A DNA stretch of 64,000 bases from assembly GCA_038831005.1 (NCBI GenBank), contig JAWBKZ010000006.1, positions 1-64,000 on the forward strand. Direction: 5' to 3'. A program made the translations under genes and the position numbers. Each line of letters opens with the position of its first letter. Position 1 is the stretch's first letter. The notes under the pieces are model-generated. The model was not told the DNA's origin. It made no database searches and was given only the letters and a program-made list of their open reading frames with translations. This document shows positions 1 to 64,000 of this stretch, piece after piece. This stretch comes from Ignisphaera sp. GTDB taxonomy: Archaea; Thermoproteota; Thermoprotei_A; Sulfolobales; Ignisphaeraceae.

Positions 1-182
1 TGCTTAATCTCTCTACCGGTTAGTAGGAGATTAAGCAAGCTTAATTACAGTCTCTTGCTTAATCTCTCTACCGGTTAGTAGGAGATTAAGCAAGCTTAAT
101 TACAGTCTCTTGCTTAATCTCTCTACCGGTTAGTAGGAGATTAAGCAAGCTTAATTACAGTCTCTTGCTTAATCTCTCTACC
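1..182. repeat. 55-bp tandem palindromic repeat array (3.3 copies)
   Basis: Three identical 55-bp units start at 1, 56 and 111, and a 17-bp partial fourth unit starts at 166. The array probably continues past the left edge. Each unit opens with a 37-base dyad: TGCTTAATCTC and GAGATTAAGCA are perfect complements, and CTAC/GTAG extends the stem around CGGTTA with one unpaired T. A second dyad, TTAAGC-AA-GCTTAA, spans the border with the remaining 18 bases. The sequence between the dyads is identical in every copy, so this is not a CRISPR array. It could be a replication or partition site, a structured transcript, or a plain minisatellite; the sequence does not decide. Confidence 0.95.
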
Positions 183-848
183 AGTCTTATAAGTTAAGAA
201 GTTAATTAATAAATTTTTATGACCATCAAAGCTTAGATAAATTGTTAAGCTTGAGAATATTAAATAAATTGACAAATGCTTAAGGGTATTTCTGCATATC
301 AAGCAAATGAATTAGGTAAATATAAAGTTAAATAATTTAAGAATTCGGTTGTACATCCAAACGTTTTAATCAACTATTTAATCAACTATTAAGTGGAACT
401 GCTTACCTAATCTTACTTTATCGCATGATGTTATATCATATTATTTTATGAATTAGGCCTATAACGTTCTCCTCTTTATTAATATCTAGAACACGAATAA
501 GTGAACCAATATCATTACAATTATAGAATCATATCCCTAAGCTTCTAGTGAAATTCTGGACTGTTTTTATAGTGAAAGCTCACAGGCTCGTTTAGTCATC
601 TTAAATATATGAAAAACAGTTTCTTAAAAAAGTTAATCTTCTGTCTAGGTCACAGTTCGGTGCCTACTAGAGACCGATGAAATACTACTCTAATTGCTGT
701 CTATTCATTTTTCTAGCAAGCACGACTGCATGAATTATGTACTGGTAGAGGATAATGAATTAGTAAGAGATAATGAAACGCTCGGGTAGTTGAAAAGCGG
801 TTCTCAAGGCTGGGGTTAGGACTGCTAGCTACTCCATTTATTTCTAAT
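183..848. other. Gene-free AT-rich stretch
   Basis: No reading frame of believable length or composition is visible on either strand. The only structure I see is a tRNA-like remnant near its right end, listed separately. It separates the 55-bp repeat array from the tRNA-Ser fragment that bounds the integrated element. Confidence 0.6.
775..838 (-). pseudogene. Possible decayed 5' half of a tRNA-Ser-like gene
   Basis: On the minus strand, 797-835 resembles the 5' half of the intact tRNA-Ser at 7845-7932. It shares the anticodon-loop core (CTTGAGA, with flanking GCC/CC) and a following region that aligns with one small gap to the D-arm and acceptor strand. A further stretch at about 778-788 (CGCTCGGGTA on the plus strand) again matches the tRNA D-arm. 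No foldable cloverleaf remains. If real, this is the complement of the 3'-half copy at 1011-1068 and would record an older recombination at the same tRNA. The similarity is short and I give it low weight. Confidence 0.3.
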
Positions 849-1010
849 ATGATTTCATACCTAAGAAGGTGTTTTGAATGTAAGGATGTACTGACCTTAC
901 TTTCTTTCCAGAAGGTTAGGAAGGTTAAAGGCAGGTACCTATCCCTACTACAAGGCAGATATATCGGTTTTGTAAAGAGAATTGTTAGAGTTCACGAAGA
1001 ATATATGAAG

Positions 1011-1068
1011 TGGCGCCGGGGGCAGGATTCGAACCCGCGTGCGGATATCCCGCACCGGCTCTCAAGGC
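1011..1068 (-). repeat. Partial tRNA-Ser(UGA) copy, putative attachment site (att)
   Basis: These 58 bases match positions 7845-7902 of the intact tRNA-Ser gene with two differences (1024 A versus G, 1030 C versus T). The copy covers CCA, acceptor 3' strand, T arm, variable arm and the anticodon stem-loop up to the loop, and then similarity stops abruptly at 1068. Both copies have the same orientation. A duplicated 3' half of a tRNA gene is the standard scar of site-specific integration by archaeal tyrosine recombinases, and the wrecked integrase between the two copies supports that reading. An apparent reading frame across this site is only the tRNA read as protein. Confidence 0.88.
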
Positions 1069-1222
1069 TTGTGTATAGTCGTGCTGATGTTTCATGTGTT
1101 TATGTGGTTTGTGAAACATGGCATATTTCATGATAATACTGTTGGTTTTTTGTTGTGTATGTTTATTGTTCCGTACTTGAAAATTTTAAAAATACTTTTC
1201 ACCCCAACGAAGCGGTGATTCG

Positions 1223-1561
1223 ATGTCCGCATCGGAGTACTTAATGATGTTGAAGAGGGTTTTGGTTAGGGGGAGGTCGGTAATAGAGGAGTGTCCAGAA
1301 CACTACAAGGTTTACCTACCTACGGAGTACAACGACCTGTGGGAGGAGGTCAGGAGCCGCAGGATACCCGTAGACATCGTCGTGTTTCTTCCGAAACAGC
1401 ACCAGGAGTATGGGATAAGCAAGATCCTCATGAAGGATAGGTATATTGTTAGGGAGAGCGGGAGGTACAAGGTATACCTAAGCAAGGCGTACCTCGACAT
1501 ATGGAGGGAGATATCACAGCAGAACCAGAGTATAGATCTCTTAATAGTGTTTAATGTTTAG
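1223..1561 (+). CDS. Orphan 112-aa protein with an internal duplication
   Basis: I do not recognise a family. The protein is two copies of one unit: residues about 16-55 (GRSVIEE...YKVYLPTEYNDLWEE...VDIVVF) and about 71-110 (DRYIVRES...YKVYLSKAYLDIWRE...IDLLIVF). Each copy predicts strand, helix, strand with a shared YKVYL-x5-D-[LI]-W core. The ATG has a GGTGA Shine-Dalgarno sequence close upstream, which supports a real gene. It is followed after 3 nt by the next gene and lies just inside the putative attachment site. A small duplicated fold of this kind could be a DNA-binding or toxin-antitoxin-type protein, but that is a guess. Confidence 0.65.
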   Translation: MSASEYLMMLKRVLVRGRSVIEECPEHYKVYLPTEYNDLWEEVRSRRIPVDIVVFLPKQHQEYGISKILMKDRYIVRESGRYKVYLSKAYLDIWREISQQNQSIDLLIVFNV

Positions 1562-1564
1562 TTT

Positions 1565-2407
1565 TTGCCTAGGGGGGTGGGGAGGAGGAAGCTAAAGGGC
1601 TGGGCTAAGAGCTCTGCCAACCGAATTACTAGTGTTAGTAGCGGAAATTTAAGTTTTAGTAAAAGTTTTGATAACAGTTGTGTTAGTACTAGTAATGTTA
1701 TTGTTAGTAATTTAGGTGAAAGGTATAGTCGAGAATTGCGGAATCTTGTGTATTTTGAGGTGTATGGTTCTGGACGGGAGATAAGGACTAGGAGAGGTAT
1801 CTACTATAGGTATCCGGGCGTTATTCTCAGTAGTTTTAGGCTTGTGGATGTTCTTGTTTCTAAGGATCTGATAAAGTATCTCCGTAAGGATGAGAGGAAG
1901 AGGAAATTCATAGTAGTTAGGAAGTGTGGAGGGAATACTAGGGTTGTTATAAAATCTAAAGATGTTGATAAGATATCGTATATTTACGATGCAGAGAATC
2001 TTAAAAGGTTGACGGGTAAAAGTGGAACAATACCTGAAAGGTTGTTGATGAGATTGAGGACATTGAAGAATGGATGGGTTACAGTTAGATCTCTTGAAAA
2101 TATTCTTCAGTCCATGAACTTTAGTGTATGTGGGGTTCTCATACTCCAGGTTGTTGGTAATCAGGTCGGGATGAAGCTTTACGAAGTTACTAGACATGAG
2201 GTTCTTCATTTTCCTTGGAGTCAGTTATCTGATAGATTTATTGTGCGGTGTGATAGGGATGGGAGGATTACCGTGGTTACTGTTTCCAATATTCCCTTCA
2301 TCACGATGAGGGATATGTTCAGTTCTCTCAATAGCTATGTTCCTCATCAGAGGTACGGTTTTCTCGGGGATGAAGTTATGGAGGGTGATGTAGTATCTCA
2401 TCGCTAG
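1565..2407 (+). CDS. Orphan element protein, 280 aa, unknown function
   Basis: The frame opens with TTG at 1565, three bases after the preceding stop, and has no clear Shine-Dalgarno sequence. A GTG at 1577 is an alternative start. The N-terminal 50 residues are rich in Ser, Asn and basic residues and look disordered. The rest is a mixed alpha/beta sequence with a basic cluster around residues 105-125 (RKDERKRKF...). No motif of a known replication, capsid or nuclease family is evident to me. Coding-strand composition is unusual: G and T dominate and C is scarce, unlike the A-rich chromosomal genes to the right. The first iteron-like repeat begins at the end of this gene. Confidence 0.55.
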   Translation: MPRGVGRRKLKGWAKSSANRITSVSSGNLSFSKSFDNSCVSTSNVIVSNLGERYSRELRNLVYFEVYGSGREIRTRRGIYYRYPGVILSSFRLVDVLVSKDLIKYLRKDERKRKFIVVRKCGGNTRVVIKSKDVDKISYIYDAENLKRLTGKSGTIPERLLMRLRTLKNGWVTVRSLENILQSMNFSVCGVLILQVVGNQVGMKLYEVTRHEVLHFPWSQLSDRFIVRCDRDGRITVVTVSNIPFITMRDMFSSLNSYVPHQRYGFLGDEVMEGDVVSHR

Positions 2408-2729
2408 GGTCTCACAACGGCATGTCAATGGTTCATCAGTAGGGTCTCATAAGTGGATGACAATAGGTCTCATAAGGGCATGTCAGTATTCGCTAAATAT
2501 TGTTATTGTATATATATCTATGGGGTCTCATAACGGCATGGTACTGTCTACTTTTGATTATCTTCTGATCGATTCTCGTTGTGAGCCGAAGTGGAAAAAC
2601 TGTGGGTGTCATAACGGTGTACCACACATATACTATTTGACAGTATTAATAATGTGTATATGGACCGCAAGGCGGCGGGTGATGTGGGTCTCATAACGGT
2701 ATGACAGGGGGTCTCATAACGGTATGTCA
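2407..2729. repeat. Seven-copy 21-bp iteron-like array
   Basis: Seven imperfect copies with consensus GTCTCATAACGGYATGWCA, usually preceded by GG, lie in the same orientation. Their GTCTCA cores begin at 2409, 2444, 2467, 2525, 2606, 2688 and 2711. The centre is a short dyad (TCATA-ACGG-TATGA in the last copies), as expected of a protein-binding site. Copy 2 and copy 5 are the most divergent. Start-to-start distances are 35, 23, 58, 81, 82 and 23, all close to whole multiples of about 11.6 bp. The array fills the intergenic space between two orphan genes. Irregular intervals without conserved repeat-spacer alternation argue against CRISPR; a replication origin or multi-operator is more likely. 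Confidence 0.85.
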
Positions 2730-2760
2730 GTAGTTGTCGGTGTTTATAGGGTCGGTGTAG

Positions 2761-3378
2761 GTGGTTGTAATGGTTGGGGAGGTTAGAGGGGTGTGGTTTC
2801 CGTATGTGTACCGTGGCTATGGTGGCTTTCTGTCTACCTATGTAATTCTTTACCGTCTTATTAGGGGGTGGGAGGTGGTGTATGTTCCGTCTAAGTTTTT
2901 CCTTTCTTTGGATGGGATTAGGATTCTTCGCCAGTTTCCAAGGTGTAGTTTCTGTTCTTATGTCTCTCCTAAGAGAATTGCTGTTGAGAAGATTCCTGAG
3001 GTTGTGGTCAGAGGGGTGAGAGAGGTTGGTAGGGTTGAGGACGTGTTGGAGTACGGATACCTTGCTGGTGTTGTAAAGAATGTTGTGTGGAAGTATACCG
3101 TGAATGACCTTATCTCGTTTGGTAGAAGGTTGGATACTAGGGTGGATACGGGGGTGCTTCGCTGGGCTATTCCATGGTTTCCGGGTAACCTCTGTGGGTT
3201 GGTGTATTTCATGGAGGAGGGTGTATTCACTTCTCTGGACATGTATATTCTCCAACCTCTATTGGATCTTCAGTTAAGGGATAAGACTCGTGTCAGTATT
3301 TTTCTTATCGAGAGAATGGGAGAGATTAAGAGTTTTCTTTTAGTGGTTGTGAGGGGGTCTATCCATGATCTGTATTAA
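2761..3378 (+). CDS. Orphan element protein, 205 aa, unknown function
   Basis: The frame can start at GTG 2761 or ATG 2770; neither has a strong Shine-Dalgarno sequence. The protein has no motif I recognise. It has a CxxC pair in FPRCSFCSY near residue 61, many aromatic residues in its N-terminal 60 residues, and hydrophobic segments too short for confident membrane spans. Like the 280-aa neighbour it is G+T rich on the coding strand with few C residues, which groups the two as one foreign block. It lies directly downstream of the iteron-like array, so an element replication or regulatory protein is possible but unproven. Confidence 0.5.
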   Translation: MVVMVGEVRGVWFPYVYRGYGGFLSTYVILYRLIRGWEVVYVPSKFFLSLDGIRILRQFPRCSFCSYVSPKRIAVEKIPEVVVRGVREVGRVEDVLEYGYLAGVVKNVVWKYTVNDLISFGRRLDTRVDTGVLRWAIPWFPGNLCGLVYFMEEGVFTSLDMYILQPLLDLQLRDKTRVSIFLIERMGEIKSFLLVVVRGSIHDLY

Positions 3379-3639
3379 TGATAGTCCACCGTTTTTGCTC
3401 GAGATTATGGACTTGTAAGTTCGTCGATCATAGCTTGTGGGATTTATTTATGTTTTTATGAGTGAATCCAGTGATGACTGATACGGCTGAGCTCTGGGCT
3501 CTATCTGACACTCAGGGCTGAACTCCTAGCAACATACTAGTAAATAAAAACACGATAGGCAAAAGCATCACGAGCATAAACTTTTACAACATTTTATAGG
3601 GTGAAAGCAAAATTAGTTGGTTGAAGCTATATTTATGAG

Positions 3640-4874
3640 GTGGCGACTCTGATTATTAGATGCATTACAACCTTAATCCAAAGGTTAATGGACTTCTCAT
3701 TCGTACCTAGTAACTATGATGTTAAAGCAGCAACGGGATTAGCTGAAAGGCTCAAAGATTCGGACAAATATAAGGCTCTCGTTAATGTAATGGAGTGGAT
3801 AGACAAAAATATAACATACTGGTATGAAAGAGCATATCTTGACTCAATTACTAGACCGTTCCTAATGGTCGGCACATCTATCGTAGCAATCATAATTTTC
3901 TTAGTCTTATTTGTATTTCTTCTTGCAGTATTCTCTGCTCTATTAAATCTTCCTCCGATTCTCTCCTTTATCGGTTCACTGACAATAAATCTCATTCTAT
4001 GCTTCTACTTCATATTTGGGATGTCTCCCGTTAAAAAGTTTCTACTCGTTATTTTAGGTTCAACTGTTTTTTACATGTTTACAATGGAGATGTTGAAGCT
4101 CCAGCCTTTAGAACTACTCACGGGCATACGGCACCTAAGTTTTATTTATTGGGTAACGGCGGGTGGTTCACTAATCGTCATGCTGTATCTCATAGCCATA
4201 TATCTACCACTTACAAGACATTATGAGAGCAAGTTAGCTGCAATCATCCGGTTAATTAACTTAACATTTACTGCTGAGCTTTCAGTTGAGGACATGTTGA
4301 AACTTAGGAGAGGAGTCTGTAGAGATTATGCCAGGCTCATAGCGTCGGTATTAGTCAACTTGTTCCCAAAAAAAAAAACAGAATCTACTTTTTCATTATA
4401 CCGGGACATGTAGCAACAGGTATAGAGATAAATGGAAAGATCTATGTGCTTGATCAAAAGCTTCCTATACTCACTATCAATGCTTGGCTCAACCTATGGA
4501 ATACCGATTGCACAACAAGAATCCTAGTTCTAGAGAAGGAAAACCATAGCTTTTCAGTTAAAAATGTAGAGAGACGAATATGCAGGAATCAAAAAGTACG
4601 AATTAACTTAAACAAAGAGCTTGAAGAACTTGTAGAAAAAGTTCACAAAGCCCTCACAAATCAGGAACTCTTAGTACAACATATCCTCGAAAAGTACGCA
4701 GAAGTGCTCGACATAGAAGATAAAGCAGTCTACGAATCCATCATAAGAAAAATCAAAATCACACTCGAAAAAGAACTCGTAAACCAAGCATCACTAATAA
4801 GAAACATAAACCTGTCAAAAGAAGGAGATAACATCATGGTAGACATACAGCTAACACATCAGAAACCTAATTAA
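3640..4874 (+). pseudogene. Membrane protein with transglutaminase-like domain, -1 frameshift at an A11 run
   Basis: Two frames form one gene. The first (3640-4413, GTG start or more likely ATG 3688 with AGG upstream) encodes an N-terminal soluble part, several hydrophobic membrane segments (about residues 70-110, 110-155 and 165-190) and the catalytic-type motif RRGVCRDYARL with Cys at 4318-4320. It then runs out of frame after 11 A residues at 4368-4378. Reading on in the -1 frame gives RIYFFIIPGHVATGIEI and KIYVLDQ, which supply the His (4407-4409) and Asp (4452-4454) of a Cys-His-Asp transglutaminase core, and continues to 4874. It may be a mutation, a sequencing error or programmed slippage. 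The product would be about 411 residues. Confidence 0.75.
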
Positions 4875-5329
4875 TCATCATAATTTCCTTAGTCACGAAA
4901 CACTTCATGGTAACTTAGATAGAACGCAGAAGGGTAAATATTTCTCTCTTGCTGAGTTTAGCTTGTTTGTGATGTTTAATTTTGATTATCATTGATCATC
5001 ATGTAACCATGAAAATTGCTTTTAACGCTTAGGTCATATCTGTGTTTTGTGTTCACATGTACGTGTCTGAGTAAGCGGATGTCCGGAACATCGTTGGGCA
5101 CGAAGAGACTGAGGGAGAGGGACTCACACATCATAAGGACGGTGATCTCCGCTGAGTCACTCAACCATTAAATAATCATATCTTTTTTAACGAAAAGACT
5201 GATACCCCTCCAACAAACGCTTGAATATCAAGTTCTTTCCTAATCATTATAACGAAGCACTATTAACAAACCATAGGTAGACTCTTTCCCAAGCTACGTG
5301 AGCCCCTAGGGAGTTCATAGAGCTAGTAG
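4875..5329. other. Stretch without a recognisable gene
   Basis: Short frames exist on both strands here but none has a ribosome-binding site, a plausible composition or a family I recognise. I see no tRNA, box C/D motif or long repeat. It lies inside the integrated element between the transglutaminase-like gene and a degraded coding region. Confidence 0.5.
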
Positions 5330-5834
5330 AGAAAAGCTTCAATACCTAGGAGTAAATAACCTAAGTAAATTTTATGTTTTTACCAATGGTGGCAATACTT
5401 TTAAATTCTAGACCAGCTGGAGACAACTACTGGACCAAGTTAAAACTCCTCCGATTAGGATACTTATCGCAAAACAGGAGATTACATTGGCGTAGCTAGT
5501 ATATGCGAAAGCCTTTAAAGATATAAACGAGATACTTAAATCCTACAATCCAGAAAATGGTTACAAAAAAGCAATAGTGAGTTCACTTCTTCGCAACGAA
5601 GAGTTCGTGAGACATTCTACAAGCACTACCAAGGTTAGTTCCTTCCTTATAAAAAGCCGGGTGAATTCTCATGAAATGTATAATATTGACGCAGTACTCG
5701 CTCTTTTTGGGGTGTTTAGTGAAAGTGATTGGACATCGGGCCTTGAAGCTTCATACTGGGGCAACATTCCCTTTTCGAGATCGAAGTTGCTTAAATATCT
5801 GGGCAAGAGCTGTTTGTTCTCATTCTCGCAGTAA
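5330..5834 (+). pseudogene. Frameshifted remnant of an unidentified protein
   Basis: Protein-like stretches continue across three frames: EKLQYLGVNNLSKFYVFTN (about 5334-5390), RPAGDNYWTKLKLLRLGYLSQ (about 5410-5470), KTGDYIGVASICESL (about 5472-5516), and then from about 5505 AKAFKDINEILKSYNP running to the stop at 5832-5834. The last piece alone has an apparent ATG/GTG start near 5577, but its coding character clearly begins earlier, so it is a fragment. I do not recognise the family. It belongs to the decayed integrated element. Confidence 0.5.
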
Positions 5835-5869
5835 ATAGCTAGTTTCCATCGTTGCGTGTTCTATGGAAA

Positions 5870-6700
5870 CTATTGTATGAGCTCATGAGATCTCAATGCG
5901 AATAGGTAACTTGGGTAGTGTTTATCTGCTTCTGTTAGTAGGTCTTCGTACCTCGCCTCACTTATCCTTAGTTCTCCGAATCTTGACTGTATGAATCTTG
6001 CTACCTCCCTAGGCATAGTCTGAACCATTATCCTCCATGAGACTTTTTTAAACATCTTCGGTAGGGTTAGATTGCGTCTCTTAGCGTACTTAGTAACAGC
6101 TTCTCTACTTATCTTTCTAGGTGCTACTGCTTTCAGTAGCTCTGCTGTTTCCCTGGACATGTATATCCATTCGCAGGGCTTCTGGTGACCCCTCAGCCCT
6201 AGGTAGTATCTATAGAATCTATTGAAGTAGACCAGCCTCTTTGTCTCTAGGTCTATAGACTCTATAACAACTACTTCATCGGGTCACCATGTTCTGATCA
6301 TATCTCCGGTACGCGTTCGAACCTTGTGCCAGATTCTAACATTATTCTGTATACTGTATAGTATGTTCTGTGGTTCTCCTTTAGAAAGCCTACGATCTTC
6401 CTAACATCTTCCAAGGGATCTGGTAGGGTCTAACATCCAATTTGTAGGCTCTGCTTGCTACAGCCTCCATTATCGAGCCAAACGTTTCCGGAGAGATCTT
6501 TCTTTTGTGATCAGATACCTCGCCAGAGCCTCAGGTTCATATTATCACCTTAACCCTTGGTTTCCTCTTCTTCGCCTCGGGGGCTCTGGAGCTCCAGAGC
6601 TCCCTTCTCAGTAGTTCCCTCAAGGCTATTTCATAACTCAACCTTAGATCGAGTACTATGGTGTAGCAAGGTTTATATATGAGTATTGCATCTATTTCAT
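5870..6700 (-). pseudogene. Tyrosine recombinase (integrase), catalytic part, degraded
   Basis: The minus strand encodes, in pieces, the C-terminal two thirds of an archaeal tyrosine integrase. Order is: SPETFGSIMEAVASRAYKLD-like segment (about 6490-6425), then LEDVRKIVGFLKENH...YRIMLESGTRFERV with the first catalytic Arg (about 6424-6311). After a frame change comes DMIRTW, an in-frame TGA at 6284-6286, PDEVVVIES and a continuous frame to 5870. That frame contains GLRGHQKPCEWIYMSRET and MPREVARFIQSRFGEL...SEARYEDLL, with the probable nucleophile Tyr. At least two frameshifts and one stop make it a pseudogene. It is the enzyme expected to have inserted the surrounding element into tRNA-Ser. 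Confidence 0.85.
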
Positions 6701-6715
6701 GAGGCGATAGTACAT

Positions 6716-7063
6716 ATGAAGGGTTTAATCGTTTGTGTTTGTCAAGGCACGTGTCCATCGTTTCATAAGATGAATGTGTTTGAAGTAGTTAACCATTTCA
6801 GAAGGAATAAGAAAGTTGACTTCGTAGTGATTCACCCGCAACTCTGCGCAACCGACGGCGATAACTTCTGGAGGGCGTTGTTGAGTGGTAAATGGGATGG
6901 AGGGATTGTGGTGGCTGGCTGCGATCCAACAATGCAGCGGAAGATGTTTGGATGGGTTTTCCGAGAGTTGGGTTTCGATGAGTCTAAGTTTAGAGGTGTT
7001 GAAATAAGGAATATGAGTACTGAGGAAGCCATCAAGGCTATTGAGGAGGCTCTGAGTGTGTGA
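6716..7063 (+). CDS. HdrA N-terminal-like redox protein, 115 aa
   Basis: The ATG at 6716 has GAGGCGA about 10 nt upstream; a TTG at 6686 is the only longer alternative. The protein resembles the N-terminal domain of heterodisulfide reductase subunit A: a beta strand followed by CVCQGTC (C7, C9, C13), then HPQLC (C44) with DGDNFWRALL, then VVAGCDPTMQRKMF (C69), matching the HdrA pattern of a Cys-bearing loop, a Cys after a conserved hydrophobic strand and AaCsPrmHe-type motif. The FAD domain of HdrA is absent. A GTGA overlap couples it to the downstream ferredoxin. The pair lies between the two separated halves of the integrase gene. An electron-transfer or cluster-binding role is inference. 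Confidence 0.65.
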   Translation: MKGLIVCVCQGTCPSFHKMNVFEVVNHFRRNKKVDFVVIHPQLCATDGDNFWRALLSGKWDGGIVVAGCDPTMQRKMFGWVFRELGFDESKFRGVEIRNMSTEEAIKAIEEALSV

Positions 7064-7281
7064 GGTGTTTAGGTTTGACTAGGAACTGGTATCCAGTAAT
7101 AAACTACGAGAAGTGCAGTGGGTGCCTAACATGCTATAACTTCTGCCCGCACGGGGTGTACGGCCTAGGCGCTGACGGGAAGCCGGTGGTGGTTAAACCG
7201 GATAACTGCGTTGAGCTGTGCAGGGGTTGCCAGAAAATCTGCCCCTCATCAGCGATCAAGTATTATGGAGATGAGCAGTAA
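7060..7281 (+). CDS. Ferredoxin with two [4Fe-4S] motifs
   Basis: A 73-residue protein starting at GTG 7060, overlapping the upstream stop by GTGA. Two cluster motifs are visible: C19-x2-C22-x2-C25-x3-C29-P and C50-x3-C54-x2-C57-x3-C61-P. The second has one residue more than the classical CxxCxxCxxxCP spacing. Tight coupling with the HdrA-like protein suggests the two exchange electrons. Two-cluster ferredoxins are soluble cytoplasmic carriers. Position between integrase fragments suggests it arrived with, or inserted into, the mobile element, although its sequence shows no decay and it may still be expressed. Confidence 0.9.
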   Translation: MRCLGLTRNWYPVINYEKCSGCLTCYNFCPHGVYGLGADGKPVVVKPDNCVELCRGCQKICPSSAIKYYGDEQ

Positions 7282-7371
7282 GGAATTCCAACCCTTTAAT
7301 TCTTTCGTAGCCTCTTTAAGCCTGGTTAGGTGTGGTAGGTGGATAGATATCCCTCAGATTGCCGAATACGT

Positions 7372-7719
7372 TCAGGGAGCTCCTTCCTGGATGTAGTGTA
7401 GAGCTCTCCCGAGCATGAACCCTGCCTTAAATCCACTGCCTTTCCTAAGATGATATAGGGATAGGTTGAAGTAGTACTCTATGAGGGTTTTAGAGGGCTG
7501 TGGTGCTTTGCATAACCAGTATAAACTCTGACACAGCCTCTCGCTGTTCAACTTAGATTTTCTGTTTAAGAGTCTCCACATAGTGGTTCTACTTACCTTA
7601 AGAACCTCCTACACCCTATCCTTACCATGTTTATCCACGGTGTACTGGAGGATCTTAGCTCTATCCTCTTGGCTTAAAGCTTTTAGGTTCAGAGTATTGT
7701 ACTAGGTTTTCACAGCCAT
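7372..7719 (-). pseudogene. Tyrosine integrase, N-terminal fragment
   Basis: From the ATG at 7717-7719 the minus strand reads NLKALSQEDRAKILQYTVD, then KHGKDRV, then EVLKVSRTTMWRLLNRKSKLN, the N-terminal helix-turn-helix region of pNOB8-type archaeal integrases as I remember them. In-frame TAG codons occur near the start and between KHGKDRV and EVLKV. After about residue 60 the sequence (LIEYYFNLSLYHLRKG...) no longer looks like the family. The catalytic remainder is found on the same strand at 6700-5870, with the HdrA-like and ferredoxin genes in between. The start lies about 125 bp from the tRNA-Ser gene, a usual place for int next to its attachment site. Confidence 0.75.
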
Positions 7720-7844
7720 ATCCGTTGTCTCCTAGATAGATAGTATTATCGTGTAGCAATATTAGTTAATCGTTTCACGGTGTATGTGCGGGTCTGAAAC
7801 AATGTTTCTGTATCTGTGGAAAGAGTTGAGTTTGTTTATTTGTT

Positions 7845-7932
7845 TGGCGCCGGGGGCGGGATTTGAACCCGCGTGCGGATATCCCGCACCGGCTCTCAAG
7901 GCCGGCCCCTTAGACCGCTCGGGCACCCCGGC
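7845..7932 (-). tRNA. tRNA-Ser (anticodon UGA)
   Basis: Read on the minus strand it begins GCCGGGGUGCCCGAGCGG and ends with encoded CCA. The 7-bp acceptor stem (GCCGGGG/CCCCGGC), 5-bp anticodon stem (CCGGC/GCCGG) with loop CUUGAGA, long variable arm (UGCGG/CCGCA) and T arm (GCGGG/CCCGC) all pair. The anticodon is UGA, decoding UCA, and the long variable arm fits serine. Its 3' part (7845-7902) is duplicated at 1011-1068, marking it as the target of the integrated element, which regenerated an intact gene here. No intron is seen. Confidence 0.95.
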
Positions 7933-7968
7933 TTTCTGTAGTTCTTATTGGTTGATTAATTAAAAGCT

Positions 7969-8580
7969 TTAGTTCTGCTTTCTAGCTAAATATACTTTGT
8001 ATCCTTTTTTCGAGACTAGCTTTTCTGCTGTTCCGAATGTTTCTATAAGTAGTTTATATACTTTTTCTGCTCCCTTTCTTGCTACTATTTGTAGTGTTCC
8101 TCTTTCTTGAAGATGATTCATAGACTCATTAATTATCTTATCGATGACATTCATACCTGCAGAAAAGGGAGGGTTTGTATATATAGCGTTAAATTTTAGG
8201 TGTTTTACAGGTTCGTACAGGTTTCCATGTAAAACCTTAATTCTGTTTAAATCTAGTTTGTTTCTTATGATGTTTCTCTTGGTAATTTCTACAGCATCCT
8301 TGTTTATATCAACCATATATATCTCTAGGTTGGGATTTATTTTAGCTAGAGTAATACCTATAACACCATATCCACATCCAAGATCTAAAACAACACCTTT
8401 TTCAGGTATTTCTGCATATTCTATTAGTAATCTTGTTCCTTCATCTATGTGTTTATATGAGAATAATCCTGGAACAACTTCTAGCTCTACACTAACACCT
8501 CTTACATAATCGGATATAAGTTGGTATACCCCTTTTCTTGTCCGTTCTTTATAGTAATGGCTTTCTACATATACTAACAT
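7969..8580 (-). CDS. Class I SAM-dependent methyltransferase (RsmC/MJ0882-like)
   Basis: The ATG at 8580 is preceded by GTGAT at a good distance; a GTG at 8589 would add three residues. The protein (about 203 aa) has SAM motif I VLDLGCGYGVIG, an acidic strand end EIYMVDIN, and motif IV TNPPF, the signature of N-methylating enzymes acting on exocyclic amino groups such as guanine N2. The single-domain size fits the archaeal MJ0882-like group related to RsmC/RlmG, whose likely targets are rRNA or tRNA guanines; the substrate is not determined by sequence. The gene follows cbf5 by 18 bases on the same strand and is probably cotranscribed with rpl14e-cbf5. Confidence 0.85.
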   Translation of the reverse strand: MLVYVESHYYKERTRKGVYQLISDYVRGVSVELEVVPGLFSYKHIDEGTRLLIEYAEIPEKGVVLDLGCGYGVIGITLAKINPNLEIYMVDINKDAVEITKRNIIRNKLDLNRIKVLHGNLYEPVKHLKFNAIYTNPPFSAGMNVIDKIINESMNHLQERGTLQIVARKGAEKVYKLLIETFGTAEKLVSKKGYKVYLARKQN

Positions 8581-8598
8581 TTCAATCACGATTTACAT

Positions 8599-9675
8599 TT
8601 AATTAGATTTGATCAACTCTTTGTTTTGTCGCCATGTTTTCGGATATATATTTGGATCTATAATCACTCTCTCTATTTTCACAACTATACCTTTTTCTAT
8701 TGATAGAATTTCTTTGCTGTTCATCAATGCTCTACCTATAGCTACGAGCTCACCCTTTAGAGTCATTACAGCAACACGATCCCCTTTACCTATTTTATTA
8801 GAAAGTATGGCTACGCCAGGAGCAGCAAGTTGTGCCCCATGTGCTATAGCATCTACAGCACTATCTTTAATTAATATCTTTGGTAGAAATGCTACTATAT
8901 GTTCCATAGGCAATAGATATTTTCTAATTAGAGTCTCATCTTTATAGTTGTTCCATAAGTAAAGTGCTTCAGAAAGTTCATGCAGTGTCACAAGATCTCT
9001 ATCCTCAGTAAGATGTGCTACAGCAGTTCTTCTTAACTCTCTCATATGTGCTTCAACACCCAGGACTAAACCTATATCATGACATAGCTTCCTAACATAT
9101 GTACCAGATTCACATTTAACTCTAAACAATACATGCCTATTCTCTATTTCAATTACATCTATACTGTAAATTTCCTTCATCCTCAATGATCTCTTGACGG
9201 AGGACCGTAATGGTGGTCTTTGATATATTTTGCCTATGAACATATTTATCACAGATAGTATTTTCTCTTTCTCGACATAATCGTGAAGCTCCATAAGTGC
9301 TACATACTCTTTATATGAGTGCATGAGCACTCCTATGATCTTAGTAGCCTTCTCTAAAGATATTGGTAGTACTCCTGTTACCTTTGGATTTCCCCGCTCA
9401 GCCCAACATCATGGGCTGAGCTCTAGGGTTCCCCCATGACCAGCTTTTTCAAGATTAAACATCTTCTTAATCCATGCCACAACCTCATGACTTGTTGGTC
9501 CAGGAGGTTTATCTAAAACTATTAAGCTACTATGTATGTGATCCTGTATTGATCTTGCGTATGGTAGAGAGCCGTGTTTTTCATCAGTATCTTCATCATA
9601 TTTGACTACATACTCGTGGTCAATATTTGCGGCTCTGTCTAATAATTTAATAAATTCTATTCCTTTTTCCCTCAT
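8599..9675 (-). CDS. cbf5: tRNA/rRNA pseudouridine synthase Cbf5 (two exons)
   Basis: Cbf5 is the catalytic subunit of H/ACA ribonucleoproteins and also makes Psi55 in tRNA. Exon 1 (9675-9423) holds SLIVLDKPPGPTSHEVVAW and KAGHGGTL; exon 2 (9389-8599) resumes with the catalytic Asp codon completed across the junction to give GTL-D-PKVTGVLP, then KEYVALMELH, YQRPPLRSSVKR, CESGTYVRKLCHDIG and a C-terminal PUA domain ending VKIERVIIDP. Removing the 33-nt intron gives 347 residues, the normal family length. The ATG at 9675 has GGTGA five bases upstream; a GTG at 9684 belongs to that Shine-Dalgarno. Without splicing, the protein would stop just before the active site. Confidence 0.96.
9390..9422 (-). 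other. Archaeal bulge-helix-bulge intron in cbf5 mRNA, 33 nt
   Basis: The insert interrupts the codon of the catalytic Asp. Its RNA folds into a perfect 10-bp stem, GCUCAGCCCA/UGGGCUGAGC, closed by UGAUGU. At the base is a canonical bulge-helix-bulge: exon CCCU pairs with intron GGGG, a three-base bulge AGA lies on the 5' side and a three-base bulge AAA on the 3' side, so cutting after the second base of each bulge (AG|A and AA|A) joins CUAG to AUCC and restores Leu-Asp-Pro. The tRNA splicing endonuclease is the expected enzyme. Introns at cbf5 are known in several crenarchaea. Confidence 0.93.
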
Positions 9676-9798
9676 ATATGTCACCTTACCGAATTCACTA
9701 CTTCTACTACAAATACATATACATAGAAGAACTGGTTAAAACTCAACATCTTCTCTCTAAGAAAAACGAGGTAAGAATTCACTGGATCATAAGTTATT

Positions 9799-10101
9799 TT
9801 ATCTTCTTAGGAGTATCGGGGTTAGTTTGACTCTTATACGCTCCTTCATGAAATCTATTAGATTCATCTGTTCAAGAGCTTTCATGATTTCTTCATCTGA
9901 TGCACCCTTCTTTATGTCGATTTTCTTGTCCAACACCTCTATATGGTTGATATTACATCTCCTTCTTTTAACACCAGTTAAGGTCTTGGGTCCAGTTATG
10001 TTTACGTAGTTTTCGTCTATTATTTCAACTATAACGCATTTGCGGCCACTCTCACGACCCGCTATTTTAACACATATTCTACCAATCTCAATAGCAGGCA
10101 T
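9799..10101 (-). CDS. rpl14e: 50S ribosomal protein L14e
   Basis: The 100-residue product has the L14e pattern: an N-terminal KOW-like barrel ([34 protein letters not shown]) followed by the conserved [16 protein letters not shown]. The length is normal for archaeal L14e. A strong GGGAGG Shine-Dalgarno sequence precedes the ATG. Archaeal L14e genes are commonly next to cbf5, and the same order is seen here, so rpl14e-cbf5-methyltransferase probably form one operon. Confidence 0.96.
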
Positions 10102-10261
10102 AACTCTATACCTCCCGACTTTTCTAGTTCATACTTAATAGACTTAGTTTATAGGCTTTAATCGTGTCATAAATATCATATGCGATACACAGAGTGATAG
10201 TAGTATCTCTATATCTAGGTCTAAGCAATTAATGTTCGTGTAGATACCTAGTAACCTAAAC

Positions 10262-10615
10262 TTATTTGGAAATTTCACAAAAAATATCTACCATAACTTT
10301 ATCAACACGGCTTCTCCTCCTTTTCTCGAAATCAGTTAAAATTCTAAGTGGTATTAACTGGTACTCACCATTAGGTAGCTCTCTCTTAATGAGTATGGGA
10401 AGCACACCTATATTAAGTTCATGTTCAGCTATTATCACACTATCTTTGGGATTAAGCTTTGATACGTCAATAAGCGGAGGCGCTCCCATGGTCAACTGCA
10501 TTGCTCTCGCTGCTACTACTCTAGCCTTTTCATACTTCGTGAGACGAGGGGGACCTATGACTATTTCACTGACATCTCTTACCAACCTTACTGGAACACC
10601 CTTCTCGCTACTCAT
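10262..10615 (-). CDS. rpoK: DNA-directed RNA polymerase subunit K (Rpb6 homologue)
   Basis: The core LTKYEKARVVAARAMQLTMGAPPLI followed by ...ELNIGVLPILIKRELPNGEYQLIPL is the RpoK/Rpb6 signature. This small subunit clamps the large subunits and helps assembly. At 117 residues it is longer than many archaeal RpoK proteins, with about 20 extra N-terminal residues and a basic C-terminal tail. The ATG is preceded by a long Shine-Dalgarno GGTGAGGAG, and a TATA-like element lies at 10651-10663. Confidence 0.95.
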   Translation of the reverse strand: MSSEKGVPVRLVRDVSEIVIGPPRLTKYEKARVVAARAMQLTMGAPPLIDVSKLNPKDSVIIAEHELNIGVLPILIKRELPNGEYQLIPLRILTDFEKRRRSRVDKVMVDIFCEISK

Positions 10616-10650
10616 AAACTCTCCTCACCAATAATATGTATGTTGTACAA

Positions 10651-10663
10651 ACATTTATAGAAG
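10651..10663 (-). promoter_or_regulatory. TATA box upstream of rpoK
   Basis: On the minus strand the sequence CTTCTATAAATGT lies about 40 bases upstream of the rpoK ATG. A start of transcription 25-26 bases downstream would fall near 10631 and give a leader of about 16 bases that contains the Shine-Dalgarno sequence GGTGAGGAG (10621-10629). Confidence 0.55.
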
Positions 10664-10730
10664 CTAAGGAAAAAAGTGTTAATGAGTATCAAATCTTCAC
10701 ATCTATGTAGGTAACGTTTTACTATAATAC

Positions 10731-12419
10731 CTAATCAAGTGGGAGTCTAGCTCCTTCTTCCTCTTCTTCTCTACCTTTCTTACCCGGCTTCTCCTCCTTC
10801 TTTGGTGAAGCTGCTATTACATCATCTATCTTCATAATTGTTGTAGCTGTTTCTGTAGCGCTTTTGATTATTTGCTTCTTTACTATAACAGGCTCTACTA
10901 TATTCAGGTTAATCATATCGTCATTTACTTTCCCATTAATAACATCGATACCTGATGACTTTCTTCCTTCAGCATGTGTTTTCCTAAGTTCCATAACTGT
11001 TTCAAGTACATCCATACCGGCTGTTTGTGCGAGTACTGAGGGTATTTCATCTAATGCATCGGCAAAAGCTAATACCGCAAGCTGTTCTCTACCAGCTATT
11101 GACTCAGCCCATTTCCTTAACCTCATAGCTACTTCAATTTCTGTAGCTCCTCCTCCAGGCACAATCTTTGGGTCTCTCAGTATGTTTCTAACAGCATGAA
11201 GAGCATCATTAATGCTTCTCTCGACTTCATCTAGGAGCATATCATTAGCTCCCCTGAGCAATATTGTTGCTGCTTTAGGATTCTTACATTTTTCAACGAA
11301 CATCATTTTATCGTTTCCAATCCTTCTTTCCTCAACTAGGCTACATTCACCTAGATCTCTTTCTGTTAGATCTCTGATGCTCGTCACTATTCTTCCGCCG
11401 GTAGCTTTTTCCAGTTTCTCCATATCGCTTCTCTTGACTCTTCTAACAGCCATAATACCTTTCTTAGCTAGATAATGCTGAGCAACATCATCAATACCCT
11501 TCTGGCAGATAACAACATTAGCACCAACAGAAGCAATCTTCTCGACATAATCTCTCAATATCTTTGCTTCTTCCTCTAGGAAAGCTCTTATCTGATCAGG
11601 TGATGTTATATTGATTTTCGCTGTTATATCTGGTTTTTCTATCTCTAGAGGTGTATCGAGTAAAGCTATTCTTGCTTTTTCTACTCTTCTAGGCATAGCT
11701 GGATGAACAACCTCCTTATCTAGAACAACACCATATATTAGCATGCTATCTCCTAAGCTACCACCACGTTTTTTCTCTATTTTAACCATATCCAGCTTAA
11801 TATCATAATTACCTTCAGCTCTTTTTTCAGCGGCCGTAAAGGCTGCCTCCATAACCATATCCATAATCTTGTCCAATACATCTGATGTAGCTATATATTT
11901 GCTTGCCAATGTTGTGTATAGAGTTTTCTTTAACTCGGCTTTTGCCTTCTCTCTTTCTTCAACTACCTCGATATTGCTTATTGGTACCTTTATAGCTATT
12001 TCATCTAATATTTCTAGAGCCTTATTCATTGCCTTCTTATATCCTTCTATAATTATTGTTGGATGAATACCTTGATCAAGAAGCTTTTCTGCTCTCTCTA
12101 AGAGAGCTCCCGCAAGAACTACAACTGATGTCGTTCCATCACCCACTTCAGCATCAACAGCTTTAGCAGCTTCAACCAATAGTTTAGCAGCTGGATGTTG
12201 AACTTCCATCTCTTTAACGATAGCAGCTCCATCGTTTGTGACAGTTATATCACCAAAACTATCAACAAGCATTTTATCTAAACCACGAGGACCTAGGCTT
12301 GATCTCAGTATTTCAGCAAGTACTTTTGTAGCCATTATGTTAGCTTTAAGAGCTTCTTTACCATGAGCTCTCGAGGTTCCTTCCTTCAGTATTAGTACAG
12401 GTACTCCATATAGAGCCAT
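10731..12419 (-). CDS. Thermosome subunit (group II chaperonin)
   Basis: The ATG at 12419 ([14 protein letters not shown]) fits the family N terminus and has GGTGT about 7 bases upstream; an ATG at 12443 lies too close to the TATA box. The 562-residue protein carries the equatorial nucleotide-binding motifs [20 protein letters not shown] and [12 protein letters not shown], the apical domain in the middle, and PGGGATEIE and GIDVINGK near the end. The tail is acidic ([12 protein letters not shown]) instead of the Gly/Met-rich tail of many thermosomes. It assembles into cytoplasmic double rings that fold proteins at high temperature. Crenarchaea usually encode two or three subunits; which one this is cannot be told here. 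Confidence 0.97.
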
Positions 12420-12453
12420 ATATCTACACCGAATAACGTTCATCTACAGAGGT

Positions 12454-12470
12454 TCTATATAAGCTTTAAT
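12454..12470 (-). promoter_or_regulatory. TATA box and BRE of the thermosome gene
   Basis: On the minus strand ATTAAAG followed by CTTATATAGA forms a BRE/TATA pair. A start about 26 bases downstream, near 12432, leaves a leader of roughly 13 bases containing GGTGT before the ATG at 12419. This placement supports the shorter protein start. Confidence 0.65.
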
Positions 12471-12494
12471 GAAAATGACCTTGATGTTATTACA

Positions 12495-13340
12495 TCATTC
12501 AATACTATCAATATACTTATGAAATCTCTCACAAGCATTACAGATATCGTTTAAGGTATAAGCTCCACAATATCTGCACCTTTTTGACGAGTTAAAAGCG
12601 TACCTCTGAAACAATTCAATAACTTTTGTGCTTGAGTACATAAGCTCTAAAGATGAGTATAGCATAGATTTTGCTTTACGTATATAATCTTCACATTCAA
12701 ATTCTACACCTGGTTCTATATTCACATGGTCTAAGATTTTCATGAGAACCACATCAACAAACATTACGTAGTAGAACGGTCTCACAATCTTAATACCATC
12801 AACAATTTTTATAGGCAGACCTTCACTAAATACTGTTCCCAAAGTTGTCAATATTCCTGCGAGTAGAAATAATGCTAATTCATCTCTAAACAAAGGTGAG
12901 GCAACAAATTCTATATCGAATTTTCTAGCAATCCTTACGGCTACAGCCTCTATAAATTTGATCATTTCTACTTTGTTTGAAGGAACGTAACCTATATTAA
13001 CTTTTAAATACCTATCGACCTTTACATTAAAAAATGTTTCAATATCTCGACATCTTGTTATACCATCTACACATAAAACATAGATTTTTGTCTTAAAATC
13101 TTTTATAGAATTACGGTATACAGTGAACCCTACAATAGATTCGCCAATAGCGTCTGGCCTAACAATATATAAAGATGATCCATTTCTACGAATCATCTGG
13201 TAGTAACTGACAGCTTTTCTGGTTTGCTTAACCAGACTACGAAAGAGGCACAATCTGCATAAAATTTCTCCAGAATTTCTACGTTTATACACTGCATACC
13301 TCCTTCTACAGGATGAGCATAGGGTATTCGTGCTACCCAT
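12495..13340 (-). CDS. TtuA/Ncs6-like protein lacking the PP-loop motif
   Basis: The 281-residue protein has the architecture of tRNA 2-thiolation enzymes of the TtuA/Ncs6 group: an N-terminal zinc finger with C8-x2-C11 and C28-x2-C31, an alpha/beta middle, and a C-terminal zinc ribbon CRYCGAYTLNDICNAC. The ATP-pyrophosphatase signature SGGxDS is missing; the expected place reads NGSSLYIVRPDAIGESI. It is therefore probably not an active adenylating enzyme and could be a structural or regulatory paralogue. It lies 13 bases downstream of a thioredoxin-fold gene and a zinc-ribbon gene on the same strand, likely cotranscribed. Confidence 0.6.
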   Translation of the reverse strand: MGSTNTLCSSCRRRYAVYKRRNSGEILCRLCLFRSLVKQTRKAVSYYQMIRRNGSSLYIVRPDAIGESIVGFTVYRNSIKDFKTKIYVLCVDGITRCRDIETFFNVKVDRYLKVNIGYVPSNKVEMIKFIEAVAVRIARKFDIEFVASPLFRDELALFLLAGILTTLGTVFSEGLPIKIVDGIKIVRPFYYVMFVDVVLMKILDHVNIEPGVEFECEDYIRKAKSMLYSSLELMYSSTKVIELFQRYAFNSSKRCRYCGAYTLNDICNACERFHKYIDSIE

Positions 13341-13353
13341 AGATATTACCGTA

Positions 13354-13734
13354 TTAAGGAGATGTGAACCTTATCTCTATTGAATAGGTTTTTAATGTTT
13401 CTTTTATTCCTCTTTTTAGCACGATTTCGTCATTTGTTCTCGAACCTAGCAATCCTTCTTGTTCGAATATACACGAACCATTAAGAAAAAGCTTTATTAT
13501 AGCAGATTTTCGTGCTTGTTCTATCTCAAAAGATTCAAGTTCATCGCCTATTGACTGGTAATGAACTATGGCAAATGCTATTGAAGGTTTCGCCGATAGC
13601 TCAAGTTTATTGAGAATATCCTTAACATACTGCCATACACTTTCTCTATCCTTATTAGCTATAGCTATAACAGCTAGACGATTTTTAGAGATATGGTCTC
13701 TCAATTCGGAAGGAGTTGAGAGCTCATACACCAT
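13354..13734 (-). CDS. Conserved-looking hypothetical, possible thioredoxin-like fold
   Basis: I do not recognise the 126-residue product. Predicted order beta (LAVIAIAN), helix (VWQYVKDILNKL), beta (SIAFAIVHYQSI), beta-turn-beta (IIKLFLNGSCIFEQEG) and helix (VLKRGIKETLKTY) resembles a thioredoxin-like fold, but there is no CxxC active site. The start at ATG 13734 overlaps the 3' end of the upstream gene by 11 bases and has GGAG upstream, so the pair is translationally linked. Confidence 0.5.
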   Translation of the reverse strand: MVYELSTPSELRDHISKNRLAVIAIANKDRESVWQYVKDILNKLELSAKPSIAFAIVHYQSIGDELESFEIEQARKSAIIKLFLNGSCIFEQEGLLGSRTNDEIVLKRGIKETLKTYSIEIRFTSP

Positions 13735-14578
13735 TTCTATGTTCTCCTTTGCCAGCTGTTAACATTAGCTTCAGAATTTCTTTTTCTTTTGTATTAAGTG
13801 CAACTTCTATATCCAGTTTATCTCTTTCATGTGTTGGAGGCTTTAATCCTAAGCTATTGATATATAGGTAACCATATACAATGGTTTTCTTCACATCTTC
13901 CTCGCTATACAGATTTATTAATTCCTTTAATATTTTCTCGAAATCTATACTTCTCTTCAGCTCTTCCTCACTAACTGTTGATCCACAGACGATGCAAGTC
14001 AAATCTGGCATTAATGAATTGAATTTGCATCTAGGGCATTCTACTGGAAGCATACTATATTTTTTCGAGATCCAATAAGCTCTCCATGAAGCCCTAACAA
14101 TGTCTATTAGATCCTCTCTTCCATACTCCATAGCTTCTCTGTACAATCTAGGTGCGTAGCCTAGAACTAGTTCACCTATATTGTTAACTATAAATTCCAA
14201 CTGTACTATTGATAAACTTTCACGAAGCTCAAGAACAGATTGAGCTATTATCTGGTACATGTTTTGAGCATATCTACTGAACCTTCTCTTTATGGTATCT
14301 TTATCAAGCGTCGATGATTCTCCTCTTAGAATGTCTACAAGCTTTATTGCTACGGCTTTAGCTTCTTCACGATCTAGTTCTAGCATGTTGAGATTAAAAA
14401 TATCAATCAATTCATCTAGATGTTTCTCGACCCATGATTCAGTATCAACATACTTCTTGCTACTCGAAGACCTAGTTTTATGCACTATTATCTGTTGTTC
14501 CTTCTTCTGCTCAATATTGTGACTCTCTAGTTCCTTCTTAATGTTTTTCTCTGATTTCTTCTTACCATCTCTTGCCAC
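13724..14578 (-). CDS. Hypothetical zinc-ribbon protein, 284 aa
   Basis: GTG start at 14578 with AGGTGG six bases upstream. The first 45 residues are Lys-rich and probably disordered. A helical region follows (about residues 50-170), then a four-cysteine zinc ribbon CPRC...CIVC near residues 182-202, then a second helical part. I do not recognise a named family; such crenarchaeal proteins are often nucleic-acid associated, which would fit the basic N terminus. It heads a three-gene run with the thioredoxin-like and TtuA-like proteins and is divergent from the ribonucleotide reductase gene. Confidence 0.55.
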   Translation of the reverse strand: MARDGKKKSEKNIKKELESHNIEQKKEQQIIVHKTRSSSSKKYVDTESWVEKHLDELIDIFNLNMLELDREEAKAVAIKLVDILRGESSTLDKDTIKRRFSRYAQNMYQIIAQSVLELRESLSIVQLEFIVNNIGELVLGYAPRLYREAMEYGREDLIDIVRASWRAYWISKKYSMLPVECPRCKFNSLMPDLTCIVCGSTVSEEELKRSIDFEKILKELINLYSEEDVKKTIVYGYLYINSLGLKPPTHERDKLDIEVALNTKEKEILKLMLTAGKGEHRNGV

Positions 14579-14836
14579 TGAGAACCACCTAGCGCTTAAT
14601 ATGACGACCTTAAATTCTGGTTAACGCTTCTAACAGTTGTTTAATGATTTCGCAGCTTAAATGCGAATTATTTTTATCGAGTTTATTACAATTTCTTTTA
14701 TGTTTTTGGTTATATCCGTTACGGTATTACCATAATGTTACTATTTTTCTAAATCAAAGTTTTGAGGTACTCTCTAGTCATACTTATTACCTTTACAACA
14801 AGAAGATCTATTACTACTAGAGCGTGGTGAAAGAAC

Positions 14837-17401
14837 ATGATCTCTGAAGATGCTAATTTTCTTCTAGGTCAAACGATACCAGAAATTATTGTTACAAAAC
14901 GTAACGGGAGAACAGAGCCATTTAGTGTAGATAAGATTGTGACCAGCATACGTAAGGCATGTGCTGAAGAATGTTCTGAAAATGAGGTACAGGAACTAGT
15001 CAAGACATTGATTGAGGAGATAAGCAAACGAACTTCGATAACTTCTGCTGAAATAGCTGATAGAATTGTAAGGATAATGATTATGAGAGGTATACTGAAC
15101 AATAAATGGTTTGAAATAGCTAAAAGATACGAGCTAGGTGATGTGTATAAAGATATATATAGAGCCAAAGAGTTTAGCTTTGATCCCAAAGACCTAAAGC
15201 TTAGTTTTGCTGCAGTCAAGATACTGAAAAGCAGGTACCTAATGAAAGACCCTGAATCGAGTAACTATATAGAAACCCCACAGATGATGTTTAGAAGAGT
15301 TGCAAAAGCTATAGCACGTATTGAATATAATTACTGCATAGACAAAGTTAAAGCTGAAGACAAGTGTATGGAGCTAGAAAAGCTATGGGAAGAAAAATTC
15401 TATACGCTTCTTAGTGAACTCAAGTTTCTGCCGAATTCTCCTACATTAATGAACACTGGAACACGTTTAGGAATACTTTCTGCTTGTTTCGTTTTACCTG
15501 TTAGAGATGCTATAACTACTTCAGATGGTGAAGGAATATATGACGCAGTAAGAGCTCAAGCAATAATATTTCAACAAGGTGGTGGAACAGGTTTCGATTT
15601 CTCTGAACTGAGACCAGAAGGAGATAGTGTAGCTACAACAGGTGGTGTAGCAAGTGGACCTCTATCCTTCATGAAAATGTTTGATGTGAATACTGATGTC
15701 ATTAAGCAAGGTGGTAGAAGAAGGGGTGCTAATATGGGTGCACTCCATGTATGGCATCCAGATATAGAGAAGTTTGTAGACTTAAAGTCGGGAAAATCGA
15801 AAGACATTCTATTACAGAATTTCAACATAAGTGTAGGTGTCTATGATTATTTCATGTATGCTGTTGTTAATGGTGGCATGATCCCCCTTATCAATCCTAG
15901 AAAGACCAACCTAAGATGTGATCTAGGTGCTGACTCAAAGTTCTACGCTATTACAAGAGCTCGACACTATTTAACAGAGGAATGGGTACAAAACGAGATT
16001 ATCAATGAACTTGAGGAAAAAGGTGGAAGTGTATGGCTCGATGAATCACTGATAATAACCATCGATGAGGCTATGGCAATAGCTGAAGATAGAAATACTA
16101 TCGTTAGATATATAGATGCACAAAAACTTCTCGAGAAAATAGTTAGAAATGCGTGGGATTCTGGGGATCCCGGACTTATATTCATAGATACTGTGAATAG
16201 CCGACACCCAGTGTGGTACTTAGGTAAAATAAACGCTACTAACCCATGTGGAGAACAGCCTCTCTTGCCGTGGGAGAGCTGCAATCTCGGTAGCATTGAT
16301 CTATCTAAATATGTGTATACAGATCCTGATGGAGAGCCAAGGATAGCTTGGGGAGCGCTTGCTGAAGATCTAAAGGTAATTGCTAGATTCATGGACGATG
16401 TTATAGATGCTGCTAAATGGCCTTTACCTCAACTTGAGTATGCTGCTAAAAGAACTAGAAAGATAGGTGTTGGTGTTATGGGTTGGCATCATATGCTAAT
16501 AAAACTTGGAATACCGTATGATAGTGTTGATGCTCTGTATCTAGGATATAGATTAGCGGAATGGATTGAATATAACCTCGCTTTAGCAAGTATAGAGCTA
16601 TCAAGAGAACGTGGAGCTTTTCCAGCTTATGACCCAAAACGGTATAGACCTACATGGACTACTGCTAGAGCATTTGAGGAATTATTGAAGATATCTAACA
16701 TGAAGAGCATTCCTTCGGCTAAGGTCATGAGGTTAATCGAGGATAGACCTGCTGTGGATTGGAGTTATGTGGAAGAATCTAGAAAGAAGTATGGTATACG
16801 TAATGCTACTTTAACGAGTATCGCTCCTACAGGAACAATAAGCATTATAGCTAATACTTCATCAAGTATAGAGCCTATATTTGCTGTAGCTTTTGAGAAA
16901 TATGTTAGTGTAGGAACATTTATAGAAATTGACAGGTTATTCCTTGAATACTTGAAACGTTATGAACTAGATGATCCAAAACTTATAGAGACAATAGCTG
17001 AAAGAGGTAGTATAGGCGACATGTACTTTCTACCAAAGAGTATAAAAGAATTATTTAAGACAGCTTACGATATAGATGTAAAGTACCATGTGTTACACCA
17101 AGCCGTATGGCAGCAATGGGTTTGCGCAGGTGTTTCAAAGACAGTAAATATGAGGTTTGAAGCATCTATCGATGATGTTAGAGAAGCCTATATACTTGCA
17201 TGGATGCTCGGATGCAAGGGTATAACTGTTTATAGAGATAAATCTAAGACTCAACAAGTTATATACGTAGGTGTAAAGATGCAACAAAAGGAAGAGAAAG
17301 AAACATTAGAGCATAAAGCTAGTATTACAGCAAAATTTACTGATATAAGTGATGCTGTAGAGAGTTCCGTCAAAACGGGTTGTCAATTATGTGAATACTA
17401 A
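14837..17401 (+). CDS. nrdJ: Adenosylcobalamin-dependent (class II) ribonucleotide reductase
   Basis: The 854-residue enzyme reduces ribonucleotides to deoxyribonucleotides. The N-terminal ATP-cone ([22 protein letters not shown], about residues 15-105) provides allosteric control. The barrel includes SACFVLPV with a redox Cys near 217 and N469-P-C471-G-E473-Q, the thiyl-radical Cys with its Asn and Glu partners. The C terminus ends in a C849-x2-C852 shuttle pair (CQLCEY). No small radical subunit is adjacent, which fits class II, a coenzyme-B12 enzyme suited to anaerobic life. GGTGA lies seven bases before the ATG. No intein is inserted at the active sites. Confidence 0.95.
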
Positions 17402-17573
17402 TCTGAATAGAATCATATATTTTACATCAATTTTGATGCAACATAGATATGCTGTTCCCTTAGCAATAATTATTAAACTCTTAATCCACAAAAAGAAAAT
17501 ATATACCTATATCTACTCTAAAATCTAGAACTGATGGTGACGCTATACATCAAGTATTCATGGTGATTACTAC

Positions 17574-18425
17574 TTGAAGAAAAGAGCTACTACATATATA
17601 GTTGATAAATTTATTGATATTCTGTTAAGTCCAAAAACAAGGATATTTCTAAACCCATTCATCGATATTACGTATAGGATCTACGAAAGATATCTTTTCA
17701 AGCAAATTACATCAAAACCTTTGCCAAAACATATAGCAATCATACCTGATGGAAATAGACGTTGGGCTAAAGAGAGAGGGCTAAATCCTGTTGAAGGTCA
17801 TTATCACGGATATGAAAGAATGAAAGAAGTTATTAAATGGATTTATGACTTAGGTATAGATATAATAACGATATACGCAATGTCTCATGAAAACTGTCTC
17901 TACAGATCTGGAGAAGAGCTCAATAATCTATTCGACATAATAAAAAAGGGTTTAATAGAATTAAAAGATCAAGGAATCCTTGACAAATACAGAGTTAGAT
18001 TAAAGGTATTCGGGAAACTAAGCATCGCTAGAAAAGATGTTATAGATCTTGCTAAAGAATTAGAAGCTCTTACAAATATGTATGACAATAAGTTTCTGAA
18101 TATAGCTATATGTTATGGTGGTAGACAAGAGATACTCGATGCAGTTAAGGCCATTGCAAGAGATGTTATGGTTGGTAAAATAGATATAGATGGAATAACC
18201 GAAGACATTCTTAGAATTAATCTTTCAACATCCCACTTACCATCACCAGAACCCGATCTGGTAATCAGAACCTCAGGTGAATTAAGAGTTAGTAACTTCT
18301 TATTATGGCAAATAGCTTATAGCGAGTTGTATTTTTGTGATGTATATTGGCCGGATTTCAGGAAAATAGATCTATATAGAGCTATAAGATCTTACCAGTT
18401 TAGAGAAAGAAGGTACGGACGTTAG
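17574..18425 (+). CDS. uppS: cis-Prenyltransferase (polyprenyl diphosphate synthase)
   Basis: The TTG start at 17574 is set by GGTGAT at 17562-17567. The protein (283 aa) has an N-terminal extension of about 50 residues before the catalytic IAIIPDGNRRWAKERG (Asp59, Asn61, Arg62), then GHYHGYERMKEVIKW, CYGGRQEI, and the C-terminal RTSGELRVSNFLLWQIAYSELYF that binds isopentenyl diphosphate. It elongates short allylic diphosphates in cis to make the membrane lipid carrier for sugar transfer; in archaea this is a dolichol-type lipid used in N-glycosylation. Chain length cannot be read from sequence with certainty. Confidence 0.94.
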   Translation: MKKRATTYIVDKFIDILLSPKTRIFLNPFIDITYRIYERYLFKQITSKPLPKHIAIIPDGNRRWAKERGLNPVEGHYHGYERMKEVIKWIYDLGIDIITIYAMSHENCLYRSGEELNNLFDIIKKGLIELKDQGILDKYRVRLKVFGKLSIARKDVIDLAKELEALTNMYDNKFLNIAICYGGRQEILDAVKAIARDVMVGKIDIDGITEDILRINLSTSHLPSPEPDLVIRTSGELRVSNFLLWQIAYSELYFCDVYWPDFRKIDLYRAIRSYQFRERRYGR

Positions 18426-18537
18426 ATAGTTACGTTGCTCATGTTAACATTGCTGGTTAAAGACTTTATTAACCTTGTAACTGCGTATGTATATAGTTCA
18501 GACCACTAACTGATAATGTAGCTAGTTGGGAAATAAC

Positions 18538-18975
18538 ATGACTGATGAATATACACTTTCCTATGACGAGAAAAGAGTCTATAGAGTTATAATGAACGAG
18601 ACCATGGCATCAGGAGGTATTTCTCAGAAAGCACTAAAGTCTCACCCTGATCTAAAAGATTTCGAATCTAAAAGAATTACACAAATAGTTAAGAAACTAA
18701 TGGAGCTGAACATGATTAAAAGGAGTGTTATCGAGAACAACGGTAAACGCACTTATGTCTTAAGAGTCAATAGCAATAAAACACTTGATGAAGCTACATC
18801 ATTGCATAACGGTGTAGATACTTTATCTCTCCTTGAAATTCCCTGTATTAAATGTAGGTATCTGTTTTCATGCAGCATAGGGCATCCCTATGATCCTCTG
18901 AGATGTTCTGTTCTAACACAATTCATATTGGAAAAAACCGGTATTACAACGAACAAACTAGTAAACCTGGTTTAA
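18538..18975 (+). CDS. Transcription factor TFE-beta (Rpc34-like)
   Basis: An N-terminal winged helix (YDEKRVYRVIMNET...GISQKALKSHPDLKDFESKRITQIVKKLMELNMIKR) is followed by a short linker and a C-terminal cluster motif with four cysteines, CIKC...FSC...PLRC, as in the crenarchaeal homologue of RNA polymerase III subunit RPC34/39. That protein is TFE-beta, partner of TFE-alpha, and its cysteines hold a [4Fe-4S] cluster. It acts at the promoter in DNA opening. The length of 145 residues is normal. ATG 18538 is preferred to the TTG at 18526. The gene is convergent with trm1 and ends two bases from it. Confidence 0.85.
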   Translation: MTDEYTLSYDEKRVYRVIMNETMASGGISQKALKSHPDLKDFESKRITQIVKKLMELNMIKRSVIENNGKRTYVLRVNSNKTLDEATSLHNGVDTLSLLEIPCIKCRYLFSCSIGHPYDPLRCSVLTQFILEKTGITTNKLVNLV

Positions 18976-18977
18976 TA

Positions 18978-20189
18978 TCAAGTTTTACAACACATTATTA
19001 TGTCTGCTATAGGAGCATTAGTCACTACACCATCTGGATATATATAGCTTTTTACAGCTCTATAACCCAATCTCTCTATACATTCTATGACTCTATTTCT
19101 TGAGGATACATTAGTGCGTAAGTATCTAGCTATCTGTGGCAATCGCACAGTTATAGCGTCTATGGTTGCATGACTATGAAGTTCTTGTAATAGTTTTCTC
19201 GATGATTTCTGTATCCATACAACTTCATTGAGATCTCTCAAGACATCATCAATAATATTTTTATCTATGGTGCTACACATCCATATAGGATTCCACATAA
19301 CTAGAGGAGTTCCGCATAATGGGCATTTAACATTAATCATGTGAATGTTGCTACCAGGTTCATCTACTTGGCTATATCCACAATAGGCACATATCCTTAA
19401 ACTCTTTAGACACTCTTTAAGCTGATGATCTGCTTTTGAAGCGCCATTATATACTGCAATATACGTCCTTATATAGTGTTTATATGTATAGGAAAGAATG
19501 GGTTTGACATATCTATCGAGAGAATACGATATTCTAGCAATATATGATAGAAGTGCTCTAATGGCTATATCTCTAGAAATCGGTACTAATGCACCTGTAA
19601 CTCCATATCTTCTATATAACTTGTTGGTATATTTGCCTGTTAGAACAGCTAAATCTGTTGCTGTAATTGCTACGATACCTCCATTACTTGCAGTCGATAT
19701 AGATGAAAATAAAAATGGTATAGGGCTACCGAATGGATCTATATCAATATAATCCATCTTTGTTTTAGTTCTTTGTAGTTTGTATAGATATTCATTTGCA
19801 TCAACTCTTTCTATATTAATGCATTCTTCAACACGATTGAGCCTCACATTAATTTTCATTATGTTAACAGCATATTCAGATATGTCTCCCATAAATACCT
19901 TTAGACTATTTACTTTATTAGTCTCGAGACAAAACCTTATACCTCTCACACCTGTAGCTGCTAATGGATCTACAATTACTACCTCTCTTCCTACTCCTAG
20001 TCTTCTAGTGACGTATCTCACAACACCTATAGCTATATCTCTATTCTCAACCATCTGAGGATTGTAGAATACAGGTGCCCAAGAAGGTTCGTATACATTA
20101 TCATTTCTCATGTATAGTTCTAGCTTTGGTACACAAATACGTGTTAATCCCTCAAATAATAGGTCAAAACCCTCTGGACAAGGATTCAT
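18978..20189 (-). CDS. trm1: tRNA (guanine26-N2)-dimethyltransferase Trm1
   Basis: The 403-residue protein starts FEGLTRICVPKLELY...EPSWAPVFYNPQMVENRDIAI, the Trm1 N terminus, and contains SAM motif I VVIVDPLAATGVRGIRF, MGDISEYAV and the catalytic DIDPFGSP. A zinc ribbon (CAYCGY...CPLCG) precedes the C-terminal domain, which begins at PIWMCSTIDK and contains a winged-helix-like end. It methylates G26 in tRNA. Length and domains are standard for archaea. Confidence 0.96.
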   Translation of the reverse strand: MNPCPEGFDLLFEGLTRICVPKLELYMRNDNVYEPSWAPVFYNPQMVENRDIAIGVVRYVTRRLGVGREVVIVDPLAATGVRGIRFCLETNKVNSLKVFMGDISEYAVNIMKINVRLNRVEECINIERVDANEYLYKLQRTKTKMDYIDIDPFGSPIPFLFSSISTASNGGIVAITATDLAVLTGKYTNKLYRRYGVTGALVPISRDIAIRALLSYIARISYSLDRYVKPILSYTYKHYIRTYIAVYNGASKADHQLKECLKSLRICAYCGYSQVDEPGSNIHMINVKCPLCGTPLVMWNPIWMCSTIDKNIIDDVLRDLNEVVWIQKSSRKLLQELHSHATIDAITVRLPQIARYLRTNVSSRNRVIECIERLGYRAVKSYIYPDGVVTNAPIADIIMCCKT

Positions 20190-20221
20190 TTCTAAAAACC
20201 GTTATACTGGTGCCGACTAAG

Positions 20222-20773
20222 TTATGTTAACAGTTTCTGTGTTAATTCCATATGTATCTTATTTCTGTTGTCTTCTGTTACCACATAGGTCTTTGGATTC
20301 TTTTTATTAAGAACCTCAGCTATATCTCTATCATTTAGATTTCTATGTACGACAAGTAGAGCTTTTTCAGCCAATGATAGTGACTTGATTATTTCTGTCC
20401 TTAATTTGTCTACTGCTAGTTCCATTGGACCTATCTCATCTATACCTAGAATTGATTTATTGTTAGAGCTATAGAATCTCCTTAGAGCATTAACACCAAT
20501 GCGTATTACATCATCCTCTAGAACAACATATCTCCCTATCCTTTTACTTAACAAGCTGTAGCCTAGTGCTACAGATTTCTCTATAGATAGAGCTAACCAT
20601 CCAGATTCTCCCGTATGTATGTCTATAATTCGGAATCCTATTCTTGCACCTTTTTCACGAACCTCTGGACAATAGAAACCATAGATACTATATCCATGTT
20701 CCTTCAAACTTTTAATAATAGAGTTAAATACCGTGCTCTTACCTACTCCAGGTCTTCCAGTTATGACGATTAT
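20222..20773 (-). CDS. THEP1-type nucleoside-triphosphatase with apparent AUA start
   Basis: The frame IIVITGRPGVGKST (P-loop at residues 6-13) ...ESGWLALS...VLEDDVIRIGVNALRR...ILGIDEIGPMEL (Walker B)...LLVVHRN is the THEP1/NTPase_1 family. The first ATG (20707) would remove the P-loop, and an in-frame TGA lies at 20785-20783, so the start must be between them. No ATG, GTG or TTG exists there. ATA at 20773 lies 8 bases after a perfect GGTGAG and overlaps the TAA of the upstream gene (ATAA); GTT at 20776 is the next candidate. With ATA the N terminus matches the usual length. The family hydrolyses NTPs in vitro; its physiological role is unclear. Confidence 0.85.
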   Translation of the reverse strand: MIVITGRPGVGKSTVFNSIIKSLKEHGYSIYGFYCPEVREKGARIGFRIIDIHTGESGWLALSIEKSVALGYSLLSKRIGRYVVLEDDVIRIGVNALRRFYSSNNKSILGIDEIGPMELAVDKLRTEIIKSLSLAEKALLVVHRNLNDRDIAEVLNKKNPKTYVVTEDNRNKIHMELTQKLLT

Positions 20774-21765
20774 AACGTTTTCTCACCTTCTATCTCTTTT
20801 TTGAAAGTCTTTATATTGTTTATAATATCGTTATACTTATAGACAATACCACAACTCTCTACTCCTCTAATAATACTTCCTGGTACATCATCTTTAACAA
20901 TGTTTACAGCTATACCATTTAAGACTTGGGATACATGTTTATTCTCATACGACTTAGATAGAGCTGTTGTGTTATCCATATCTCTATCTATTATCGAGAT
21001 AAATACCTTTTTCTTATCGATACTCAATATTATGTCTGAAGGAATGTAATCAAAAAATTCTGCTTCAACGCCTTGTTTAACAAGTTTATCGACTAAAATA
21101 ATCTTCTCTTGATTACCACGAAAATCATTCACAATTTCACGTCTTTTATCTATGTTCTCCACAATTCTATCCCTAAATATATCAACTTCTTTTATAACCT
21201 GTTCAAATTCATTATTGAATATCTCGATGAATCTATATGCCTTCTCAACACTCATATCGATCGCTTCATCCTCATATTTCTGAAGAGCTTTAACAGATAT
21301 ACCTACAGCATTGGCTAGTTCATGTAGTCCATAACCTTTCTTTATCCTTAACTCTCTAAGCTTCTTTCCATCTATCTTGACATAGTACATACCTTTGAAC
21401 TCATAGATGTATACTTTATCACCTTTAACAAAGTCCTTAACAGTTTTAGGCTGAACAATACCTATTCTATCCCTTATATGTAATACACCTTCTTCAACTT
21501 CACGATCATTAATTCTATCTGCTATTAATACGGCATTGATCTTCAAGAATTCTGTTAATTTCTTAAGTTCTTTAAAAACAAAATGCTTTGTATAAGTTCT
21601 CTTTGATACTTTCATGAATACTATCTCATTGTCTTTCTTAATAATGCAATCTAGCGTTCTTTTCTCTGATAAGGGAAAGCCTAATTTATGAACTATTTGA
21701 GCATTAAACAACTGTAAGGATTTCTCGATATTCTCTACCGTAGTACGGCTTTCCTCCGGCATCAT
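20770..21765 (-). CDS. Archaeal HTH-type regulator with N-terminal nuclease-like domain
   Basis: The 331-residue protein has an N-terminal alpha/beta domain (about 1-125; TLDCIIKKDNEIVFMKVSKRTYTKHFVFKELKKLTEFL resembles a restriction-endonuclease-like fold), then a Cro/C1-type helix-turn-helix at about 135-185 (LRELRIKKGYGLHELANAVGISVKALQKYED), then a C-terminal domain. This layout matches the widespread archaeal family of putative HTH-type transcriptional regulators. Target genes are unknown. Its stop codon overlaps the start region of the THEP1-type NTPase, so the two are coupled. Confidence 0.85.
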   Translation of the reverse strand: MMPEESRTTVENIEKSLQLFNAQIVHKLGFPLSEKRTLDCIIKKDNEIVFMKVSKRTYTKHFVFKELKKLTEFLKINAVLIADRINDREVEEGVLHIRDRIGIVQPKTVKDFVKGDKVYIYEFKGMYYVKIDGKKLRELRIKKGYGLHELANAVGISVKALQKYEDEAIDMSVEKAYRFIEIFNNEFEQVIKEVDIFRDRIVENIDKRREIVNDFRGNQEKIILVDKLVKQGVEAEFFDYIPSDIILSIDKKKVFISIIDRDMDNTTALSKSYENKHVSQVLNGIAVNIVKDDVPGSIIRGVESCGIVYKYNDIINNIKTFKKEIEGEKTL

Positions 21766-21881
21766 GTGTCACTAAGTATCTGGTTTAATATCATGTGCAC
21801 ATAATGAGTTCACGATCCCTATCTAACTAATAAGTAAAGAGTAAAATAAATCTTTAACTATATCAGGGTAAAATACAAGTG

Positions 21882-22589
21882 TTACCTTTTCCTATGGTAT
21901 ATCGCGTAGACCATCGCATGATCTTTATCGAAAGGTTCTAGATGTACTACATCCATTATCTCAAATCCTCTACTCCTTAGCGTTTCTATTTCTTTTCTGT
22001 AAATTTCACTTGGTTCAGCTGTGACATCAATACTTCGAGCTTTAATCGCTAACAACAACCAGCCCTCATCAACCAGAAACATATTGGCATTATCTGCAAC
22101 TATTGAGGCTTGTTCTGGTTGTGCTACATCAGCGTAGAGTCCATCAACTCCTCCGATTAGATATCTATATCTTCTGGACATTCGAGCATCCTCCAAAATC
22201 GGTATAATGTTTTTCCTATCTTCGGCAACAACTATGAGTTCCCTCATAACTCTTGGAGCAAATTCTACTGCATAAACCGCTCCCTCATAACCAACAATAT
22301 CCGAAATATGGCTGGGGGTTGTACCTGAACCTGCACCTAGATACAGTATCTTTTGACCTTTTCTTACAGGCATCTCCTTAAGTCCTTTGACTATTGCTGC
22401 AGCAAGTTTGCTTCTGTAGGTGTTCCACTCTCTATATTCCTCATCTTTCCATCTATAGAGATGTTCACTGTATACACGTTTACCTGGTACTAAATTCTTT
22501 GTTGCAAGTCTGCTAGTTCCATCATCAAGTTCAACTATATAAACATCCTTGAATCTTTCATGCTCATATAGATTCACAACTTCAGACAT
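21882..22589 (-). CDS. flpA: Fibrillarin-like rRNA/tRNA 2'-O-methyltransferase
   Basis: FlpA is the methyltransferase of box C/D ribonucleoproteins. Visible motifs are the N-terminal strand hairpin ending [32 protein letters not shown] motif [44 protein letters not shown] and the C-terminal [10 protein letters not shown] with the catalytic Asp-Lys/His region. The 235-residue length is normal. It lies 50 bases downstream of nop5 on the same strand, the conserved archaeal operon order, and a box C/D guide RNA that would use this enzyme is present at 39304-39352. Confidence 0.97.
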
Positions 22590-22639
22590 ATATGAATACC
22601 CTACCGCTATATCTTATAACAATTAATAAGCTTATTTAA

Positions 22640-23851
22640 TTATCTTCTTTTCCTTCTTTCTGTAGGGGGTTTACTTTCTTTCTTAGGTGGTTTTGGATAT
22701 AGTTGTTTTATTTCATCAATTCTTTCATATAGTTTAGACCTGAGCTCATCTCCGATGTATCTACCGGTAAAGAAGTCTATCCTAGCAGCTATCGAAAGTT
22801 TTGTTGCAAGAGCTCTAGATATCTTACCTCTTTGCCATTTGGGTGCTTTTCTAATTTCGGGATATTGAAATATTACCCCATGTTTTGGTGGCTTACCTCC
22901 AGTTCTAAGAGCTCTAAACAGAGCTTTTTCAGCTCCAAGAACTTGTACAGTACTTGCTGGCACTCTCGCTAATTCTTCAAGACTACCGACAAGACTTAAC
23001 AGTCTTGCACCTAGTAATGGTCCTACAAGAGCTGTTACATTTGGTGCTACTTCCTTCATTACCTGGCTTATGTATTCAGTTAATCTTTCACGTAGTTCGT
23101 ATAACTCTAACCATATGTTTGCAAAGACCTTAATTATATTCATATCAATTTCTGAAAGTTCTGCGCCTATACTTTTTTGTGCAGCTTCTACAATTCTTTT
23201 AGCTTTTCCCTCAGATATGCCAAGCTTTATTAGTTTATTCACTTCCATTTGCTCTCTAAAACCTATTTCAGCTGCTATCTTTACATATTCTTCATGTTCT
23301 CTCGAGATGTCGTCGAGTTCTGGAAAATGAACGCTATACCATTCTCTTAATCTAACTGCAAAAAGGTTTAGTGTCTTATCTATATCGTCTATAGCCCTTA
23401 TTGCTTGTACAGCAAGGAGGTCTCTTTTCTGTGCATATCGTCTAAGCTTTCTTCTAGTTAATTCAAGTGAAACCTCATGTAGATACTCTTTGAATACTTT
23501 ATCGTCTGGAAACAGACCTAGCTCTACAGATAGCTTAGATACGTTTTTCCTTATGTTGATTATAGCCTCTGGTGCTATAGCTACATCACATTTTAATCCC
23601 TTTTGTATAATTTCTCTAGCTATATCTGGATCTTCAACAATTAATGTAATATCGCCCAAATCTTCTCTAGACCTAATACTCTCTATAATTTGTGAAAATG
23701 CGTTGTTCATTTTACCTTCTGAAACTGCTACAAGTTCTTCAACTACCTTGCCTATATCTTTTGGATACATTACTTTCTCTACAATATTGCCGTTCTCGTC
23801 TACGGCAAATACTCCTATACATGTGTCAGCTAGGTACAACTTTTTAGTCAT
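22640..23851 (-). CDS. nop5: Nop5 (Nop56/58 homologue), box C/D RNP scaffold
   Basis: The product has the N-terminal fibrillarin-binding domain (to about residue 120), a long coiled-coil (about 120-240, including REWYSVHFPELDDISREHEEYVKIAAEIG) and the Nop domain with ALVGPLLGARLLSLVGSLEELARVPASTVQVLGAEKALFRAL and KPPKHGVIFQYPEIRKAP, ending in a basic Lys/Arg tail. It bridges L7Ae-bound guide RNA and fibrillarin. The second ATG (23851) is preferred because GGTGAT lies five bases before it. The operon is nop5-flpA. Confidence 0.97.
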   Translation of the reverse strand: MTKKLYLADTCIGVFAVDENGNIVEKVMYPKDIGKVVEELVAVSEGKMNNAFSQIIESIRSREDLGDITLIVEDPDIAREIIQKGLKCDVAIAPEAIINIRKNVSKLSVELGLFPDDKVFKEYLHEVSLELTRRKLRRYAQKRDLLAVQAIRAIDDIDKTLNLFAVRLREWYSVHFPELDDISREHEEYVKIAAEIGFREQMEVNKLIKLGISEGKAKRIVEAAQKSIGAELSEIDMNIIKVFANIWLELYELRERLTEYISQVMKEVAPNVTALVGPLLGARLLSLVGSLEELARVPASTVQVLGAEKALFRALRTGGKPPKHGVIFQYPEIRKAPKWQRGKISRALATKLSIAARIDFFTGRYIGDELRSKLYERIDEIKQLYPKPPKKESKPPTERRKRR

Positions 23852-24076
23852 CATGTATCACCAGACCTGCTAGTACAATGCAATAAGAAATATATAAACT
23901 ATACTTTGCAATAGTCGATATATCTAACGATATAATTGAGGTTCATCACTAAAAACATTTACGATACTCGTATTGGTGTTTCTAGCAAACAGGAAACAGA
24001 TATCGCTAATGAAGAATGTATTTGGGTAATAAGCTTAAAAAGGTACAAAGTTGTACGTAGTGAGGGGCGCGTAGAT

Positions 24077-24274
24077 ATGCCTTCCCATGGTTCACTAACT
24101 AAGGCAGGTAAAGTAAGAAGTCAAACACCAAAGATATCTGCGAAACCTAAGAGAAATCTTGTACCTAGAATTAGAAACAGACGTGAGTATTGGATTAGAC
24201 AGCGGAAGCTCCAAGGTTTACCTGTACCAACAGTTGTTCCACCATCATCTGTTCCCAGAAAGACATCCGGTTGA
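24077..24274 (+). CDS. rps30e: 30S ribosomal protein S30e
   Basis: The 65-residue product [19 protein letters not shown]... followed by [16 protein letters not shown] is the archaeal S30e sequence. The ATG at 24077 is preceded by GAGG; the open frame extends upstream to 23936 but that part is not conserved-looking. The last 20 residues ([19 protein letters not shown]) form a Pro-rich tail beyond the usual end of the family. The gene is divergent from nop5. Confidence 0.9.
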
Positions 24275-24455
24275 TGTATATCTCTTGATCCATATAGATA
24301 CTATTTGTGGTCCGCATAAAGTATTGATGGACTGTAAATTGTAGTTCTCCATGGGTAACAGTCTTTAAGCCTTAAATTACGTTAATGTTATGTCATTAAT
24401 CTAGAAGATTATTGACCAGAATACAGAGCTAAAGGTACTGGGTGGCGATCGGACT

Positions 24456-26402
24456 TTGAGATCAAGTATTAAGATACCTGATGATATAAATTATAGTAGT
24501 GTTGAACTTAAGGTAGGATTAGAAATACATCAACAGTTAGATACCAATTCAAAACTTTTTTGCAATTGTGGTACTCTGTTAGCTGATGAAAACGAATTAA
24601 ATGTGGCTGACCAAGTAGTTAGATATCTCAGGGCCACAAGAAGTGAGCTAGGTGAAATAGATGCTGCAGCCTCTTTTGAAACTCAGCGGAAACGGAGATA
24701 CATGTATTTGGCTCCCACATCTACAACATGTCTCGTGGAATTGGATGAAGAACCTCCCCATCCACTAAATAGAGAAGCATTGCTTATAGCAATAGCTGTA
24801 GCCAAGTCTTTGAACTCTATGGTTGTTGATGAAATACACGTCATGAGGAAAATAGTTGTAGATGGTTCAAATACCACAGGTTTTCAAAGAACAGCTATCA
24901 TAGCTCTTGGTGGTTACATAGAGGATGAAGAAGGTCTAGTTCATATTCAGAGTATAGCTCTAGAAGAGGATGCTGCAAGAAAGGTATCTGAAGATTCTTC
25001 TTCTGTTAGTTATGCTCTTGATAGACTGGGTATACCCTTGATCGAAATATCAACAGCACCTGATATAAGGTCTCCTCAGCAAGCAAAGCATGTAGCTGAA
25101 AAGATAGGTCTTCTACTCAGACTTTCGGGTAAGGTTAAAAGAGGTATAGGCACAATAAGACAGGATCTGAATCTCTCAATAAAAGGGTCTTCAAAGATAG
25201 AGATCAAAGGTGTACAGAAGCTTGAACTCATACCTAAGGTCATACAAGAAGAAACAAGGCGGCTTGTAGGTTTACTTATGATAAAAGAAGAACTCGGCAA
25301 AAGAGGTGCTAAAGGTGAAGAGATTCTATCTCAAAAGCCTATTGATATAACGGAATATCTGAAGATGTGTAACAGTAGACTTATACAAGAGGGATTGAAG
25401 AAAGGCTACAAGGTGTATGCCATTAAGCTTCCATATTTTGGTGGACTTCTAGGCGTAGAGCTACAAACAGGTAGAAGATTTGGAACAGAACTTGCTGATT
25501 ATGCTAGACAGTGGGCTGGAGTAAAAGGTATAATACATAGTGATGAGCTACCTGGATATGGAATAAATGAAGATGTTGTAAACAAGATATTCAAGCTACT
25601 AGAGGCTCACGAATATGATGCATTCGTTTTAGTAATTGATGAACCTGGTAGAGTTGTAAGAGCACTTGAAGTTGTTAGAGATAGAGCTTATCAGGCACTC
25701 CACGGTATTCCTAAAGAGACTCGTGGGGCAAATGAAGACGGTACCACTAGGTACCTTAGACCTCAGCCTGGTTCTGCCAGAATGTATCCTGAAACAGACG
25801 TTCCTCCTATACGTATCGATGAATCGATGCTTAAGGAAGCTGAAAAATTAATTCCACCACCAATTGATGTTAAATTAAAGCAAATGGTAGAAATGTATGG
25901 TCTTAGCATGGAGTTAGCTAACCAGCTACTTCATAGTGATTATTTGAACCTATTTGAAGACACTGTTAAACACTATCATATTGAACCAAAGCTTGTAGCC
26001 ACAATATTTACAACACTAGTTGGTGAATTAAGGAAAGAGGGCGTAGACGTACAAAAAATAGGAACTACGGAGTTTCACATGCTTATGAGAGTCATAGAAT
26101 CGTATAATATTAAAGATAAAGATACAATAAAACAGCTCATAGTTAAGATTGCTAAAGAACCTAGTATAGATTTAGAAACCCTTACTAATTTCGTACACTC
26201 TTTACGTATTACCGAAGATGACATTAGAAACATAGTTAGGGCTAAGATATACGAGAATCTTGAGGAAGTTAAAAACAAAGGAGTGAAGGCATTTCAGTAC
26301 ATCATGGGAAAGGTTATGAACGAACTTAGAGGACGCGTAGATGGTAAAACTGTTGCATCAATTGTTAAAGAAGAGCTGGATAAACTCTTAACTCATGGAT
26401 GA
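24456..26402 (+). CDS. gatE: Glutamyl-tRNA(Gln) amidotransferase subunit E
   Basis: GatE, with GatD, converts Glu-tRNA(Gln) to Gln-tRNA(Gln), an archaea-specific route. The 648-residue protein has the GatB-like kinase core (KVGLEIHQQLDT, CNCGTLL, RRYMYLAPTSTTC, DGSNTTGFQRTAI, SIALEEDAAR, GTIRQDLNLSIKG), the inserted AspRS-like GAD domain (about residues 300-400) and the tail domain. Start is TTG 24456 with GGTGG upstream. Its partner GatD is not in the window. The last codons overlap the tyw3 frame by 8 bases. Confidence 0.97.
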   Translation: MRSSIKIPDDINYSSVELKVGLEIHQQLDTNSKLFCNCGTLLADENELNVADQVVRYLRATRSELGEIDAAASFETQRKRRYMYLAPTSTTCLVELDEEPPHPLNREALLIAIAVAKSLNSMVVDEIHVMRKIVVDGSNTTGFQRTAIIALGGYIEDEEGLVHIQSIALEEDAARKVSEDSSSVSYALDRLGIPLIEISTAPDIRSPQQAKHVAEKIGLLLRLSGKVKRGIGTIRQDLNLSIKGSSKIEIKGVQKLELIPKVIQEETRRLVGLLMIKEELGKRGAKGEEILSQKPIDITEYLKMCNSRLIQEGLKKGYKVYAIKLPYFGGLLGVELQTGRRFGTELADYARQWAGVKGIIHSDELPGYGINEDVVNKIFKLLEAHEYDAFVLVIDEPGRVVRALEVVRDRAYQALHGIPKETRGANEDGTTRYLRPQPGSARMYPETDVPPIRIDESMLKEAEKLIPPPIDVKLKQMVEMYGLSMELANQLLHSDYLNLFEDTVKHYHIEPKLVATIFTTLVGELRKEGVDVQKIGTTEFHMLMRVIESYNIKDKDTIKQLIVKIAKEPSIDLETLTNFVHSLRITEDDIRNIVRAKIYENLEEVKNKGVKAFQYIMGKVMNELRGRVDGKTVASIVKEELDKLLTHG

Positions 26403-27021
26403 AGCGACCTTGATGTCACAGCATGTTTCTTGCAGTATTTCTTTTAACGAATGGATTAAACAAAGGGATGAAGTTTACAGAAGGTTCTTAGAGGATATAG
26501 AAATAGGGTATGCTGATCGCGATGTAATAGACTTTATTAAACTTGTCTTTACAAAGAAGAAGATATATACAACTAGTTCGTGTAGCGGTAGAATAACTGT
26601 AATTGATGCTTCTTATCCTTGGCTTAGGGAAGAATCTTATGTGATATACAAAAAACATGAACCGATTACCGTTGATGATATAGAACAGATCATTTATAGT
26701 CATATCCCTAAGTACAGATTCTGGTTGGTGGCTAGTGGACCAATACTACATTTCGTAGTATTAGATCTACAGTCAGCTTCGCTACTTTTAAAGATTGTAC
26801 ATGGAGCAGGATTCAAGCATAGTGGTATAATTTCTCTAGGAGGATCAGGAATAGTGATAGAGGCTGTTAGCGGTACATGGACTTCGTTTTTGCTTAAAGA
26901 AGGAAGCGAATTGCTTGTTAGCGATCTTGCTAGAATCGTAAAAGTAGCTAACGAAGTACTTATTGAAGGTAAGAAAAGATTAGAAAAACTATTTAAGGTG
27001 ATCAAAGAAACTGACATATAG
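26395..27021 (+). CDS. tyw3: tRNA wybutosine-synthesising protein Tyw3
   Basis: The 208-residue protein has FNEWIKQRDEVYRRFLEDIEIGYADRDVIDFIKLV, YTTSSCSGRITV, FWLVASGPILHFVV and GFKHSGIISLG, the ordered motifs of Tyw3, the methyltransferase that acts at N4 of the wyosine intermediate on G37 of tRNA-Phe. It does not have a classical SAM motif, as is usual for this family. It overlaps the end of gatE by 8 bases, implying cotranscription. Confidence 0.9.
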   Translation: MDEATLMSQHVSCSISFNEWIKQRDEVYRRFLEDIEIGYADRDVIDFIKLVFTKKKIYTTSSCSGRITVIDASYPWLREESYVIYKKHEPITVDDIEQIIYSHIPKYRFWLVASGPILHFVVLDLQSASLLLKIVHGAGFKHSGIISLGGSGIVIEAVSGTWTSFLLKEGSELLVSDLARIVKVANEVLIEGKKRLEKLFKVIKETDI

Positions 27022-27052
27022 CAAAGATGTAATATATAGCTAGGTGATTGTG

Positions 27053-28207
27053 ATGGAAGATATATGGAGCATAATAAAACCATTGACCTCTGGTCAGGAA
27101 GAGATGTTCAATGCTTTAAATGATAAAAATTACGAAGTACTGGGATTCTTTGGACCTACAGGAACAGGTAAATCACTATTTAGTTTAGCCTACGGCGTTC
27201 ACTGTTTATTAAACAATAAGTATATCAGATTCATAATCATAAGACCTGTTGTTGACATTATAACTGGCGAAGAAATAGTGATAGCCAAAATGCCTCAGGC
27301 TTTTGCAGAGGCTATGAAAAACTACATCAGAGATATATTAGGTTCATTTATCGAATGGAGTAAAATAGAGGCTTTAATCAATGATGGTAAGATCGTATTA
27401 GCGGATCCCAGATATTTGAGGGGACGTTCATTTGATAACTCTGTAGTATTTCTAGATGATATTCAGCTTATGAAACCCGAGAGCATTATCGAAGCTATAG
27501 TCAGGGTCGGTAAAAACAGTAGACTTATAGTAGCTGGAGATCCCGTTTTCCAAGCACTTAAAGAAGTAGGAGAAGACCCCTCAGCTCTCATCAGAGAGGT
27601 TCTACTAAGCGAAGAAAAATCGTATGTCGTAGATTTAGGTATAAAAGATATAGTTAGAGAAGGTGCAAAACGAGGACTTAGATTCCTTGTAGAATACAAA
27701 CTTAGATCCAGAAAGTTAACAGATGAAGAGAAACGAATATATGATGTAGTTAAAGCTAAAGCACCAGATGCAGATATCATTACCGTTGTCGATTTGTCTG
27801 AACCTAAGAAAACATACGAAATTACTCAAGAACACGTTCCTGATGTACTCATAATAGTTAAACAAGGCCATATGGGAAGACTTGTAGGAAGAGGTGGTGA
27901 AAGAATAAACGTCGCTGAAAAAGAGCTAGACAAAAAATTAAGAGGCGCTGAATTAAATCTAGATTTCAAAGAGATGGTTCGATCTCTTCATCCTACATCA
28001 TGGATATGGAAACATATAGAGGAAGTAGATTTTGCTGGACCCAATCTTCAGATAAATGTATATGAAGATGTTATCGGAGCTGCTGTTGGACAAAAAGGAG
28101 CTTATGTAAGGTTCTTAGACACAGTATTTAAGAAGTTATTAGGAGTTGGAGTAAAGGTTATAGCTATAGAAAGGAAAAGAGAGAAAAGAGAGAGAAGGAG
28201 TAAGTAA
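27053..28207 (+). CDS. PhoH-like ATPase with C-terminal KH domains
   Basis: The ATG at 27053 follows AGGTGAT by four bases. Residues 34-41 (GPTGTGKS) are Walker A; VVFLDDIQ is Walker B and RLIVAGDP the sensor, the PhoH-type RecA-like ATPase. The C-terminal 130 residues hold two KH-type RNA-binding motifs with GxxG loops (RLVGRGGERI and AAVGQKGAYV) and a basic tail. Archaeal PhoH-KH fusions are thought to act on RNA, possibly as helicases; the substrate is unknown. It follows tyw3 closely. Confidence 0.88.
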   Translation: MEDIWSIIKPLTSGQEEMFNALNDKNYEVLGFFGPTGTGKSLFSLAYGVHCLLNNKYIRFIIIRPVVDIITGEEIVIAKMPQAFAEAMKNYIRDILGSFIEWSKIEALINDGKIVLADPRYLRGRSFDNSVVFLDDIQLMKPESIIEAIVRVGKNSRLIVAGDPVFQALKEVGEDPSALIREVLLSEEKSYVVDLGIKDIVREGAKRGLRFLVEYKLRSRKLTDEEKRIYDVVKAKAPDADIITVVDLSEPKKTYEITQEHVPDVLIIVKQGHMGRLVGRGGERINVAEKELDKKLRGAELNLDFKEMVRSLHPTSWIWKHIEEVDFAGPNLQINVYEDVIGAAVGQKGAYVRFLDTVFKKLLGVGVKVIAIERKREKRERRSK

Positions 28208-28381
28208 ATCTAGGGAATCTTGTCGAAAATCAAGGATTAAGATATTCATAATCAGTACATAATGTGGGTATCATTGTGAAGCAGCAGATGAAATACAATT
28301 AAGTAAGCTTATGAATAAGTTAATTCTAATGTAGATCTTATGATGTGAAATACCTCTCATTTCATAATCTTGGGTGACATA

Positions 28382-29512
28382 ATGAGAATACTGATAGAGA
28401 ATGCTTCTATCTATTCTTTACCAAATAAGCAATTTATTGAAAAAGGATTTGTATACATAGATAAAGGAGTTATAACATCCGTAGGAACAGGGAATCCTCC
28501 ACCTGAACTAGAATTTGCTGATTACGTTATAGATGGGCGGTATTCCGTCGCTATGCCTGGATTTGCAATAGGTATGGGCGATATACTTAGATATGTATTT
28601 AGATTCGAAAAGGGCTCTATAGACAACATTATAAGCACATTAAGCTCAAATGATATAGAGGCTCTGGTAGCAACGAATCTTGCTTCCTTTGCTTTAAATG
28701 GTGTCACATCCATTGTCACACGTGTAGATATTATTGATCAAAAAATACTTTCAGCAATTGTACGAGCGGCATCTGAATGTTGGATAAGAGTTCGAATACT
28801 TATCCCTATAAACAATATCGATGCAAATTCTGTTGAAGAAATCATTAAGTCGGCTCTAAAGAATGTACATGATCAAGAAGCTATAAACAAAAACATAATA
28901 ACCTTTGGACTCTATATTGATGTTAAATCTGATAAGAATATAATATATGTTGCTAAAACATTTAATGCTAGACTCTATATAGATCAGGATGTTATAGAGA
29001 CTATAGAGAGAAACAGTAATGTAATGAAAGATTGCACTCTAATTATTCGTAAATCCTTAAGCATAGAGTATATACCTATACAGAAAATTGTTTACCTAGA
29101 CCCCAATCTATGGCATCCCGAAAAAGGGTTAATTTCATTAGATCCTCTACAGCTCAATCCCAAGTCCTTTATAATCACTATGGGTAGAGTTATTGAAAAA
29201 CCACTAGAAATAATAAGTACTTTATGTCAATATAATCCATCAAACTTAGGCATAGGAACAGATATTATAGAGAATGGGAAACCAGCGGATATAATAGTAC
29301 TGGATTTCTCTAAACCACCTACAGGACCTATACCTATAACTGAATACAATATCGCTAGAGAAATTACATCAACGAATTATACTGTCGACACAGTTGTGAT
29401 AGGAGGTGAACTTGTTGTTGATCAAGGGCTTATACTTACAATTGGTGATAAACATATAAGGAAAGCTCGTTCAGTTATAGAAAGTATTGACAAAAGAGCA
29501 CAAATACTGTGA
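28382..29512 (+). CDS. Amidohydrolase-superfamily protein without metal ligands
   Basis: ATG 28382 is set by GGGTGAC four bases upstream. N-terminal LIENASIYSLPNKQFIEKGFVYIDKGVITSVG and the C-terminal GKPADIIVLDF...VDTVVIGGELVVDQG are the two halves of the composite beta-sandwich of amidohydrolases. Between them the strand-1 motif is PGFAIGMGDI where active members have PGxxDxHxH, and no other His ligand set is obvious, so metal-dependent hydrolysis is unlikely. It may be a structural or binding protein derived from a dihydroorotase/imidazolonepropionase-like enzyme. 377 residues; flanks show no operon partner. Confidence 0.75.
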   Translation: MRILIENASIYSLPNKQFIEKGFVYIDKGVITSVGTGNPPPELEFADYVIDGRYSVAMPGFAIGMGDILRYVFRFEKGSIDNIISTLSSNDIEALVATNLASFALNGVTSIVTRVDIIDQKILSAIVRAASECWIRVRILIPINNIDANSVEEIIKSALKNVHDQEAINKNIITFGLYIDVKSDKNIIYVAKTFNARLYIDQDVIETIERNSNVMKDCTLIIRKSLSIEYIPIQKIVYLDPNLWHPEKGLISLDPLQLNPKSFIITMGRVIEKPLEIISTLCQYNPSNLGIGTDIIENGKPADIIVLDFSKPPTGPIPITEYNIAREITSTNYTVDTVVIGGELVVDQGLILTIGDKHIRKARSVIESIDKRAQIL

Positions 29513-29743
29513 CGTATACTATGTTTTGACCTAGGGGCTTAGATAATATTAAAACTGGAATTATAGTGATGCATCATGTTTGTTACTTATGTAAGTAATT
29601 ATTTGTCCACATATTATAGTGGTACAATGTATATGAAACCTTAATCATGGTGTTCTCCTCGAGGATTTATTCACGTATTATAATGTGGTAGTAGGGTCAC
29701 AGAATATATTTGTTCAAAAACTATATCTAAGTATGGGATACTA

Positions 29744-30220
29744 ATGAAAAAGAATGAAGAAATAGTGCTTTTCTGTGTAAGCACAGAATGTATTGATGAT
29801 ATGCTTAAGAAATTGATTGATTTATATAGAGTTGAACTATATAGCTATAACAATATAGCAAAACGCTACGGTATTTACTTGAAACCTGTACATATAGCTG
29901 TTAAGAAACACAAAAATGGTTCAAAAGTGTATCATTACTATGGTAGATATTGGTACAAGATAATGTATAGTGAAGGTAGGCTTGTTTGGACATACATCGG
30001 TAAAGAGAAACCACTTGATGAATTGCCTGATCCTCCACTAAATCCATTTATGGTTGTGAAAGTCTTGAGGTCTGAAGATAGGGAAAAAGCTTGTGTTTAT
30101 GTAGATAACAGATATAGTCTACAGAATGTGTATAGATACTTTGTGTCAGCTCTTGAGAGTAGCACTCTATGTTCGAACCTCGATAAAAGAATCGTGCTAA
30201 GTAACCTAGTAGCTGAGTGA
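29744..30220 (+). CDS. Unrecognised 158-aa protein upstream of priL
   Basis: ATG with GGGAT four bases upstream. The product is basic and aromatic-rich, with a central KHKNGSKVYHYYGRYWYKIMY segment followed by RLVWTYIGKEKP, a beta-rich pattern seen in small nucleic-acid-binding proteins. I do not recognise a named family. It ends 4 bases before the primase large subunit gene on the same strand, so cotranscription is very likely and a link with priming is worth considering. Confidence 0.6.
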   Translation: MKKNEEIVLFCVSTECIDDMLKKLIDLYRVELYSYNNIAKRYGIYLKPVHIAVKKHKNGSKVYHYYGRYWYKIMYSEGRLVWTYIGKEKPLDELPDPPLNPFMVVKVLRSEDREKACVYVDNRYSLQNVYRYFVSALESSTLCSNLDKRIVLSNLVAE

Positions 30221-30224
30221 TAAT

Positions 30225-31430
30225 ATGGATAAAGTACTAAACGTTATACTGAAGGTTAAATCATGTGAAAACTTGGTTAACATCATTACAGATCCTACTC
30301 ATTACTCACAATTCGAATTTGATGCTTTAATGAAGAGATACGCAGATTATGACAAAATTCTTCATTCTGTCTTTCAAGGTGATGTAGAAGGTCATGATGC
30401 TGATAAGAACTTTATCACAGTAGCTTCTGATCCTGTGTACCTCTTGTTGGCCGCCATAGCCATAATCTTAGGAGATCCTTATATAGGTAGATTTTCTCTA
30501 CAATTCTCAAAAACCTATAAACGAAAAGTTCTCGAAGCTCTAGACGATGAGAACATCATTCTTCGCTCAAGTGTATTAGGACTAAATATAGAATATCGTG
30601 AAACATGCTTTAAAGAGATACTTTATATTGTATCACATAGCAATACAATAACGAGTATATGTTACAAATATCGTATACCTGTACATATCTATCTAAATGT
30701 TGCACAGAAACTGTTAACAGAATCTTCATGGAAGTTATCTGCATTCCCTATACACAAAGGTTATATCTATATAGATGATAGAGAAAAAGTCTTGAGGCTG
30801 ATTTCGGAAGGCATATATAATGTAGCAAGCTCTAGACTTAGAGAACTAAGATCCACATGCATTAATCTAGATGACTTCAGAGAAAATCTACTCAATTCGA
30901 TAAAAACCATACACACAGATCTGGGCTCAGTTGTTAATGAGTTTCTAAACTCGATTACTACAAAAGTGGATAGAAATAGAAGAAGTGTCAACGAAGCAGA
31001 TGTATTAACGTCCACAAGTATCACTTCTCTGGAGATCCATAATATTGATGAGCTCGTCTCTGTAGCTCAAACTCTCTTTCCTCCATGTATACGAAAACTT
31101 ATTGAAGATATTACCAAAGGAGAAAATCTATCGCATCACCAACGTTTTGCATTAGCCACATTCTTAATAAACATGGGTATAAACATAGATACAATAGTGA
31201 GGTTGTTTAGCTATAGTCCAGATTTTAACGAGAGGATTACCCGGTATCAGATAGAGCATTTAGCTGGGCTTAAAGGATCTAAGAAGAAGTACCTTGTGTA
31301 CAGTTGTGATACCATGAAGACCTTGGGAATGTGTAAAGCTGAATGCAATATTAAGAACCCTCTTATCTATGTAAGAAAATTGTCGAGTTTCAGTTCAAGA
31401 AAGAACGAGATAAGTAAAACGAAGCAGTAG
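30225..31430 (+). CDS. priL: DNA primase large subunit
   Basis: The 401-residue protein has the helical N-terminal domain and the C-terminal iron-sulfur domain of archaeal-eukaryotic primase: FPPCIRKLIEDITKGENLSHHQRFALATFLINMG, LFSYSPDFNERITRYQIEHLAG, and cysteines in FPPC, YSC, GMC and AEC, the four ligands of the [4Fe-4S] cluster. With PriS it starts RNA/DNA primers. PriS is not in the window. The GTGATAAT upstream and the 4-base gap to the previous gene place it in an operon. Confidence 0.95.
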   Translation: MDKVLNVILKVKSCENLVNIITDPTHYSQFEFDALMKRYADYDKILHSVFQGDVEGHDADKNFITVASDPVYLLLAAIAIILGDPYIGRFSLQFSKTYKRKVLEALDDENIILRSSVLGLNIEYRETCFKEILYIVSHSNTITSICYKYRIPVHIYLNVAQKLLTESSWKLSAFPIHKGYIYIDDREKVLRLISEGIYNVASSRLRELRSTCINLDDFRENLLNSIKTIHTDLGSVVNEFLNSITTKVDRNRRSVNEADVLTSTSITSLEIHNIDELVSVAQTLFPPCIRKLIEDITKGENLSHHQRFALATFLINMGINIDTIVRLFSYSPDFNERITRYQIEHLAGLKGSKKKYLVYSCDTMKTLGMCKAECNIKNPLIYVRKLSSFSSRKNEISKTKQ

Positions 31431-31466
31431 ATATGATTTATACTATATTGCATACCATCTCATCAA

Positions 31467-32228
31467 CTAAGCTTTTGCAGCTAAATAATACATGATTTTT
31501 CCTCCGGCGAATTCTAGTGATATGTTTAGAGGTGCTTCTGAACCATACTTTAAATCCACAATGTTACTTAGACTGAGTATATCTATTACCTTAGCTAGGT
31601 ATTCGCTATCATATGAAACTGTAGCACTCTTATTTACCTTTAGACTTATAATGTTCCCTGAATCTGTGGTCAATCTATATATACTTCTCCTTGTATCGTA
31701 GTCAAAGAACGTTAGAGATTCGCTATCAGATGATATACCTATTGTTGAAGCTATATCCGATAACTCAGTAATAGTTGTCTTAAGCGGTGATGTCAAAATC
31801 GATGCCTCTACATCGTATACCGGTTTAAGTTCCGGTACCTCTTCTGCTAACACACCTATATTTCTAAACTTGTATCTTCTCGGATTTGTTCCCTCAATAA
31901 CTATCTCTACGTATTCTTCATTAGCTGTTACAATTATCTTATCGCTTTTTTTCAAGTTTTTGAGTATCTTTGCTAGATTCGATACAGCTAAACCTATAGA
32001 TATACTATCATCTACCTTGAATTCATGGAATGTCTCAGGAGGTAAATCGATAATCAGCATAGCTATTCTGCTTGGATCTAGAGCCCTTATATGCACTCCT
32101 TCAGGATTCACCTGTATCGCCGTTTCATCGACAAGTTCTGCAACAGTCTTTAAAACCGCTATATAATCTCTCGCACTTGGATACAAGAATAATACCTTAG
32201 GCTCTATGGTTAACTGTATCGTGCTCAA
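31467..32228 (-). CDS. pcn: DNA polymerase sliding clamp PCNA
   Basis: The 253-residue product shows the two-domain PCNA fold: ELVDETAIQVNPEGVHIRALDPSRIAMLIIDLP, the central loop region VPELKPVYDVEASI, and the C-terminal GKIMYYLAAKA. The start is TTG with GGTGAT four bases upstream (the residue is read as Met). Crenarchaea usually make a heterotrimeric clamp from three PCNA genes; which subunit this is cannot be decided without comparison. It is convergent with priL, keeping replication genes side by side. Confidence 0.96.
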   Translation of the reverse strand: MSTIQLTIEPKVLFLYPSARDYIAVLKTVAELVDETAIQVNPEGVHIRALDPSRIAMLIIDLPPETFHEFKVDDSISIGLAVSNLAKILKNLKKSDKIIVTANEEYVEIVIEGTNPRRYKFRNIGVLAEEVPELKPVYDVEASILTSPLKTTITELSDIASTIGISSDSESLTFFDYDTRRSIYRLTTDSGNIISLKVNKSATVSYDSEYLAKVIDILSLSNIVDLKYGSEAPLNISLEFAGGKIMYYLAAKA

Positions 32229-32417
32229 GCTATCACCTATCTAATTAGATTTGCTGTAAAACAACTAATAAATAGTTTTACGCATGCTTAACGATCAACT
32301 ACACTATAGACATAGTTATAGTAGTAGGATGGAAATGCATATAATCACAATAATCACAGCATAATGCGTTAGATGTTTTTAGATTCTGCTTAAATCTAAT
32401 ATGGGTTTGGAGTAAAC

Positions 32418-34436
32418 ATGTTGAAATTGCCCTCGAGCTACATACTCGTCATAGCCGAGAAACCAAGAGCAGCAGAAAAAATAGCACACGCGCTTGGCAA
32501 ATCATCAAAAATTCCCGTAGATGGTGTACCTGTATGGATAACGTACAGAAATCATGAATACTATATTATAGCTCCTGTAGCTGGCCATATGTATACACTA
32601 TCTACTAGTTCGAAAGGGTATCCTGTGTATACCTATAAATGGGTTCCACGATATTTCATTGATGAAAAAGCTAAACGTACAAAAAAGTTTCTAGATGTTA
32701 TAGCTAAACTGTCTAGATACGCAAAGTTCTACATAAATGCTTGTGATTACGATGTTGAAGGATCGCTGATAGGATACATGGTTATAAAGAATCTTGGAGA
32801 CGAAAGAAGAGCCTTTAGAGCAAAATTTTCGAGTCTTACAGCTTCAGATATAGTTAGAGCTTTTGAAAATCTTTCAAGTCTAGATTACAATATGATTGAA
32901 GCTGGTTACTGTAGGCATGTACTAGATTGGCTATGGGGGATAAATATATCACGTGCTCTAATGGATATATATATCCATGCATTTGGGTCTAGAAGAGTTT
33001 TGAGTGCAGGAAGGGTACAGACACCTACTCTAGCACATATCGTCGATATTGTGCTTAAGAAGAGACTCCATGTACCCGTACCTCTAGCTTATCCATCTAT
33101 AAAAATAGCTATTGGTGGTAATGTGTATGCCCTAGAATCTCTAGATGAGCCATTCAATTCATATGAAGAAGCACAGAGGTATCTCAATAAAGTTAAAGAT
33201 AATCCACGAGCATACGTAAAAAACATATCCGTTAAAAATGTTGATATTCCTTCACCACATCCATTCAATTTACCTGATCTACAGAGTGAAACACATAGGA
33301 TACTAAAAGTCTCACCCTATCTTACACAAAAAATAGCTGAAGATCTATATCTAGAGGCTTTGATAAGTTATCCTAGAACAAATAGCCAAAAACTTCCCCA
33401 ATCATTAAATAACAGAAGTATACTAGAGAAGCTATCCCTAATTCCTATATACAAACCTCTTGTAACAAAACTGCTTACTGAATGTAGAGGAATACTTAAC
33501 CCCAATAATGGTCCTAAAGATGATCCAGCTCATCCAGCCATATATCCCACAGGAGAAGGAGATTTAACTAAACTTAGTAAACTTCATCTTAAGCTATACG
33601 ATCTTATAGTTAGGAGGTATTTGGCGACTTTTGCAAACCCTATGAAGGTTCAGTACACAAATATATATTTTGATGTTCATGGTCGTCAATACGTTTTGCG
33701 TGGAGCTAAGATTGTTGAAAAAGGTTGGAGTCTTTACTATCCATTTATTGAAATTAATGAAAAAATAGTTCCTTATAATCTTTTGAAGGAGGAAATAAGC
33801 ATACCTATAGAAGATTTACGCTTAAACATAAGGTATTCACGTCCCTTAAAATCGCCTACAAGGATCGAAATACTAAAATGGATGGAAAGTATTGAAATAG
33901 GTACAGAAGCCACTAGAGCAGAAATAGTTGAAACACTATTTAAGCGTGGTTATGTATACTCTAGATCTAAAGGAGTAGAGGTATCGGATCTAGCTGTAGC
34001 ATTAGTACACATTCTTAAGGAGTATGTTAAGGATCTTGTAAGCGTAGATCTAACTAGAGATTTTGAGAAAATGCTTGATAACATTAAAACAGGGAAAATG
34101 CGCTGTAGAGATATTGAAGAGAGGGCTAGAACTGTTATTGACAGCTATCTGAGGAATATAAAGACTTACATTTCTGATATAGTTGAAGTAATTAAGGTTT
34201 ATGTCAAGACGGATAAAAGCTTAGAGAATGCTTGTCATATATGTAGAAGAAGTACTTATAAAGAAAATCTATGTCTATTTCATTATGAAGCTTTAACAAG
34301 AATTAAAGAGAGGTATAAAGATTGGCAAAAGTTTAGGTATGGATGGCGAGAATATCTAGAAAGGATATGTAGGCTAAACTCTAGTGGGGCATATGTTAAA
34401 GAAGTATGTAGGTACGTACTCGAAAAGAGCATCTAA
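32418..34436 (+). CDS. topA: Type IA DNA topoisomerase (Topo III-like)
   Basis: The 672-residue enzyme has an N-terminal Toprim domain (VIAEKPRAAEKIAHALG, ACDYDVEGSLIGY), the GAGxVQ-type motif SAGRVQTPTL, and the catalytic tyrosine in LISYPRTNSQ. A short cysteine cluster (CHIC...CLFH) near the C terminus may bind zinc. It relaxes negatively supercoiled DNA through single-strand breaks. GGAG precedes the ATG. It is distinct from the reverse gyrase at 60060-63821. Confidence 0.95.
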   Translation: MLKLPSSYILVIAEKPRAAEKIAHALGKSSKIPVDGVPVWITYRNHEYYIIAPVAGHMYTLSTSSKGYPVYTYKWVPRYFIDEKAKRTKKFLDVIAKLSRYAKFYINACDYDVEGSLIGYMVIKNLGDERRAFRAKFSSLTASDIVRAFENLSSLDYNMIEAGYCRHVLDWLWGINISRALMDIYIHAFGSRRVLSAGRVQTPTLAHIVDIVLKKRLHVPVPLAYPSIKIAIGGNVYALESLDEPFNSYEEAQRYLNKVKDNPRAYVKNISVKNVDIPSPHPFNLPDLQSETHRILKVSPYLTQKIAEDLYLEALISYPRTNSQKLPQSLNNRSILEKLSLIPIYKPLVTKLLTECRGILNPNNGPKDDPAHPAIYPTGEGDLTKLSKLHLKLYDLIVRRYLATFANPMKVQYTNIYFDVHGRQYVLRGAKIVEKGWSLYYPFIEINEKIVPYNLLKEEISIPIEDLRLNIRYSRPLKSPTRIEILKWMESIEIGTEATRAEIVETLFKRGYVYSRSKGVEVSDLAVALVHILKEYVKDLVSVDLTRDFEKMLDNIKTGKMRCRDIEERARTVIDSYLRNIKTYISDIVEVIKVYVKTDKSLENACHICRRSTYKENLCLFHYEALTRIKERYKDWQKFRYGWREYLERICRLNSSGAYVKEVCRYVLEKSI

Positions 34437-34439
34437 TAT

Positions 34440-34961
34440 CTAAAGGGGCGTAAGACCTGTTATTTTCACAACCATTGTTGAGATAGAAAGTGCTTTACCA
34501 GCTACTCTATCTATAGGTATTCCTCTAATTACATTTCCTTGCGTAACCGATTTAACATGTGATTCGTATCCCTTCAAAATCTTTATATCATCTATATGGC
34601 ATTCTCTACTAGTTATATATGCAACACCGCTTAAGATATGGCTATCCACATATATATTATTATCTCCCTTAGTTATATAAACTATATCTCCATCACTACA
34701 TGTAGCTATGGCTATAGTGCGATGTATCACGAATTCATTTCTATCATTTTTAAACACTATTACATCGCCTAAACTTATGTCTTTAGAAGGTACTATTATA
34801 ACTATATCGTTCTCACGTAGAAGAGGATACATACTTATGCCTTTCACGACAGCTAAAACCACTTGATCATAAATGTAGTACATCACGTTGGCATAAATCA
34901 GAAACAGTATGACTGCTATCAGAAAAACATTTACAACTATGTCTACAATTTTTTTAAGCAT
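34440..34961 (-). CDS. Signal peptidase I (Sec11/S26B type)
   Basis: One N-terminal membrane span (IVVNVFLIAVILFLIYANVMYYI) precedes the catalytic Ser motif VKGISMYPLL and the His motif FVIHRTIAI; archaeal enzymes use Ser-His rather than the bacterial Ser-Lys pair, and Ser-His is seen here. A C-terminal hydrophobic segment may be a second span. The enzyme removes signal peptides on the outer face of the membrane; the large secreted cellulase at 54972-59069 is one likely client. The second ATG is chosen; GAGG of the upstream gene end serves as ribosome-binding site. Confidence 0.92.
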   Translation of the reverse strand: MLKKIVDIVVNVFLIAVILFLIYANVMYYIYDQVVLAVVKGISMYPLLRENDIVIIVPSKDISLGDVIVFKNDRNEFVIHRTIAIATCSDGDIVYITKGDNNIYVDSHILSGVAYITSRECHIDDIKILKGYESHVKSVTQGNVIRGIPIDRVAGKALSISTMVVKITGLTPL

Positions 34962-34967
34962 CATTTA

Positions 34968-35297
34968 CTATTCTTCCTCACTCTCTAGTTCTTCAAGATC
35001 CAGCTCTATAACGGGGGCAGGTCTACTAGATTTTGAGCTCTCCTTAGATAATTTAACACTCTTTTTAGCGCCTTCTATCTCAACATCTTCTCCAACTTTC
35101 ATTTTAGTTACAACACCCCTCCATCTGTATCCACATGTAGGACACTCATAACTACCCATAACGGTTATCGTTATTCTACCTTGACTATCAGGTAAAGGTG
35201 AAACTAATTGCCATGTTTTAGATGGCTCTACAGTTGTACCACATTTGGGGCATATGTTTCCCCGCGAGTCCTTACCACCCTTTCCTCCTTTAGTCAT
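34968..35297 (-). CDS. Zinc-ribbon protein with acidic tail (crenarchaeal, function unknown)
   Basis: The product (109 aa) begins MTKGGKGGK, has two CPxCG knuckles (NICPKCGTTV and YECPTCGYRW) framing a beta-rich 40-residue core, and ends in an acidic tail (ELDLEELESEEE). I recognise the type as a crenarchaeal zinc-ribbon protein but not a named function; transcription- or translation-related roles are common for such proteins. ATG 35297 has GGGTG upstream, whereas the ATG at 35315 lies too near the TATA element. The stop is followed after 6 bases by the signal peptidase gene, so the two are cotranscribed. Confidence 0.7.
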   Translation of the reverse strand: MTKGGKGGKDSRGNICPKCGTTVEPSKTWQLVSPLPDSQGRITITVMGSYECPTCGYRWRGVVTKMKVGEDVEIEGAKKSVKLSKESSKSSRPAPVIELDLEELESEEE

Positions 35298-35325
35298 AAT
35301 TGTTACACCCAACATTTATGACAAA

Positions 35326-35339
35326 TTTAAATATTTAAA
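35326..35339. promoter_or_regulatory. Palindromic TATA element shared by eno and the zinc-ribbon gene
   Basis: TTTAAATATTTAAA is a perfect 14-bp palindrome between two divergent genes. A start about 26 bases away to the left (near 35306) would give the zinc-ribbon mRNA a 9-base leader, and to the right (near 35359) the enolase mRNA a leader of about 22 bases containing GGTG. One symmetric TATA box could thus serve both directions. Confidence 0.5.
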
Positions 35340-35380
35340 GTTTTAGCATTAATACATAATTAAATATTTTGGTGTACATT

Positions 35381-36670
35381 ATGGTAAACCTCTATTTGAT
35401 AAAATATGTAGATGCCCTTCAGGTTATTGATTCTAGAGGAGACCCTACAGTTGAGGTGTATATTGAAACAATTGGTGGCGGTATAGGTAGAGCTATAGCT
35501 CCTGCTGGCGCGTCAAGAGGTAAGTTTGAAGCTGTTGAGATAAGGGATGGAGATGCGAATAGATATAAAGGCAGAGGAGTTCTCAGGGCTATAGGCAATG
35601 TTGTGAATTATATTGCTTCAGCTATACAGGGTATGGATTCTAGAAAACAGTTTGAAATAGACAGAGTACTCATAGAGCTTGACGGGACTCAGAATAAAGA
35701 GAAAATTGGTGGTAACGCTATGATAGCAACAAGTTTAGCTGTAGCAAAAGCTGCGGCTGATACTGCTAAACTACCGTTATTCCAGTATCTTGGAGGAACA
35801 AGAGCTAGAGTTCTTCCCGTACCTATGCTGAACATAATAAATGGTGGAGCACATGCAGGTAATGAGCTCGCTGTACAGGAGTTTATGATAGTTCCTATAG
35901 GATTTGATAGATTTTCAGAGGCACTCAGGGCGGCAGTAGAAATATATAAGGAATTGAAATCATTCCTTAAATCACAATACGGTGCTTCTGCCACTAATGT
36001 AGGTGATGAAGGGGGATTTGCACCACCTATGAAGCTTGTTAGCGAGGCCATATCTGCTCTAGCTAAATCTATAAGGAATTGTGGATATGATATAGAAAAT
36101 CAAATTAGGATATCGCTTGATGCAGCAGCTTCACAATTCTATGTTGAGAATAAAGATGTATACAGGATTGATGGTCAAGAATTATCAAGGGATAAGCTCA
36201 TAGAGTATTGGAAGAAGCTTACAGATGAGTATGCATTACTTAGCATAGAAGATCCATTTAATGAAGATGATTTCGAAGGATATGCCGATTTACGTAGAGC
36301 TCTCAAAGGCAAGACCATAATCGTAGGAGACGATTTAACGGTTACAAATGTCAATAGGCTATCAGAAGCCATAAAGAGAGATGCGGTAAGTGGTGTAATA
36401 GTTAAGCCTAATCAAGTGGGAACATTATCAGAAACTCTAGAGTTTATTGAGATGTCTAAACAAAATAGTATAGTAACGATAATTAGTCATAGAAGTGGGG
36501 AAAGTGAAGACACATCAATAGCCCATATAGCTACAGCCGTTGGAGGACCATTCATAAAAACAGGTGCACCTGCAAGAGGAGAAAGAACAGTTAAATATAA
36601 TGAGTTATTAAGAATAGAAAAGATTCTCGGTTCCGAAGCAGTTTATGCAGGAAAATACGTTTTAAGATAA
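35381..36670 (+). CDS. eno: Enolase
   Basis: Enolase converts 2-phosphoglycerate to phosphoenolpyruvate in glycolysis and gluconeogenesis. Motifs are DSRGDPTVEV (usually DSRGNPTVEV), APAGASRGKFEAVE, NIINGGAHAGN, VGDEGGFAPP, the metal ligands in SLDAA, LSIEDPF and GDDLTVTN, and the catalytic KPNQVGTLSET and SHRSGESEDT. Length of 429 residues is normal. ATG 35381 has GGTG six bases upstream. Confidence 0.97.
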   Translation: MVNLYLIKYVDALQVIDSRGDPTVEVYIETIGGGIGRAIAPAGASRGKFEAVEIRDGDANRYKGRGVLRAIGNVVNYIASAIQGMDSRKQFEIDRVLIELDGTQNKEKIGGNAMIATSLAVAKAAADTAKLPLFQYLGGTRARVLPVPMLNIINGGAHAGNELAVQEFMIVPIGFDRFSEALRAAVEIYKELKSFLKSQYGASATNVGDEGGFAPPMKLVSEAISALAKSIRNCGYDIENQIRISLDAAASQFYVENKDVYRIDGQELSRDKLIEYWKKLTDEYALLSIEDPFNEDDFEGYADLRRALKGKTIIVGDDLTVTNVNRLSEAIKRDAVSGVIVKPNQVGTLSETLEFIEMSKQNSIVTIISHRSGESEDTSIAHIATAVGGPFIKTGAPARGERTVKYNELLRIEKILGSEAVYAGKYVLR

Positions 36671-36826
36671 ACAGTTTAGTCAGTCACGGGTTCAAACATC
36701 ATATTTTCAGTAGCGCCTCAGCATCATCATCTAGATAAGAAGAGCCAAATTTATACAAAATATTCTGAAATAAAATAAACTTTTGAGTTAGTAAATACAA
36801 GCACTTATAGAGTTAGGGTAAAGAAA

Positions 36827-37984
36827 GTGGTTACCAATCTGCCCGCTGAAGCAAAGGCTAAATTCGCTAAATATATGGATGCTAAAACACCTGAGGAGAA
36901 ATTAAGAGCATTAGAGGAGTTTCTTTCATCAGTTCCTAAACACAAAGGAACTGAAAACCTTGTTAGATGGGCAAGGCGAAGAATGGCTGAACTAAGGGAA
37001 GAAATAGATGAGAGAAAAAAGAAGAAATCAGGTGGTGGTATATCGTTTTTTGTTGAAAAGGAGGGTGCAGCTCAAGTAGTTATCATAGGGATGACGAAAG
37101 TTGGTAAGAGTTCTTTCCTAAAGGTGCTCACAAATGCAAATGTTCAAATATCGGATGTACCATATACAACAAAGTTTCCAGCGGTGGGCATGCTGCGTTA
37201 CGAAGATATACAGTTTCAATTAGTTGAATCACCAGCAATAATACCTGAAGGAGGTGGGTGGAACACAAAGGTTGTGGGTTTGGCAAAGAATAGTGATGGA
37301 ATAGTATTGATGTTGGATGCAACACGGGATATTGTTGATGATTTTCTCCTTATTAAAAACTTTCTCGAAGAGCACGGACTGTATATAGAAAAACCTAAAG
37401 GATACGTACATGTTGAACGCAGATATGGGGGAGGTATAAGGATCATAAATTACGGTAAACTCCTGTGTACTGAAGAAGATATATCAAAACTTCTAAATAG
37501 CTATAGAATATATCATGCTGTTGTAAAGGTATACGGGGAAATCGGTATCGATGATGTTGAGAGATCCATATACGAAACCACCATATATAAACCAACAATA
37601 GTTGTTGTAAATAAGGTAGATTTAGATAAATCTCTAAAAAGCATAGAAATACTTAGACCTATCTTACCAAGCGATATACCCGTGCTTGCAGTATCAGCAT
37701 CATACAGAATTGGTCTCGAAAATATAGGGTCCACTATATTCAAGGTACTAGATCTGATAAGAATATACACTAAACCACCTCTAGGTAAACCATCAGAAAA
37801 ACCACTTGTGGTGAAGAAAGGTACAACGGTTCTAGATGTAGCTAAAATTATACACAAAGAGCTCTATGAAAAATTTGCTTATGCACGCATATGGGGAGCT
37901 TCAGCAAAATATCCAGGACAAAGAGTTGGCGCAGATCATGTTCTAGAAGATAGAGATATTGTTGAAATCAATACAAAGAAGTGA
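36827..37984 (+). CDS. DRG-family GTPase with TGS domain
   Basis: The 385-residue protein begins with a helical domain (LPAEAKAKFAKYMDAKTPEEKLRALEEFLS...), then G1 GMTKVGKSS, G2 VPYTTKFPAVGMLRY, G4 NKVDLD and G5 VSASYR, and ends with a TGS domain (KKGTTVLDVAKIIHKELYEKFAYARIWG...RVGADHVLEDRDIVEI). This is the Obg/DRG arrangement, ribosome-associated GTPases. The G3 loop reads VESPAIIPEGGG where family members have DLPGxxEGA, so the switch II residues differ. GTG start. Confidence 0.88.
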   Translation: MVTNLPAEAKAKFAKYMDAKTPEEKLRALEEFLSSVPKHKGTENLVRWARRRMAELREEIDERKKKKSGGGISFFVEKEGAAQVVIIGMTKVGKSSFLKVLTNANVQISDVPYTTKFPAVGMLRYEDIQFQLVESPAIIPEGGGWNTKVVGLAKNSDGIVLMLDATRDIVDDFLLIKNFLEEHGLYIEKPKGYVHVERRYGGGIRIINYGKLLCTEEDISKLLNSYRIYHAVVKVYGEIGIDDVERSIYETTIYKPTIVVVNKVDLDKSLKSIEILRPILPSDIPVLAVSASYRIGLENIGSTIFKVLDLIRIYTKPPLGKPSEKPLVVKKGTTVLDVAKIIHKELYEKFAYARIWGASAKYPGQRVGADHVLEDRDIVEINTKK

Positions 37985-38041
37985 TTTTGAAAGCAAATCA
38001 GTTTATAACCTGGTATATGCCATACTCTGGTTGTGAGATGT

Positions 38042-38347
38042 ATGGCTATAGAAAAGCTCATACTTGTAACAGCCACCCATATGCCTCAACATAAACATTT
38101 TAAAAAATTAGCCGAAGAACTATCAAAAGAGCTTAAAATAGATCTAGAGATACGTGAGGAAGATTATGTATTTGTAAGTACATATGGAGAAAAAGATGAA
38201 TTTGGAATGTCCTGGCTCCCTCAACTATTTGTTGTAGTTGATGGCGAGATAAAACCTGCACTAACGAAGTTCCCAATAAATGAAAAAACCTTAGAGCTAG
38301 ATTACGAAAAAGCGTTAAAAGAGGTCAAAGAAAAACTAGGTCTATAG
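38042..38347 (+). CDS. Thioredoxin-fold-like hypothetical protein
   Basis: The 101-residue product starts MAIEKLILVTATHMPQHKHFKKLAEELSKEL, then DLEIREEDYVFVSTYGEKDEFGMSWLPQLFVVVDGEI and a C-terminal helix. The strand-helix-strand order and the LPQLFVVVDG element, which resembles the cis-proline loop of thioredoxins, suggest that fold; the usual CxxC is absent. Function unknown. ATG 38042 is preferred to the GTG at 38033. Confidence 0.6.
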   Translation: MAIEKLILVTATHMPQHKHFKKLAEELSKELKIDLEIREEDYVFVSTYGEKDEFGMSWLPQLFVVVDGEIKPALTKFPINEKTLELDYEKALKEVKEKLGL

Positions 38348-38371
38348 AGTAGATTAAGTATATACAAAACA

Positions 38372-38797
38372 TCATTCTTCTTCAATTTCTTCTTCAGCTT
38401 CTTCAGATGTAATGTTTTTAGCAAGTTCGAGAACCTTACTAGATGTAGCTTCATCAACGTATGGAGCAACTACAAAAACCTTAGAGTCTCTAATCTGATC
38501 TTCAACCCATTCGTTTTCAAAACTAATAATGTATATAGGAAGCTCGAATACAGCTCTATCTCCAAATCTCTTAAGATTGAATTGTGAGTAGAGCTCGTAT
38601 TGTTCTTTTGTTATCGGTAAATTCACATTTACTTCATGTTTATGTTTAACGACAACGAGGTCAGACTTCTGAGGATTCCATAACTCAAGTGCTTTAATTA
38701 CGGTATCTTTGAGAGATTTATCTAATGTTCCTTCAATTATCCGTTGTTCCTTTACTTCACCATCTTCTGAGCGTATTATGAGTATCTTCAAAGCCAC
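38372..38797 (-). CDS. Conserved archaeal hypothetical (possibly DUF2286-type)
   Basis: A 141-residue protein starting KILIIRSEDGEVKEQRIIEG, followed by LKDTVIKALELWNPQKSDLVVVKHKHEVNVNLPITKEQYELY and an acidic tail. The opening strand and length recall a family of crenarchaeal proteins of unknown function that I associate, without certainty, with DUF2286. Start is GTG 38797 or TTG 38791. Convergent with the thioredoxin-like gene. Confidence 0.55.
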   Translation of the reverse strand: MALKILIIRSEDGEVKEQRIIEGTLDKSLKDTVIKALELWNPQKSDLVVVKHKHEVNVNLPITKEQYELYSQFNLKRFGDRAVFELPIYIISFENEWVEDQIRDSKVFVVAPYVDEATSSKVLELAKNITSEEAEEEIEEE

Positions 38798-38959
38798 CTA
38801 CCTTCAAGATAATCGTGAATCTTGTTTTTCCTGAGACTTTATATAGATGAATAATAATAAGCTGTATATAAGTTTTGTTAGAGGAAAGTATTATGAATGC
38901 TTTGATTAGCTACACATTTTTAATAAACAGAAAGGTGTAGATAATAGTGGTGAACAGTG

Positions 38960-39205
38960 ATGGGCTTTGAGGAAGTTGTTCAAATATTCAGCTCTATAGC
39001 TAATAAATTAAGTGGAATGACTACAGGTACAGCACATACACTAGCATGGATGGGTATAATACTCATAGTTATAGTGATAGTGTATTATTTAGTTGTGGGG
39101 CTTGTTAAAGTGGGTAAAGCGTTTCTGAATATGAGGGTTAAATATCTCGGAGTCTTTGTGTTGCTCTTAGGTTTAGCGTTGATAACTATTGCAATACTTA
39201 TATAG
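38960..39205 (+). CDS. Small membrane protein with two spans
   Basis: An 81-residue protein with a short amphipathic N terminus (GFEEVVQIFSSIANKLSG) and two hydrophobic segments (LAWMGIILIVIVIVYYLVVGLV and YLGVFVLLLGLALITIAILI) separated by a basic loop (KAFLNMRVKY). GGTGA lies seven bases before the ATG at 38960, supporting translation. Function unknown. Confidence 0.65.
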   Translation: MGFEEVVQIFSSIANKLSGMTTGTAHTLAWMGIILIVIVIVYYLVVGLVKVGKAFLNMRVKYLGVFVLLLGLALITIAILI

Positions 39206-39303
39206 AGGTATAGTGTTTGTTTTTAATATATTATGATTCTATCCTGTTAATAGAGTTAAAAATATTTGTTCTATAGTGTAAGTATAGTAGATATATTCAA
39301 GAG

Positions 39304-39352
39304 ATGATGTTGGTTAAAAGCGCTGAGCATGTGATGAAGGGCCTGATTCTGA
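39304..39352 (+). ncRNA. Box C/D sRNA with two guides
   Basis: The order of elements is canonical for an archaeal box C/D guide: C box ATGATGT (39304-39310), 12-nt guide, D' box CTGA (39323-39326), 4-nt spacer, perfect C' box GTGATGA (39331-39337), 11-nt guide AGGGCCTGATT, D box CTGA (39349-39352). Using the rule of the fifth base upstream of D/D', predicted targets are the A in 5'-AATCAGGCCCT and a U in 5'-CGCTTTTAACCA. Total length near 50 nt is typical. It is intergenic, 20 bases from the end of an opposing gene. The RNA would work with Nop5 and fibrillarin, both encoded in the window. The last base of box C deviates from consensus. Confidence 0.85.
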
Positions 39353-39372
39353 CACTATTGTTCATGGTATCT

Positions 39373-40125
39373 TTAACTAAGTTTTGTAAAGGTTGTAAGT
39401 ATGAGAAGAGTATAGACTATTAATGAAATGGTATTTTCGATATCTGTAGAGAATATGTATCCTTTTCCAATTTTAACTACTATGGGTTCTTTATCAATTG
39501 ATACTAAAGTCCTGCAGTAGGGATATAGTGATTTATCTAGGTCTATGGTGCAGTATCTACACTTTCCGAATTCATTTATATATCTATTCAAAACAGATCT
39601 CATAAACAATGATGTCCAGTCATTAGTAATTTTAATTTCTAACCTGCATCTTGAATTAGTAATAGGCTTATTCTCTAGCTCAATAAAACCACCATTAATT
39701 ATTTTAGTTGCAGTTTCTCTATTGATGTAACTACTATCTATACATAGGTAGGGTATACCAATTCTGTCATCTCTTTTAATAACGGCATCAAGACCGATGG
39801 TCTTAGCTGTTCCACATAGATCATTACGAGAGTAAGGAAATACCTCTACTGTTTCTAACCATATAGGTTCGGCAATACTATATCCAAAATCTATGAAGTT
39901 TTCTTTCTTGGTATTGCAGATCACAGCCGATAGAGGTTCAATAGTTATTGATCTCTTTACGTTACCTACTTTTATTGGTATGGTACTGGGCTCTACAACT
40001 ATGTATGTCCGAGCTCTGTGTGAAAACGTGAATATCTTCTTTAAGTATTCGAGAATATATCCGCCAAGATATTCATTTATCCAATTCAAGAAAATAATTA
40101 CTCTGCAGTTTTCGTTTAACCACAT
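39373..40125 (-). CDS. Hypothetical protein, 250 aa
   Basis: ATG 40125 has GAGG upstream. The product has an aromatic N terminus, a central mixed region and a cysteine trio in FGKCRYCTIDLDKSLYPYC (about residues 192-210) followed by a strand-rich end with a hydrophobic C-terminal helix (ISLIVYTLLILTTF). I do not recognise a family. It is divergent from spt4 and ends near the box C/D RNA. Confidence 0.5.
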   Translation of the reverse strand: MWLNENCRVIIFLNWINEYLGGYILEYLKKIFTFSHRARTYIVVEPSTIPIKVGNVKRSITIEPLSAVICNTKKENFIDFGYSIAEPIWLETVEVFPYSRNDLCGTAKTIGLDAVIKRDDRIGIPYLCIDSSYINRETATKIINGGFIELENKPITNSRCRLEIKITNDWTSLFMRSVLNRYINEFGKCRYCTIDLDKSLYPYCRTLVSIDKEPIVVKIGKGYIFSTDIENTISLIVYTLLILTTFTKLS

Positions 40126-40203
40126 ATTTTTAACCTCAATATTTGCTATACAGTAAAAGTTTTTGAACTAAATAAACTGAATAGTTTACAGCAGGTGTGC
40201 AGT

Positions 40204-40413
40204 ATGAGTAGGGGTGTCAAGACGTTCAAAGCTTGTTTAAGATGTAAAGCTCTTGTTAAACCTGATGAAGAGATATGCCCTATATGTGGATCAAATGAAT
40301 TCACACATGAGTGGAGTGGCATAGTTATCGTAGTAGATCCTCAGAAATCTGAAGTAGCGAAGATCTTAAACATAAAAACACCTGGTAGATACGCTTTAAA
40401 AGTTGGTGCATAA
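40204..40413 (+). CDS. spt4: Transcription elongation factor Spt4
   Basis: The 69-residue protein (KTFKACLRCKALV...ICPICGS...FTHEWSGIVIVVDPQKSEVAKILNIKTPGRYALKV) has the two CxxC zinc pairs and the WxGxVxxxxP motif of Spt4/RpoE''. It binds Spt5 and acts as elongation factor on the RNA polymerase clamp. ATG 40204 is preferred, with AGGTG upstream overlapping the apparent GTG start at 40195. It opens a conserved archaeal cluster with rps24e and rps27ae. Confidence 0.95.
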   Translation: MSRGVKTFKACLRCKALVKPDEEICPICGSNEFTHEWSGIVIVVDPQKSEVAKILNIKTPGRYALKVGA

Positions 40414-40451
40414 CTTATCTCTAAGGTCTACATAACGATAGGTGTGTATTG

Positions 40452-40793
40452 ATGGATCTAGAGAAAAAATTGGGTAAGAAGGGTAAAACAGTTAAATTAG
40501 ACGAAAAAACATCGATAATGATAACGAATGAAAATGTAAATAGATTATTGAAAAGGATAGAGCTAGATCTGTACATAGATCACGTATTTAGTGGAACTCC
40601 ATCAAAAAGTTTGCTAAAAAATGTTATAGCCAACCTGTATAACGTACCCGAAGAAAATGTTATTGTTAAAAACATAGAGAGCAGATATGGTTTAGGCACA
40701 TCAATAGCTCATATACATGTATATAGTGATACAGACTATATGAAGAGAGTTGAACTAAAGCATATATTGAGGAGAAATAATGTACAGATATAG
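40452..40793 (+). CDS. rps24e: 30S ribosomal protein S24e
   Basis: The product (113 aa) contains NRLLKRIELDLYIDHVFSGTPSKSLLKNVIANLYNVPEENVIVKNIESRYGLGTSIAHIHVYSD, the S24e core, ending with the conserved ELKHILRRN. ATG 40452 is preferred over TTG 40449. It lies between spt4 and rps27ae in the usual archaeal order. Confidence 0.95.
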   Translation: MDLEKKLGKKGKTVKLDEKTSIMITNENVNRLLKRIELDLYIDHVFSGTPSKSLLKNVIANLYNVPEENVIVKNIESRYGLGTSIAHIHVYSDTDYMKRVELKHILRRNNVQI

Positions 40794-40810
40794 AGTATCG
40801 GTGGTTCTAG

Positions 40811-41002
40811 ATGTCTAAGGACACAAAATCGACATACAGATCAAGCCTCTATGAGTATGACTATAATATAGGAGAGATAAAGTTGAAGAATAGGCTCTGT
40901 CCACGTTGTGGCTCAGTAATGGCACTCCATAAAGTCGGTAGAGTTCGTTGGCATTGTGGCAAATGCAACTACACATTATTTGTTGAGGAAAAAGCGAAGT
41001 GA
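40811..41002 (+). CDS. rps27ae: 30S ribosomal protein S27ae
   Basis: The 63-residue zinc-finger protein has RLCPRCGSVMALHKVGRVRWHCGKCNYTLF, the S27ae signature with two CxxC pairs. GGTGG precedes the ATG. Its last bases overlap the GTG start of kae1 by GTGA, so kae1 is translationally coupled to it, a linkage seen widely in archaea. Confidence 0.96.
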   Translation: MSKDTKSTYRSSLYEYDYNIGEIKLKNRLCPRCGSVMALHKVGRVRWHCGKCNYTLFVEEKAK

Positions 41003-42000
41003 TTGTACTAGGGATAGAATCTACAGCACATACTTTTGGTATAGGGATTGTAACAGATAAGGATGTGGATTTTGTTCTTGCAGATGAAAGAATTAGGTAT
41101 ATACCAAAAGAAGGAGGTATACATCCTAGAGAAGCATCAAGATATTTTGCTGAAAATGGTCCGAAAGCTATTGAAAAAGCACTAGCTAAAGTAGATATAA
41201 ATCCAAGATCTATAGACGCTATAGCGGTTGCATTAGGGCCGGGATTAGGACCATGTCTTAGAGTTGGAGCAACAATAGCTAGAGCATTAGCTGTATATCT
41301 AGGTAAAGCACTTGTTCCTGTAAATCATGCTGTTGCTCATATAGAGATAGGGCTGAAGACCACGGGTTTAAAAGACCCAGTTATTGTGTATCTCTCTGGT
41401 GGGAATACAGCTATAGTAGCTCTTGTAGAGAAAAGGTATAGAGTTTTCGGGGAAACAATAGATATTGCTTTAGGAAATCTTCTAGATTCGCTGGCTCGCG
41501 ATATAGGATTAGCGCCACCATATATAGTTAATGGACTTCATGTTATTGATGTATGTGCTGAGAAAGGTAAAAATATAATTGAAGAACTACCATATGTTGT
41601 GAGAGGACAGGATGTATCTTTTTCAGGTTTATATACTGCTGCTCTTAAAGCCTATAAACGTGGTGTAGATATAAACGATCTATGTTTAACTGTTAGAGAG
41701 ATAGCCTACAACAGTATTATCGAAGTATCTGCAAGGGCTCTTATGCATACAAAGAAGAAAGAGATCATGATTGTAGGCGGAGTTGCCGCAAGCCCTATTT
41801 TGAGAAATAAGTTTGAAGCATTAGCACATATATATGGAGCAAACCTGGGGATTGTACCTCCTCAGTATGCTGTAGATAATGGTGTCATGATTGCTTGGAC
41901 AGGACTATTAGAATACAAATCCGGTATAATTGTAGAGCCACAAAAGGCTATAGTCAACCAGAGATGGAGAGTCGATGAGGTTGATATTATTTGGAGATAG
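40999..42000 (+). CDS. kae1: Kae1, tRNA N6-threonylcarbamoyladenosine transferase (KEOPS)
   Basis: Kae1 is the catalytic subunit of KEOPS, which makes t6A37 on ANN-decoding tRNAs. Motifs: VLGIESTAHTFGIG, the metal site NHAVAHIEIG, YLSGGNTAI, the FSGLYTAAL segment and the C-terminal PPQYAVDNGVMIAW. Length of 333 residues is typical for the single-domain form. GTG start overlapping rps27ae; its stop overlaps the TTG start of bud32. In this genome kae1 and bud32 are separate genes, unlike the fused form in some euryarchaea. Confidence 0.97.
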   Translation: MIVLGIESTAHTFGIGIVTDKDVDFVLADERIRYIPKEGGIHPREASRYFAENGPKAIEKALAKVDINPRSIDAIAVALGPGLGPCLRVGATIARALAVYLGKALVPVNHAVAHIEIGLKTTGLKDPVIVYLSGGNTAIVALVEKRYRVFGETIDIALGNLLDSLARDIGLAPPYIVNGLHVIDVCAEKGKNIIEELPYVVRGQDVSFSGLYTAALKAYKRGVDINDLCLTVREIAYNSIIEVSARALMHTKKKEIMIVGGVAASPILRNKFEALAHIYGANLGIVPPQYAVDNGVMIAWTGLLEYKSGIIVEPQKAIVNQRWRVDEVDIIWR

Positions 42001-42752
42001 ATTTGAAGAAAGCTTTATCAAGTCTTTTAGATGAACGTGTACTTCTGTTTCTACCAAATGGTGAAGAAATTAAGGATATGCTTAAGGATGTGAAGATAAT
42101 AGCTATGGGTGCTGAAGCTGTTATAGCTAAAGCAGTATTCCTCGATATCGATGTAATTATAAAGTGGAGATTTCCCAAACCATATATGCCTCAGCATCTC
42201 GATACCGAGTTTAGAAGGATTAGAACTTCTACAGAAGCTAAAGCATTATTCAAGTCTATAGTCATCGGTATTAAGGTGCCTATACCGCTCTATATAGATG
42301 ATGATACTGGACTGCTCATAATGAGCTTCATAGATGGGGTTTCACTGCGAGACACAATGGATAGTTTCTCTATCGAGAATGTATGTGAGATATGTAGAAA
42401 GATAGGGATATGCGTAGCAAAATTGCATGAGAACTCTATAGCTCATGGAGATATAACGACAAGTAATATATTGATCGAGAAAGGCAGTAAAGATGTTTAT
42501 ATAATAGATTTTGGATTAACAAATTTCACTAGCAGATTGGAGGATCAGGCTATTGATGTACATATATTCTTTCGATCAATAGAAAGTACTCACCACAATT
42601 TCGAAGATCTGGCAAAAAAATGTTTTATCGAGGGATATAGACAGATCAGGGGAAACTATACAAAAAAAGTTCTAGAGACAGTCAATAATATAAGGAAGAT
42701 GGGTAGATATGTAGCTGAAAGAAAGATAAAGAGTATATGGAAATCACAATGA
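41991..42752 (+). CDS. bud32: Bud32 atypical kinase/ATPase (KEOPS)
   Basis: TTG start at 41991 within the end of kae1, with GAGGT upstream. The N-terminal part has VIIKWRFPKPY with the nucleotide-binding Lys; the C-lobe has IAHGDITTSNILI and YIIDFGLTNF, the RIO/Bud32 catalytic and DFG motifs; the C terminus has the basic VAERKIKSIWK tail that contacts tRNA. In KEOPS it acts as an ATPase. At 253 residues it is longer than the usual 210-230; the extra residues precede the nucleotide-binding strand. Confidence 0.94.
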   Translation: MEIDLKKALSSLLDERVLLFLPNGEEIKDMLKDVKIIAMGAEAVIAKAVFLDIDVIIKWRFPKPYMPQHLDTEFRRIRTSTEAKALFKSIVIGIKVPIPLYIDDDTGLLIMSFIDGVSLRDTMDSFSIENVCEICRKIGICVAKLHENSIAHGDITTSNILIEKGSKDVYIIDFGLTNFTSRLEDQAIDVHIFFRSIESTHHNFEDLAKKCFIEGYRQIRGNYTKKVLETVNNIRKMGRYVAERKIKSIWKSQ

Positions 42753-43336
42753 TTAAGCTATACTTTGTTACAAACAACATGGGTAAGTTTAATGAAGCTA
42801 AGGAAATACTAAATAGCTATGGAGTTTCTCTAGAACGTATAGATACTGAAAAAATAGAGATTCAGAGTACATCTTTAGAAGATATAGCTAGATACTCAGC
42901 TATACATGTATACAAGCAGGTAAGGAAACCCATTATTGTGGAGGATTCTGGACTGTTTATAGATGCTCTAAACGGTTTCCCGGGTCCTTACAGCAGTTAT
43001 GTCTATAAAACCATAGGGTTAAAAGGGATATTAAAACTTCTACAAGGTGAAAACAATCGTAAAGCGGTATTTGAAGCTGTTGTTGCTTTAGCTTTAAGAG
43101 AAGATATGGTTCTAACCTTTAAAGGTGTTGTAGAAGGATACATAGCTCTTGAGATTAGAGGTTCAAAAGGGTTTGGCTATGACCCTATATTTGTGCCAAA
43201 AGAAGGTGAAGGTAAAACTTTTGCCGAAATGGATATACATGAGAAGAACATGTATTCGCATAGAGGAAAGGCTTTTAGATCGTTGGGGATGTGGATAAAT
43301 ATGAATATAGATAAGCTTAAATACATAGTACTCTAA
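42749..43336 (+). CDS. dITP/XTP pyrophosphatase (RdgB/HAM1)
   Basis: The product (195 aa) starts MIKLYFVTNNMGKFNEAKEIL and has VEDSGLFIDALNGFPGPYSSYV, GFGYDPIFVP and SHRGKAF, the HAM1-family motifs. It removes non-canonical purine triphosphates from the nucleotide pool. ATG 42749 overlaps the bud32 stop as ATGA. Its place inside a KEOPS/ribosomal cluster is a conserved archaeal arrangement. Confidence 0.95.
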   Translation: MIKLYFVTNNMGKFNEAKEILNSYGVSLERIDTEKIEIQSTSLEDIARYSAIHVYKQVRKPIIVEDSGLFIDALNGFPGPYSSYVYKTIGLKGILKLLQGENNRKAVFEAVVALALREDMVLTFKGVVEGYIALEIRGSKGFGYDPIFVPKEGEGKTFAEMDIHEKNMYSHRGKAFRSLGMWINMNIDKLKYIVL

Positions 43337-43368
43337 ATAAATGGTTATTGGTATAGGGTTGTTAATCT

Positions 43369-43881
43369 ATGGCCGGTAAAAAGAGGGATAAAGGTCAATC
43401 ACACTCTATAAGGCCTGTTAGAGTAGGGCCCCCAAAATGGGTTAGATATAGCATAGAAGAAATAGGGGCGCTTGCAGCAGAATTAGCTAGAATGGGCTAT
43501 ACACCATCTATGATAGGTGCTATACTGAGGGATCAGTATGGTATACCGTTGACAAAAAGTGTAACAGGTATGAAGTTGACAAAACTTCTAGAGAAATTTG
43601 GTGTTAAATATCCGATACCTGAAGATCTATTGAGACTTATGGCTAAAGCAGTAAATCTTAGGAGACATATATCTGAACATCCTAAAGATACTGTTAGTTT
43701 GCGTGGATTAATAGAAACGGAATCGAAGATAAAATCTATGATAAAGTATTACAAGAGTGTTGGAAAGTTGCCGCAAGATTTTGAGTATTCTCCAGAAAAA
43801 GCAGAGATATGGGTATCTCAATATATGGGTCTAGGTGTGCAAGCGTTGCAAGAATCTCAATCAGCTACTCAAGGAGCTTAG
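43369..43881 (+). CDS. rps15: 30S ribosomal protein S15
   Basis: The 170-residue product has the archaeal/eukaryotic N-terminal extension (KKRDKGQSHSIRPVRVGPPKWVRYSIEEIGALAAELARMGYTPSMIGAILRDQYGIPLTKSVTG) and the S15 core (PEDLLRLMAKAVNLRRHISEHPKDTVSLRGLIETESKIKSMIKYYKSVGKLP). It is somewhat longer than usual because of a 25-residue C-terminal tail. It precedes the RecJ/Cdc45-like gene, a conserved neighbourhood. Confidence 0.97.
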   Translation: MAGKKRDKGQSHSIRPVRVGPPKWVRYSIEEIGALAAELARMGYTPSMIGAILRDQYGIPLTKSVTGMKLTKLLEKFGVKYPIPEDLLRLMAKAVNLRRHISEHPKDTVSLRGLIETESKIKSMIKYYKSVGKLPQDFEYSPEKAEIWVSQYMGLGVQALQESQSATQGA

Positions 43882-43909
43882 GATTGGTAATCAAGCTTAG
43901 GATAAGGCA

Positions 43910-45064
43910 ATGTCATCTCTAAGTCTTATACAGCATATAAAGAGCTTTAAACGTATATACGTAATTTATTCTATAGATCTTGACTCCATAATAACCTCAT
44001 CTATGTTGTTACGGATCGCTAAAGATGAGGAAATAGAAATATATCTAGCGCCGTTCTATGCAGCATCAAAGCCATATGATTCCGAAGCTCTGGTAGTACT
44101 TGTAAAGGTTTTCCAAAAAACACCTGTATCTGGATTAAAGGTTTATCAAATCGATGATATTCTGGGCAAAGATCCTAAGATAATGGCTTCAACTACATTA
44201 TATATGTTAAAAGAATTTAAGAAATCACTCATTCTACCTAGGTACATCGAACTCTTATCTCTAGTAGCAATGTTGTCCATAAGTAGAGGTACAGTATACG
44301 ACGAGAATCTAATTGATTTACATAAGAATATCGTAGAAGAAGCAGTAGATAAGAATCTCTATACCCTCATAGACACTATAAGATTGTTTGGATATCCAAA
44401 AAGAGATGTAGTTGAAGCACTTACAAAGACAATAGATCCATATATAGCAGGAATATCGCTGAACTACGAAGGTAGCAAAAAGCTGTTGGAGAGTATAGGA
44501 GGATCTCTTTCAACTGAAGAAGCTAAAACAAAACTTGTGAATGCATTAAATAATATACTAGCTCAATACAATAAATCAGGAGTCTCTATCATAGGTCCCA
44601 GGATTATTCTAAAGGAGACAGATGTAGTTGATGATATTTATGAAGCAGTATACATGTTGTACAATTACTTCGATTTAGTGGGCTCGGACCCCCTACTTTA
44701 TCTATGTATAGATAACAGAATTCTAGATATAATCAAGGGGGCTTATGATTATGTTTCAGAAAGCCTAAGGGAGATTATCGATATATCTATAGATGGTAAT
44801 ATTAAGAAAATGATAGTTAAAGGTGTTAAACTTAGTTTGATAGATATTTCTTCATCGTCCATCACTCCCCCACTCTATACCTCGTATAGGATTCTGAGAG
44901 CTTTAGGATTAGTAGAAGATGTCACTGTCTTCACCAATGGCAAAGAATTCCTATTACCTTTACCGTTTGTTGCATCTAGATGGCCTTACGATAAAGAGCT
45001 AAATATAGAGAAAAGCTATGCTGTATTTAGTTCTCTACAAGCATTGGGAGATGTATTTAAATGA
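43910..45064 (+). CDS. RecJ/Cdc45-like DHH-family protein (degenerate active site)
   Basis: The protein (384 aa) follows rps15, where archaea carry a RecJ-family gene. Where active members have a D-x-D of the form DxDG, the first motif reads YSIDLDSIITSSMLL, and I see no DHH/DHHA1 His pair. In Sulfolobus such an inactive RecJ-like protein binds GINS and serves as Cdc45 in the replicative helicase; that role is inferred here from position and degeneracy. A possible C-terminal DHHA1-like part reads RILRALGLVEDVTVFTNGKEF. It overlaps pcc1 by ATGA. Confidence 0.7.
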   Translation: MSSLSLIQHIKSFKRIYVIYSIDLDSIITSSMLLRIAKDEEIEIYLAPFYAASKPYDSEALVVLVKVFQKTPVSGLKVYQIDDILGKDPKIMASTTLYMLKEFKKSLILPRYIELLSLVAMLSISRGTVYDENLIDLHKNIVEEAVDKNLYTLIDTIRLFGYPKRDVVEALTKTIDPYIAGISLNYEGSKKLLESIGGSLSTEEAKTKLVNALNNILAQYNKSGVSIIGPRIILKETDVVDDIYEAVYMLYNYFDLVGSDPLLYLCIDNRILDIIKGAYDYVSESLREIIDISIDGNIKKMIVKGVKLSLIDISSSSITPPLYTSYRILRALGLVEDVTVFTNGKEFLLPLPFVASRWPYDKELNIEKSYAVFSSLQALGDVFK

Positions 45065-45327
45065 ATATGTATGTAGAAATCAATATACATACAGGCAGTA
45101 ACGAGAAATGCCTGAGCGTATTGTCAGCTATAGAACCTGATAACTATTCTGCCCCATATGGAGTATCTATACAGATGGAGTGTATTAAAGATACCTTAGT
45201 AGTACGAACAGGGTTTTTGGGCTCTAAATTGTTAACCTTTAGAAATACCGTAGACGATATACTGGAACATGTATCAATATCAATAAAAACAGTAAAAATG
45301 CTATCAGAGTACAGCCAAAGTAAATGA
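45061..45327 (+). CDS. pcc1: Pcc1, KEOPS dimerisation subunit
   Basis: The 88-residue protein contains VLSAIEPDNY...SIQMECIKDTLVVRTGFLGSKLLTFRNTVDDILEHVSISIKTVKML, the CTAG/Pcc1 pattern of a strand-helix domain that dimerises and binds Kae1 and tRNA. ATG overlaps the stop of the upstream gene (ATGA), with GGAGATG upstream. With kae1 and bud32 it gives three of the KEOPS subunits in one cluster; Cgi121 is not in the window. Confidence 0.85.
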   Translation: MNMYVEINIHTGSNEKCLSVLSAIEPDNYSAPYGVSIQMECIKDTLVVRTGFLGSKLLTFRNTVDDILEHVSISIKTVKMLSEYSQSK

Positions 45328-45388
45328 TGCTAAGAAAGGCTTTTAAGCTATACTCAAATTGTGGTAGGACTGTAAAAGGTAGTACAGT

Positions 45389-46051
45389 ATGTCCAGTACA
45401 ATGAAGTTTAGATTGACTGGTAGAGAGAGATGGAGGCTTAAGAAATGGTATACGGTTATATCGCCACAAGTATTTGGCTCTCTACCAGTTACTTCAACAC
45501 CTAGTGATGAGCCCTGGAAACTACTTGGACGAGTTATCGAGATAACTCTATATGACTTAACTGGAGATATAACACAGGTACATGTTCATCTATATCTGCA
45601 GATATATAAAGTTGATCTAGAGAAAGAAGAGGCCTATACGATATTTAAAGGACATGAACTTGCTAGGGACTATGTCAGAAGTTTGACAAGGAGAAAAAGT
45701 AGCAAAATTGTGGCAATATTTAATGTTACAACCAAGGATGGGTATATAATTAGGCCTACTGTTGCAACATGGACTACATATAGATGTAACGCCAGTCAAA
45801 AACATAGTATAAGGAAAATAATGATGGAGCTTGTAACAAAGATAGCATCTGAAAAAACTTTTGATGAATTTATAAACGGTATGATTTTTGGAGATTTTGC
45901 TCAAGCAATATTCAATGAGGTTAAGAAGATATATCCAGTAAGAAAGGTTGAATTCGTTAAATCCAAGCTTTTAGCAGTAGCTACAGCCGAAGGTCCAAGG
46001 AAGGCCGTCATAATTCCTAAACCAAATGTTTTAGAAGCAGCATTTCTTTAA
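45389..46051 (+). CDS. rps3ae: 30S ribosomal protein S3ae
   Basis: The 220-residue product has RERWRLKKWYTVISPQVFG, GRVIEITLYDLTGDITQ, FKGHELARDYVRSLTRRKSSKI and PTVATWTTYRCNASQKHSIRKIM, all typical of S3ae. It is the last gene of the spt4-to-rps3ae cluster; a 370-base gap follows. Confidence 0.96.
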   Translation: MSSTMKFRLTGRERWRLKKWYTVISPQVFGSLPVTSTPSDEPWKLLGRVIEITLYDLTGDITQVHVHLYLQIYKVDLEKEEAYTIFKGHELARDYVRSLTRRKSSKIVAIFNVTTKDGYIIRPTVATWTTYRCNASQKHSIRKIMMELVTKIASEKTFDEFINGMIFGDFAQAIFNEVKKIYPVRKVEFVKSKLLAVATAEGPRKAVIIPKPNVLEAAFL

Positions 46052-46422
46052 AAGGATCTACCATCACGCTTAGATAAAGTTAAGATGAGAATAAATTATT
46101 TTACTGCATTCTTTCTTTGTTAGTTATGGTATTAGTCATCTAGAACATATGTTTCCCAATACATTGATACAATTAGTAACTGTTTAGAGTTATCCTTCAG
46201 CATAATGATGGATATCTAAGGTAATTGTAAAGGTGTGTATGATTACAGTTTGAATTCTACCTATATCCGCAAGTCACACGATTTAGGTAAAATAACGTAT
46301 CCTAGATCAATTGAAGTGATAGATCCTTGCTAGGGAGAATATGTTTTTAAACTTTTCATATAAGCTATTGTTTTCAGAATTTAATAGGAGGTTGTATGGA
46401 TTGTTAATATTGGGTGAAGGTT
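46052..46422. other. Intergenic stretch with a probable promoter only
   Basis: I see no gene here. Near the right end GTTTTTAAACTTTT (about 46348-46361) is a TATA-like element suited to the sugar-nucleotide transferase gene. A few ATGATGG-like words occur but without D boxes, so no box C/D RNA is called. Confidence 0.5.
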
Positions 46423-47673
46423 TTGATAGGTATTGTATTGGCTGCTGGGAAGGGTAAGAGATTATGTCCACTGACAGAAACACGTCCCAAGATTCTCCTT
46501 CCCATTCTTGGACAACCAGTTATATATAGGCATATTGATTTATTGAAGAAACTAGGTATTGATAAGGTAGTTGTTGTAGTATCTCATTTTAGAGAAAAGG
46601 TTGTGGAGGTTGTTAAGGATATAGCTAATGATATTGGTGTAGAAGTGGATTTTGTTGATCAGAAGGAGGAACTTGGTACAGGTCATGCAGTTAAGGTCGT
46701 TTTAAGGAAATATGAAGACGATGCTGTCATAAGTTATGGAGATATATACATTCAGCATACAAAGCTTCTTCCGAGTCTTATTGATGTTGTTAGACGTAAA
46801 GATAACTATATCGTAGGCGTGGAAGTCGGTGATATTTCTCGATATGGTAAGCTTATAGTTGATGGTGATAGAGTATTAGGTGTGATTGAGAAACCTTCTG
46901 AAGGTGGTAGAGGTTTAATTAATGCAGGTATATATGTTGTTAAGGGTAGTGTTCTTAAGCTTGTAGAAGAGATAGGATTATCTCCTAGGAGAGAATATGA
47001 ATTAACAGACCTAATATCTATAGCTAATGAAAAAGGGTATACGTTCAAGTTTATTAAAATTGAGAGTGAATGGTGGCAAGACATAGGATATCCATGGGAT
47101 TTCTTGAAGTCTGTTAAACTTGAGCTTTCAGACATCAGATCAAGAGTTATTAAGGGCGAGATAGATCATAGTGTAACTATTAAAGGAGCTGTAGTAGTAG
47201 ACGAGGGAGCAGTTGTTAAAGGATCTACCTATATAGAGGGACCCGTATACATAGGCAAAGATACTGTGATAGGACCTAATAGCTATCTAAGACCATATAC
47301 TTCAATAGAAAGAGGAAGCCATATAGGATTCTCTGTAGAGGTAAAAGAAAGTATAGTACTTGAGAAATCACATGCAGCTCATCTAACATACATAGGTGAT
47401 AGCATTATAGGAGAAAACGTGAATCTTGGAGCAGGAACACTAATTGCAAACCTAAGATTTGACGAAAAAACAGTTAAGGTATCTATCGATGGAATAAGAA
47501 TAGATACAGGTAGAAGGAAAATGGGTGCAATAATAGGGGGATACGTAAGAACAGGCGTAAACGTATCAATAATGCCGGGAGTAAAGATAGGCTCATACTC
47601 AATAATATATCCAGGCGTAACAGTATATAGAGATATTCCTCCAAACGCAATCGTAGATAGAGACTGGATATAG
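46423..47673 (+). CDS. GlmU-like sugar-1-phosphate nucleotidylyltransferase/acetyltransferase
   Basis: TTG at 46423 is chosen because GGGTGA lies five bases before it; the GTG at 46414 is part of that Shine-Dalgarno. The N-terminal domain (about 1-230) has the nucleotidyltransferase motif IVLAAGKGKRLCPLTETRPKILLP, QKEELGTGHAV and SYGDIYI. The C-terminal half is a left-handed beta-helix of hexapeptide repeats (IEGPVYIGKDTVIGPNSYLRPYTSI...). Archaeal proteins of this type make UDP-GlcNAc, UDP-GalNAc or dTDP-glucose; the exact sugar is not evident. Its product would feed glycosylation, for which the cis-prenyltransferase makes the lipid carrier. Confidence 0.88.
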   Translation: MIGIVLAAGKGKRLCPLTETRPKILLPILGQPVIYRHIDLLKKLGIDKVVVVVSHFREKVVEVVKDIANDIGVEVDFVDQKEELGTGHAVKVVLRKYEDDAVISYGDIYIQHTKLLPSLIDVVRRKDNYIVGVEVGDISRYGKLIVDGDRVLGVIEKPSEGGRGLINAGIYVVKGSVLKLVEEIGLSPRREYELTDLISIANEKGYTFKFIKIESEWWQDIGYPWDFLKSVKLELSDIRSRVIKGEIDHSVTIKGAVVVDEGAVVKGSTYIEGPVYIGKDTVIGPNSYLRPYTSIERGSHIGFSVEVKESIVLEKSHAAHLTYIGDSIIGENVNLGAGTLIANLRFDEKTVKVSIDGIRIDTGRRKMGAIIGGYVRTGVNVSIMPGVKIGSYSIIYPGVTVYRDIPPNAIVDRDWI

Positions 47674-47723
47674 CTTAAAACCATGATAGCTTATTTAGTT
47701 AGACAAAATGAGTTATCCTTATG

Positions 47724-47802
47724 GCGGCGGTCGTCTAGCCTGGTCTAGGACGCCGGCCTGCCAAGCCGGAGATCCCGGGTTCAAATCCCGGCCGCCGCAC
47801 CA
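47724..47802 (+). tRNA. tRNA-Gly (anticodon GCC)
   Basis: The sequence begins GCGGCGGUCGUCUAG and folds with a 7-bp acceptor (GCGGCGG/CCGCCGC), an anticodon stem CCGGC/GCCGG with loop CUGCCAA (anticodon GCC) and a T arm with UUCAAAU. Discriminator A and an encoded CCA complete it at 47802. No intron. It is followed by a gene-poor kilobase. Confidence 0.96.
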
Positions 47803-48812
47803 AATAATTAGTTCTCAACTCATTTAAATAGCGTCTGAAGATACATCGAATACAATGTCTATAGACCATATACTTGTGTTCACAATATATCGGAGTCTAT
47901 ATGGCTTAAACTAGTTCTATCAATAAGGAGAAGCCGACACCAATATAACTACTACATCTGGATATATAGTACGTTAAAACATAAAGGTATATATGTCTAT
48001 GCTAGAGTAGTTTTTAGAGCTGGTATAAAGAATGATGAGAGGAAGACATTTGTCAGAAAGCCTATTGTCTACTAATTTTCGAATATAGAGCATATAGGTT
48101 ATGTTAATCTTCTCAATAGACGTCATTAGCTTTAGCTTAATCTCTTTATCTCTACGTATCTTCAGGATAAACATTCTATTCTCAAGGAAGTCTATAATTG
48201 TGCTGATCTATCGCTACAACGTAGACTTAGCTTTATAGAGGTATAATTCCTAATATTACTGATAATGAAATATGTATGTAGTTTATGAAGTCTTTCAGCA
48301 GTAGATGTGAAAGAATGTATATGGTTGAAAACATCTAAGAAATTCGAGAGTACAGCAAGTTTCCTATATAGAGATAGAAATACCTCGTATAGAGACATTT
48401 TAATTGACGCTACTGACGATAGTAACATGTATGCATAACAAATCATAAATAGTAACAATACCGAACAACAAAAGTGTATGTATTCAAAATAAATAAGGAG
48501 TCAACTAGAAACAAATCATTATGTTGTTATTTATATGATGATATATACTTTTTGATAATTCATATACCGTTGTCGATTAATATTACAGTACAGTATAGAA
48601 TATAGATTGCCGAGATCTTCCACTAATCCACATTCATATCATTTTATACAGGTACAATATAATCTACATAGTTGTGCTATTCACAATCTTTATTCAAGTA
48701 TAGTAGTAGAGGATCTTTAGTTTAAGGTGTCACCTCACAGCTACTATGAATATTCCAAGAATGTATAAATGGTTTGATAATTATAAGTATTGAATTAATT
48801 ATATCTATCATT
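47803..48812. other. Gene-poor stretch with coding remnants
   Basis: No intact gene is seen. Two protein-like fragments on the plus strand suggest a decayed region. At 47839-48075 a 78-codon open stretch without a start codon reads SIWLKLVLSIRRSRHQ, then YNYYIWIYSTLKHKG, then YARVVFRAGIKNDERKTFVRKP. At 48289-48438 a second stretch reads CIWLKTSKKFESTASFLYRD. I recognise neither. Position directly after the 3' end of tRNA-Gly raises the possibility of an old integration, but no tRNA duplication is present in the window to support it. Confidence 0.4.
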
Positions 48813-50030
48813 TCAGTACATTCTACCTGTTAGTATTCTCGATAGTAGGGACATGAGTTTCTTGATGGCCTCTGGCGAGAGGCCTTCGCTTTCCAGATGC
48901 TCTCTCAGATCTATCGTTTTAGCGTACAGATCTTCTGTATTGGACGTAGCTGTCTTTGTCTTTTCTGTGAATTCTGTTATAATTTTCTGTGCATCCGTTA
49001 TTGTTAGATTTTTGTACAGATCCTTGACTATCATGGATGCCATCTTAACTAGGTTGACTTCGCGGTAGATAGTTGCATCTATAGCTGGTTCAGAGGTTGT
49101 TTGGTTCGATAGGCATGGAATGGATAGAGTTATTGGCGGTAATTCTCTATGTTCTGAATCTATATCTGTATACTCTATGGATATGGTTGCCAAATAAATG
49201 TTGCCAGACCTTTGTGGAGGGACGACTACTTCTCCAGCTATATCTATACGATCATATGTATAGATATCTCCAACAGATATTTCTAACCCGTTTTCTGTAG
49301 GTTTCAATGACCTGTTGTATATATAGATGGAGCTTGTAGGTGTACTCTTTACATACATTTTGACGTTTTTTGCACATATATTTCTGTATCTGTGTGCAAG
49401 TTTCTCTACAACTGGAATAAGCTTATCGGCATCATCTAGAACCTCTAGAACACCTTTAGTAGATGTTGCGATATCCATTAGCAGCTTATCGTTGCAGTCA
49501 TCACCAACACATACGATAACAGATGCAGAAACATGTTCCCCCAATCTTCTAGCTATATCTATTATCTTCGAGCTACTTCTTGTACCAGTCGTCGGAATAC
49601 CATCTGTTATAACTATAAGCTTATGCGAATTTATACCTTCACTCCTCATGTTCAAGTAGTTGCTGTATACATGTTTGAGAAGACCATAGATATTGGTTCC
49701 GCCACCGAGCCTTATATCTAATACAGATGACAAAGCCTTGTTGTATTCAGATACTCTTCCACTATAAACAAGTTTTGTTCTATCATTGAAACTGTATATA
49801 TTTATGTAGTCGGTTGATGGTAGATTCTTGAGCATCTTTAAGACAGCCTCTTTGGCTCTGAATATCTTTGCTCCATCCATAGACCAGCTAGCATCTATAG
49901 CAACACTATAGAGAGAAGATGTTGAAGCAAACTTTTCGCTACATCTAAACCTAATGAGAAACGGTACAGCTTCACTCTTATCCTCAACTATATAGTGTCT
50001 ACCTAATCTAGACTCAACAGATACAGGCAC
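48813..50030 (-). CDS. von Willebrand factor A-domain protein
   Basis: The 405-residue protein starts at GTG 50030. The VWA domain (about residues 38-215) has the MIDAS motif VAIDASWSMDG, the later Thr in LGGGTNIY and the Asp in VITDGIPTTGT, so metal binding looks intact. A beta-rich domain follows (about 220-320, IYIYNRSLKPTENGLEISVGDIYTYDRIDI...), then a helical C-terminal segment. There is no signal peptide or membrane span, so it is probably cytoplasmic. No MoxR ATPase neighbour is present in the window, which leaves its role open. Confidence 0.88.
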   Translation of the reverse strand: MPVSVESRLGRHYIVEDKSEAVPFLIRFRCSEKFASTSSLYSVAIDASWSMDGAKIFRAKEAVLKMLKNLPSTDYINIYSFNDRTKLVYSGRVSEYNKALSSVLDIRLGGGTNIYGLLKHVYSNYLNMRSEGINSHKLIVITDGIPTTGTRSSSKIIDIARRLGEHVSASVIVCVGDDCNDKLLMDIATSTKGVLEVLDDADKLIPVVEKLAHRYRNICAKNVKMYVKSTPTSSIYIYNRSLKPTENGLEISVGDIYTYDRIDIAGEVVVPPQRSGNIYLATISIEYTDIDSEHRELPPITLSIPCLSNQTTSEPAIDATIYREVNLVKMASMIVKDLYKNLTITDAQKIITEFTEKTKTATSNTEDLYAKTIDLREHLESEGLSPEAIKKLMSLLSRILTGRMY

Positions 50031-50601
50031 ACAAACACCAGTAATACTCTGGTACCCAGAAGGTTAATAAATGTGTCACAAACAGTAAAAATAATTCATA
50101 CAATATATAGAATACAGAAATCTTTTCGAATCCTTTCATTCAACAGGAGTATATTAATCATGAAGTCATCGAGCGCTACATCAACAAACATTACAGATAT
50201 ACACCGGGGTAGTAGCTTGATAAACTCTTTAATGTAACCCCTTTCAATGATTGTAGCTACTACTGAGGCTGATGTTGTTAGAGAAGGTGGATTTGATCAC
50301 CTACATCAGCATCGGGACGATTAAGAATCCGTTGATGAGCCTTAGGACTGACAAGTTCTTCGAGAAATGTAGCTACAATGTGAAGCTAGTGGAGTAATTC
50401 TGTCATACTCTGCTATCTCTTTATTTTCTTCTAACTCTTTATATAGATTATTACACCAAAGGTAATAGAGATACGTTTTCCATAACATAGTTCTATAGTT
50501 CTCTAATTAAATAGTGCTAAACTATGTATTGATAATAAGACATATCGTGTTTATTTATCTACACCTCGTTTTTTCTACCCATATTGTTTTCCTGAAGAGA
50601 G
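50031..50601. other. Intergenic stretch with a short coding remnant
   Basis: Most of this is AT-rich and featureless. At 50272-50397 (plus) a 41-codon frame reads LLEKVDLITYISIGTIKNPL, then MSLRTDKFFEKCSYNVKLVE. An overlapping frame just upstream (from 50248) reads MIVATTEADVVREGG, so the two may be one frameshifted gene end. The fragment is richer in G and C than its surroundings. I do not recognise the family. Confidence 0.35.
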
Positions 50602-51423
50602 CTACTCTATGTTTAGTGTGTTTCTGAACCATACATCTATTTGTGGAAACGGTATCTCTATACCAGCATCACTTAACGCTTTTTTCATTCTCCACAAAAG
50701 ATCCTTCATAGTATCGTAAGCTACTTGTGGTGGCGTCCAAACTCTTACGGTTATCTCTATACCGCTTTGATCGAGATTTGAGACAAAGATATCTGGAGCT
50801 GGGTTTACAAGTACATATGGATGTTCATCTAATACGTTCTTTATTATTCTGTACGCTTTTTCAGCATCATCTTTGTACGATATCGAGAGCTTGAACTCTA
50901 TTCTTCTAGCTACAGCTTTGCTAAAATTCTTTGTAACACCGCTAATTATTTGTGTATTAGCTACACTGATGATGATGCCATCGAAAGTTCTTATACGTGT
51001 AAAGATAGGAGATACTTCTGTTACCTCACCTGCATTATTTGCTACTTCAACAATTTCACCAACATTTATCGTCTTTTCAATCATTAGATAGAGTCCTGCA
51101 AAAAGGTTCGATAAAAGTGGTTGAAGAGCTACACCAATAACTATACCAGCAAAACCTCCAGCCAATGCAAATCCCGTAACATCTATACCGGTAATTCCGA
51201 GAGCTACTACAACAACTGTAAACAACAATACATAGTATATAGCCCTACTTACATTAGAGGCAATAGCTTTTGATGTTCTAGCTGAAAGAAACTTTAAGAA
51301 TGTTCTTCTGATTATGATACTAATCACTACTCCAACAACTACTATAGATACAAATACAATAACTCTGTATACAACTTCACTATTCAAAAGCGATATATTC
51401 TTGGCAACGTCCTCCAAGCTCAT
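50602..51423 (-). CDS. mscS: Small-conductance mechanosensitive channel (MscS)
   Basis: The protein (273 aa) has three N-terminal membrane segments (VYRVIVFVSIVVVGVVISIII; AIYYVLLFTVVVVALGITG; the pore helix FALAGGFAGIVIGVALQPLLSNLFAG), followed by the beta domain (INVGEIVEVANNAGEVTEVSPIFTRIRTFDGIIISVANTQI) and the alpha/beta C-terminal domain. The pore helix has the Gly/Ala pattern of MscS. It relieves osmotic pressure. The ATG at 51423 overlaps the upstream stop as TGATG, with GGGGAT upstream, so the pair is coupled. Confidence 0.95.
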   Translation of the reverse strand: MSLEDVAKNISLLNSEVVYRVIVFVSIVVVGVVISIIIRRTFLKFLSARTSKAIASNVSRAIYYVLLFTVVVVALGITGIDVTGFALAGGFAGIVIGVALQPLLSNLFAGLYLMIEKTINVGEIVEVANNAGEVTEVSPIFTRIRTFDGIIISVANTQIISGVTKNFSKAVARRIEFKLSISYKDDAEKAYRIIKNVLDEHPYVLVNPAPDIFVSNLDQSGIEITVRVWTPPQVAYDTMKDLLWRMKKALSDAGIEIPFPQIDVWFRNTLNIE

Positions 51424-52145
51424 CAATATCCCCACAACATATCGCTTCTAAAACTAATTAAAGGTGATTTAACTTCTTCTGGCTCATCTATAGCTCTATA
51501 CCCAGATTCTATAGGTTCTTTCTCATACTCTACAATAGCTGTTGAAGAGCTACTGATAGTTACTATAACACGTTGGGTACAGCATCTCCAGCTACCATAT
51601 TCATAAAATATGGATAGAGGTGAGGAATCTAGAAGAAGTTTGGATAAGATAGCAAATCTATCTAATTTATTCCTTACCTCTAGATATGATAAACAAAAAC
51701 CCAAGTCTGTTTCTCTAGGTTTCTCTAGAAAAACATCCGTTTTACAGTACCTAGCAATAAGCCCGCTCATGTCTCCGTACCTAGATGGTGGACCATAGAG
51801 AGTATATTTATAGAGTTTATGTAGAGGAACTATATCTATAATTACAAAAGAGCTACCACTATAGCTATAGACAGCCACATCAATTGGTAAATAGAAGTAG
51901 AGAGACAGGTTATCCATTGGTGGAACATAGATAGGTCTAAAGAATTCACATAAGATATGCCTTGTGATAAATCTTGGATAGTAGATGGGATACATAGGTA
52001 ATAGCTTTAATACACCTTTTGTTATCACCTCTTTCTCAATCACCTCATTTCTATATCTTCTATACAGCACATTATCTCCTAGAACATCAACATTAACCCT
52101 ATACATACCCACTATAATAGGGGGCGCTATCTCTCTTCCAAACAT
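51423..52145 (-). CDS. Hypothetical protein coupled to mscS (possibly DUF432)
   Basis: A 240-residue beta-rich protein starting MFGREIAPPIIVGMYRVNVDVLGDNVLYRR, with an aromatic central part (LSLYFYLPIDVAVYSYSGSSFVIIDIVPLHKLYKYTLYGPPSRYGDMSGLIARYC) and no membrane span. Genes of this kind stand beside mscS in other archaea and I connect them, from memory and without certainty, with DUF432. The TGATG overlap with mscS implies a shared role, perhaps in channel regulation. Confidence 0.55.
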   Translation of the reverse strand: MFGREIAPPIIVGMYRVNVDVLGDNVLYRRYRNEVIEKEVITKGVLKLLPMYPIYYPRFITRHILCEFFRPIYVPPMDNLSLYFYLPIDVAVYSYSGSSFVIIDIVPLHKLYKYTLYGPPSRYGDMSGLIARYCKTDVFLEKPRETDLGFCLSYLEVRNKLDRFAILSKLLLDSSPLSIFYEYGSWRCCTQRVIVTISSSSTAIVEYEKEPIESGYRAIDEPEEVKSPLISFRSDMLWGY

Positions 52146-52339
52146 CTATAGATCACTAAAAGCACTCAAAGCTACACCTATTAAAAATGGTTGACATCAA
52201 TGCATTTATCTAAGGTTTGCGATAACAGCTCAATTTCATTAACATCATGCGTTTCGATAAAGAGATCCCAAATATTTTCCATAACATTAGTTATTGTTCA
52301 AGAACTTAAGTATACTTTGATTACGCTAGCTATTGTCTT

Positions 52340-53095
52340 CTAGTAGTTTAGGATTTCTAGGTATTCCGTTTTATCCGGTATTCCAGCTTCTTTAAATGCT
52401 TTCCTTCTATTGATGCAGCTTTCGCATGTGCCACAATGTTTTTCAAGTCCTTTATAACAGCTCCATGTCCTATAAACTAGGTCACCAACAATATTGTGGC
52501 ATAATTTCAAGAGCTTACTTTTCTTTAACAGAGCTATACTTGGTGTCCATACCTCAATACTCCTTCTATCTCTGAAGTGGCATATCTTTAATGCTGATTC
52601 TATTGAGAGGAAGCATTCTGGTGAGCAATCAGGATATTTTGGCTCGCCAGTATCTTTTCGTGGCTCTACATCGCTATACTGGCTACCCAAAACCACCACA
52701 GCTTTATCGCATACCTCCTGCTCCAGTAATGTATAGGCATAAGCTGCAGCCATTGTAAGCATAACGATATTCCTGATCGGCACAACTACGGTTCTCTCAT
52801 ATTCACTCTCTACATCTATAGCTTCATCCACTAGCTGAGTACCTTTCCAAATCTTTTTCATAAACGATATATCCAGAACCAATAAATCTACAACCCTTCC
52901 CCACCTTCTATCAACAGCAATACTATTCAATTCATTAACAATTTCTTTAACAGTATCTAGCTCTCTTCTAGAAGCCTTGTGACCATAATCAAAAAACACA
53001 ACAGATGCATCATAACCTTTACTAAGCCAGTAAACCAGCGAACATGTGCTATCTATTCCACCACTAACTATAGCAACAACTCTTGTTCTAACCAT
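52340..53095 (-). CDS. queC: 7-cyano-7-deazaguanine synthase QueC
   Basis: QueC makes preQ0 from 7-carboxy-7-deazaguanine, a step toward archaeosine in tRNA. The 251-residue protein has the PP-loop VSGGIDST, FFDYGHKASRRELD, VVPIRNIVML and the zinc site CYKGLEKHCGTCESC. It lies 101 bases downstream of queE on the same strand. Confidence 0.96.
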   Translation of the reverse strand: MVRTRVVAIVSGGIDSTCSLVYWLSKGYDASVVFFDYGHKASRRELDTVKEIVNELNSIAVDRRWGRVVDLLVLDISFMKKIWKGTQLVDEAIDVESEYERTVVVPIRNIVMLTMAAAYAYTLLEQEVCDKAVVVLGSQYSDVEPRKDTGEPKYPDCSPECFLSIESALKICHFRDRRSIEVWTPSIALLKKSKLLKLCHNIVGDLVYRTWSCYKGLEKHCGTCESCINRRKAFKEAGIPDKTEYLEILNY

Positions 53096-53196
53096 ATATC
53101 ACCACCTCATTATCCATATCACCGCACTATCTATGCTAGAGGTTTTCAGCAAATATGAAACTATAAAACATCTAGTGGTTTAAATAAATAAGCCTT

Positions 53197-53820
53197 TTAC
53201 CTTATTCCTATAACTTTATGAAGCTGGGGTAACACTCTATATGGAAGACCATGTTTAAGTACATAGTCGACAAGCTCTGTATAGCTTATTGTGTAACTAT
53301 TTGGTTGTACAGATAATCTATCTAATGGAACGTATCTTGGTACATATTTTATCAATTCATGAAAATCTCTCTCAGGATCTGTGATCACGAATTTAATCCA
53401 TAGTCTATCTACAGATATTTTCTTCAACTTCATACCTGGATAGTCTGGATTAAACGATGGTAGTTTTGGTGATGCTATAACCAGGTCAACTATTTCCCTA
53501 ATAACATTGGAGAGCTCTATAGAGGCGTTGGTCTCTATCGCCACTCTAAATCCAAGGCTCTTTAGTTCAATTACTAACTTATCGAGTTCCGATAATTGTA
53601 GTAGAGGCTCTCCACCAGTTATTGTAACCCATCTAGCTTCAGATTCTATAGCTTCTTTCACGATACTATCGATACTTATCTCTTCTCCCTCATTCCATGC
53701 ATACTTGGTATCGCAATACCTGCAACGTAAATTACAGCCAGAAAGCCTTATAAAAAAGCATGGAACACCTATCAGCATACCCTCGCCTTGGATAGACTTA
53801 AACATCTCAGCTATCCTTAT
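53197..53820 (-). CDS. queE: 7-carboxy-7-deazaguanine synthase QueE, apparent AUA start
   Basis: QueE is a radical-SAM enzyme that contracts the ring of carboxytetrahydropterin. Motifs are EMFKSIQGEG, FIRLSGCNLRCRYCDTKYAW (the CxxxCxxC cluster site) and TITGGEPLLQ. The first ATG (53805) falls inside the first beta strand; QueE proteins have five to eight residues before EMF. Upstream in frame, ATA at 53820 gives (M)RIAEMFKSIQGEG. This ATA overlaps the queD stop (ATAA) and stands 8 bases after GAGGTG. I take it as the likely start, with ATG 53805 as the alternative. Confidence 0.93.
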   Translation of the reverse strand: MRIAEMFKSIQGEGMLIGVPCFFIRLSGCNLRCRYCDTKYAWNEGEEISIDSIVKEAIESEARWVTITGGEPLLQLSELDKLVIELKSLGFRVAIETNASIELSNVIREIVDLVIASPKLPSFNPDYPGMKLKKISVDRLWIKFVITDPERDFHELIKYVPRYVPLDRLSVQPNSYTISYTELVDYVLKHGLPYRVLPQLHKVIGIR

Positions 53821-54191
53821 GGATACTCCACCTCAACCCAGCTAGTTGGAGTCTCATAAATTCTAACCTTTATACCTAGGAACTTGATCCCAAGAGCTTT
53901 TAATGATGTACAGATATGTTCAAGTATATATACAGCTATAAGCTCAGAGGTCACATTCTTATCTTTAAATACCTCATTGAGATAGGTGTGATCTAGTACT
54001 TCAATTACATCTCTAACAATTTTTCTAAGCACAATAATGTCTACAACCATATTCATTTCATTCAATGAATTCGATTCAACTTCAACATCAACTATGTAGG
54101 TATGTCCATGCAGATTCCTACAAGGTCCCTGATGATCCTCTATTCTATGAGCAGCTGATAAATACTCTCTAATACCAACTCTATATCTCAT
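53817..54191 (-). CDS. queD: 6-carboxytetrahydropterin synthase QueD (PTPS family)
   Basis: The 124-residue protein has zinc ligands His15, His28 and His30 and the catalytic Cys24 in AAHRIEDHQGPCRNLHGHTY, then LDHTYLNE and RIYETPTSWVEVEYP. It converts dihydroneopterin triphosphate to carboxytetrahydropterin, the QueE substrate. It is the first gene of queD-queE-queC, which together yield preQ0 for archaeosine. Confidence 0.95.
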   Translation of the reverse strand: MRYRVGIREYLSAAHRIEDHQGPCRNLHGHTYIVDVEVESNSLNEMNMVVDIIVLRKIVRDVIEVLDHTYLNEVFKDKNVTSELIAVYILEHICTSLKALGIKFLGIKVRIYETPTSWVEVEYP

Positions 54192-54971
54192 AAACCATTA
54201 CCTCGTAAATGTTTACATAGTTTTAACCAGATCTTATGGCTCAGATATTATACTCATGACTTCAATATCTCTAGCACCAATAATAGGTATTCCTAAACCT
54301 AGAAACAAAATAAAAATTCGATAATAAACCAATAAGCAAATAGTTTATAAATCATAGACCTTACACTCTTGGTAAACCTAGTGCATTGGTATCAGTAGAC
54401 CAGATAATTAAAAATAATTAACTAGAGTCTAAGGTGTTTATGATTAGAGTTAGCTTAGTTATTCCTCATATAACATTATTTATCGAGTTACAGGCAGTAA
54501 TACTATATCTATATCTATGCTTATCTCTTCAATATTTTAACCTTAAAATTTATCTTGATAGTTATAGCTAATTAATTGTGCATAAACATTTAAACAACGT
54601 TTTGATTTACCTTTCTTAATCGTTAAACCCATTACATAGTGATGGTTACTAAGATAATTTCCGAGTTGATACATTTAATTCATTTTTCTAGGTAACACAC
54701 TTCAGTAACATTATTATTTCAACAAGTAGAAGTTTGGCGAAAAATAAAGAATGATTGTATCTTACTCGATATTTAGAGCTATGTTAGAGTAGACATAGAC
54801 ATATGGATCTCAAGACTGGAGTCTATAGTTATATCTAGTAATCAAGGTCTATTAATTGTAAATTACAATTTAAATTATTCGTTGCTATAGGTCATGAGAA
54901 GACAGGCTTAAGCCTAGACCAAACATAATATAAATATATAAAAATAAAAAATAGATAATGCATTCATAATG
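54192..54971. other. Gene-free AT-rich stretch
   Basis: I see no gene, tRNA, box C/D motif or notable repeat in these 780 bases on either strand. The left end contains the queD promoter region and the right end is the 3' flank of the cellulase gene, with AT-rich runs (about 54928-54960) that could serve as a termination region. Confidence 0.5.
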
Positions 54972-57900
54972 TTACCAAAGTACTCTTATTGGTGGTGCTG
55001 ATAACCCTTCTATATCTGTTGTTTTTGTATCACTACTTATTGTTATACCTATGTATAGTTGTTGATTTGGTGAAGCTGTTAGTTTCGGTATTACTATTGG
55101 ATTGCTATTAGCTTCCTCTAGATGTGCTACACCGTTATATGTTACATTTGTCCATCCGCTGCCCCATAATGTTGCCTTAAGTTCAGATTTAATTGATGAG
55201 AGATCTATTCTGAAGCTACTACCAGTTATCACAGCATTTTCAACTACTTTTTGGTTATTAACATATATAGCTGAGATACCTACTTCAGACATAGAAGTCC
55301 AACCATCTCTAGGTATCACTATTCTGCCTCCAACACTATTGAATTCTATCTTAACAGTATCTCCTTCTGCTACATTTACTGTACCTTTATTTGTTGTTAT
55401 CTGGCCACCATATCCAACTTTGAATTCCATATATCCTGATAGATTAGCAGGTCTAGCGGCATTGATCTTCACAGGACAAACATCTCCACCACAGCTTCCC
55501 AGTACAACTTCTTGTGGTTGATATTCTCCGGTAATTTGTACTGGTAGATATAATCCTTTTGATAACCAGTAGTTCCTTATACTCCATTTCAGATATGCCC
55601 ATGGAACCTTGATGCCGCCAAACTCTGTTCCAAGCTCTGATACAGTAAAGTATAGGTTCTCCCAACCACTTAGATAGGTATATCTTCCCGCAATCCTCAC
55701 AAAATCATTCCAACACCATACTAAGTATCTTCCAGATGCCCTTGGCACAGTTGTTCTAAATGCAAAATACTCCCAACCCATATTTCCATGCCAAACCTCA
55801 AATCTCTGATTAACCTTTAACTGATCAACATATATCGTTATAGGCACTACATCAGCCACATCACCAGCACCCTGAAGTCCATGGTACGAGAACCACACCA
55901 TAAGCTCCACTTCATTATCGTTTACACCTCTACCTCTGCTAGTATCTCTCATTAGCCATGTCTCAAATGCAAAATTATACAGAATCCTCTTATCAGTATG
56001 TGTTATAGAGTAACTATCTACATAAACACATAGCTTCACATTATCATTAACTAAATCACGTACTCCTATAGGCAAATCAACACGTTCGCTAGTGATGAAC
56101 CCTTCAGGAGCAGGTCCATAATCATTCCAAGGCTTTCCACCAACCCAAATCTCTGGATACCCATGTACCCAACCACCAGTACCTGAATAATTAGCGTCTA
56201 CCACTACATCTAACTGATAGTCCTTAGGCCCATAAACCTTAGCAACAAGCTGAACATTACCTCGAGTAATTCCAGGACAATTCCATAAATTACCCTCTAA
56301 TATAAATTCACAAACACCATTACCATCAGTATCCAAACAAGTCCATGGAAACACATTATTACTATCTGCAATCAAAGTGACAACAGTTCTAGTTGTTGTT
56401 GGTGTAGGCGTTGGTGTGGTTCCAGGCGTTGTTGGTGTTGGAGTAGTTCTCGGTGTTGTAGGAGTTGTAGTTGTTGGTGTTACAATAGTTGTTGTAATAG
56501 GAGAAGTAGTTGTTCTTGTCACCGTTATTGTTCTAATTATTGTTACTGGTACTGTTGTTGTATGTGTAACTGGCACAACAGTTGTTATAGGTGATGTAAC
56601 TGTAAATGTTACAGCAACTGTTACAGGAACATTAACAACAGTCGATAGAGTAACAGGAACAACAGTAACAGTAGTACCAGTAGGTGTTGGAGTAGGTGTT
56701 GTAGGAGTAGTTCTAGGCGTTGTGGGCGTTGGAGTAGGCGTTGGTGTGGTTATGGGAGTTGTTGGTGTTGTCGTTGTTGGAGTAGGTGTCGAAGTAGGTG
56801 TAGTAGTTGTCATTGTTACTTCGTACCATAATGTTTGGTATGAGCTACCTATGGATATGACTTGGTTTCCTCCTGATGTAGTTACAGATAGTGATGATTT
56901 CCTCTTACCTATATTATCTAGTGCGTATGCTGTTGCCCTATTGCTTGTTTTAATAGTTATTGTTGCCTCTATCCCTTCGGTAATTGTTGGCGCTCTACCC
57001 ATATCTCTATATGTTGTCAGTTTTAGTCCGTGAAGGTTTGGTACTGATGCTAGATCTGTTGTGGCTGTAAATAGTAGTTGTTTATTATCGTAATTGTAGA
57101 TCTTCGTCTCTGTATTAGTTGTTAATCCTACTGCTACTACCAGTACTCTTTTAGCGTCTCTAAAGCTCGATCCCTCTATTACATGTATAGCTATTGTTGC
57201 CCAACCATTTAGTAGCGCATTCTTAACCTCTATGACAATTTCCCCTAGGTCGAATCTTTTACCACCAATAAATCCTGTCAGAACTTTGCTTCTAGATGTA
57301 TTAACTATGAACACGCATCTACCAGATTCTCTGCAATCCCATATTAATTCACCAGTATCGCTAACATACACAGATTGACTAGGTGCAGGAACATCTCTTG
57401 GTAGTAATGTATTTGGAGGTCTAGAGCGATTTGACGGTACAACTACTACACCATGGAGTAGTGCTGTATGCGCAGGATTGCCAGCCATTCTACCATTTGG
57501 AAGATTCCATACGCCAGCTGTTCTAGACCTGATAAACTCTATTTCTTGATCTCTAGAAAGTTCAACAGCAACCCATTGCCTAGCTACCTGGACGTCGCCT
57601 CTGACAAACAACATATGTGCTGTAATCATCATAGCCCATCTTTGGGGATCTTGACCGAAATCTAGTGTAGCCATAATACGTCTCGTATCGAAATTCCATC
57701 CATAATCTGGGTCTCCATAACAGTACGGTAGTATTCCATCCCAGTCATGGAATGCTCCATAAGCTGACAGGAATACCCATCCTTCTGCTCTATACATGTT
57801 TGGAAATGGATGATTGTATTCGCTTATAGTATGAGGTTTACCAGCTATTTTTTGATTAGCCATTCCAACAATTGTACTTGATGTGGGATTATTCACCATA

Positions 57901-59069
57901 GCGGTATTCAGTACATAATAATCACCGGACCAGAAATCGCCAGCAGGATAGTTCCAGTAGCCATGTGAATCTGCTAAATCCATATGTTGCATTATGTTGG
58001 GGGTTCCTCCCCATGTCATCTGCGTACCTATTACAAGTGCTTTTACTTTTAGTTCATTCTTTAGATAGTTGTACATATCTCTAAAGTAGTCGTAGTCTAG
58101 ATACCACAGAAATTGCGCCCAATCTCTTTGTGCTGCTGTAGGTCTGTTACTGTATTCACTTAGTGCAAAAATCCTTACAGTTCCTGCTTCAAGATTCTCA
58201 TCACTGTATAAACTTCCCCACGCATTCCTTAAGTTTGTTGTTGAACCATATTTCTGTCTCAAATACTCATTCCATTTTTTCTGAAGCTCAGATTTAAACA
58301 CGTCTGGAAGTCTGTCTACTGCTCCATCAAACCATCCAAATACCATACCGTACTCATTTAAGATCTCTATAAACGCTATGGCAGGATCTTCAGCATAGGA
58401 TAGCCCTGTGTATGGATTTACATGGGTTAGTAGTTTTCTTGCGAACTCCTTTTGAAGATCTCTAACAGGTTTGTAGAAGAAACCTAGAATGTGCTTATCC
58501 TTGATATTCATTGAATCTACTTCTCTCGGTAGACCATCTGATGACGAAAAGCTTCTGTAACAAAGCAGATTGATGTTCACATAGATACCGTTCTCTTTAA
58601 GTTTAGCAACCAGGTAGTCAAGCCTATCAAGTCTTGTTGGATCAAGTTCCCTTGTACCAGGAGCTCTAAATATGTTATCTGAAGTCCAGTGAGCATCTAG
58701 TGCATGTAATCTAACAAGATTTATGCCATATTTAGCGAATCTTTTAGCTAAAGCTTCTGCTACACTTTGTGGAGCAAATATTGCTGGAGATACAAGATTT
58801 ATGCCTAAAAATCTTATCCTTTGGCTTCCTACATACAGACGTCCATCACTTCCCACATAGACGTGACCATATTTACCAGCTGGTTTATGTAGATAAACAG
58901 ACAGATCTATTGAGGTAGCTTCACCGTCATTCCATGGAAAGTAGAACTGAAATAGAGTCTGCTGACTATTTGCTGATACAGGTTGACTTATGTATGGTAG
59001 TATTGACGAAACAGTCAAAACACATAAAATGGTCATCGATAATACACGTATTGATCTTCCTATCTTCAT
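54972..59069 (-). CDS. Secreted multidomain cellulase: GH5-like plus GH12-like domains
   Basis: The 1,365-residue protein starts with a signal peptide (about residues 1-34, hydrophobic VLSMTILCVLTVSSILPYI). Residues about 60-560 form a clan GH-A-like catalytic domain: FLGINLV, INLVRLHALDAHW, acid/base Glu239 in IEILNEYG and nucleophile candidate Glu417 in TISEYNHPF. A beta-rich part follows to about 745, then a Thr/Pro linker (about 750-893) with a Val/Thr-rich middle. Residues about 895-1180 look like GH12: VHGYPEIWVGGKPW, nucleophile Glu1055 in VELMVW and acid/base Glu1149 in SELGTEFGG, 94 residues apart as in GH12 enzymes. The last 185 residues are a beta-rich, possibly carbohydrate-binding domain. 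It should act outside the cell on beta-glucans. Confidence 0.85.
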   Translation of the reverse strand: MKIGRSIRVLSMTILCVLTVSSILPYISQPVSANSQQTLFQFYFPWNDGEATSIDLSVYLHKPAGKYGHVYVGSDGRLYVGSQRIRFLGINLVSPAIFAPQSVAEALAKRFAKYGINLVRLHALDAHWTSDNIFRAPGTRELDPTRLDRLDYLVAKLKENGIYVNINLLCYRSFSSSDGLPREVDSMNIKDKHILGFFYKPVRDLQKEFARKLLTHVNPYTGLSYAEDPAIAFIEILNEYGMVFGWFDGAVDRLPDVFKSELQKKWNEYLRQKYGSTTNLRNAWGSLYSDENLEAGTVRIFALSEYSNRPTAAQRDWAQFLWYLDYDYFRDMYNYLKNELKVKALVIGTQMTWGGTPNIMQHMDLADSHGYWNYPAGDFWSGDYYVLNTAMVNNPTSSTIVGMANQKIAGKPHTISEYNHPFPNMYRAEGWVFLSAYGAFHDWDGILPYCYGDPDYGWNFDTRRIMATLDFGQDPQRWAMMITAHMLFVRGDVQVARQWVAVELSRDQEIEFIRSRTAGVWNLPNGRMAGNPAHTALLHGVVVVPSNRSRPPNTLLPRDVPAPSQSVYVSDTGELIWDCRESGRCVFIVNTSRSKVLTGFIGGKRFDLGEIVIEVKNALLNGWATIAIHVIEGSSFRDAKRVLVVAVGLTTNTETKIYNYDNKQLLFTATTDLASVPNLHGLKLTTYRDMGRAPTITEGIEATITIKTSNRATAYALDNIGKRKSSLSVTTSGGNQVISIGSSYQTLWYEVTMTTTTPTSTPTPTTTTPTTPITTPTPTPTPTTPRTTPTTPTPTPTGTTVTVVPVTLSTVVNVPVTVAVTFTVTSPITTVVPVTHTTTVPVTIIRTITVTRTTTSPITTTIVTPTTTTPTTPRTTPTPTTPGTTPTPTPTTTRTVVTLIADSNNVFPWTCLDTDGNGVCEFILEGNLWNCPGITRGNVQLVAKVYGPKDYQLDVVVDANYSGTGGWVHGYPEIWVGGKPWNDYGPAPEGFITSERVDLPIGVRDLVNDNVKLCVYVDSYSITHTDKRILYNFAFETWLMRDTSRGRGVNDNEVELMVWFSYHGLQGAGDVADVVPITIYVDQLKVNQRFEVWHGNMGWEYFAFRTTVPRASGRYLVWCWNDFVRIAGRYTYLSGWENLYFTVSELGTEFGGIKVPWAYLKWSIRNYWLSKGLYLPVQITGEYQPQEVVLGSCGGDVCPVKINAARPANLSGYMEFKVGYGGQITTNKGTVNVAEGDTVKIEFNSVGGRIVIPRDGWTSMSEVGISAIYVNNQKVVENAVITGSSFRIDLSSIKSELKATLWGSGWTNVTYNGVAHLEEANSNPIVIPKLTASPNQQLYIGITISSDTKTTDIEGLSAPPIRVLW

Positions 59070-59583
59070 AAAGATCTCCCCTATCTATACGTGACACACG
59101 TATTGTATAAGATTTTTAAACATTTATCAAAATACTTAAAGAATTTGATGACTACAAAATAGTTTTAATACATCTCTTAAACTCTTAATGTATCAATTAA
59201 GGATAATAGTTCACAGTACAAAACATTAAATAATCCACTATGATCAGAATCAAGTTATCTTTTTAGAGAAATAATCTTTTCATCAAATTCTGCCAGAATT
59301 GATATCATATATCTCTTTTTAGGGAAAGAGTTCTAGAACACAGTATTCAGTATTATAGTTATTACTTTTGCTTTACTATTTAGATGACCTACTTTCATGA
59401 TTTCTATAGATTTCCACTACTTGATTAAGTCATACTTATATCAATGTTGTTACAGTTCGTTTCTATTCAAATAATGTATGAGAATTATCAACTTTGATAG
59501 ATCTTTCACTTTTGCAAGTCTGATTATTATCATACAATATACCTTAAAAAGACACTTAAATGAGTTGAGTATGTTCAATTACT
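59070..59583. other. Intergenic region with the cellulase promoter
   Basis: On the minus strand TGTTTAAAAATC (59111-59122) is a TATA-like element about 45 bases before the cellulase ATG; transcription would start near 59090. GGGGAGA at 59075-59081 is the ribosome-binding site. The rest (to 59583) is AT-rich without a gene. A short apparent frame crossing 59586-59660 is only the tRNA-Glu read as protein. Confidence 0.55.
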
Positions 59584-59661
59584 TGGTGCCGCGGCCGGGA
59601 TTTGAACCCGGGTCACGGGCTCGAAAGGCCCGCATACTTGACCGAGCTATACTACCGCGGC
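59584..59661 (-). tRNA. tRNA-Glu (anticodon UUC)
   Basis: On the minus strand it begins GCCGCGGUAGUAUAGCUCGG and ends with discriminator A and encoded CCA. Acceptor GCCGCGG/CCGCGGC, anticodon stem CGGGC/GCCCG with loop CUUUCGA (anticodon UUC) and T stem CCGGG/CCCGG pair fully. It decodes GAA/GAG. No intron and no duplicated half in the window. Confidence 0.96.
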
Positions 59662-59809
59662 GCTGATTTAATAGTATTTGTTGTTGTTGTGGTAATTAAG
59701 CTTTACTCAGGCGCTATTGCTCATTATCATGTATTAGATGAATTTATATAGTATGGGTGTTAGCTGTATATTTGAGCTAGGTATATAATGATACGGGGTG
59801 TGAATTCGG

Positions 59810-60088
59810 TTGAGTTTGTATGGAAGAGGTAATGTTAAAACTATAGTTCTGGGTAGAAAGCCTTTAAGAGATTATCTTATTGAAGCAGTTGTAAGTCTAA
59901 ATAGAGATGCTGATGTCGTTGAGATTGTTGGTCGCGGTAGAAATATTCATAGAGCTGTTAATTTGTATAATGCCCTTGTTTCAAGAGTTGGTGAGAGGAT
60001 TGTCATTAAGAATGTAGAGATTGGTAGTATATTGGTAAAGAACCGTAGAGTGTCGTATATCAAGATAGTTGTCCAGAGGATAAGTTAA
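59810..60088 (+). CDS. Alba-family nucleic-acid-binding protein
   Basis: The 92-residue product shows TIVLGRKPLRDYLIEAVVSL...VVEIVGRGRNIHRAVNLYNALVSR...IVIKNVEIGSILVKNRRVSYIKIVV, an Alba fold with the G-R-G-x-x-I-x-R-A-V nucleic-acid contact region. The expected N-terminal Lys pair is shifted, reading GRKPLRDY instead of the GKKPVMNY of the second Alba at 63907. Start is TTG. The 3' end overlaps the 3' end of the reverse gyrase gene by 29 bases on the opposite strand. Confidence 0.9.
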   Translation: MSLYGRGNVKTIVLGRKPLRDYLIEAVVSLNRDADVVEIVGRGRNIHRAVNLYNALVSRVGERIVIKNVEIGSILVKNRRVSYIKIVVQRIS

Positions 60089-63000
60089 ATATTGATTGTG
60101 TATAGGTATTAGATAGGACTGATGAATAATTTGGCAAAGCATCTGTCGATGGTGCTACATTCTCCATAACGATATCAATGTTCTTCCTAATAGTCTCAAT
60201 AACCTGGTCTACGTCTAATTCATCTTCTTCTATCCTATCTATTAGTTCCTCAAGTTCTTTAGTAACATCTTCACCTACAAGGCTGAGAAATCTCTGATTA
60301 ATTATTTCTGCTACTTCTAATCCAAGCTTTGTTGGTATAAGGTACTTCCTTATTTTACTTGTAATAATATATCCATGCCTCAGATTATTTTCTATGGCTT
60401 TAGCATACGTACTAGGTCTCCCTATGCCTTTATCTCTCATCAACTTAACTATGTCTGCAACTCTATATAGTGTTACAGTAGAACCTCTAACAATCTTTGC
60501 ACTAGTAGCTGTTATTCGTGAGCTCTTTTCATCTAGGTTACGCAGAATACCGGTGTATAACTTAATGGGATAGATTTTTGTGAATCCATCAATTATTATC
60601 TCAATAGGAACTTCAACACTAATTTTATCTCTACTTATTATCAACTCTAGCTGTAAATACCTTAATTTTGAATTAATCATTTGACTAGCTATAAATCGTC
60701 TGAATATGAGATCATATAGCTTGATATGATCTTCACTAATCCTTGTTATAAAGCCAACATCACCTCTTATAACAAGTTCTATAAGTTCTTCGGCGCTGAT
60801 GGGGTTTGTGGGTCTAATCGCTTCGTGAGCATCTTCTTTACCTAAATTAGAATTCCAGTTCCTAGGAAGATGTAGTTTCTCCATATAGAGTTTCTTAAGC
60901 GCTTCGTGAGCTATACTAATACCTATTGAGGAAACTCTTGGTGAATCTGTTCTATGGTAGGTTATGAGACCTAATTCAAAAAGTGATTGAGCTAATGCCA
61001 TAGTTTTTGAGGCACTAAAGCCGTAGAGTACATTTGCTTCATGTATTAAAGTATCTGTAGTAAATGGTGGTGGTGGCGATATATCTCTTTCAATAAACTT
61101 CATATGCTCTACCTTTACTTCTCCTTTAACGATGCTGTCTAGCAAATTCAAAGCCCTTTCTTTGGCTTCGGATCCTTTGCCTAGATACACCTTCATAGTA
61201 TATCCTCCTAGATCTAGTAGAAGTGCATAACCGAGCCCCTCTCTATACTCTTTATACCTAGATACTACCCATAAAAGCACCGGGCTTTGAACTCTACCTG
61301 CTCCTAACCATGGTTTATTAAGTTTCATCTGAAGCCATAAACTTAACTCGAATCCTATCCATCTATCTGCTATTCTTCGTGCTATCTGAGCTTTAACTCT
61401 TTCCAAGCTTATCTTTCTTGGATTGCTTAGTGCATTAAGTAAAGCCGTTCTAGTAAGTTCTTTAAATTCTATTCTATATATATTGATATTGTATGGCAGC
61501 AGTAAATTGTAGAGATCATAAGCTATTTTCTCTCCTTCAGTATCAGGGTCCGTAGCCAGAAATACTTCATCAACTTCTGTAGCAATCATTTTTGCTGCAT
61601 TATATACGGAAGAGCTAGACATAACATCTAGGGAACCACAGTAAGGACAAGAATCATAGACACCGACATGCTGTGAATTACAATTTCTACACTTAGTTAT
61701 GAAATCGTATATTGGGATATAAATACTATCATTAATCTTTACACCATAAATACCTTCATCGATAACAAGATCCGTCACATGACCCATGGTGGGCATAATC
61801 ATTGCTACATATGTCTTCAGATCATGTAAGGGTATCAAAGTTTCATAAACTGTGAAACCGCCTATGGTTCTCTTAGCAGGCCTTCCAAACATGTTTGCAA
61901 TAGTTTTAGCCTTCGTTGGTGATTCGACGAGTATTAATGCGGTAGATATTTTGACACTATAATCTTTCTTGGTGTCTGAGTGTCTAGATTTTTCTATCTC
62001 TTTTGCATATTCATCAAGCTTATCTATGACTAGCGTGTCAAAGCTGAAGGAATCTATAAATTTTCTGAGAACTCTATCCATTATATGTATAAGCTCTATA
62101 TACTCTTCGAAAACTATGGAAACACCAAATGTCTTATTTCCGTTGTAGAGTCTAGAACATCTTCCACTAGCCTGGATATAGGTATATGGATCGGGTTTAA
62201 CAAATATGTATCTAGATCCTCTTCTAGTAATTATACCGAAGCCTTTTAGTTCAAATACTTTTACCTTCTTTAAATGATCTTTCAAGAGATTATATATAGC
62301 TTCCTTAATTTCTTGAAGCTCCCTAATTTTGTGAGCAACATCTTCTGATACATTATCAATTGAACCTGTTTTCATTAGTTTTGAGTAGAGATAAAGCATG
62401 GATGGTGTAGACTCCCTAACTATATTAGCTACAGAATTTATGAGATGATTGACATTGTGGCCTAGGGTTTTTAGCTCACGAAGTACTACATACATGAATC
62501 TAACATTGTTAAGACTATCTAGAATGTCTCTCACAATACTTGGAATACCGACGAATATTGTGTACCTAACCCTAAATGGCTCGTCCAATCCTCTTACTAA
62601 AATCCCATAATAAGAAGTTGAACCTATAAGAATATCAACTTCGCTCTTCCTGAATCTATCAACAGCCTTGTTCCCACTTTTAGCTATTTCAACTCTTATA
62701 TTGTGTTTTCTAAGTTCCTCTGATATGATATGGACTAGATCTTTATACAGTGGAGACACAAAGATTATGCCACTACCTAATTTCTTCACAATATTGGCTA
62801 AAACTAACATAAAATTCTCGTCAATAGTATGGTATAGATCTGCTATATTTCGCCAGTATTCAAAAACAGCACCTGCGTCAAATCCCAAGAGAAGTTTTAA
62901 TACCAATGACTTTAATCCTTTAATTCTTCCAGTAGCTGATGCAACAACAAGTTGTACATTCTTCTTTGCTACATTGTTACGTAGAATTGCTTCAAGCTCT

Positions 63001-63821
63001 AGCAGTTCTTTCCTAAGATTTTCTGCAGCCTCTTGACCTTTGGCAATCTTTATGGCGAAAATATTCTGTCTCAACTTAATGATCTTTTGAGCTAGATCGA
63101 TATCTTCGTTACTAAATCCCAAAAGCGACAAAACCCTATCAACACTTTTGGAGTTCTTCATTATCGAGTCAAGATCATCGGCTATCACTATGTCTATCTT
63201 TTTATCTATGACTAAATCTCTATAGCGCGTTAGAAATGCTACAGAGGTTATAAGTATGTGGAAATCCCCATTTTTTATATACTCTTTAACTAAGTTGTTG
63301 TTTCTATTAGATGAGTCGTATAAAACTATTTTTATGTTTTCCTCATAAGCTCTTACCTTTTGCATCTTTTCTAGAAATTCGGTAATCTTTCGGTATATCT
63401 GTTTAGCTATCTCACGTGTTGGAGTAATTATATATACTTTAGACCTATAGAAGTATGCCCTATATAGTGAATAAACAGCTAATAATGTAGATTTACCTAC
63501 ACCTGTGGGAGCAACCATAGCAAAGGATTCTCCTGAAACTAGACGCTTTATCCAATAGTTTTGAAGAGACCATGGCTTAAACCCTGTAACCTCTATAAAG
63601 AATTGTACAAGATTTTCAGCTTCTTTTAGTATAACATCTACTGCTGAAATTCTTTTACTTAATATACTACTACACTTTTTACAGCATCCTTTTTCGGCAT
63701 CTAGATTAGTTATGTCTCCTCCACATTGGGGACAGCTGTGTCGGTAGATAGTGATGCTCACTGTTCTTAGCCCAAGCATTATGCTCATTACTAAGGAATT
63801 ACTCAAAAAACTGTCACACAA
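60060..63821 (-). CDS. rgy: Reverse gyrase
   Basis: The 1,253-residue enzyme adds positive supercoils and is the hallmark of hyperthermophiles. Order: N-terminal zinc finger (CPQCGGD...CCKKC, about residues 30-50), helicase-like domain with Walker A APTGVGKST (104-112), the DEAD-box equivalent VIADDLD, and YIQASGRCSRLY motif VI, then a type IA topoisomerase half starting at ALILVESPTKAKTIANMFG, a second zinc ribbon CRNC...CPYCG, AGRVQSPVL and catalytic Tyr955 in LITYHRTDSPR. The exact start is uncertain: ATGs at 63821, 63788 and 63779 and a GTG at 63761 are in frame; family N termini begin shortly before the zinc finger, which favours a downstream one. Confidence 0.96.
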   Translation of the reverse strand: MCDSFLSNSLVMSIMLGLRTVSITIYRHSCPQCGGDITNLDAEKGCCKKCSSILSKRISAVDVILKEAENLVQFFIEVTGFKPWSLQNYWIKRLVSGESFAMVAPTGVGKSTLLAVYSLYRAYFYRSKVYIITPTREIAKQIYRKITEFLEKMQKVRAYEENIKIVLYDSSNRNNNLVKEYIKNGDFHILITSVAFLTRYRDLVIDKKIDIVIADDLDSIMKNSKSVDRVLSLLGFSNEDIDLAQKIIKLRQNIFAIKIAKGQEAAENLRKELLELEAILRNNVAKKNVQLVVASATGRIKGLKSLVLKLLLGFDAGAVFEYWRNIADLYHTIDENFMLVLANIVKKLGSGIIFVSPLYKDLVHIISEELRKHNIRVEIAKSGNKAVDRFRKSEVDILIGSTSYYGILVRGLDEPFRVRYTIFVGIPSIVRDILDSLNNVRFMYVVLRELKTLGHNVNHLINSVANIVRESTPSMLYLYSKLMKTGSIDNVSEDVAHKIRELQEIKEAIYNLLKDHLKKVKVFELKGFGIITRRGSRYIFVKPDPYTYIQASGRCSRLYNGNKTFGVSIVFEEYIELIHIMDRVLRKFIDSFSFDTLVIDKLDEYAKEIEKSRHSDTKKDYSVKISTALILVESPTKAKTIANMFGRPAKRTIGGFTVYETLIPLHDLKTYVAMIMPTMGHVTDLVIDEGIYGVKINDSIYIPIYDFITKCRNCNSQHVGVYDSCPYCGSLDVMSSSSVYNAAKMIATEVDEVFLATDPDTEGEKIAYDLYNLLLPYNINIYRIEFKELTRTALLNALSNPRKISLERVKAQIARRIADRWIGFELSLWLQMKLNKPWLGAGRVQSPVLLWVVSRYKEYREGLGYALLLDLGGYTMKVYLGKGSEAKERALNLLDSIVKGEVKVEHMKFIERDISPPPPFTTDTLIHEANVLYGFSASKTMALAQSLFELGLITYHRTDSPRVSSIGISIAHEALKKLYMEKLHLPRNWNSNLGKEDAHEAIRPTNPISAEELIELVIRGDVGFITRISEDHIKLYDLIFRRFIASQMINSKLRYLQLELIISRDKISVEVPIEIIIDGFTKIYPIKLYTGILRNLDEKSSRITATSAKIVRGSTVTLYRVADIVKLMRDKGIGRPSTYAKAIENNLRHGYIITSKIRKYLIPTKLGLEVAEIINQRFLSLVGEDVTKELEELIDRIEEDELDVDQVIETIRKNIDIVMENVAPSTDALPNYSSVLSNTYTQSIFNLSSGQLS

Positions 63822-63877
63822 ATTACTGAAATTTCAACAAACTTTTTATTCCAGTGCCGTTGTTATACTAACGCGGC

Positions 63878-63889
63878 ATAAATATAAAA
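63878..63889 (+). promoter_or_regulatory. TATA box of the alba gene
   Basis: ATAAATATAAAA lies about 18-29 bases upstream of the alba ATG at 63907. With normal archaeal spacing the transcript would start at or very near the ATG, so alba may be translated from a leaderless mRNA even though GAGGG is visible at 63896-63900. Confidence 0.5.
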
Positions 63890-63906
63890 CATGAAGAGGG
63901 TTGGAA

Positions 63907-64000
63907 ATGTCACAGGCACCAGCAGCTGCAAACACTGTACTTGTAGGTAAAAAACCAGTAATGAATTACGTATTAGCAATACTAACACTGTTGAACCAAG
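63907..64000 (+). CDS. alba: Alba chromatin protein, 5' part (cut by window end)
   Basis: The visible 31 residues, MSQAPAAANTVLVGKKPVMNY then VLAILTLLNQ, are the N terminus of the main crenarchaeal Alba (Sso10b-like). It includes the GKKPVMNY segment with the lysines that touch DNA and, in Sulfolobus, undergo acetylation. Its 3' end lies beyond the window. It is divergent from reverse gyrase and is a second Alba-family gene besides the one at 59810-60088. Confidence 0.93.
   Translation, partial: MSQAPAAANTVLVGKKPVMNYVLAILTLLNQ

Follow-up and report, generated by a model that had tools for sequence, protein, structure and literature searches.

Near-cognate start codons are known from bacteria, where AUA, AUU and CUG serve as rare and usually regulatory starts. 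Escherichia coli infC and pcnB, for example, begin with AUU. In Staphylococcus aureus, ribosome profiling and reporters proved AUA starts for infC, ccpN and citZ; they are directed by extended Shine-Dalgarno sequences (SDs), operate on the bacterial 30S subunit under IF3 control and yield about 10-30% of AUG expression (PMC13009471). A different route to initiation is described for gene pairs of Haloferax volcanii and of bacteria that share a 4-nt start/stop overlap in the -4 register, where ribosomes terminate and reinitiate at canonical start codons (PMC10666635). For Crenarchaeota, aIF1 has been reported to select against start codons other than the canonical ones (PMC8211752, PMC6237735). 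We did not find an archaeal AUA start in the literature searched.

We analyzed a window of 64,000 nucleotides, the whole stretch of Ignisphaera sp. (Thermoproteota) DNA under study, in which an NTPase gene of the THEP1 type appears to lack a usual start codon. The features around this gene are as follows.

18978-20189, minus strand: gene downstream of THEP1, with an ordinary ATG start.
20222-20782, minus strand: THEP1-type NTPase open frame (NTPase_1, PF03266), identified by its Pfam match, orthologues and motifs; the coding part is 20222-20776 with a GTT start or 20222-20773 with an ATA start.
20770-21765, minus strand: HTH transcriptional regulator upstream of THEP1; its TAA (20772-20770) overlaps the ATA.
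20771-20773, minus strand: ATA, candidate start of the earlier note, at GGTG+10 (10 nt from GGTG to the codon), overlapping the upstream TAA.
20774-20776, minus strand: GTT at GGTG+7, which is the best SD distance; at the aligned position I. aggregans has a TTG start and G001, the nearest relative, a CTG.
20782-20788, minus strand: SD AGGTGAG, of which AGGTGA forms 6 contiguous pairs with the anti-SD ATCACCTCCT.
20783-20785, minus strand: in-frame TGA that closes the THEP1 frame on its upstream side and belongs to the SD GGTGA as well.
20760-20800: region containing the start sequence as assembled, GTTATAATC.

The frame matches NTPase_1 (PF03266) with E=1.5e-45 and 155.5 bits against a cut-off of 23.9, covering profile positions 2-166 of 168. 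The NCBIfam equivalog NF010248 matches over its full length with 154.2 bits (cut-off 156). Orthologues were found in 58 of 60 relatives, and the regulator adjoins THEP1 in every Ignisphaera genome examined. All 186 codons are open, with Walker A (GRPGVGKST) and DEIGPMEL intact. Judged by these matches, the frame is a genuine, conserved THEP1-type NTPase gene with predicted NTP hydrolysis. As a protein it is an ordinary member of the THEP1/PRK13695/NTPase_1 NTPases, sharing their motifs and full-length homology, and the start codon is its sole unusual feature. The downstream gene is, from reading its sequence, presumably a Trm1-like tRNA methyltransferase.

The gene could nevertheless be decaying, its start lost by mutation, which would leave a recent pseudogene or trickle expression; losing a start takes a simple one-base mutation and most relatives keep a canonical one. 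The intact frame with all its family motifs, the intact SD, the conserved operon position and the likewise dubious start of G001, described below, speak against decay, which we regard as unlikely.

After the TGA at 20785-20783 on the minus strand, the THEP1 frame reads GAA AAC GTT ATA ATC GTC ATA ACT GGA AGA. The first ATG, GTG or TTG is a TTG at 20707, already past the P-loop GRPGVGKST, which bears out the earlier note's claim that no standard start precedes Walker A. That note had also described ATA 20773-20771 as overlapping the regulator's TAA 20772-20770 to form ATAA, and GGTGAG (20787-20782) as followed by exactly 8 bases and then ATA 20773; both are there in the sequence. Its description of GGTGAG as a perfect SD is slightly generous. 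The 16S rRNA ends in ...GGATCACCTCCT, so the ideal SD is AGGAGGTGAT, and it is AGGTGA that makes the six contiguous pairs.

A single wrong base in the consensus could hide a normal start. With ATG for ATA the overlap would be ATGA and with GTG for GTT it would be GTGA, either of which restores a usual start together with a stop overlap, and no other genome of the species turned up among the contigs scanned. Taken by itself, THEP1 could carry an error of this kind. However, several unrelated genes of this genome share the defect, as do genes of the finished I. aggregans genome (1,875,953 bp, error below 1 in 100,000; PMC3035270), with near-cognate codons at the SD-optimal place. Random errors would not choose such codons at such places, so the recurrence counts against error. 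We therefore consider a hidden normal start at THEP1 improbable; nor is the gene an isolated oddity.

Which codon would start THEP1 can be approached through SD spacing. In 140 genes of this genome with unambiguous starts, GGTG occurs 54 times; the start follows at 7-8 nt in 30 of these cases, the peak of the distribution, and at 10 nt in only 3. Likewise, 17 of 23 canonical 4-nt overlaps in this genome have a distance of 7-8 nt, while a distance of 10 nt occurs in 0/23 here and 2/26 in I. aggregans. Since starts cluster at GGTG+7-8 and ATA lies at +10, the SD points to the GTT codon. Comparison with the same position in related genomes, proposed in the earlier note as a check, turned out against ATA: orthologues start one to two codons before the ATA column and none of their starts aligns with it. 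Where a relative's start can be placed, it lies 4-5 codons ahead of the P-loop I/LTG, which is the GTT column or one codon earlier. I. aggregans has TTG exactly at this column, and G001 has CTG there, at the right distance behind a GGGTGG SD; the sole canonical codon nearby in G001 is a GTG buried inside that SD.

Codon chemistry points the other way. AUA differs from AUG in the third base alone and GTT in two bases, and we know of no precedent for GUU as an efficient start codon. GTT 20776 is thus favoured by its SD distance and by where relatives start, whereas ATA 20773 is chemically likelier. With spacing and relatives' starts on one side and the near-cognate status and precedent of AUA on the other, we make no firm choice of codon. 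Given a non-canonical start, we put AUA 20773 at slightly better than even odds and GUU 20776 at slightly short of even. The two products differ by one residue.

The earlier note further proposed that initiation at AUA is coupled to termination of the regulator. Ribosomes ending at UAA would restart on the overlapping AUA, and SD spacing would not be needed. This termination-reinitiation is a sub-case of non-canonical initiation, and its probability overlaps with that of the main reading given below. The ATAA of THEP1 has the same 4-nt geometry as 50 canonical 4-nt overlaps in our sample, and a second gene of the window, QueE, carries the same ATAA. Overlaps of 4 nt support reinitiation in archaea (PMC10666635); the pairs described there share the -4 register with THEP1, but their starts are canonical, whereas the overlap codon of THEP1 is ATA and coupling is hypothetical. 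Among pairs in the -4 register whose overlap codon is non-canonical, that codon is ATA in 19/44 in this genome and 32/57 in I. aggregans, and in both genomes most genes with ATA there have an ordinary start nearby. ATAA is thus expected about half the time in this register and by itself gives no hint of coupling. THEP1 has a good SD in any case, and most other ATA, CTG and ATT cases are SD-led and have no stop overlap. We found nothing that specifically supports the proposed coupling and consider reinitiation at THEP1 doubtful.

Similar starts were sought by comparing stop-to-stop ORFs from 864 kb of this genome with those from 1.2 Mb of I. aggregans, which gave 438 reciprocal best pairs. An ORF was flagged when homology to its partner's N-terminus extended upstream of any ATG, GTG or TTG. 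With G041 as the one control genome, the survey took in two thirds of I. aggregans and about half of the present genome. In this genome 11 of 380 pairs were flagged as having no canonical start, several of them with other causes, compared with 0/93 in the control; to lack such a codon ahead of a homologous N-terminus is thus uncommon and goes beyond chance. The second case in the window is the following.

53197-53832, minus strand: QueE-like radical SAM gene, with GAGGTG at 53834-53829.

Its ATA (53820-53818) lies at GGTG+8 and overlaps the upstream TAA as ATAA, the next ATG being 5 codons on. This ATA aligns with an ATG in I. aggregans (IRIAEMFKSIQGEG / MRVSEIFYSIQGEG). By its sequence, QueE is a cleaner candidate for an AUA start than THEP1. 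The cases beyond these two genes are listed below.

This genome, isopentenyl-phosphate-kinase-like gene (IPK): CTG at GGTG+7, next canonical codon 26 later.
This genome, C1:83826, TrkH-like transporter: CTG at GGTG+7, aligned with ATG.
This genome, C3:6406, B12-binding protein: ATA at GGTG+7.
This genome, uracil-DNA glycosylase (UDG): ACG at GGTG+7.
This genome, HflX: ATA at GGTG+6, aligned with the ATG of G001.
I. aggregans, C1:1196892, YGR210-type GTPase: ATA at GGTG+7.
I. aggregans, frame at C1:222592, PurQ: CTG at GGTG+7.
I. aggregans, molybdopterin oxidoreductase: ATA at GGTG+7.
I. aggregans, 1362335, Mrr-domain gene: ATA at GGTG+7, aligned with ATG.
I. aggregans, C1:1040238-1041053, minus strand, RIO kinase: CTG at GGTG+8.
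I. aggregans, C1:168953, DUF2118 gene: ATT at GGTG+7, with the same ATT in G000, G001, G007, G008 and G009.

The recurrence of the DUF2118 ATT in five species is partly explained by its overlap with the C-terminus of the upstream gene, and in four species a +1 shift at AAAA is possible. The candidates at C1:2035, C1:15509, C1:77843 and C6:13724 were rejected as non-canonical starts, being fragments or having a plausible later start.

Directly upstream of the RIO kinase with CTG, I. aggregans (G009) encodes aIF1A (C1:1041054-1041386, minus strand; L268:1054-1386), where the codon at GGTG+7 is ATA and no ATG occurs until 13 codons further on; this is possibly an initiation factor that itself starts at AUA. 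At the 5' end of HflX, the TTG of G004-G006 is replaced by GTT in G003 (L227) and by ATT in G010 (L229), and an out-of-frame ATG lies nearby. The gene may have a further non-canonical start here; alternatively, a frameshift or the out-of-frame ATG may be involved. In G000, GGTGA is immediately followed by a flavodoxin-like ORF (C1:299866-300318) whose codon at +7 is ATA and which runs for 134 codons before any canonical start. Another ORF of G000 (C4:2053-2376) resembles the C-terminal part of a putative biotin-protein ligase and has no start for 88 codons; it is perhaps a frameshifted gene.

Enrichment was scored on ORFs that directly follow GGTGA and whose first six codons include no canonical one, taking the codon at GGTG+7 and deriving expected counts from codon usage. 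ATA, CTG or ATT occupied this position in 9/11 ORFs of I. aggregans against 1.37 expected (P=3e-7) and in 4/9 of this genome against 1.0 expected (P=0.012), P values to be read with the caveat that the codon group was fixed after part of the data had been seen. The control, a single genome (G041) of much higher G+C, gave 1/6 against 0.40 expected. In two species, then, ATA, CTG and ATT recur at SD-optimal positions of genes without a canonical start, and the conserved THEP1 gene likewise has an SD and no canonical start. The recurrence in both species and the enrichment at the codon to which the SD points make non-canonical initiation in Ignisphaera well supported by these comparisons, while AUA specifically is not settled. 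The earlier note's reading of AUA initiation thus holds for a non-canonical start and, through other genes, for AUA in the genus; for THEP1 itself, spacing and relatives' starts argue against ATA.

We therefore read THEP1 as a probably functional NTPase translated from a non-canonical start chosen by its good SD, one of a set in Ignisphaera, with a probability of about 0.72. The 30S subunit would bind AGGTGA of the THEP1 mRNA and accept Met-tRNAi on a codon other than AUG, GUG or UUG in the P site. At AUA 20773 the mismatch would be in the third base, as in known AUA starts, possibly aided by ribosomes terminating on the overlapping UAA; GUU 20776 would offer the optimal SD distance and the homologous position. 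The N-terminus would read Met-(Ile)-Ile-Val-Ile-Thr-Gly-Arg-Pro-Gly-Val-Gly-Lys. For THEP1 itself we infer translation, the first residue Met, the codon used and a yield below that of AUG.

The proposed starts resemble the S. aureus cases in being SD-directed AUA codons, and those of E. coli infC and pcnB in being near-cognate third-base mismatches in cellular genes. However, the E. coli AUU starts are isolated regulatory cases of a bacterium. The S. aureus starts, too, are bacterial and experimentally proven, whereas those of Ignisphaera belong to an archaeon, are known from sequence alone and are spread over enzymes, GTPases and transporters instead of a few regulated genes. We consider it fairly probable that relaxed start-codon selection is a trait of the Ignisphaera lineage, in which a few percent of the genes, conserved housekeeping genes among them, would routinely start at an SD-positioned AUA, CUG or AUU (perhaps also ACG or GUU). 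Recurrent near-cognate starts across unrelated conserved genes of an archaeal genus would, if real, be a new form of a phenomenon already known.

The reported discrimination by aIF1, together with the presence of aIF1 in the genus, counts against non-canonical initiation. Loss of aIF1 was rejected as the cause of any relaxed selection, since each of the 11 Ignisphaera genomes carries SUI1. A changed initiator tRNA was also rejected as a cause, as the initiator-like CAT tRNA of I. aggregans looks ordinary by eye.

If relaxed selection is a lineage trait, standard gene calling would truncate or discard the genes concerned, and annotations of such genomes would misplace starts or label real genes as pseudogenes. 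In the published I. aggregans genome, 79 genes are listed as pseudogenes (PMC3035270), and some of these may be such cases. The conserved genes concerned would include PurQ, the isopentenyl-phosphate-kinase-like enzyme, RIO kinase and GTPases, and Ignisphaera would offer a natural setting in which to study the tolerance of archaeal initiation for near-cognate codons. The claim for the genus is directly testable, as I. aggregans is in culture.

Ribosomes might instead reach the THEP1 frame by frameshifting, coming either from the regulator or from the GTG that lies out of frame within GGTGAG, and the genus has at least one further gene without a start, that of the release factor aRF1, which looks as if expressed by a +1 frameshift. 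At THEP1, however, there is no slippery site. Entry from the regulator would be a -1 shift at GAG AAA ACG TTA TAA, where the slipped tRNAs would mispair, and entry from GTG would be a +1 shift with neither a stop codon nor a conserved heptamer. Relatives, moreover, start THEP1 separately after the regulator's stop. We regard frameshifting into THEP1 as very unlikely.

In these archaea aRF1 mostly has no start in its own frame. It is preceded by a mini-ORF such as ATG TCT ATT TAG, in Ignisphaera usually at GGTG+7/8, and continues in the +1 frame. The loci are the following.

L120:1994-3109 (G000 C4:161994-163109), L322-L332, L334-L344, L348, L349, L351 and L352: aRF1.

The motif (A/G)TT followed by a stop is found in 26/26 motif-bearing loci from four GTDB families (TAG in 23, TAA in 2, TGA in 1) and is absent from four further loci, all of family f7. 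The overlapping residue of the main frame changes from Ser to Asn or Asp and the stop from TAG to TAA or TGA, but the stop is never lost. The stop thus persists through changes (S/N/D) in the main-frame residue, and it is apparently the stop that is under selection. This pattern resembles bacterial prfB, which is autoregulated by a +1 frameshift at CUU-stop (PMC10274946), and aRF1 appears to be expressed by a conserved frameshift of the same type. Autoregulation by the level of aRF1 would be the obvious hypothesis. We found no report of a prfB-like aRF1 frameshift in archaea, nor is one mentioned in the passages of recoding reviews that were searched. This putative frameshift is possibly more important than the start of THEP1.

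Finally, one more ORF of the window has no start codon.

8599-9408 and just upstream, minus strand: cbf5 (tRNA/rRNA pseudouridine synthase), a split gene.

It was rejected as a non-canonical start, because the ORF is the second exon of an intron-containing gene. A short intron-like insert, which has complementary arms (GCTCAGCCC...GGGCTGAGC) and carries a stop, interrupts the gene between GHGGTL and PKVTG; we take it to be like the known crenarchaeal cbf5 introns.
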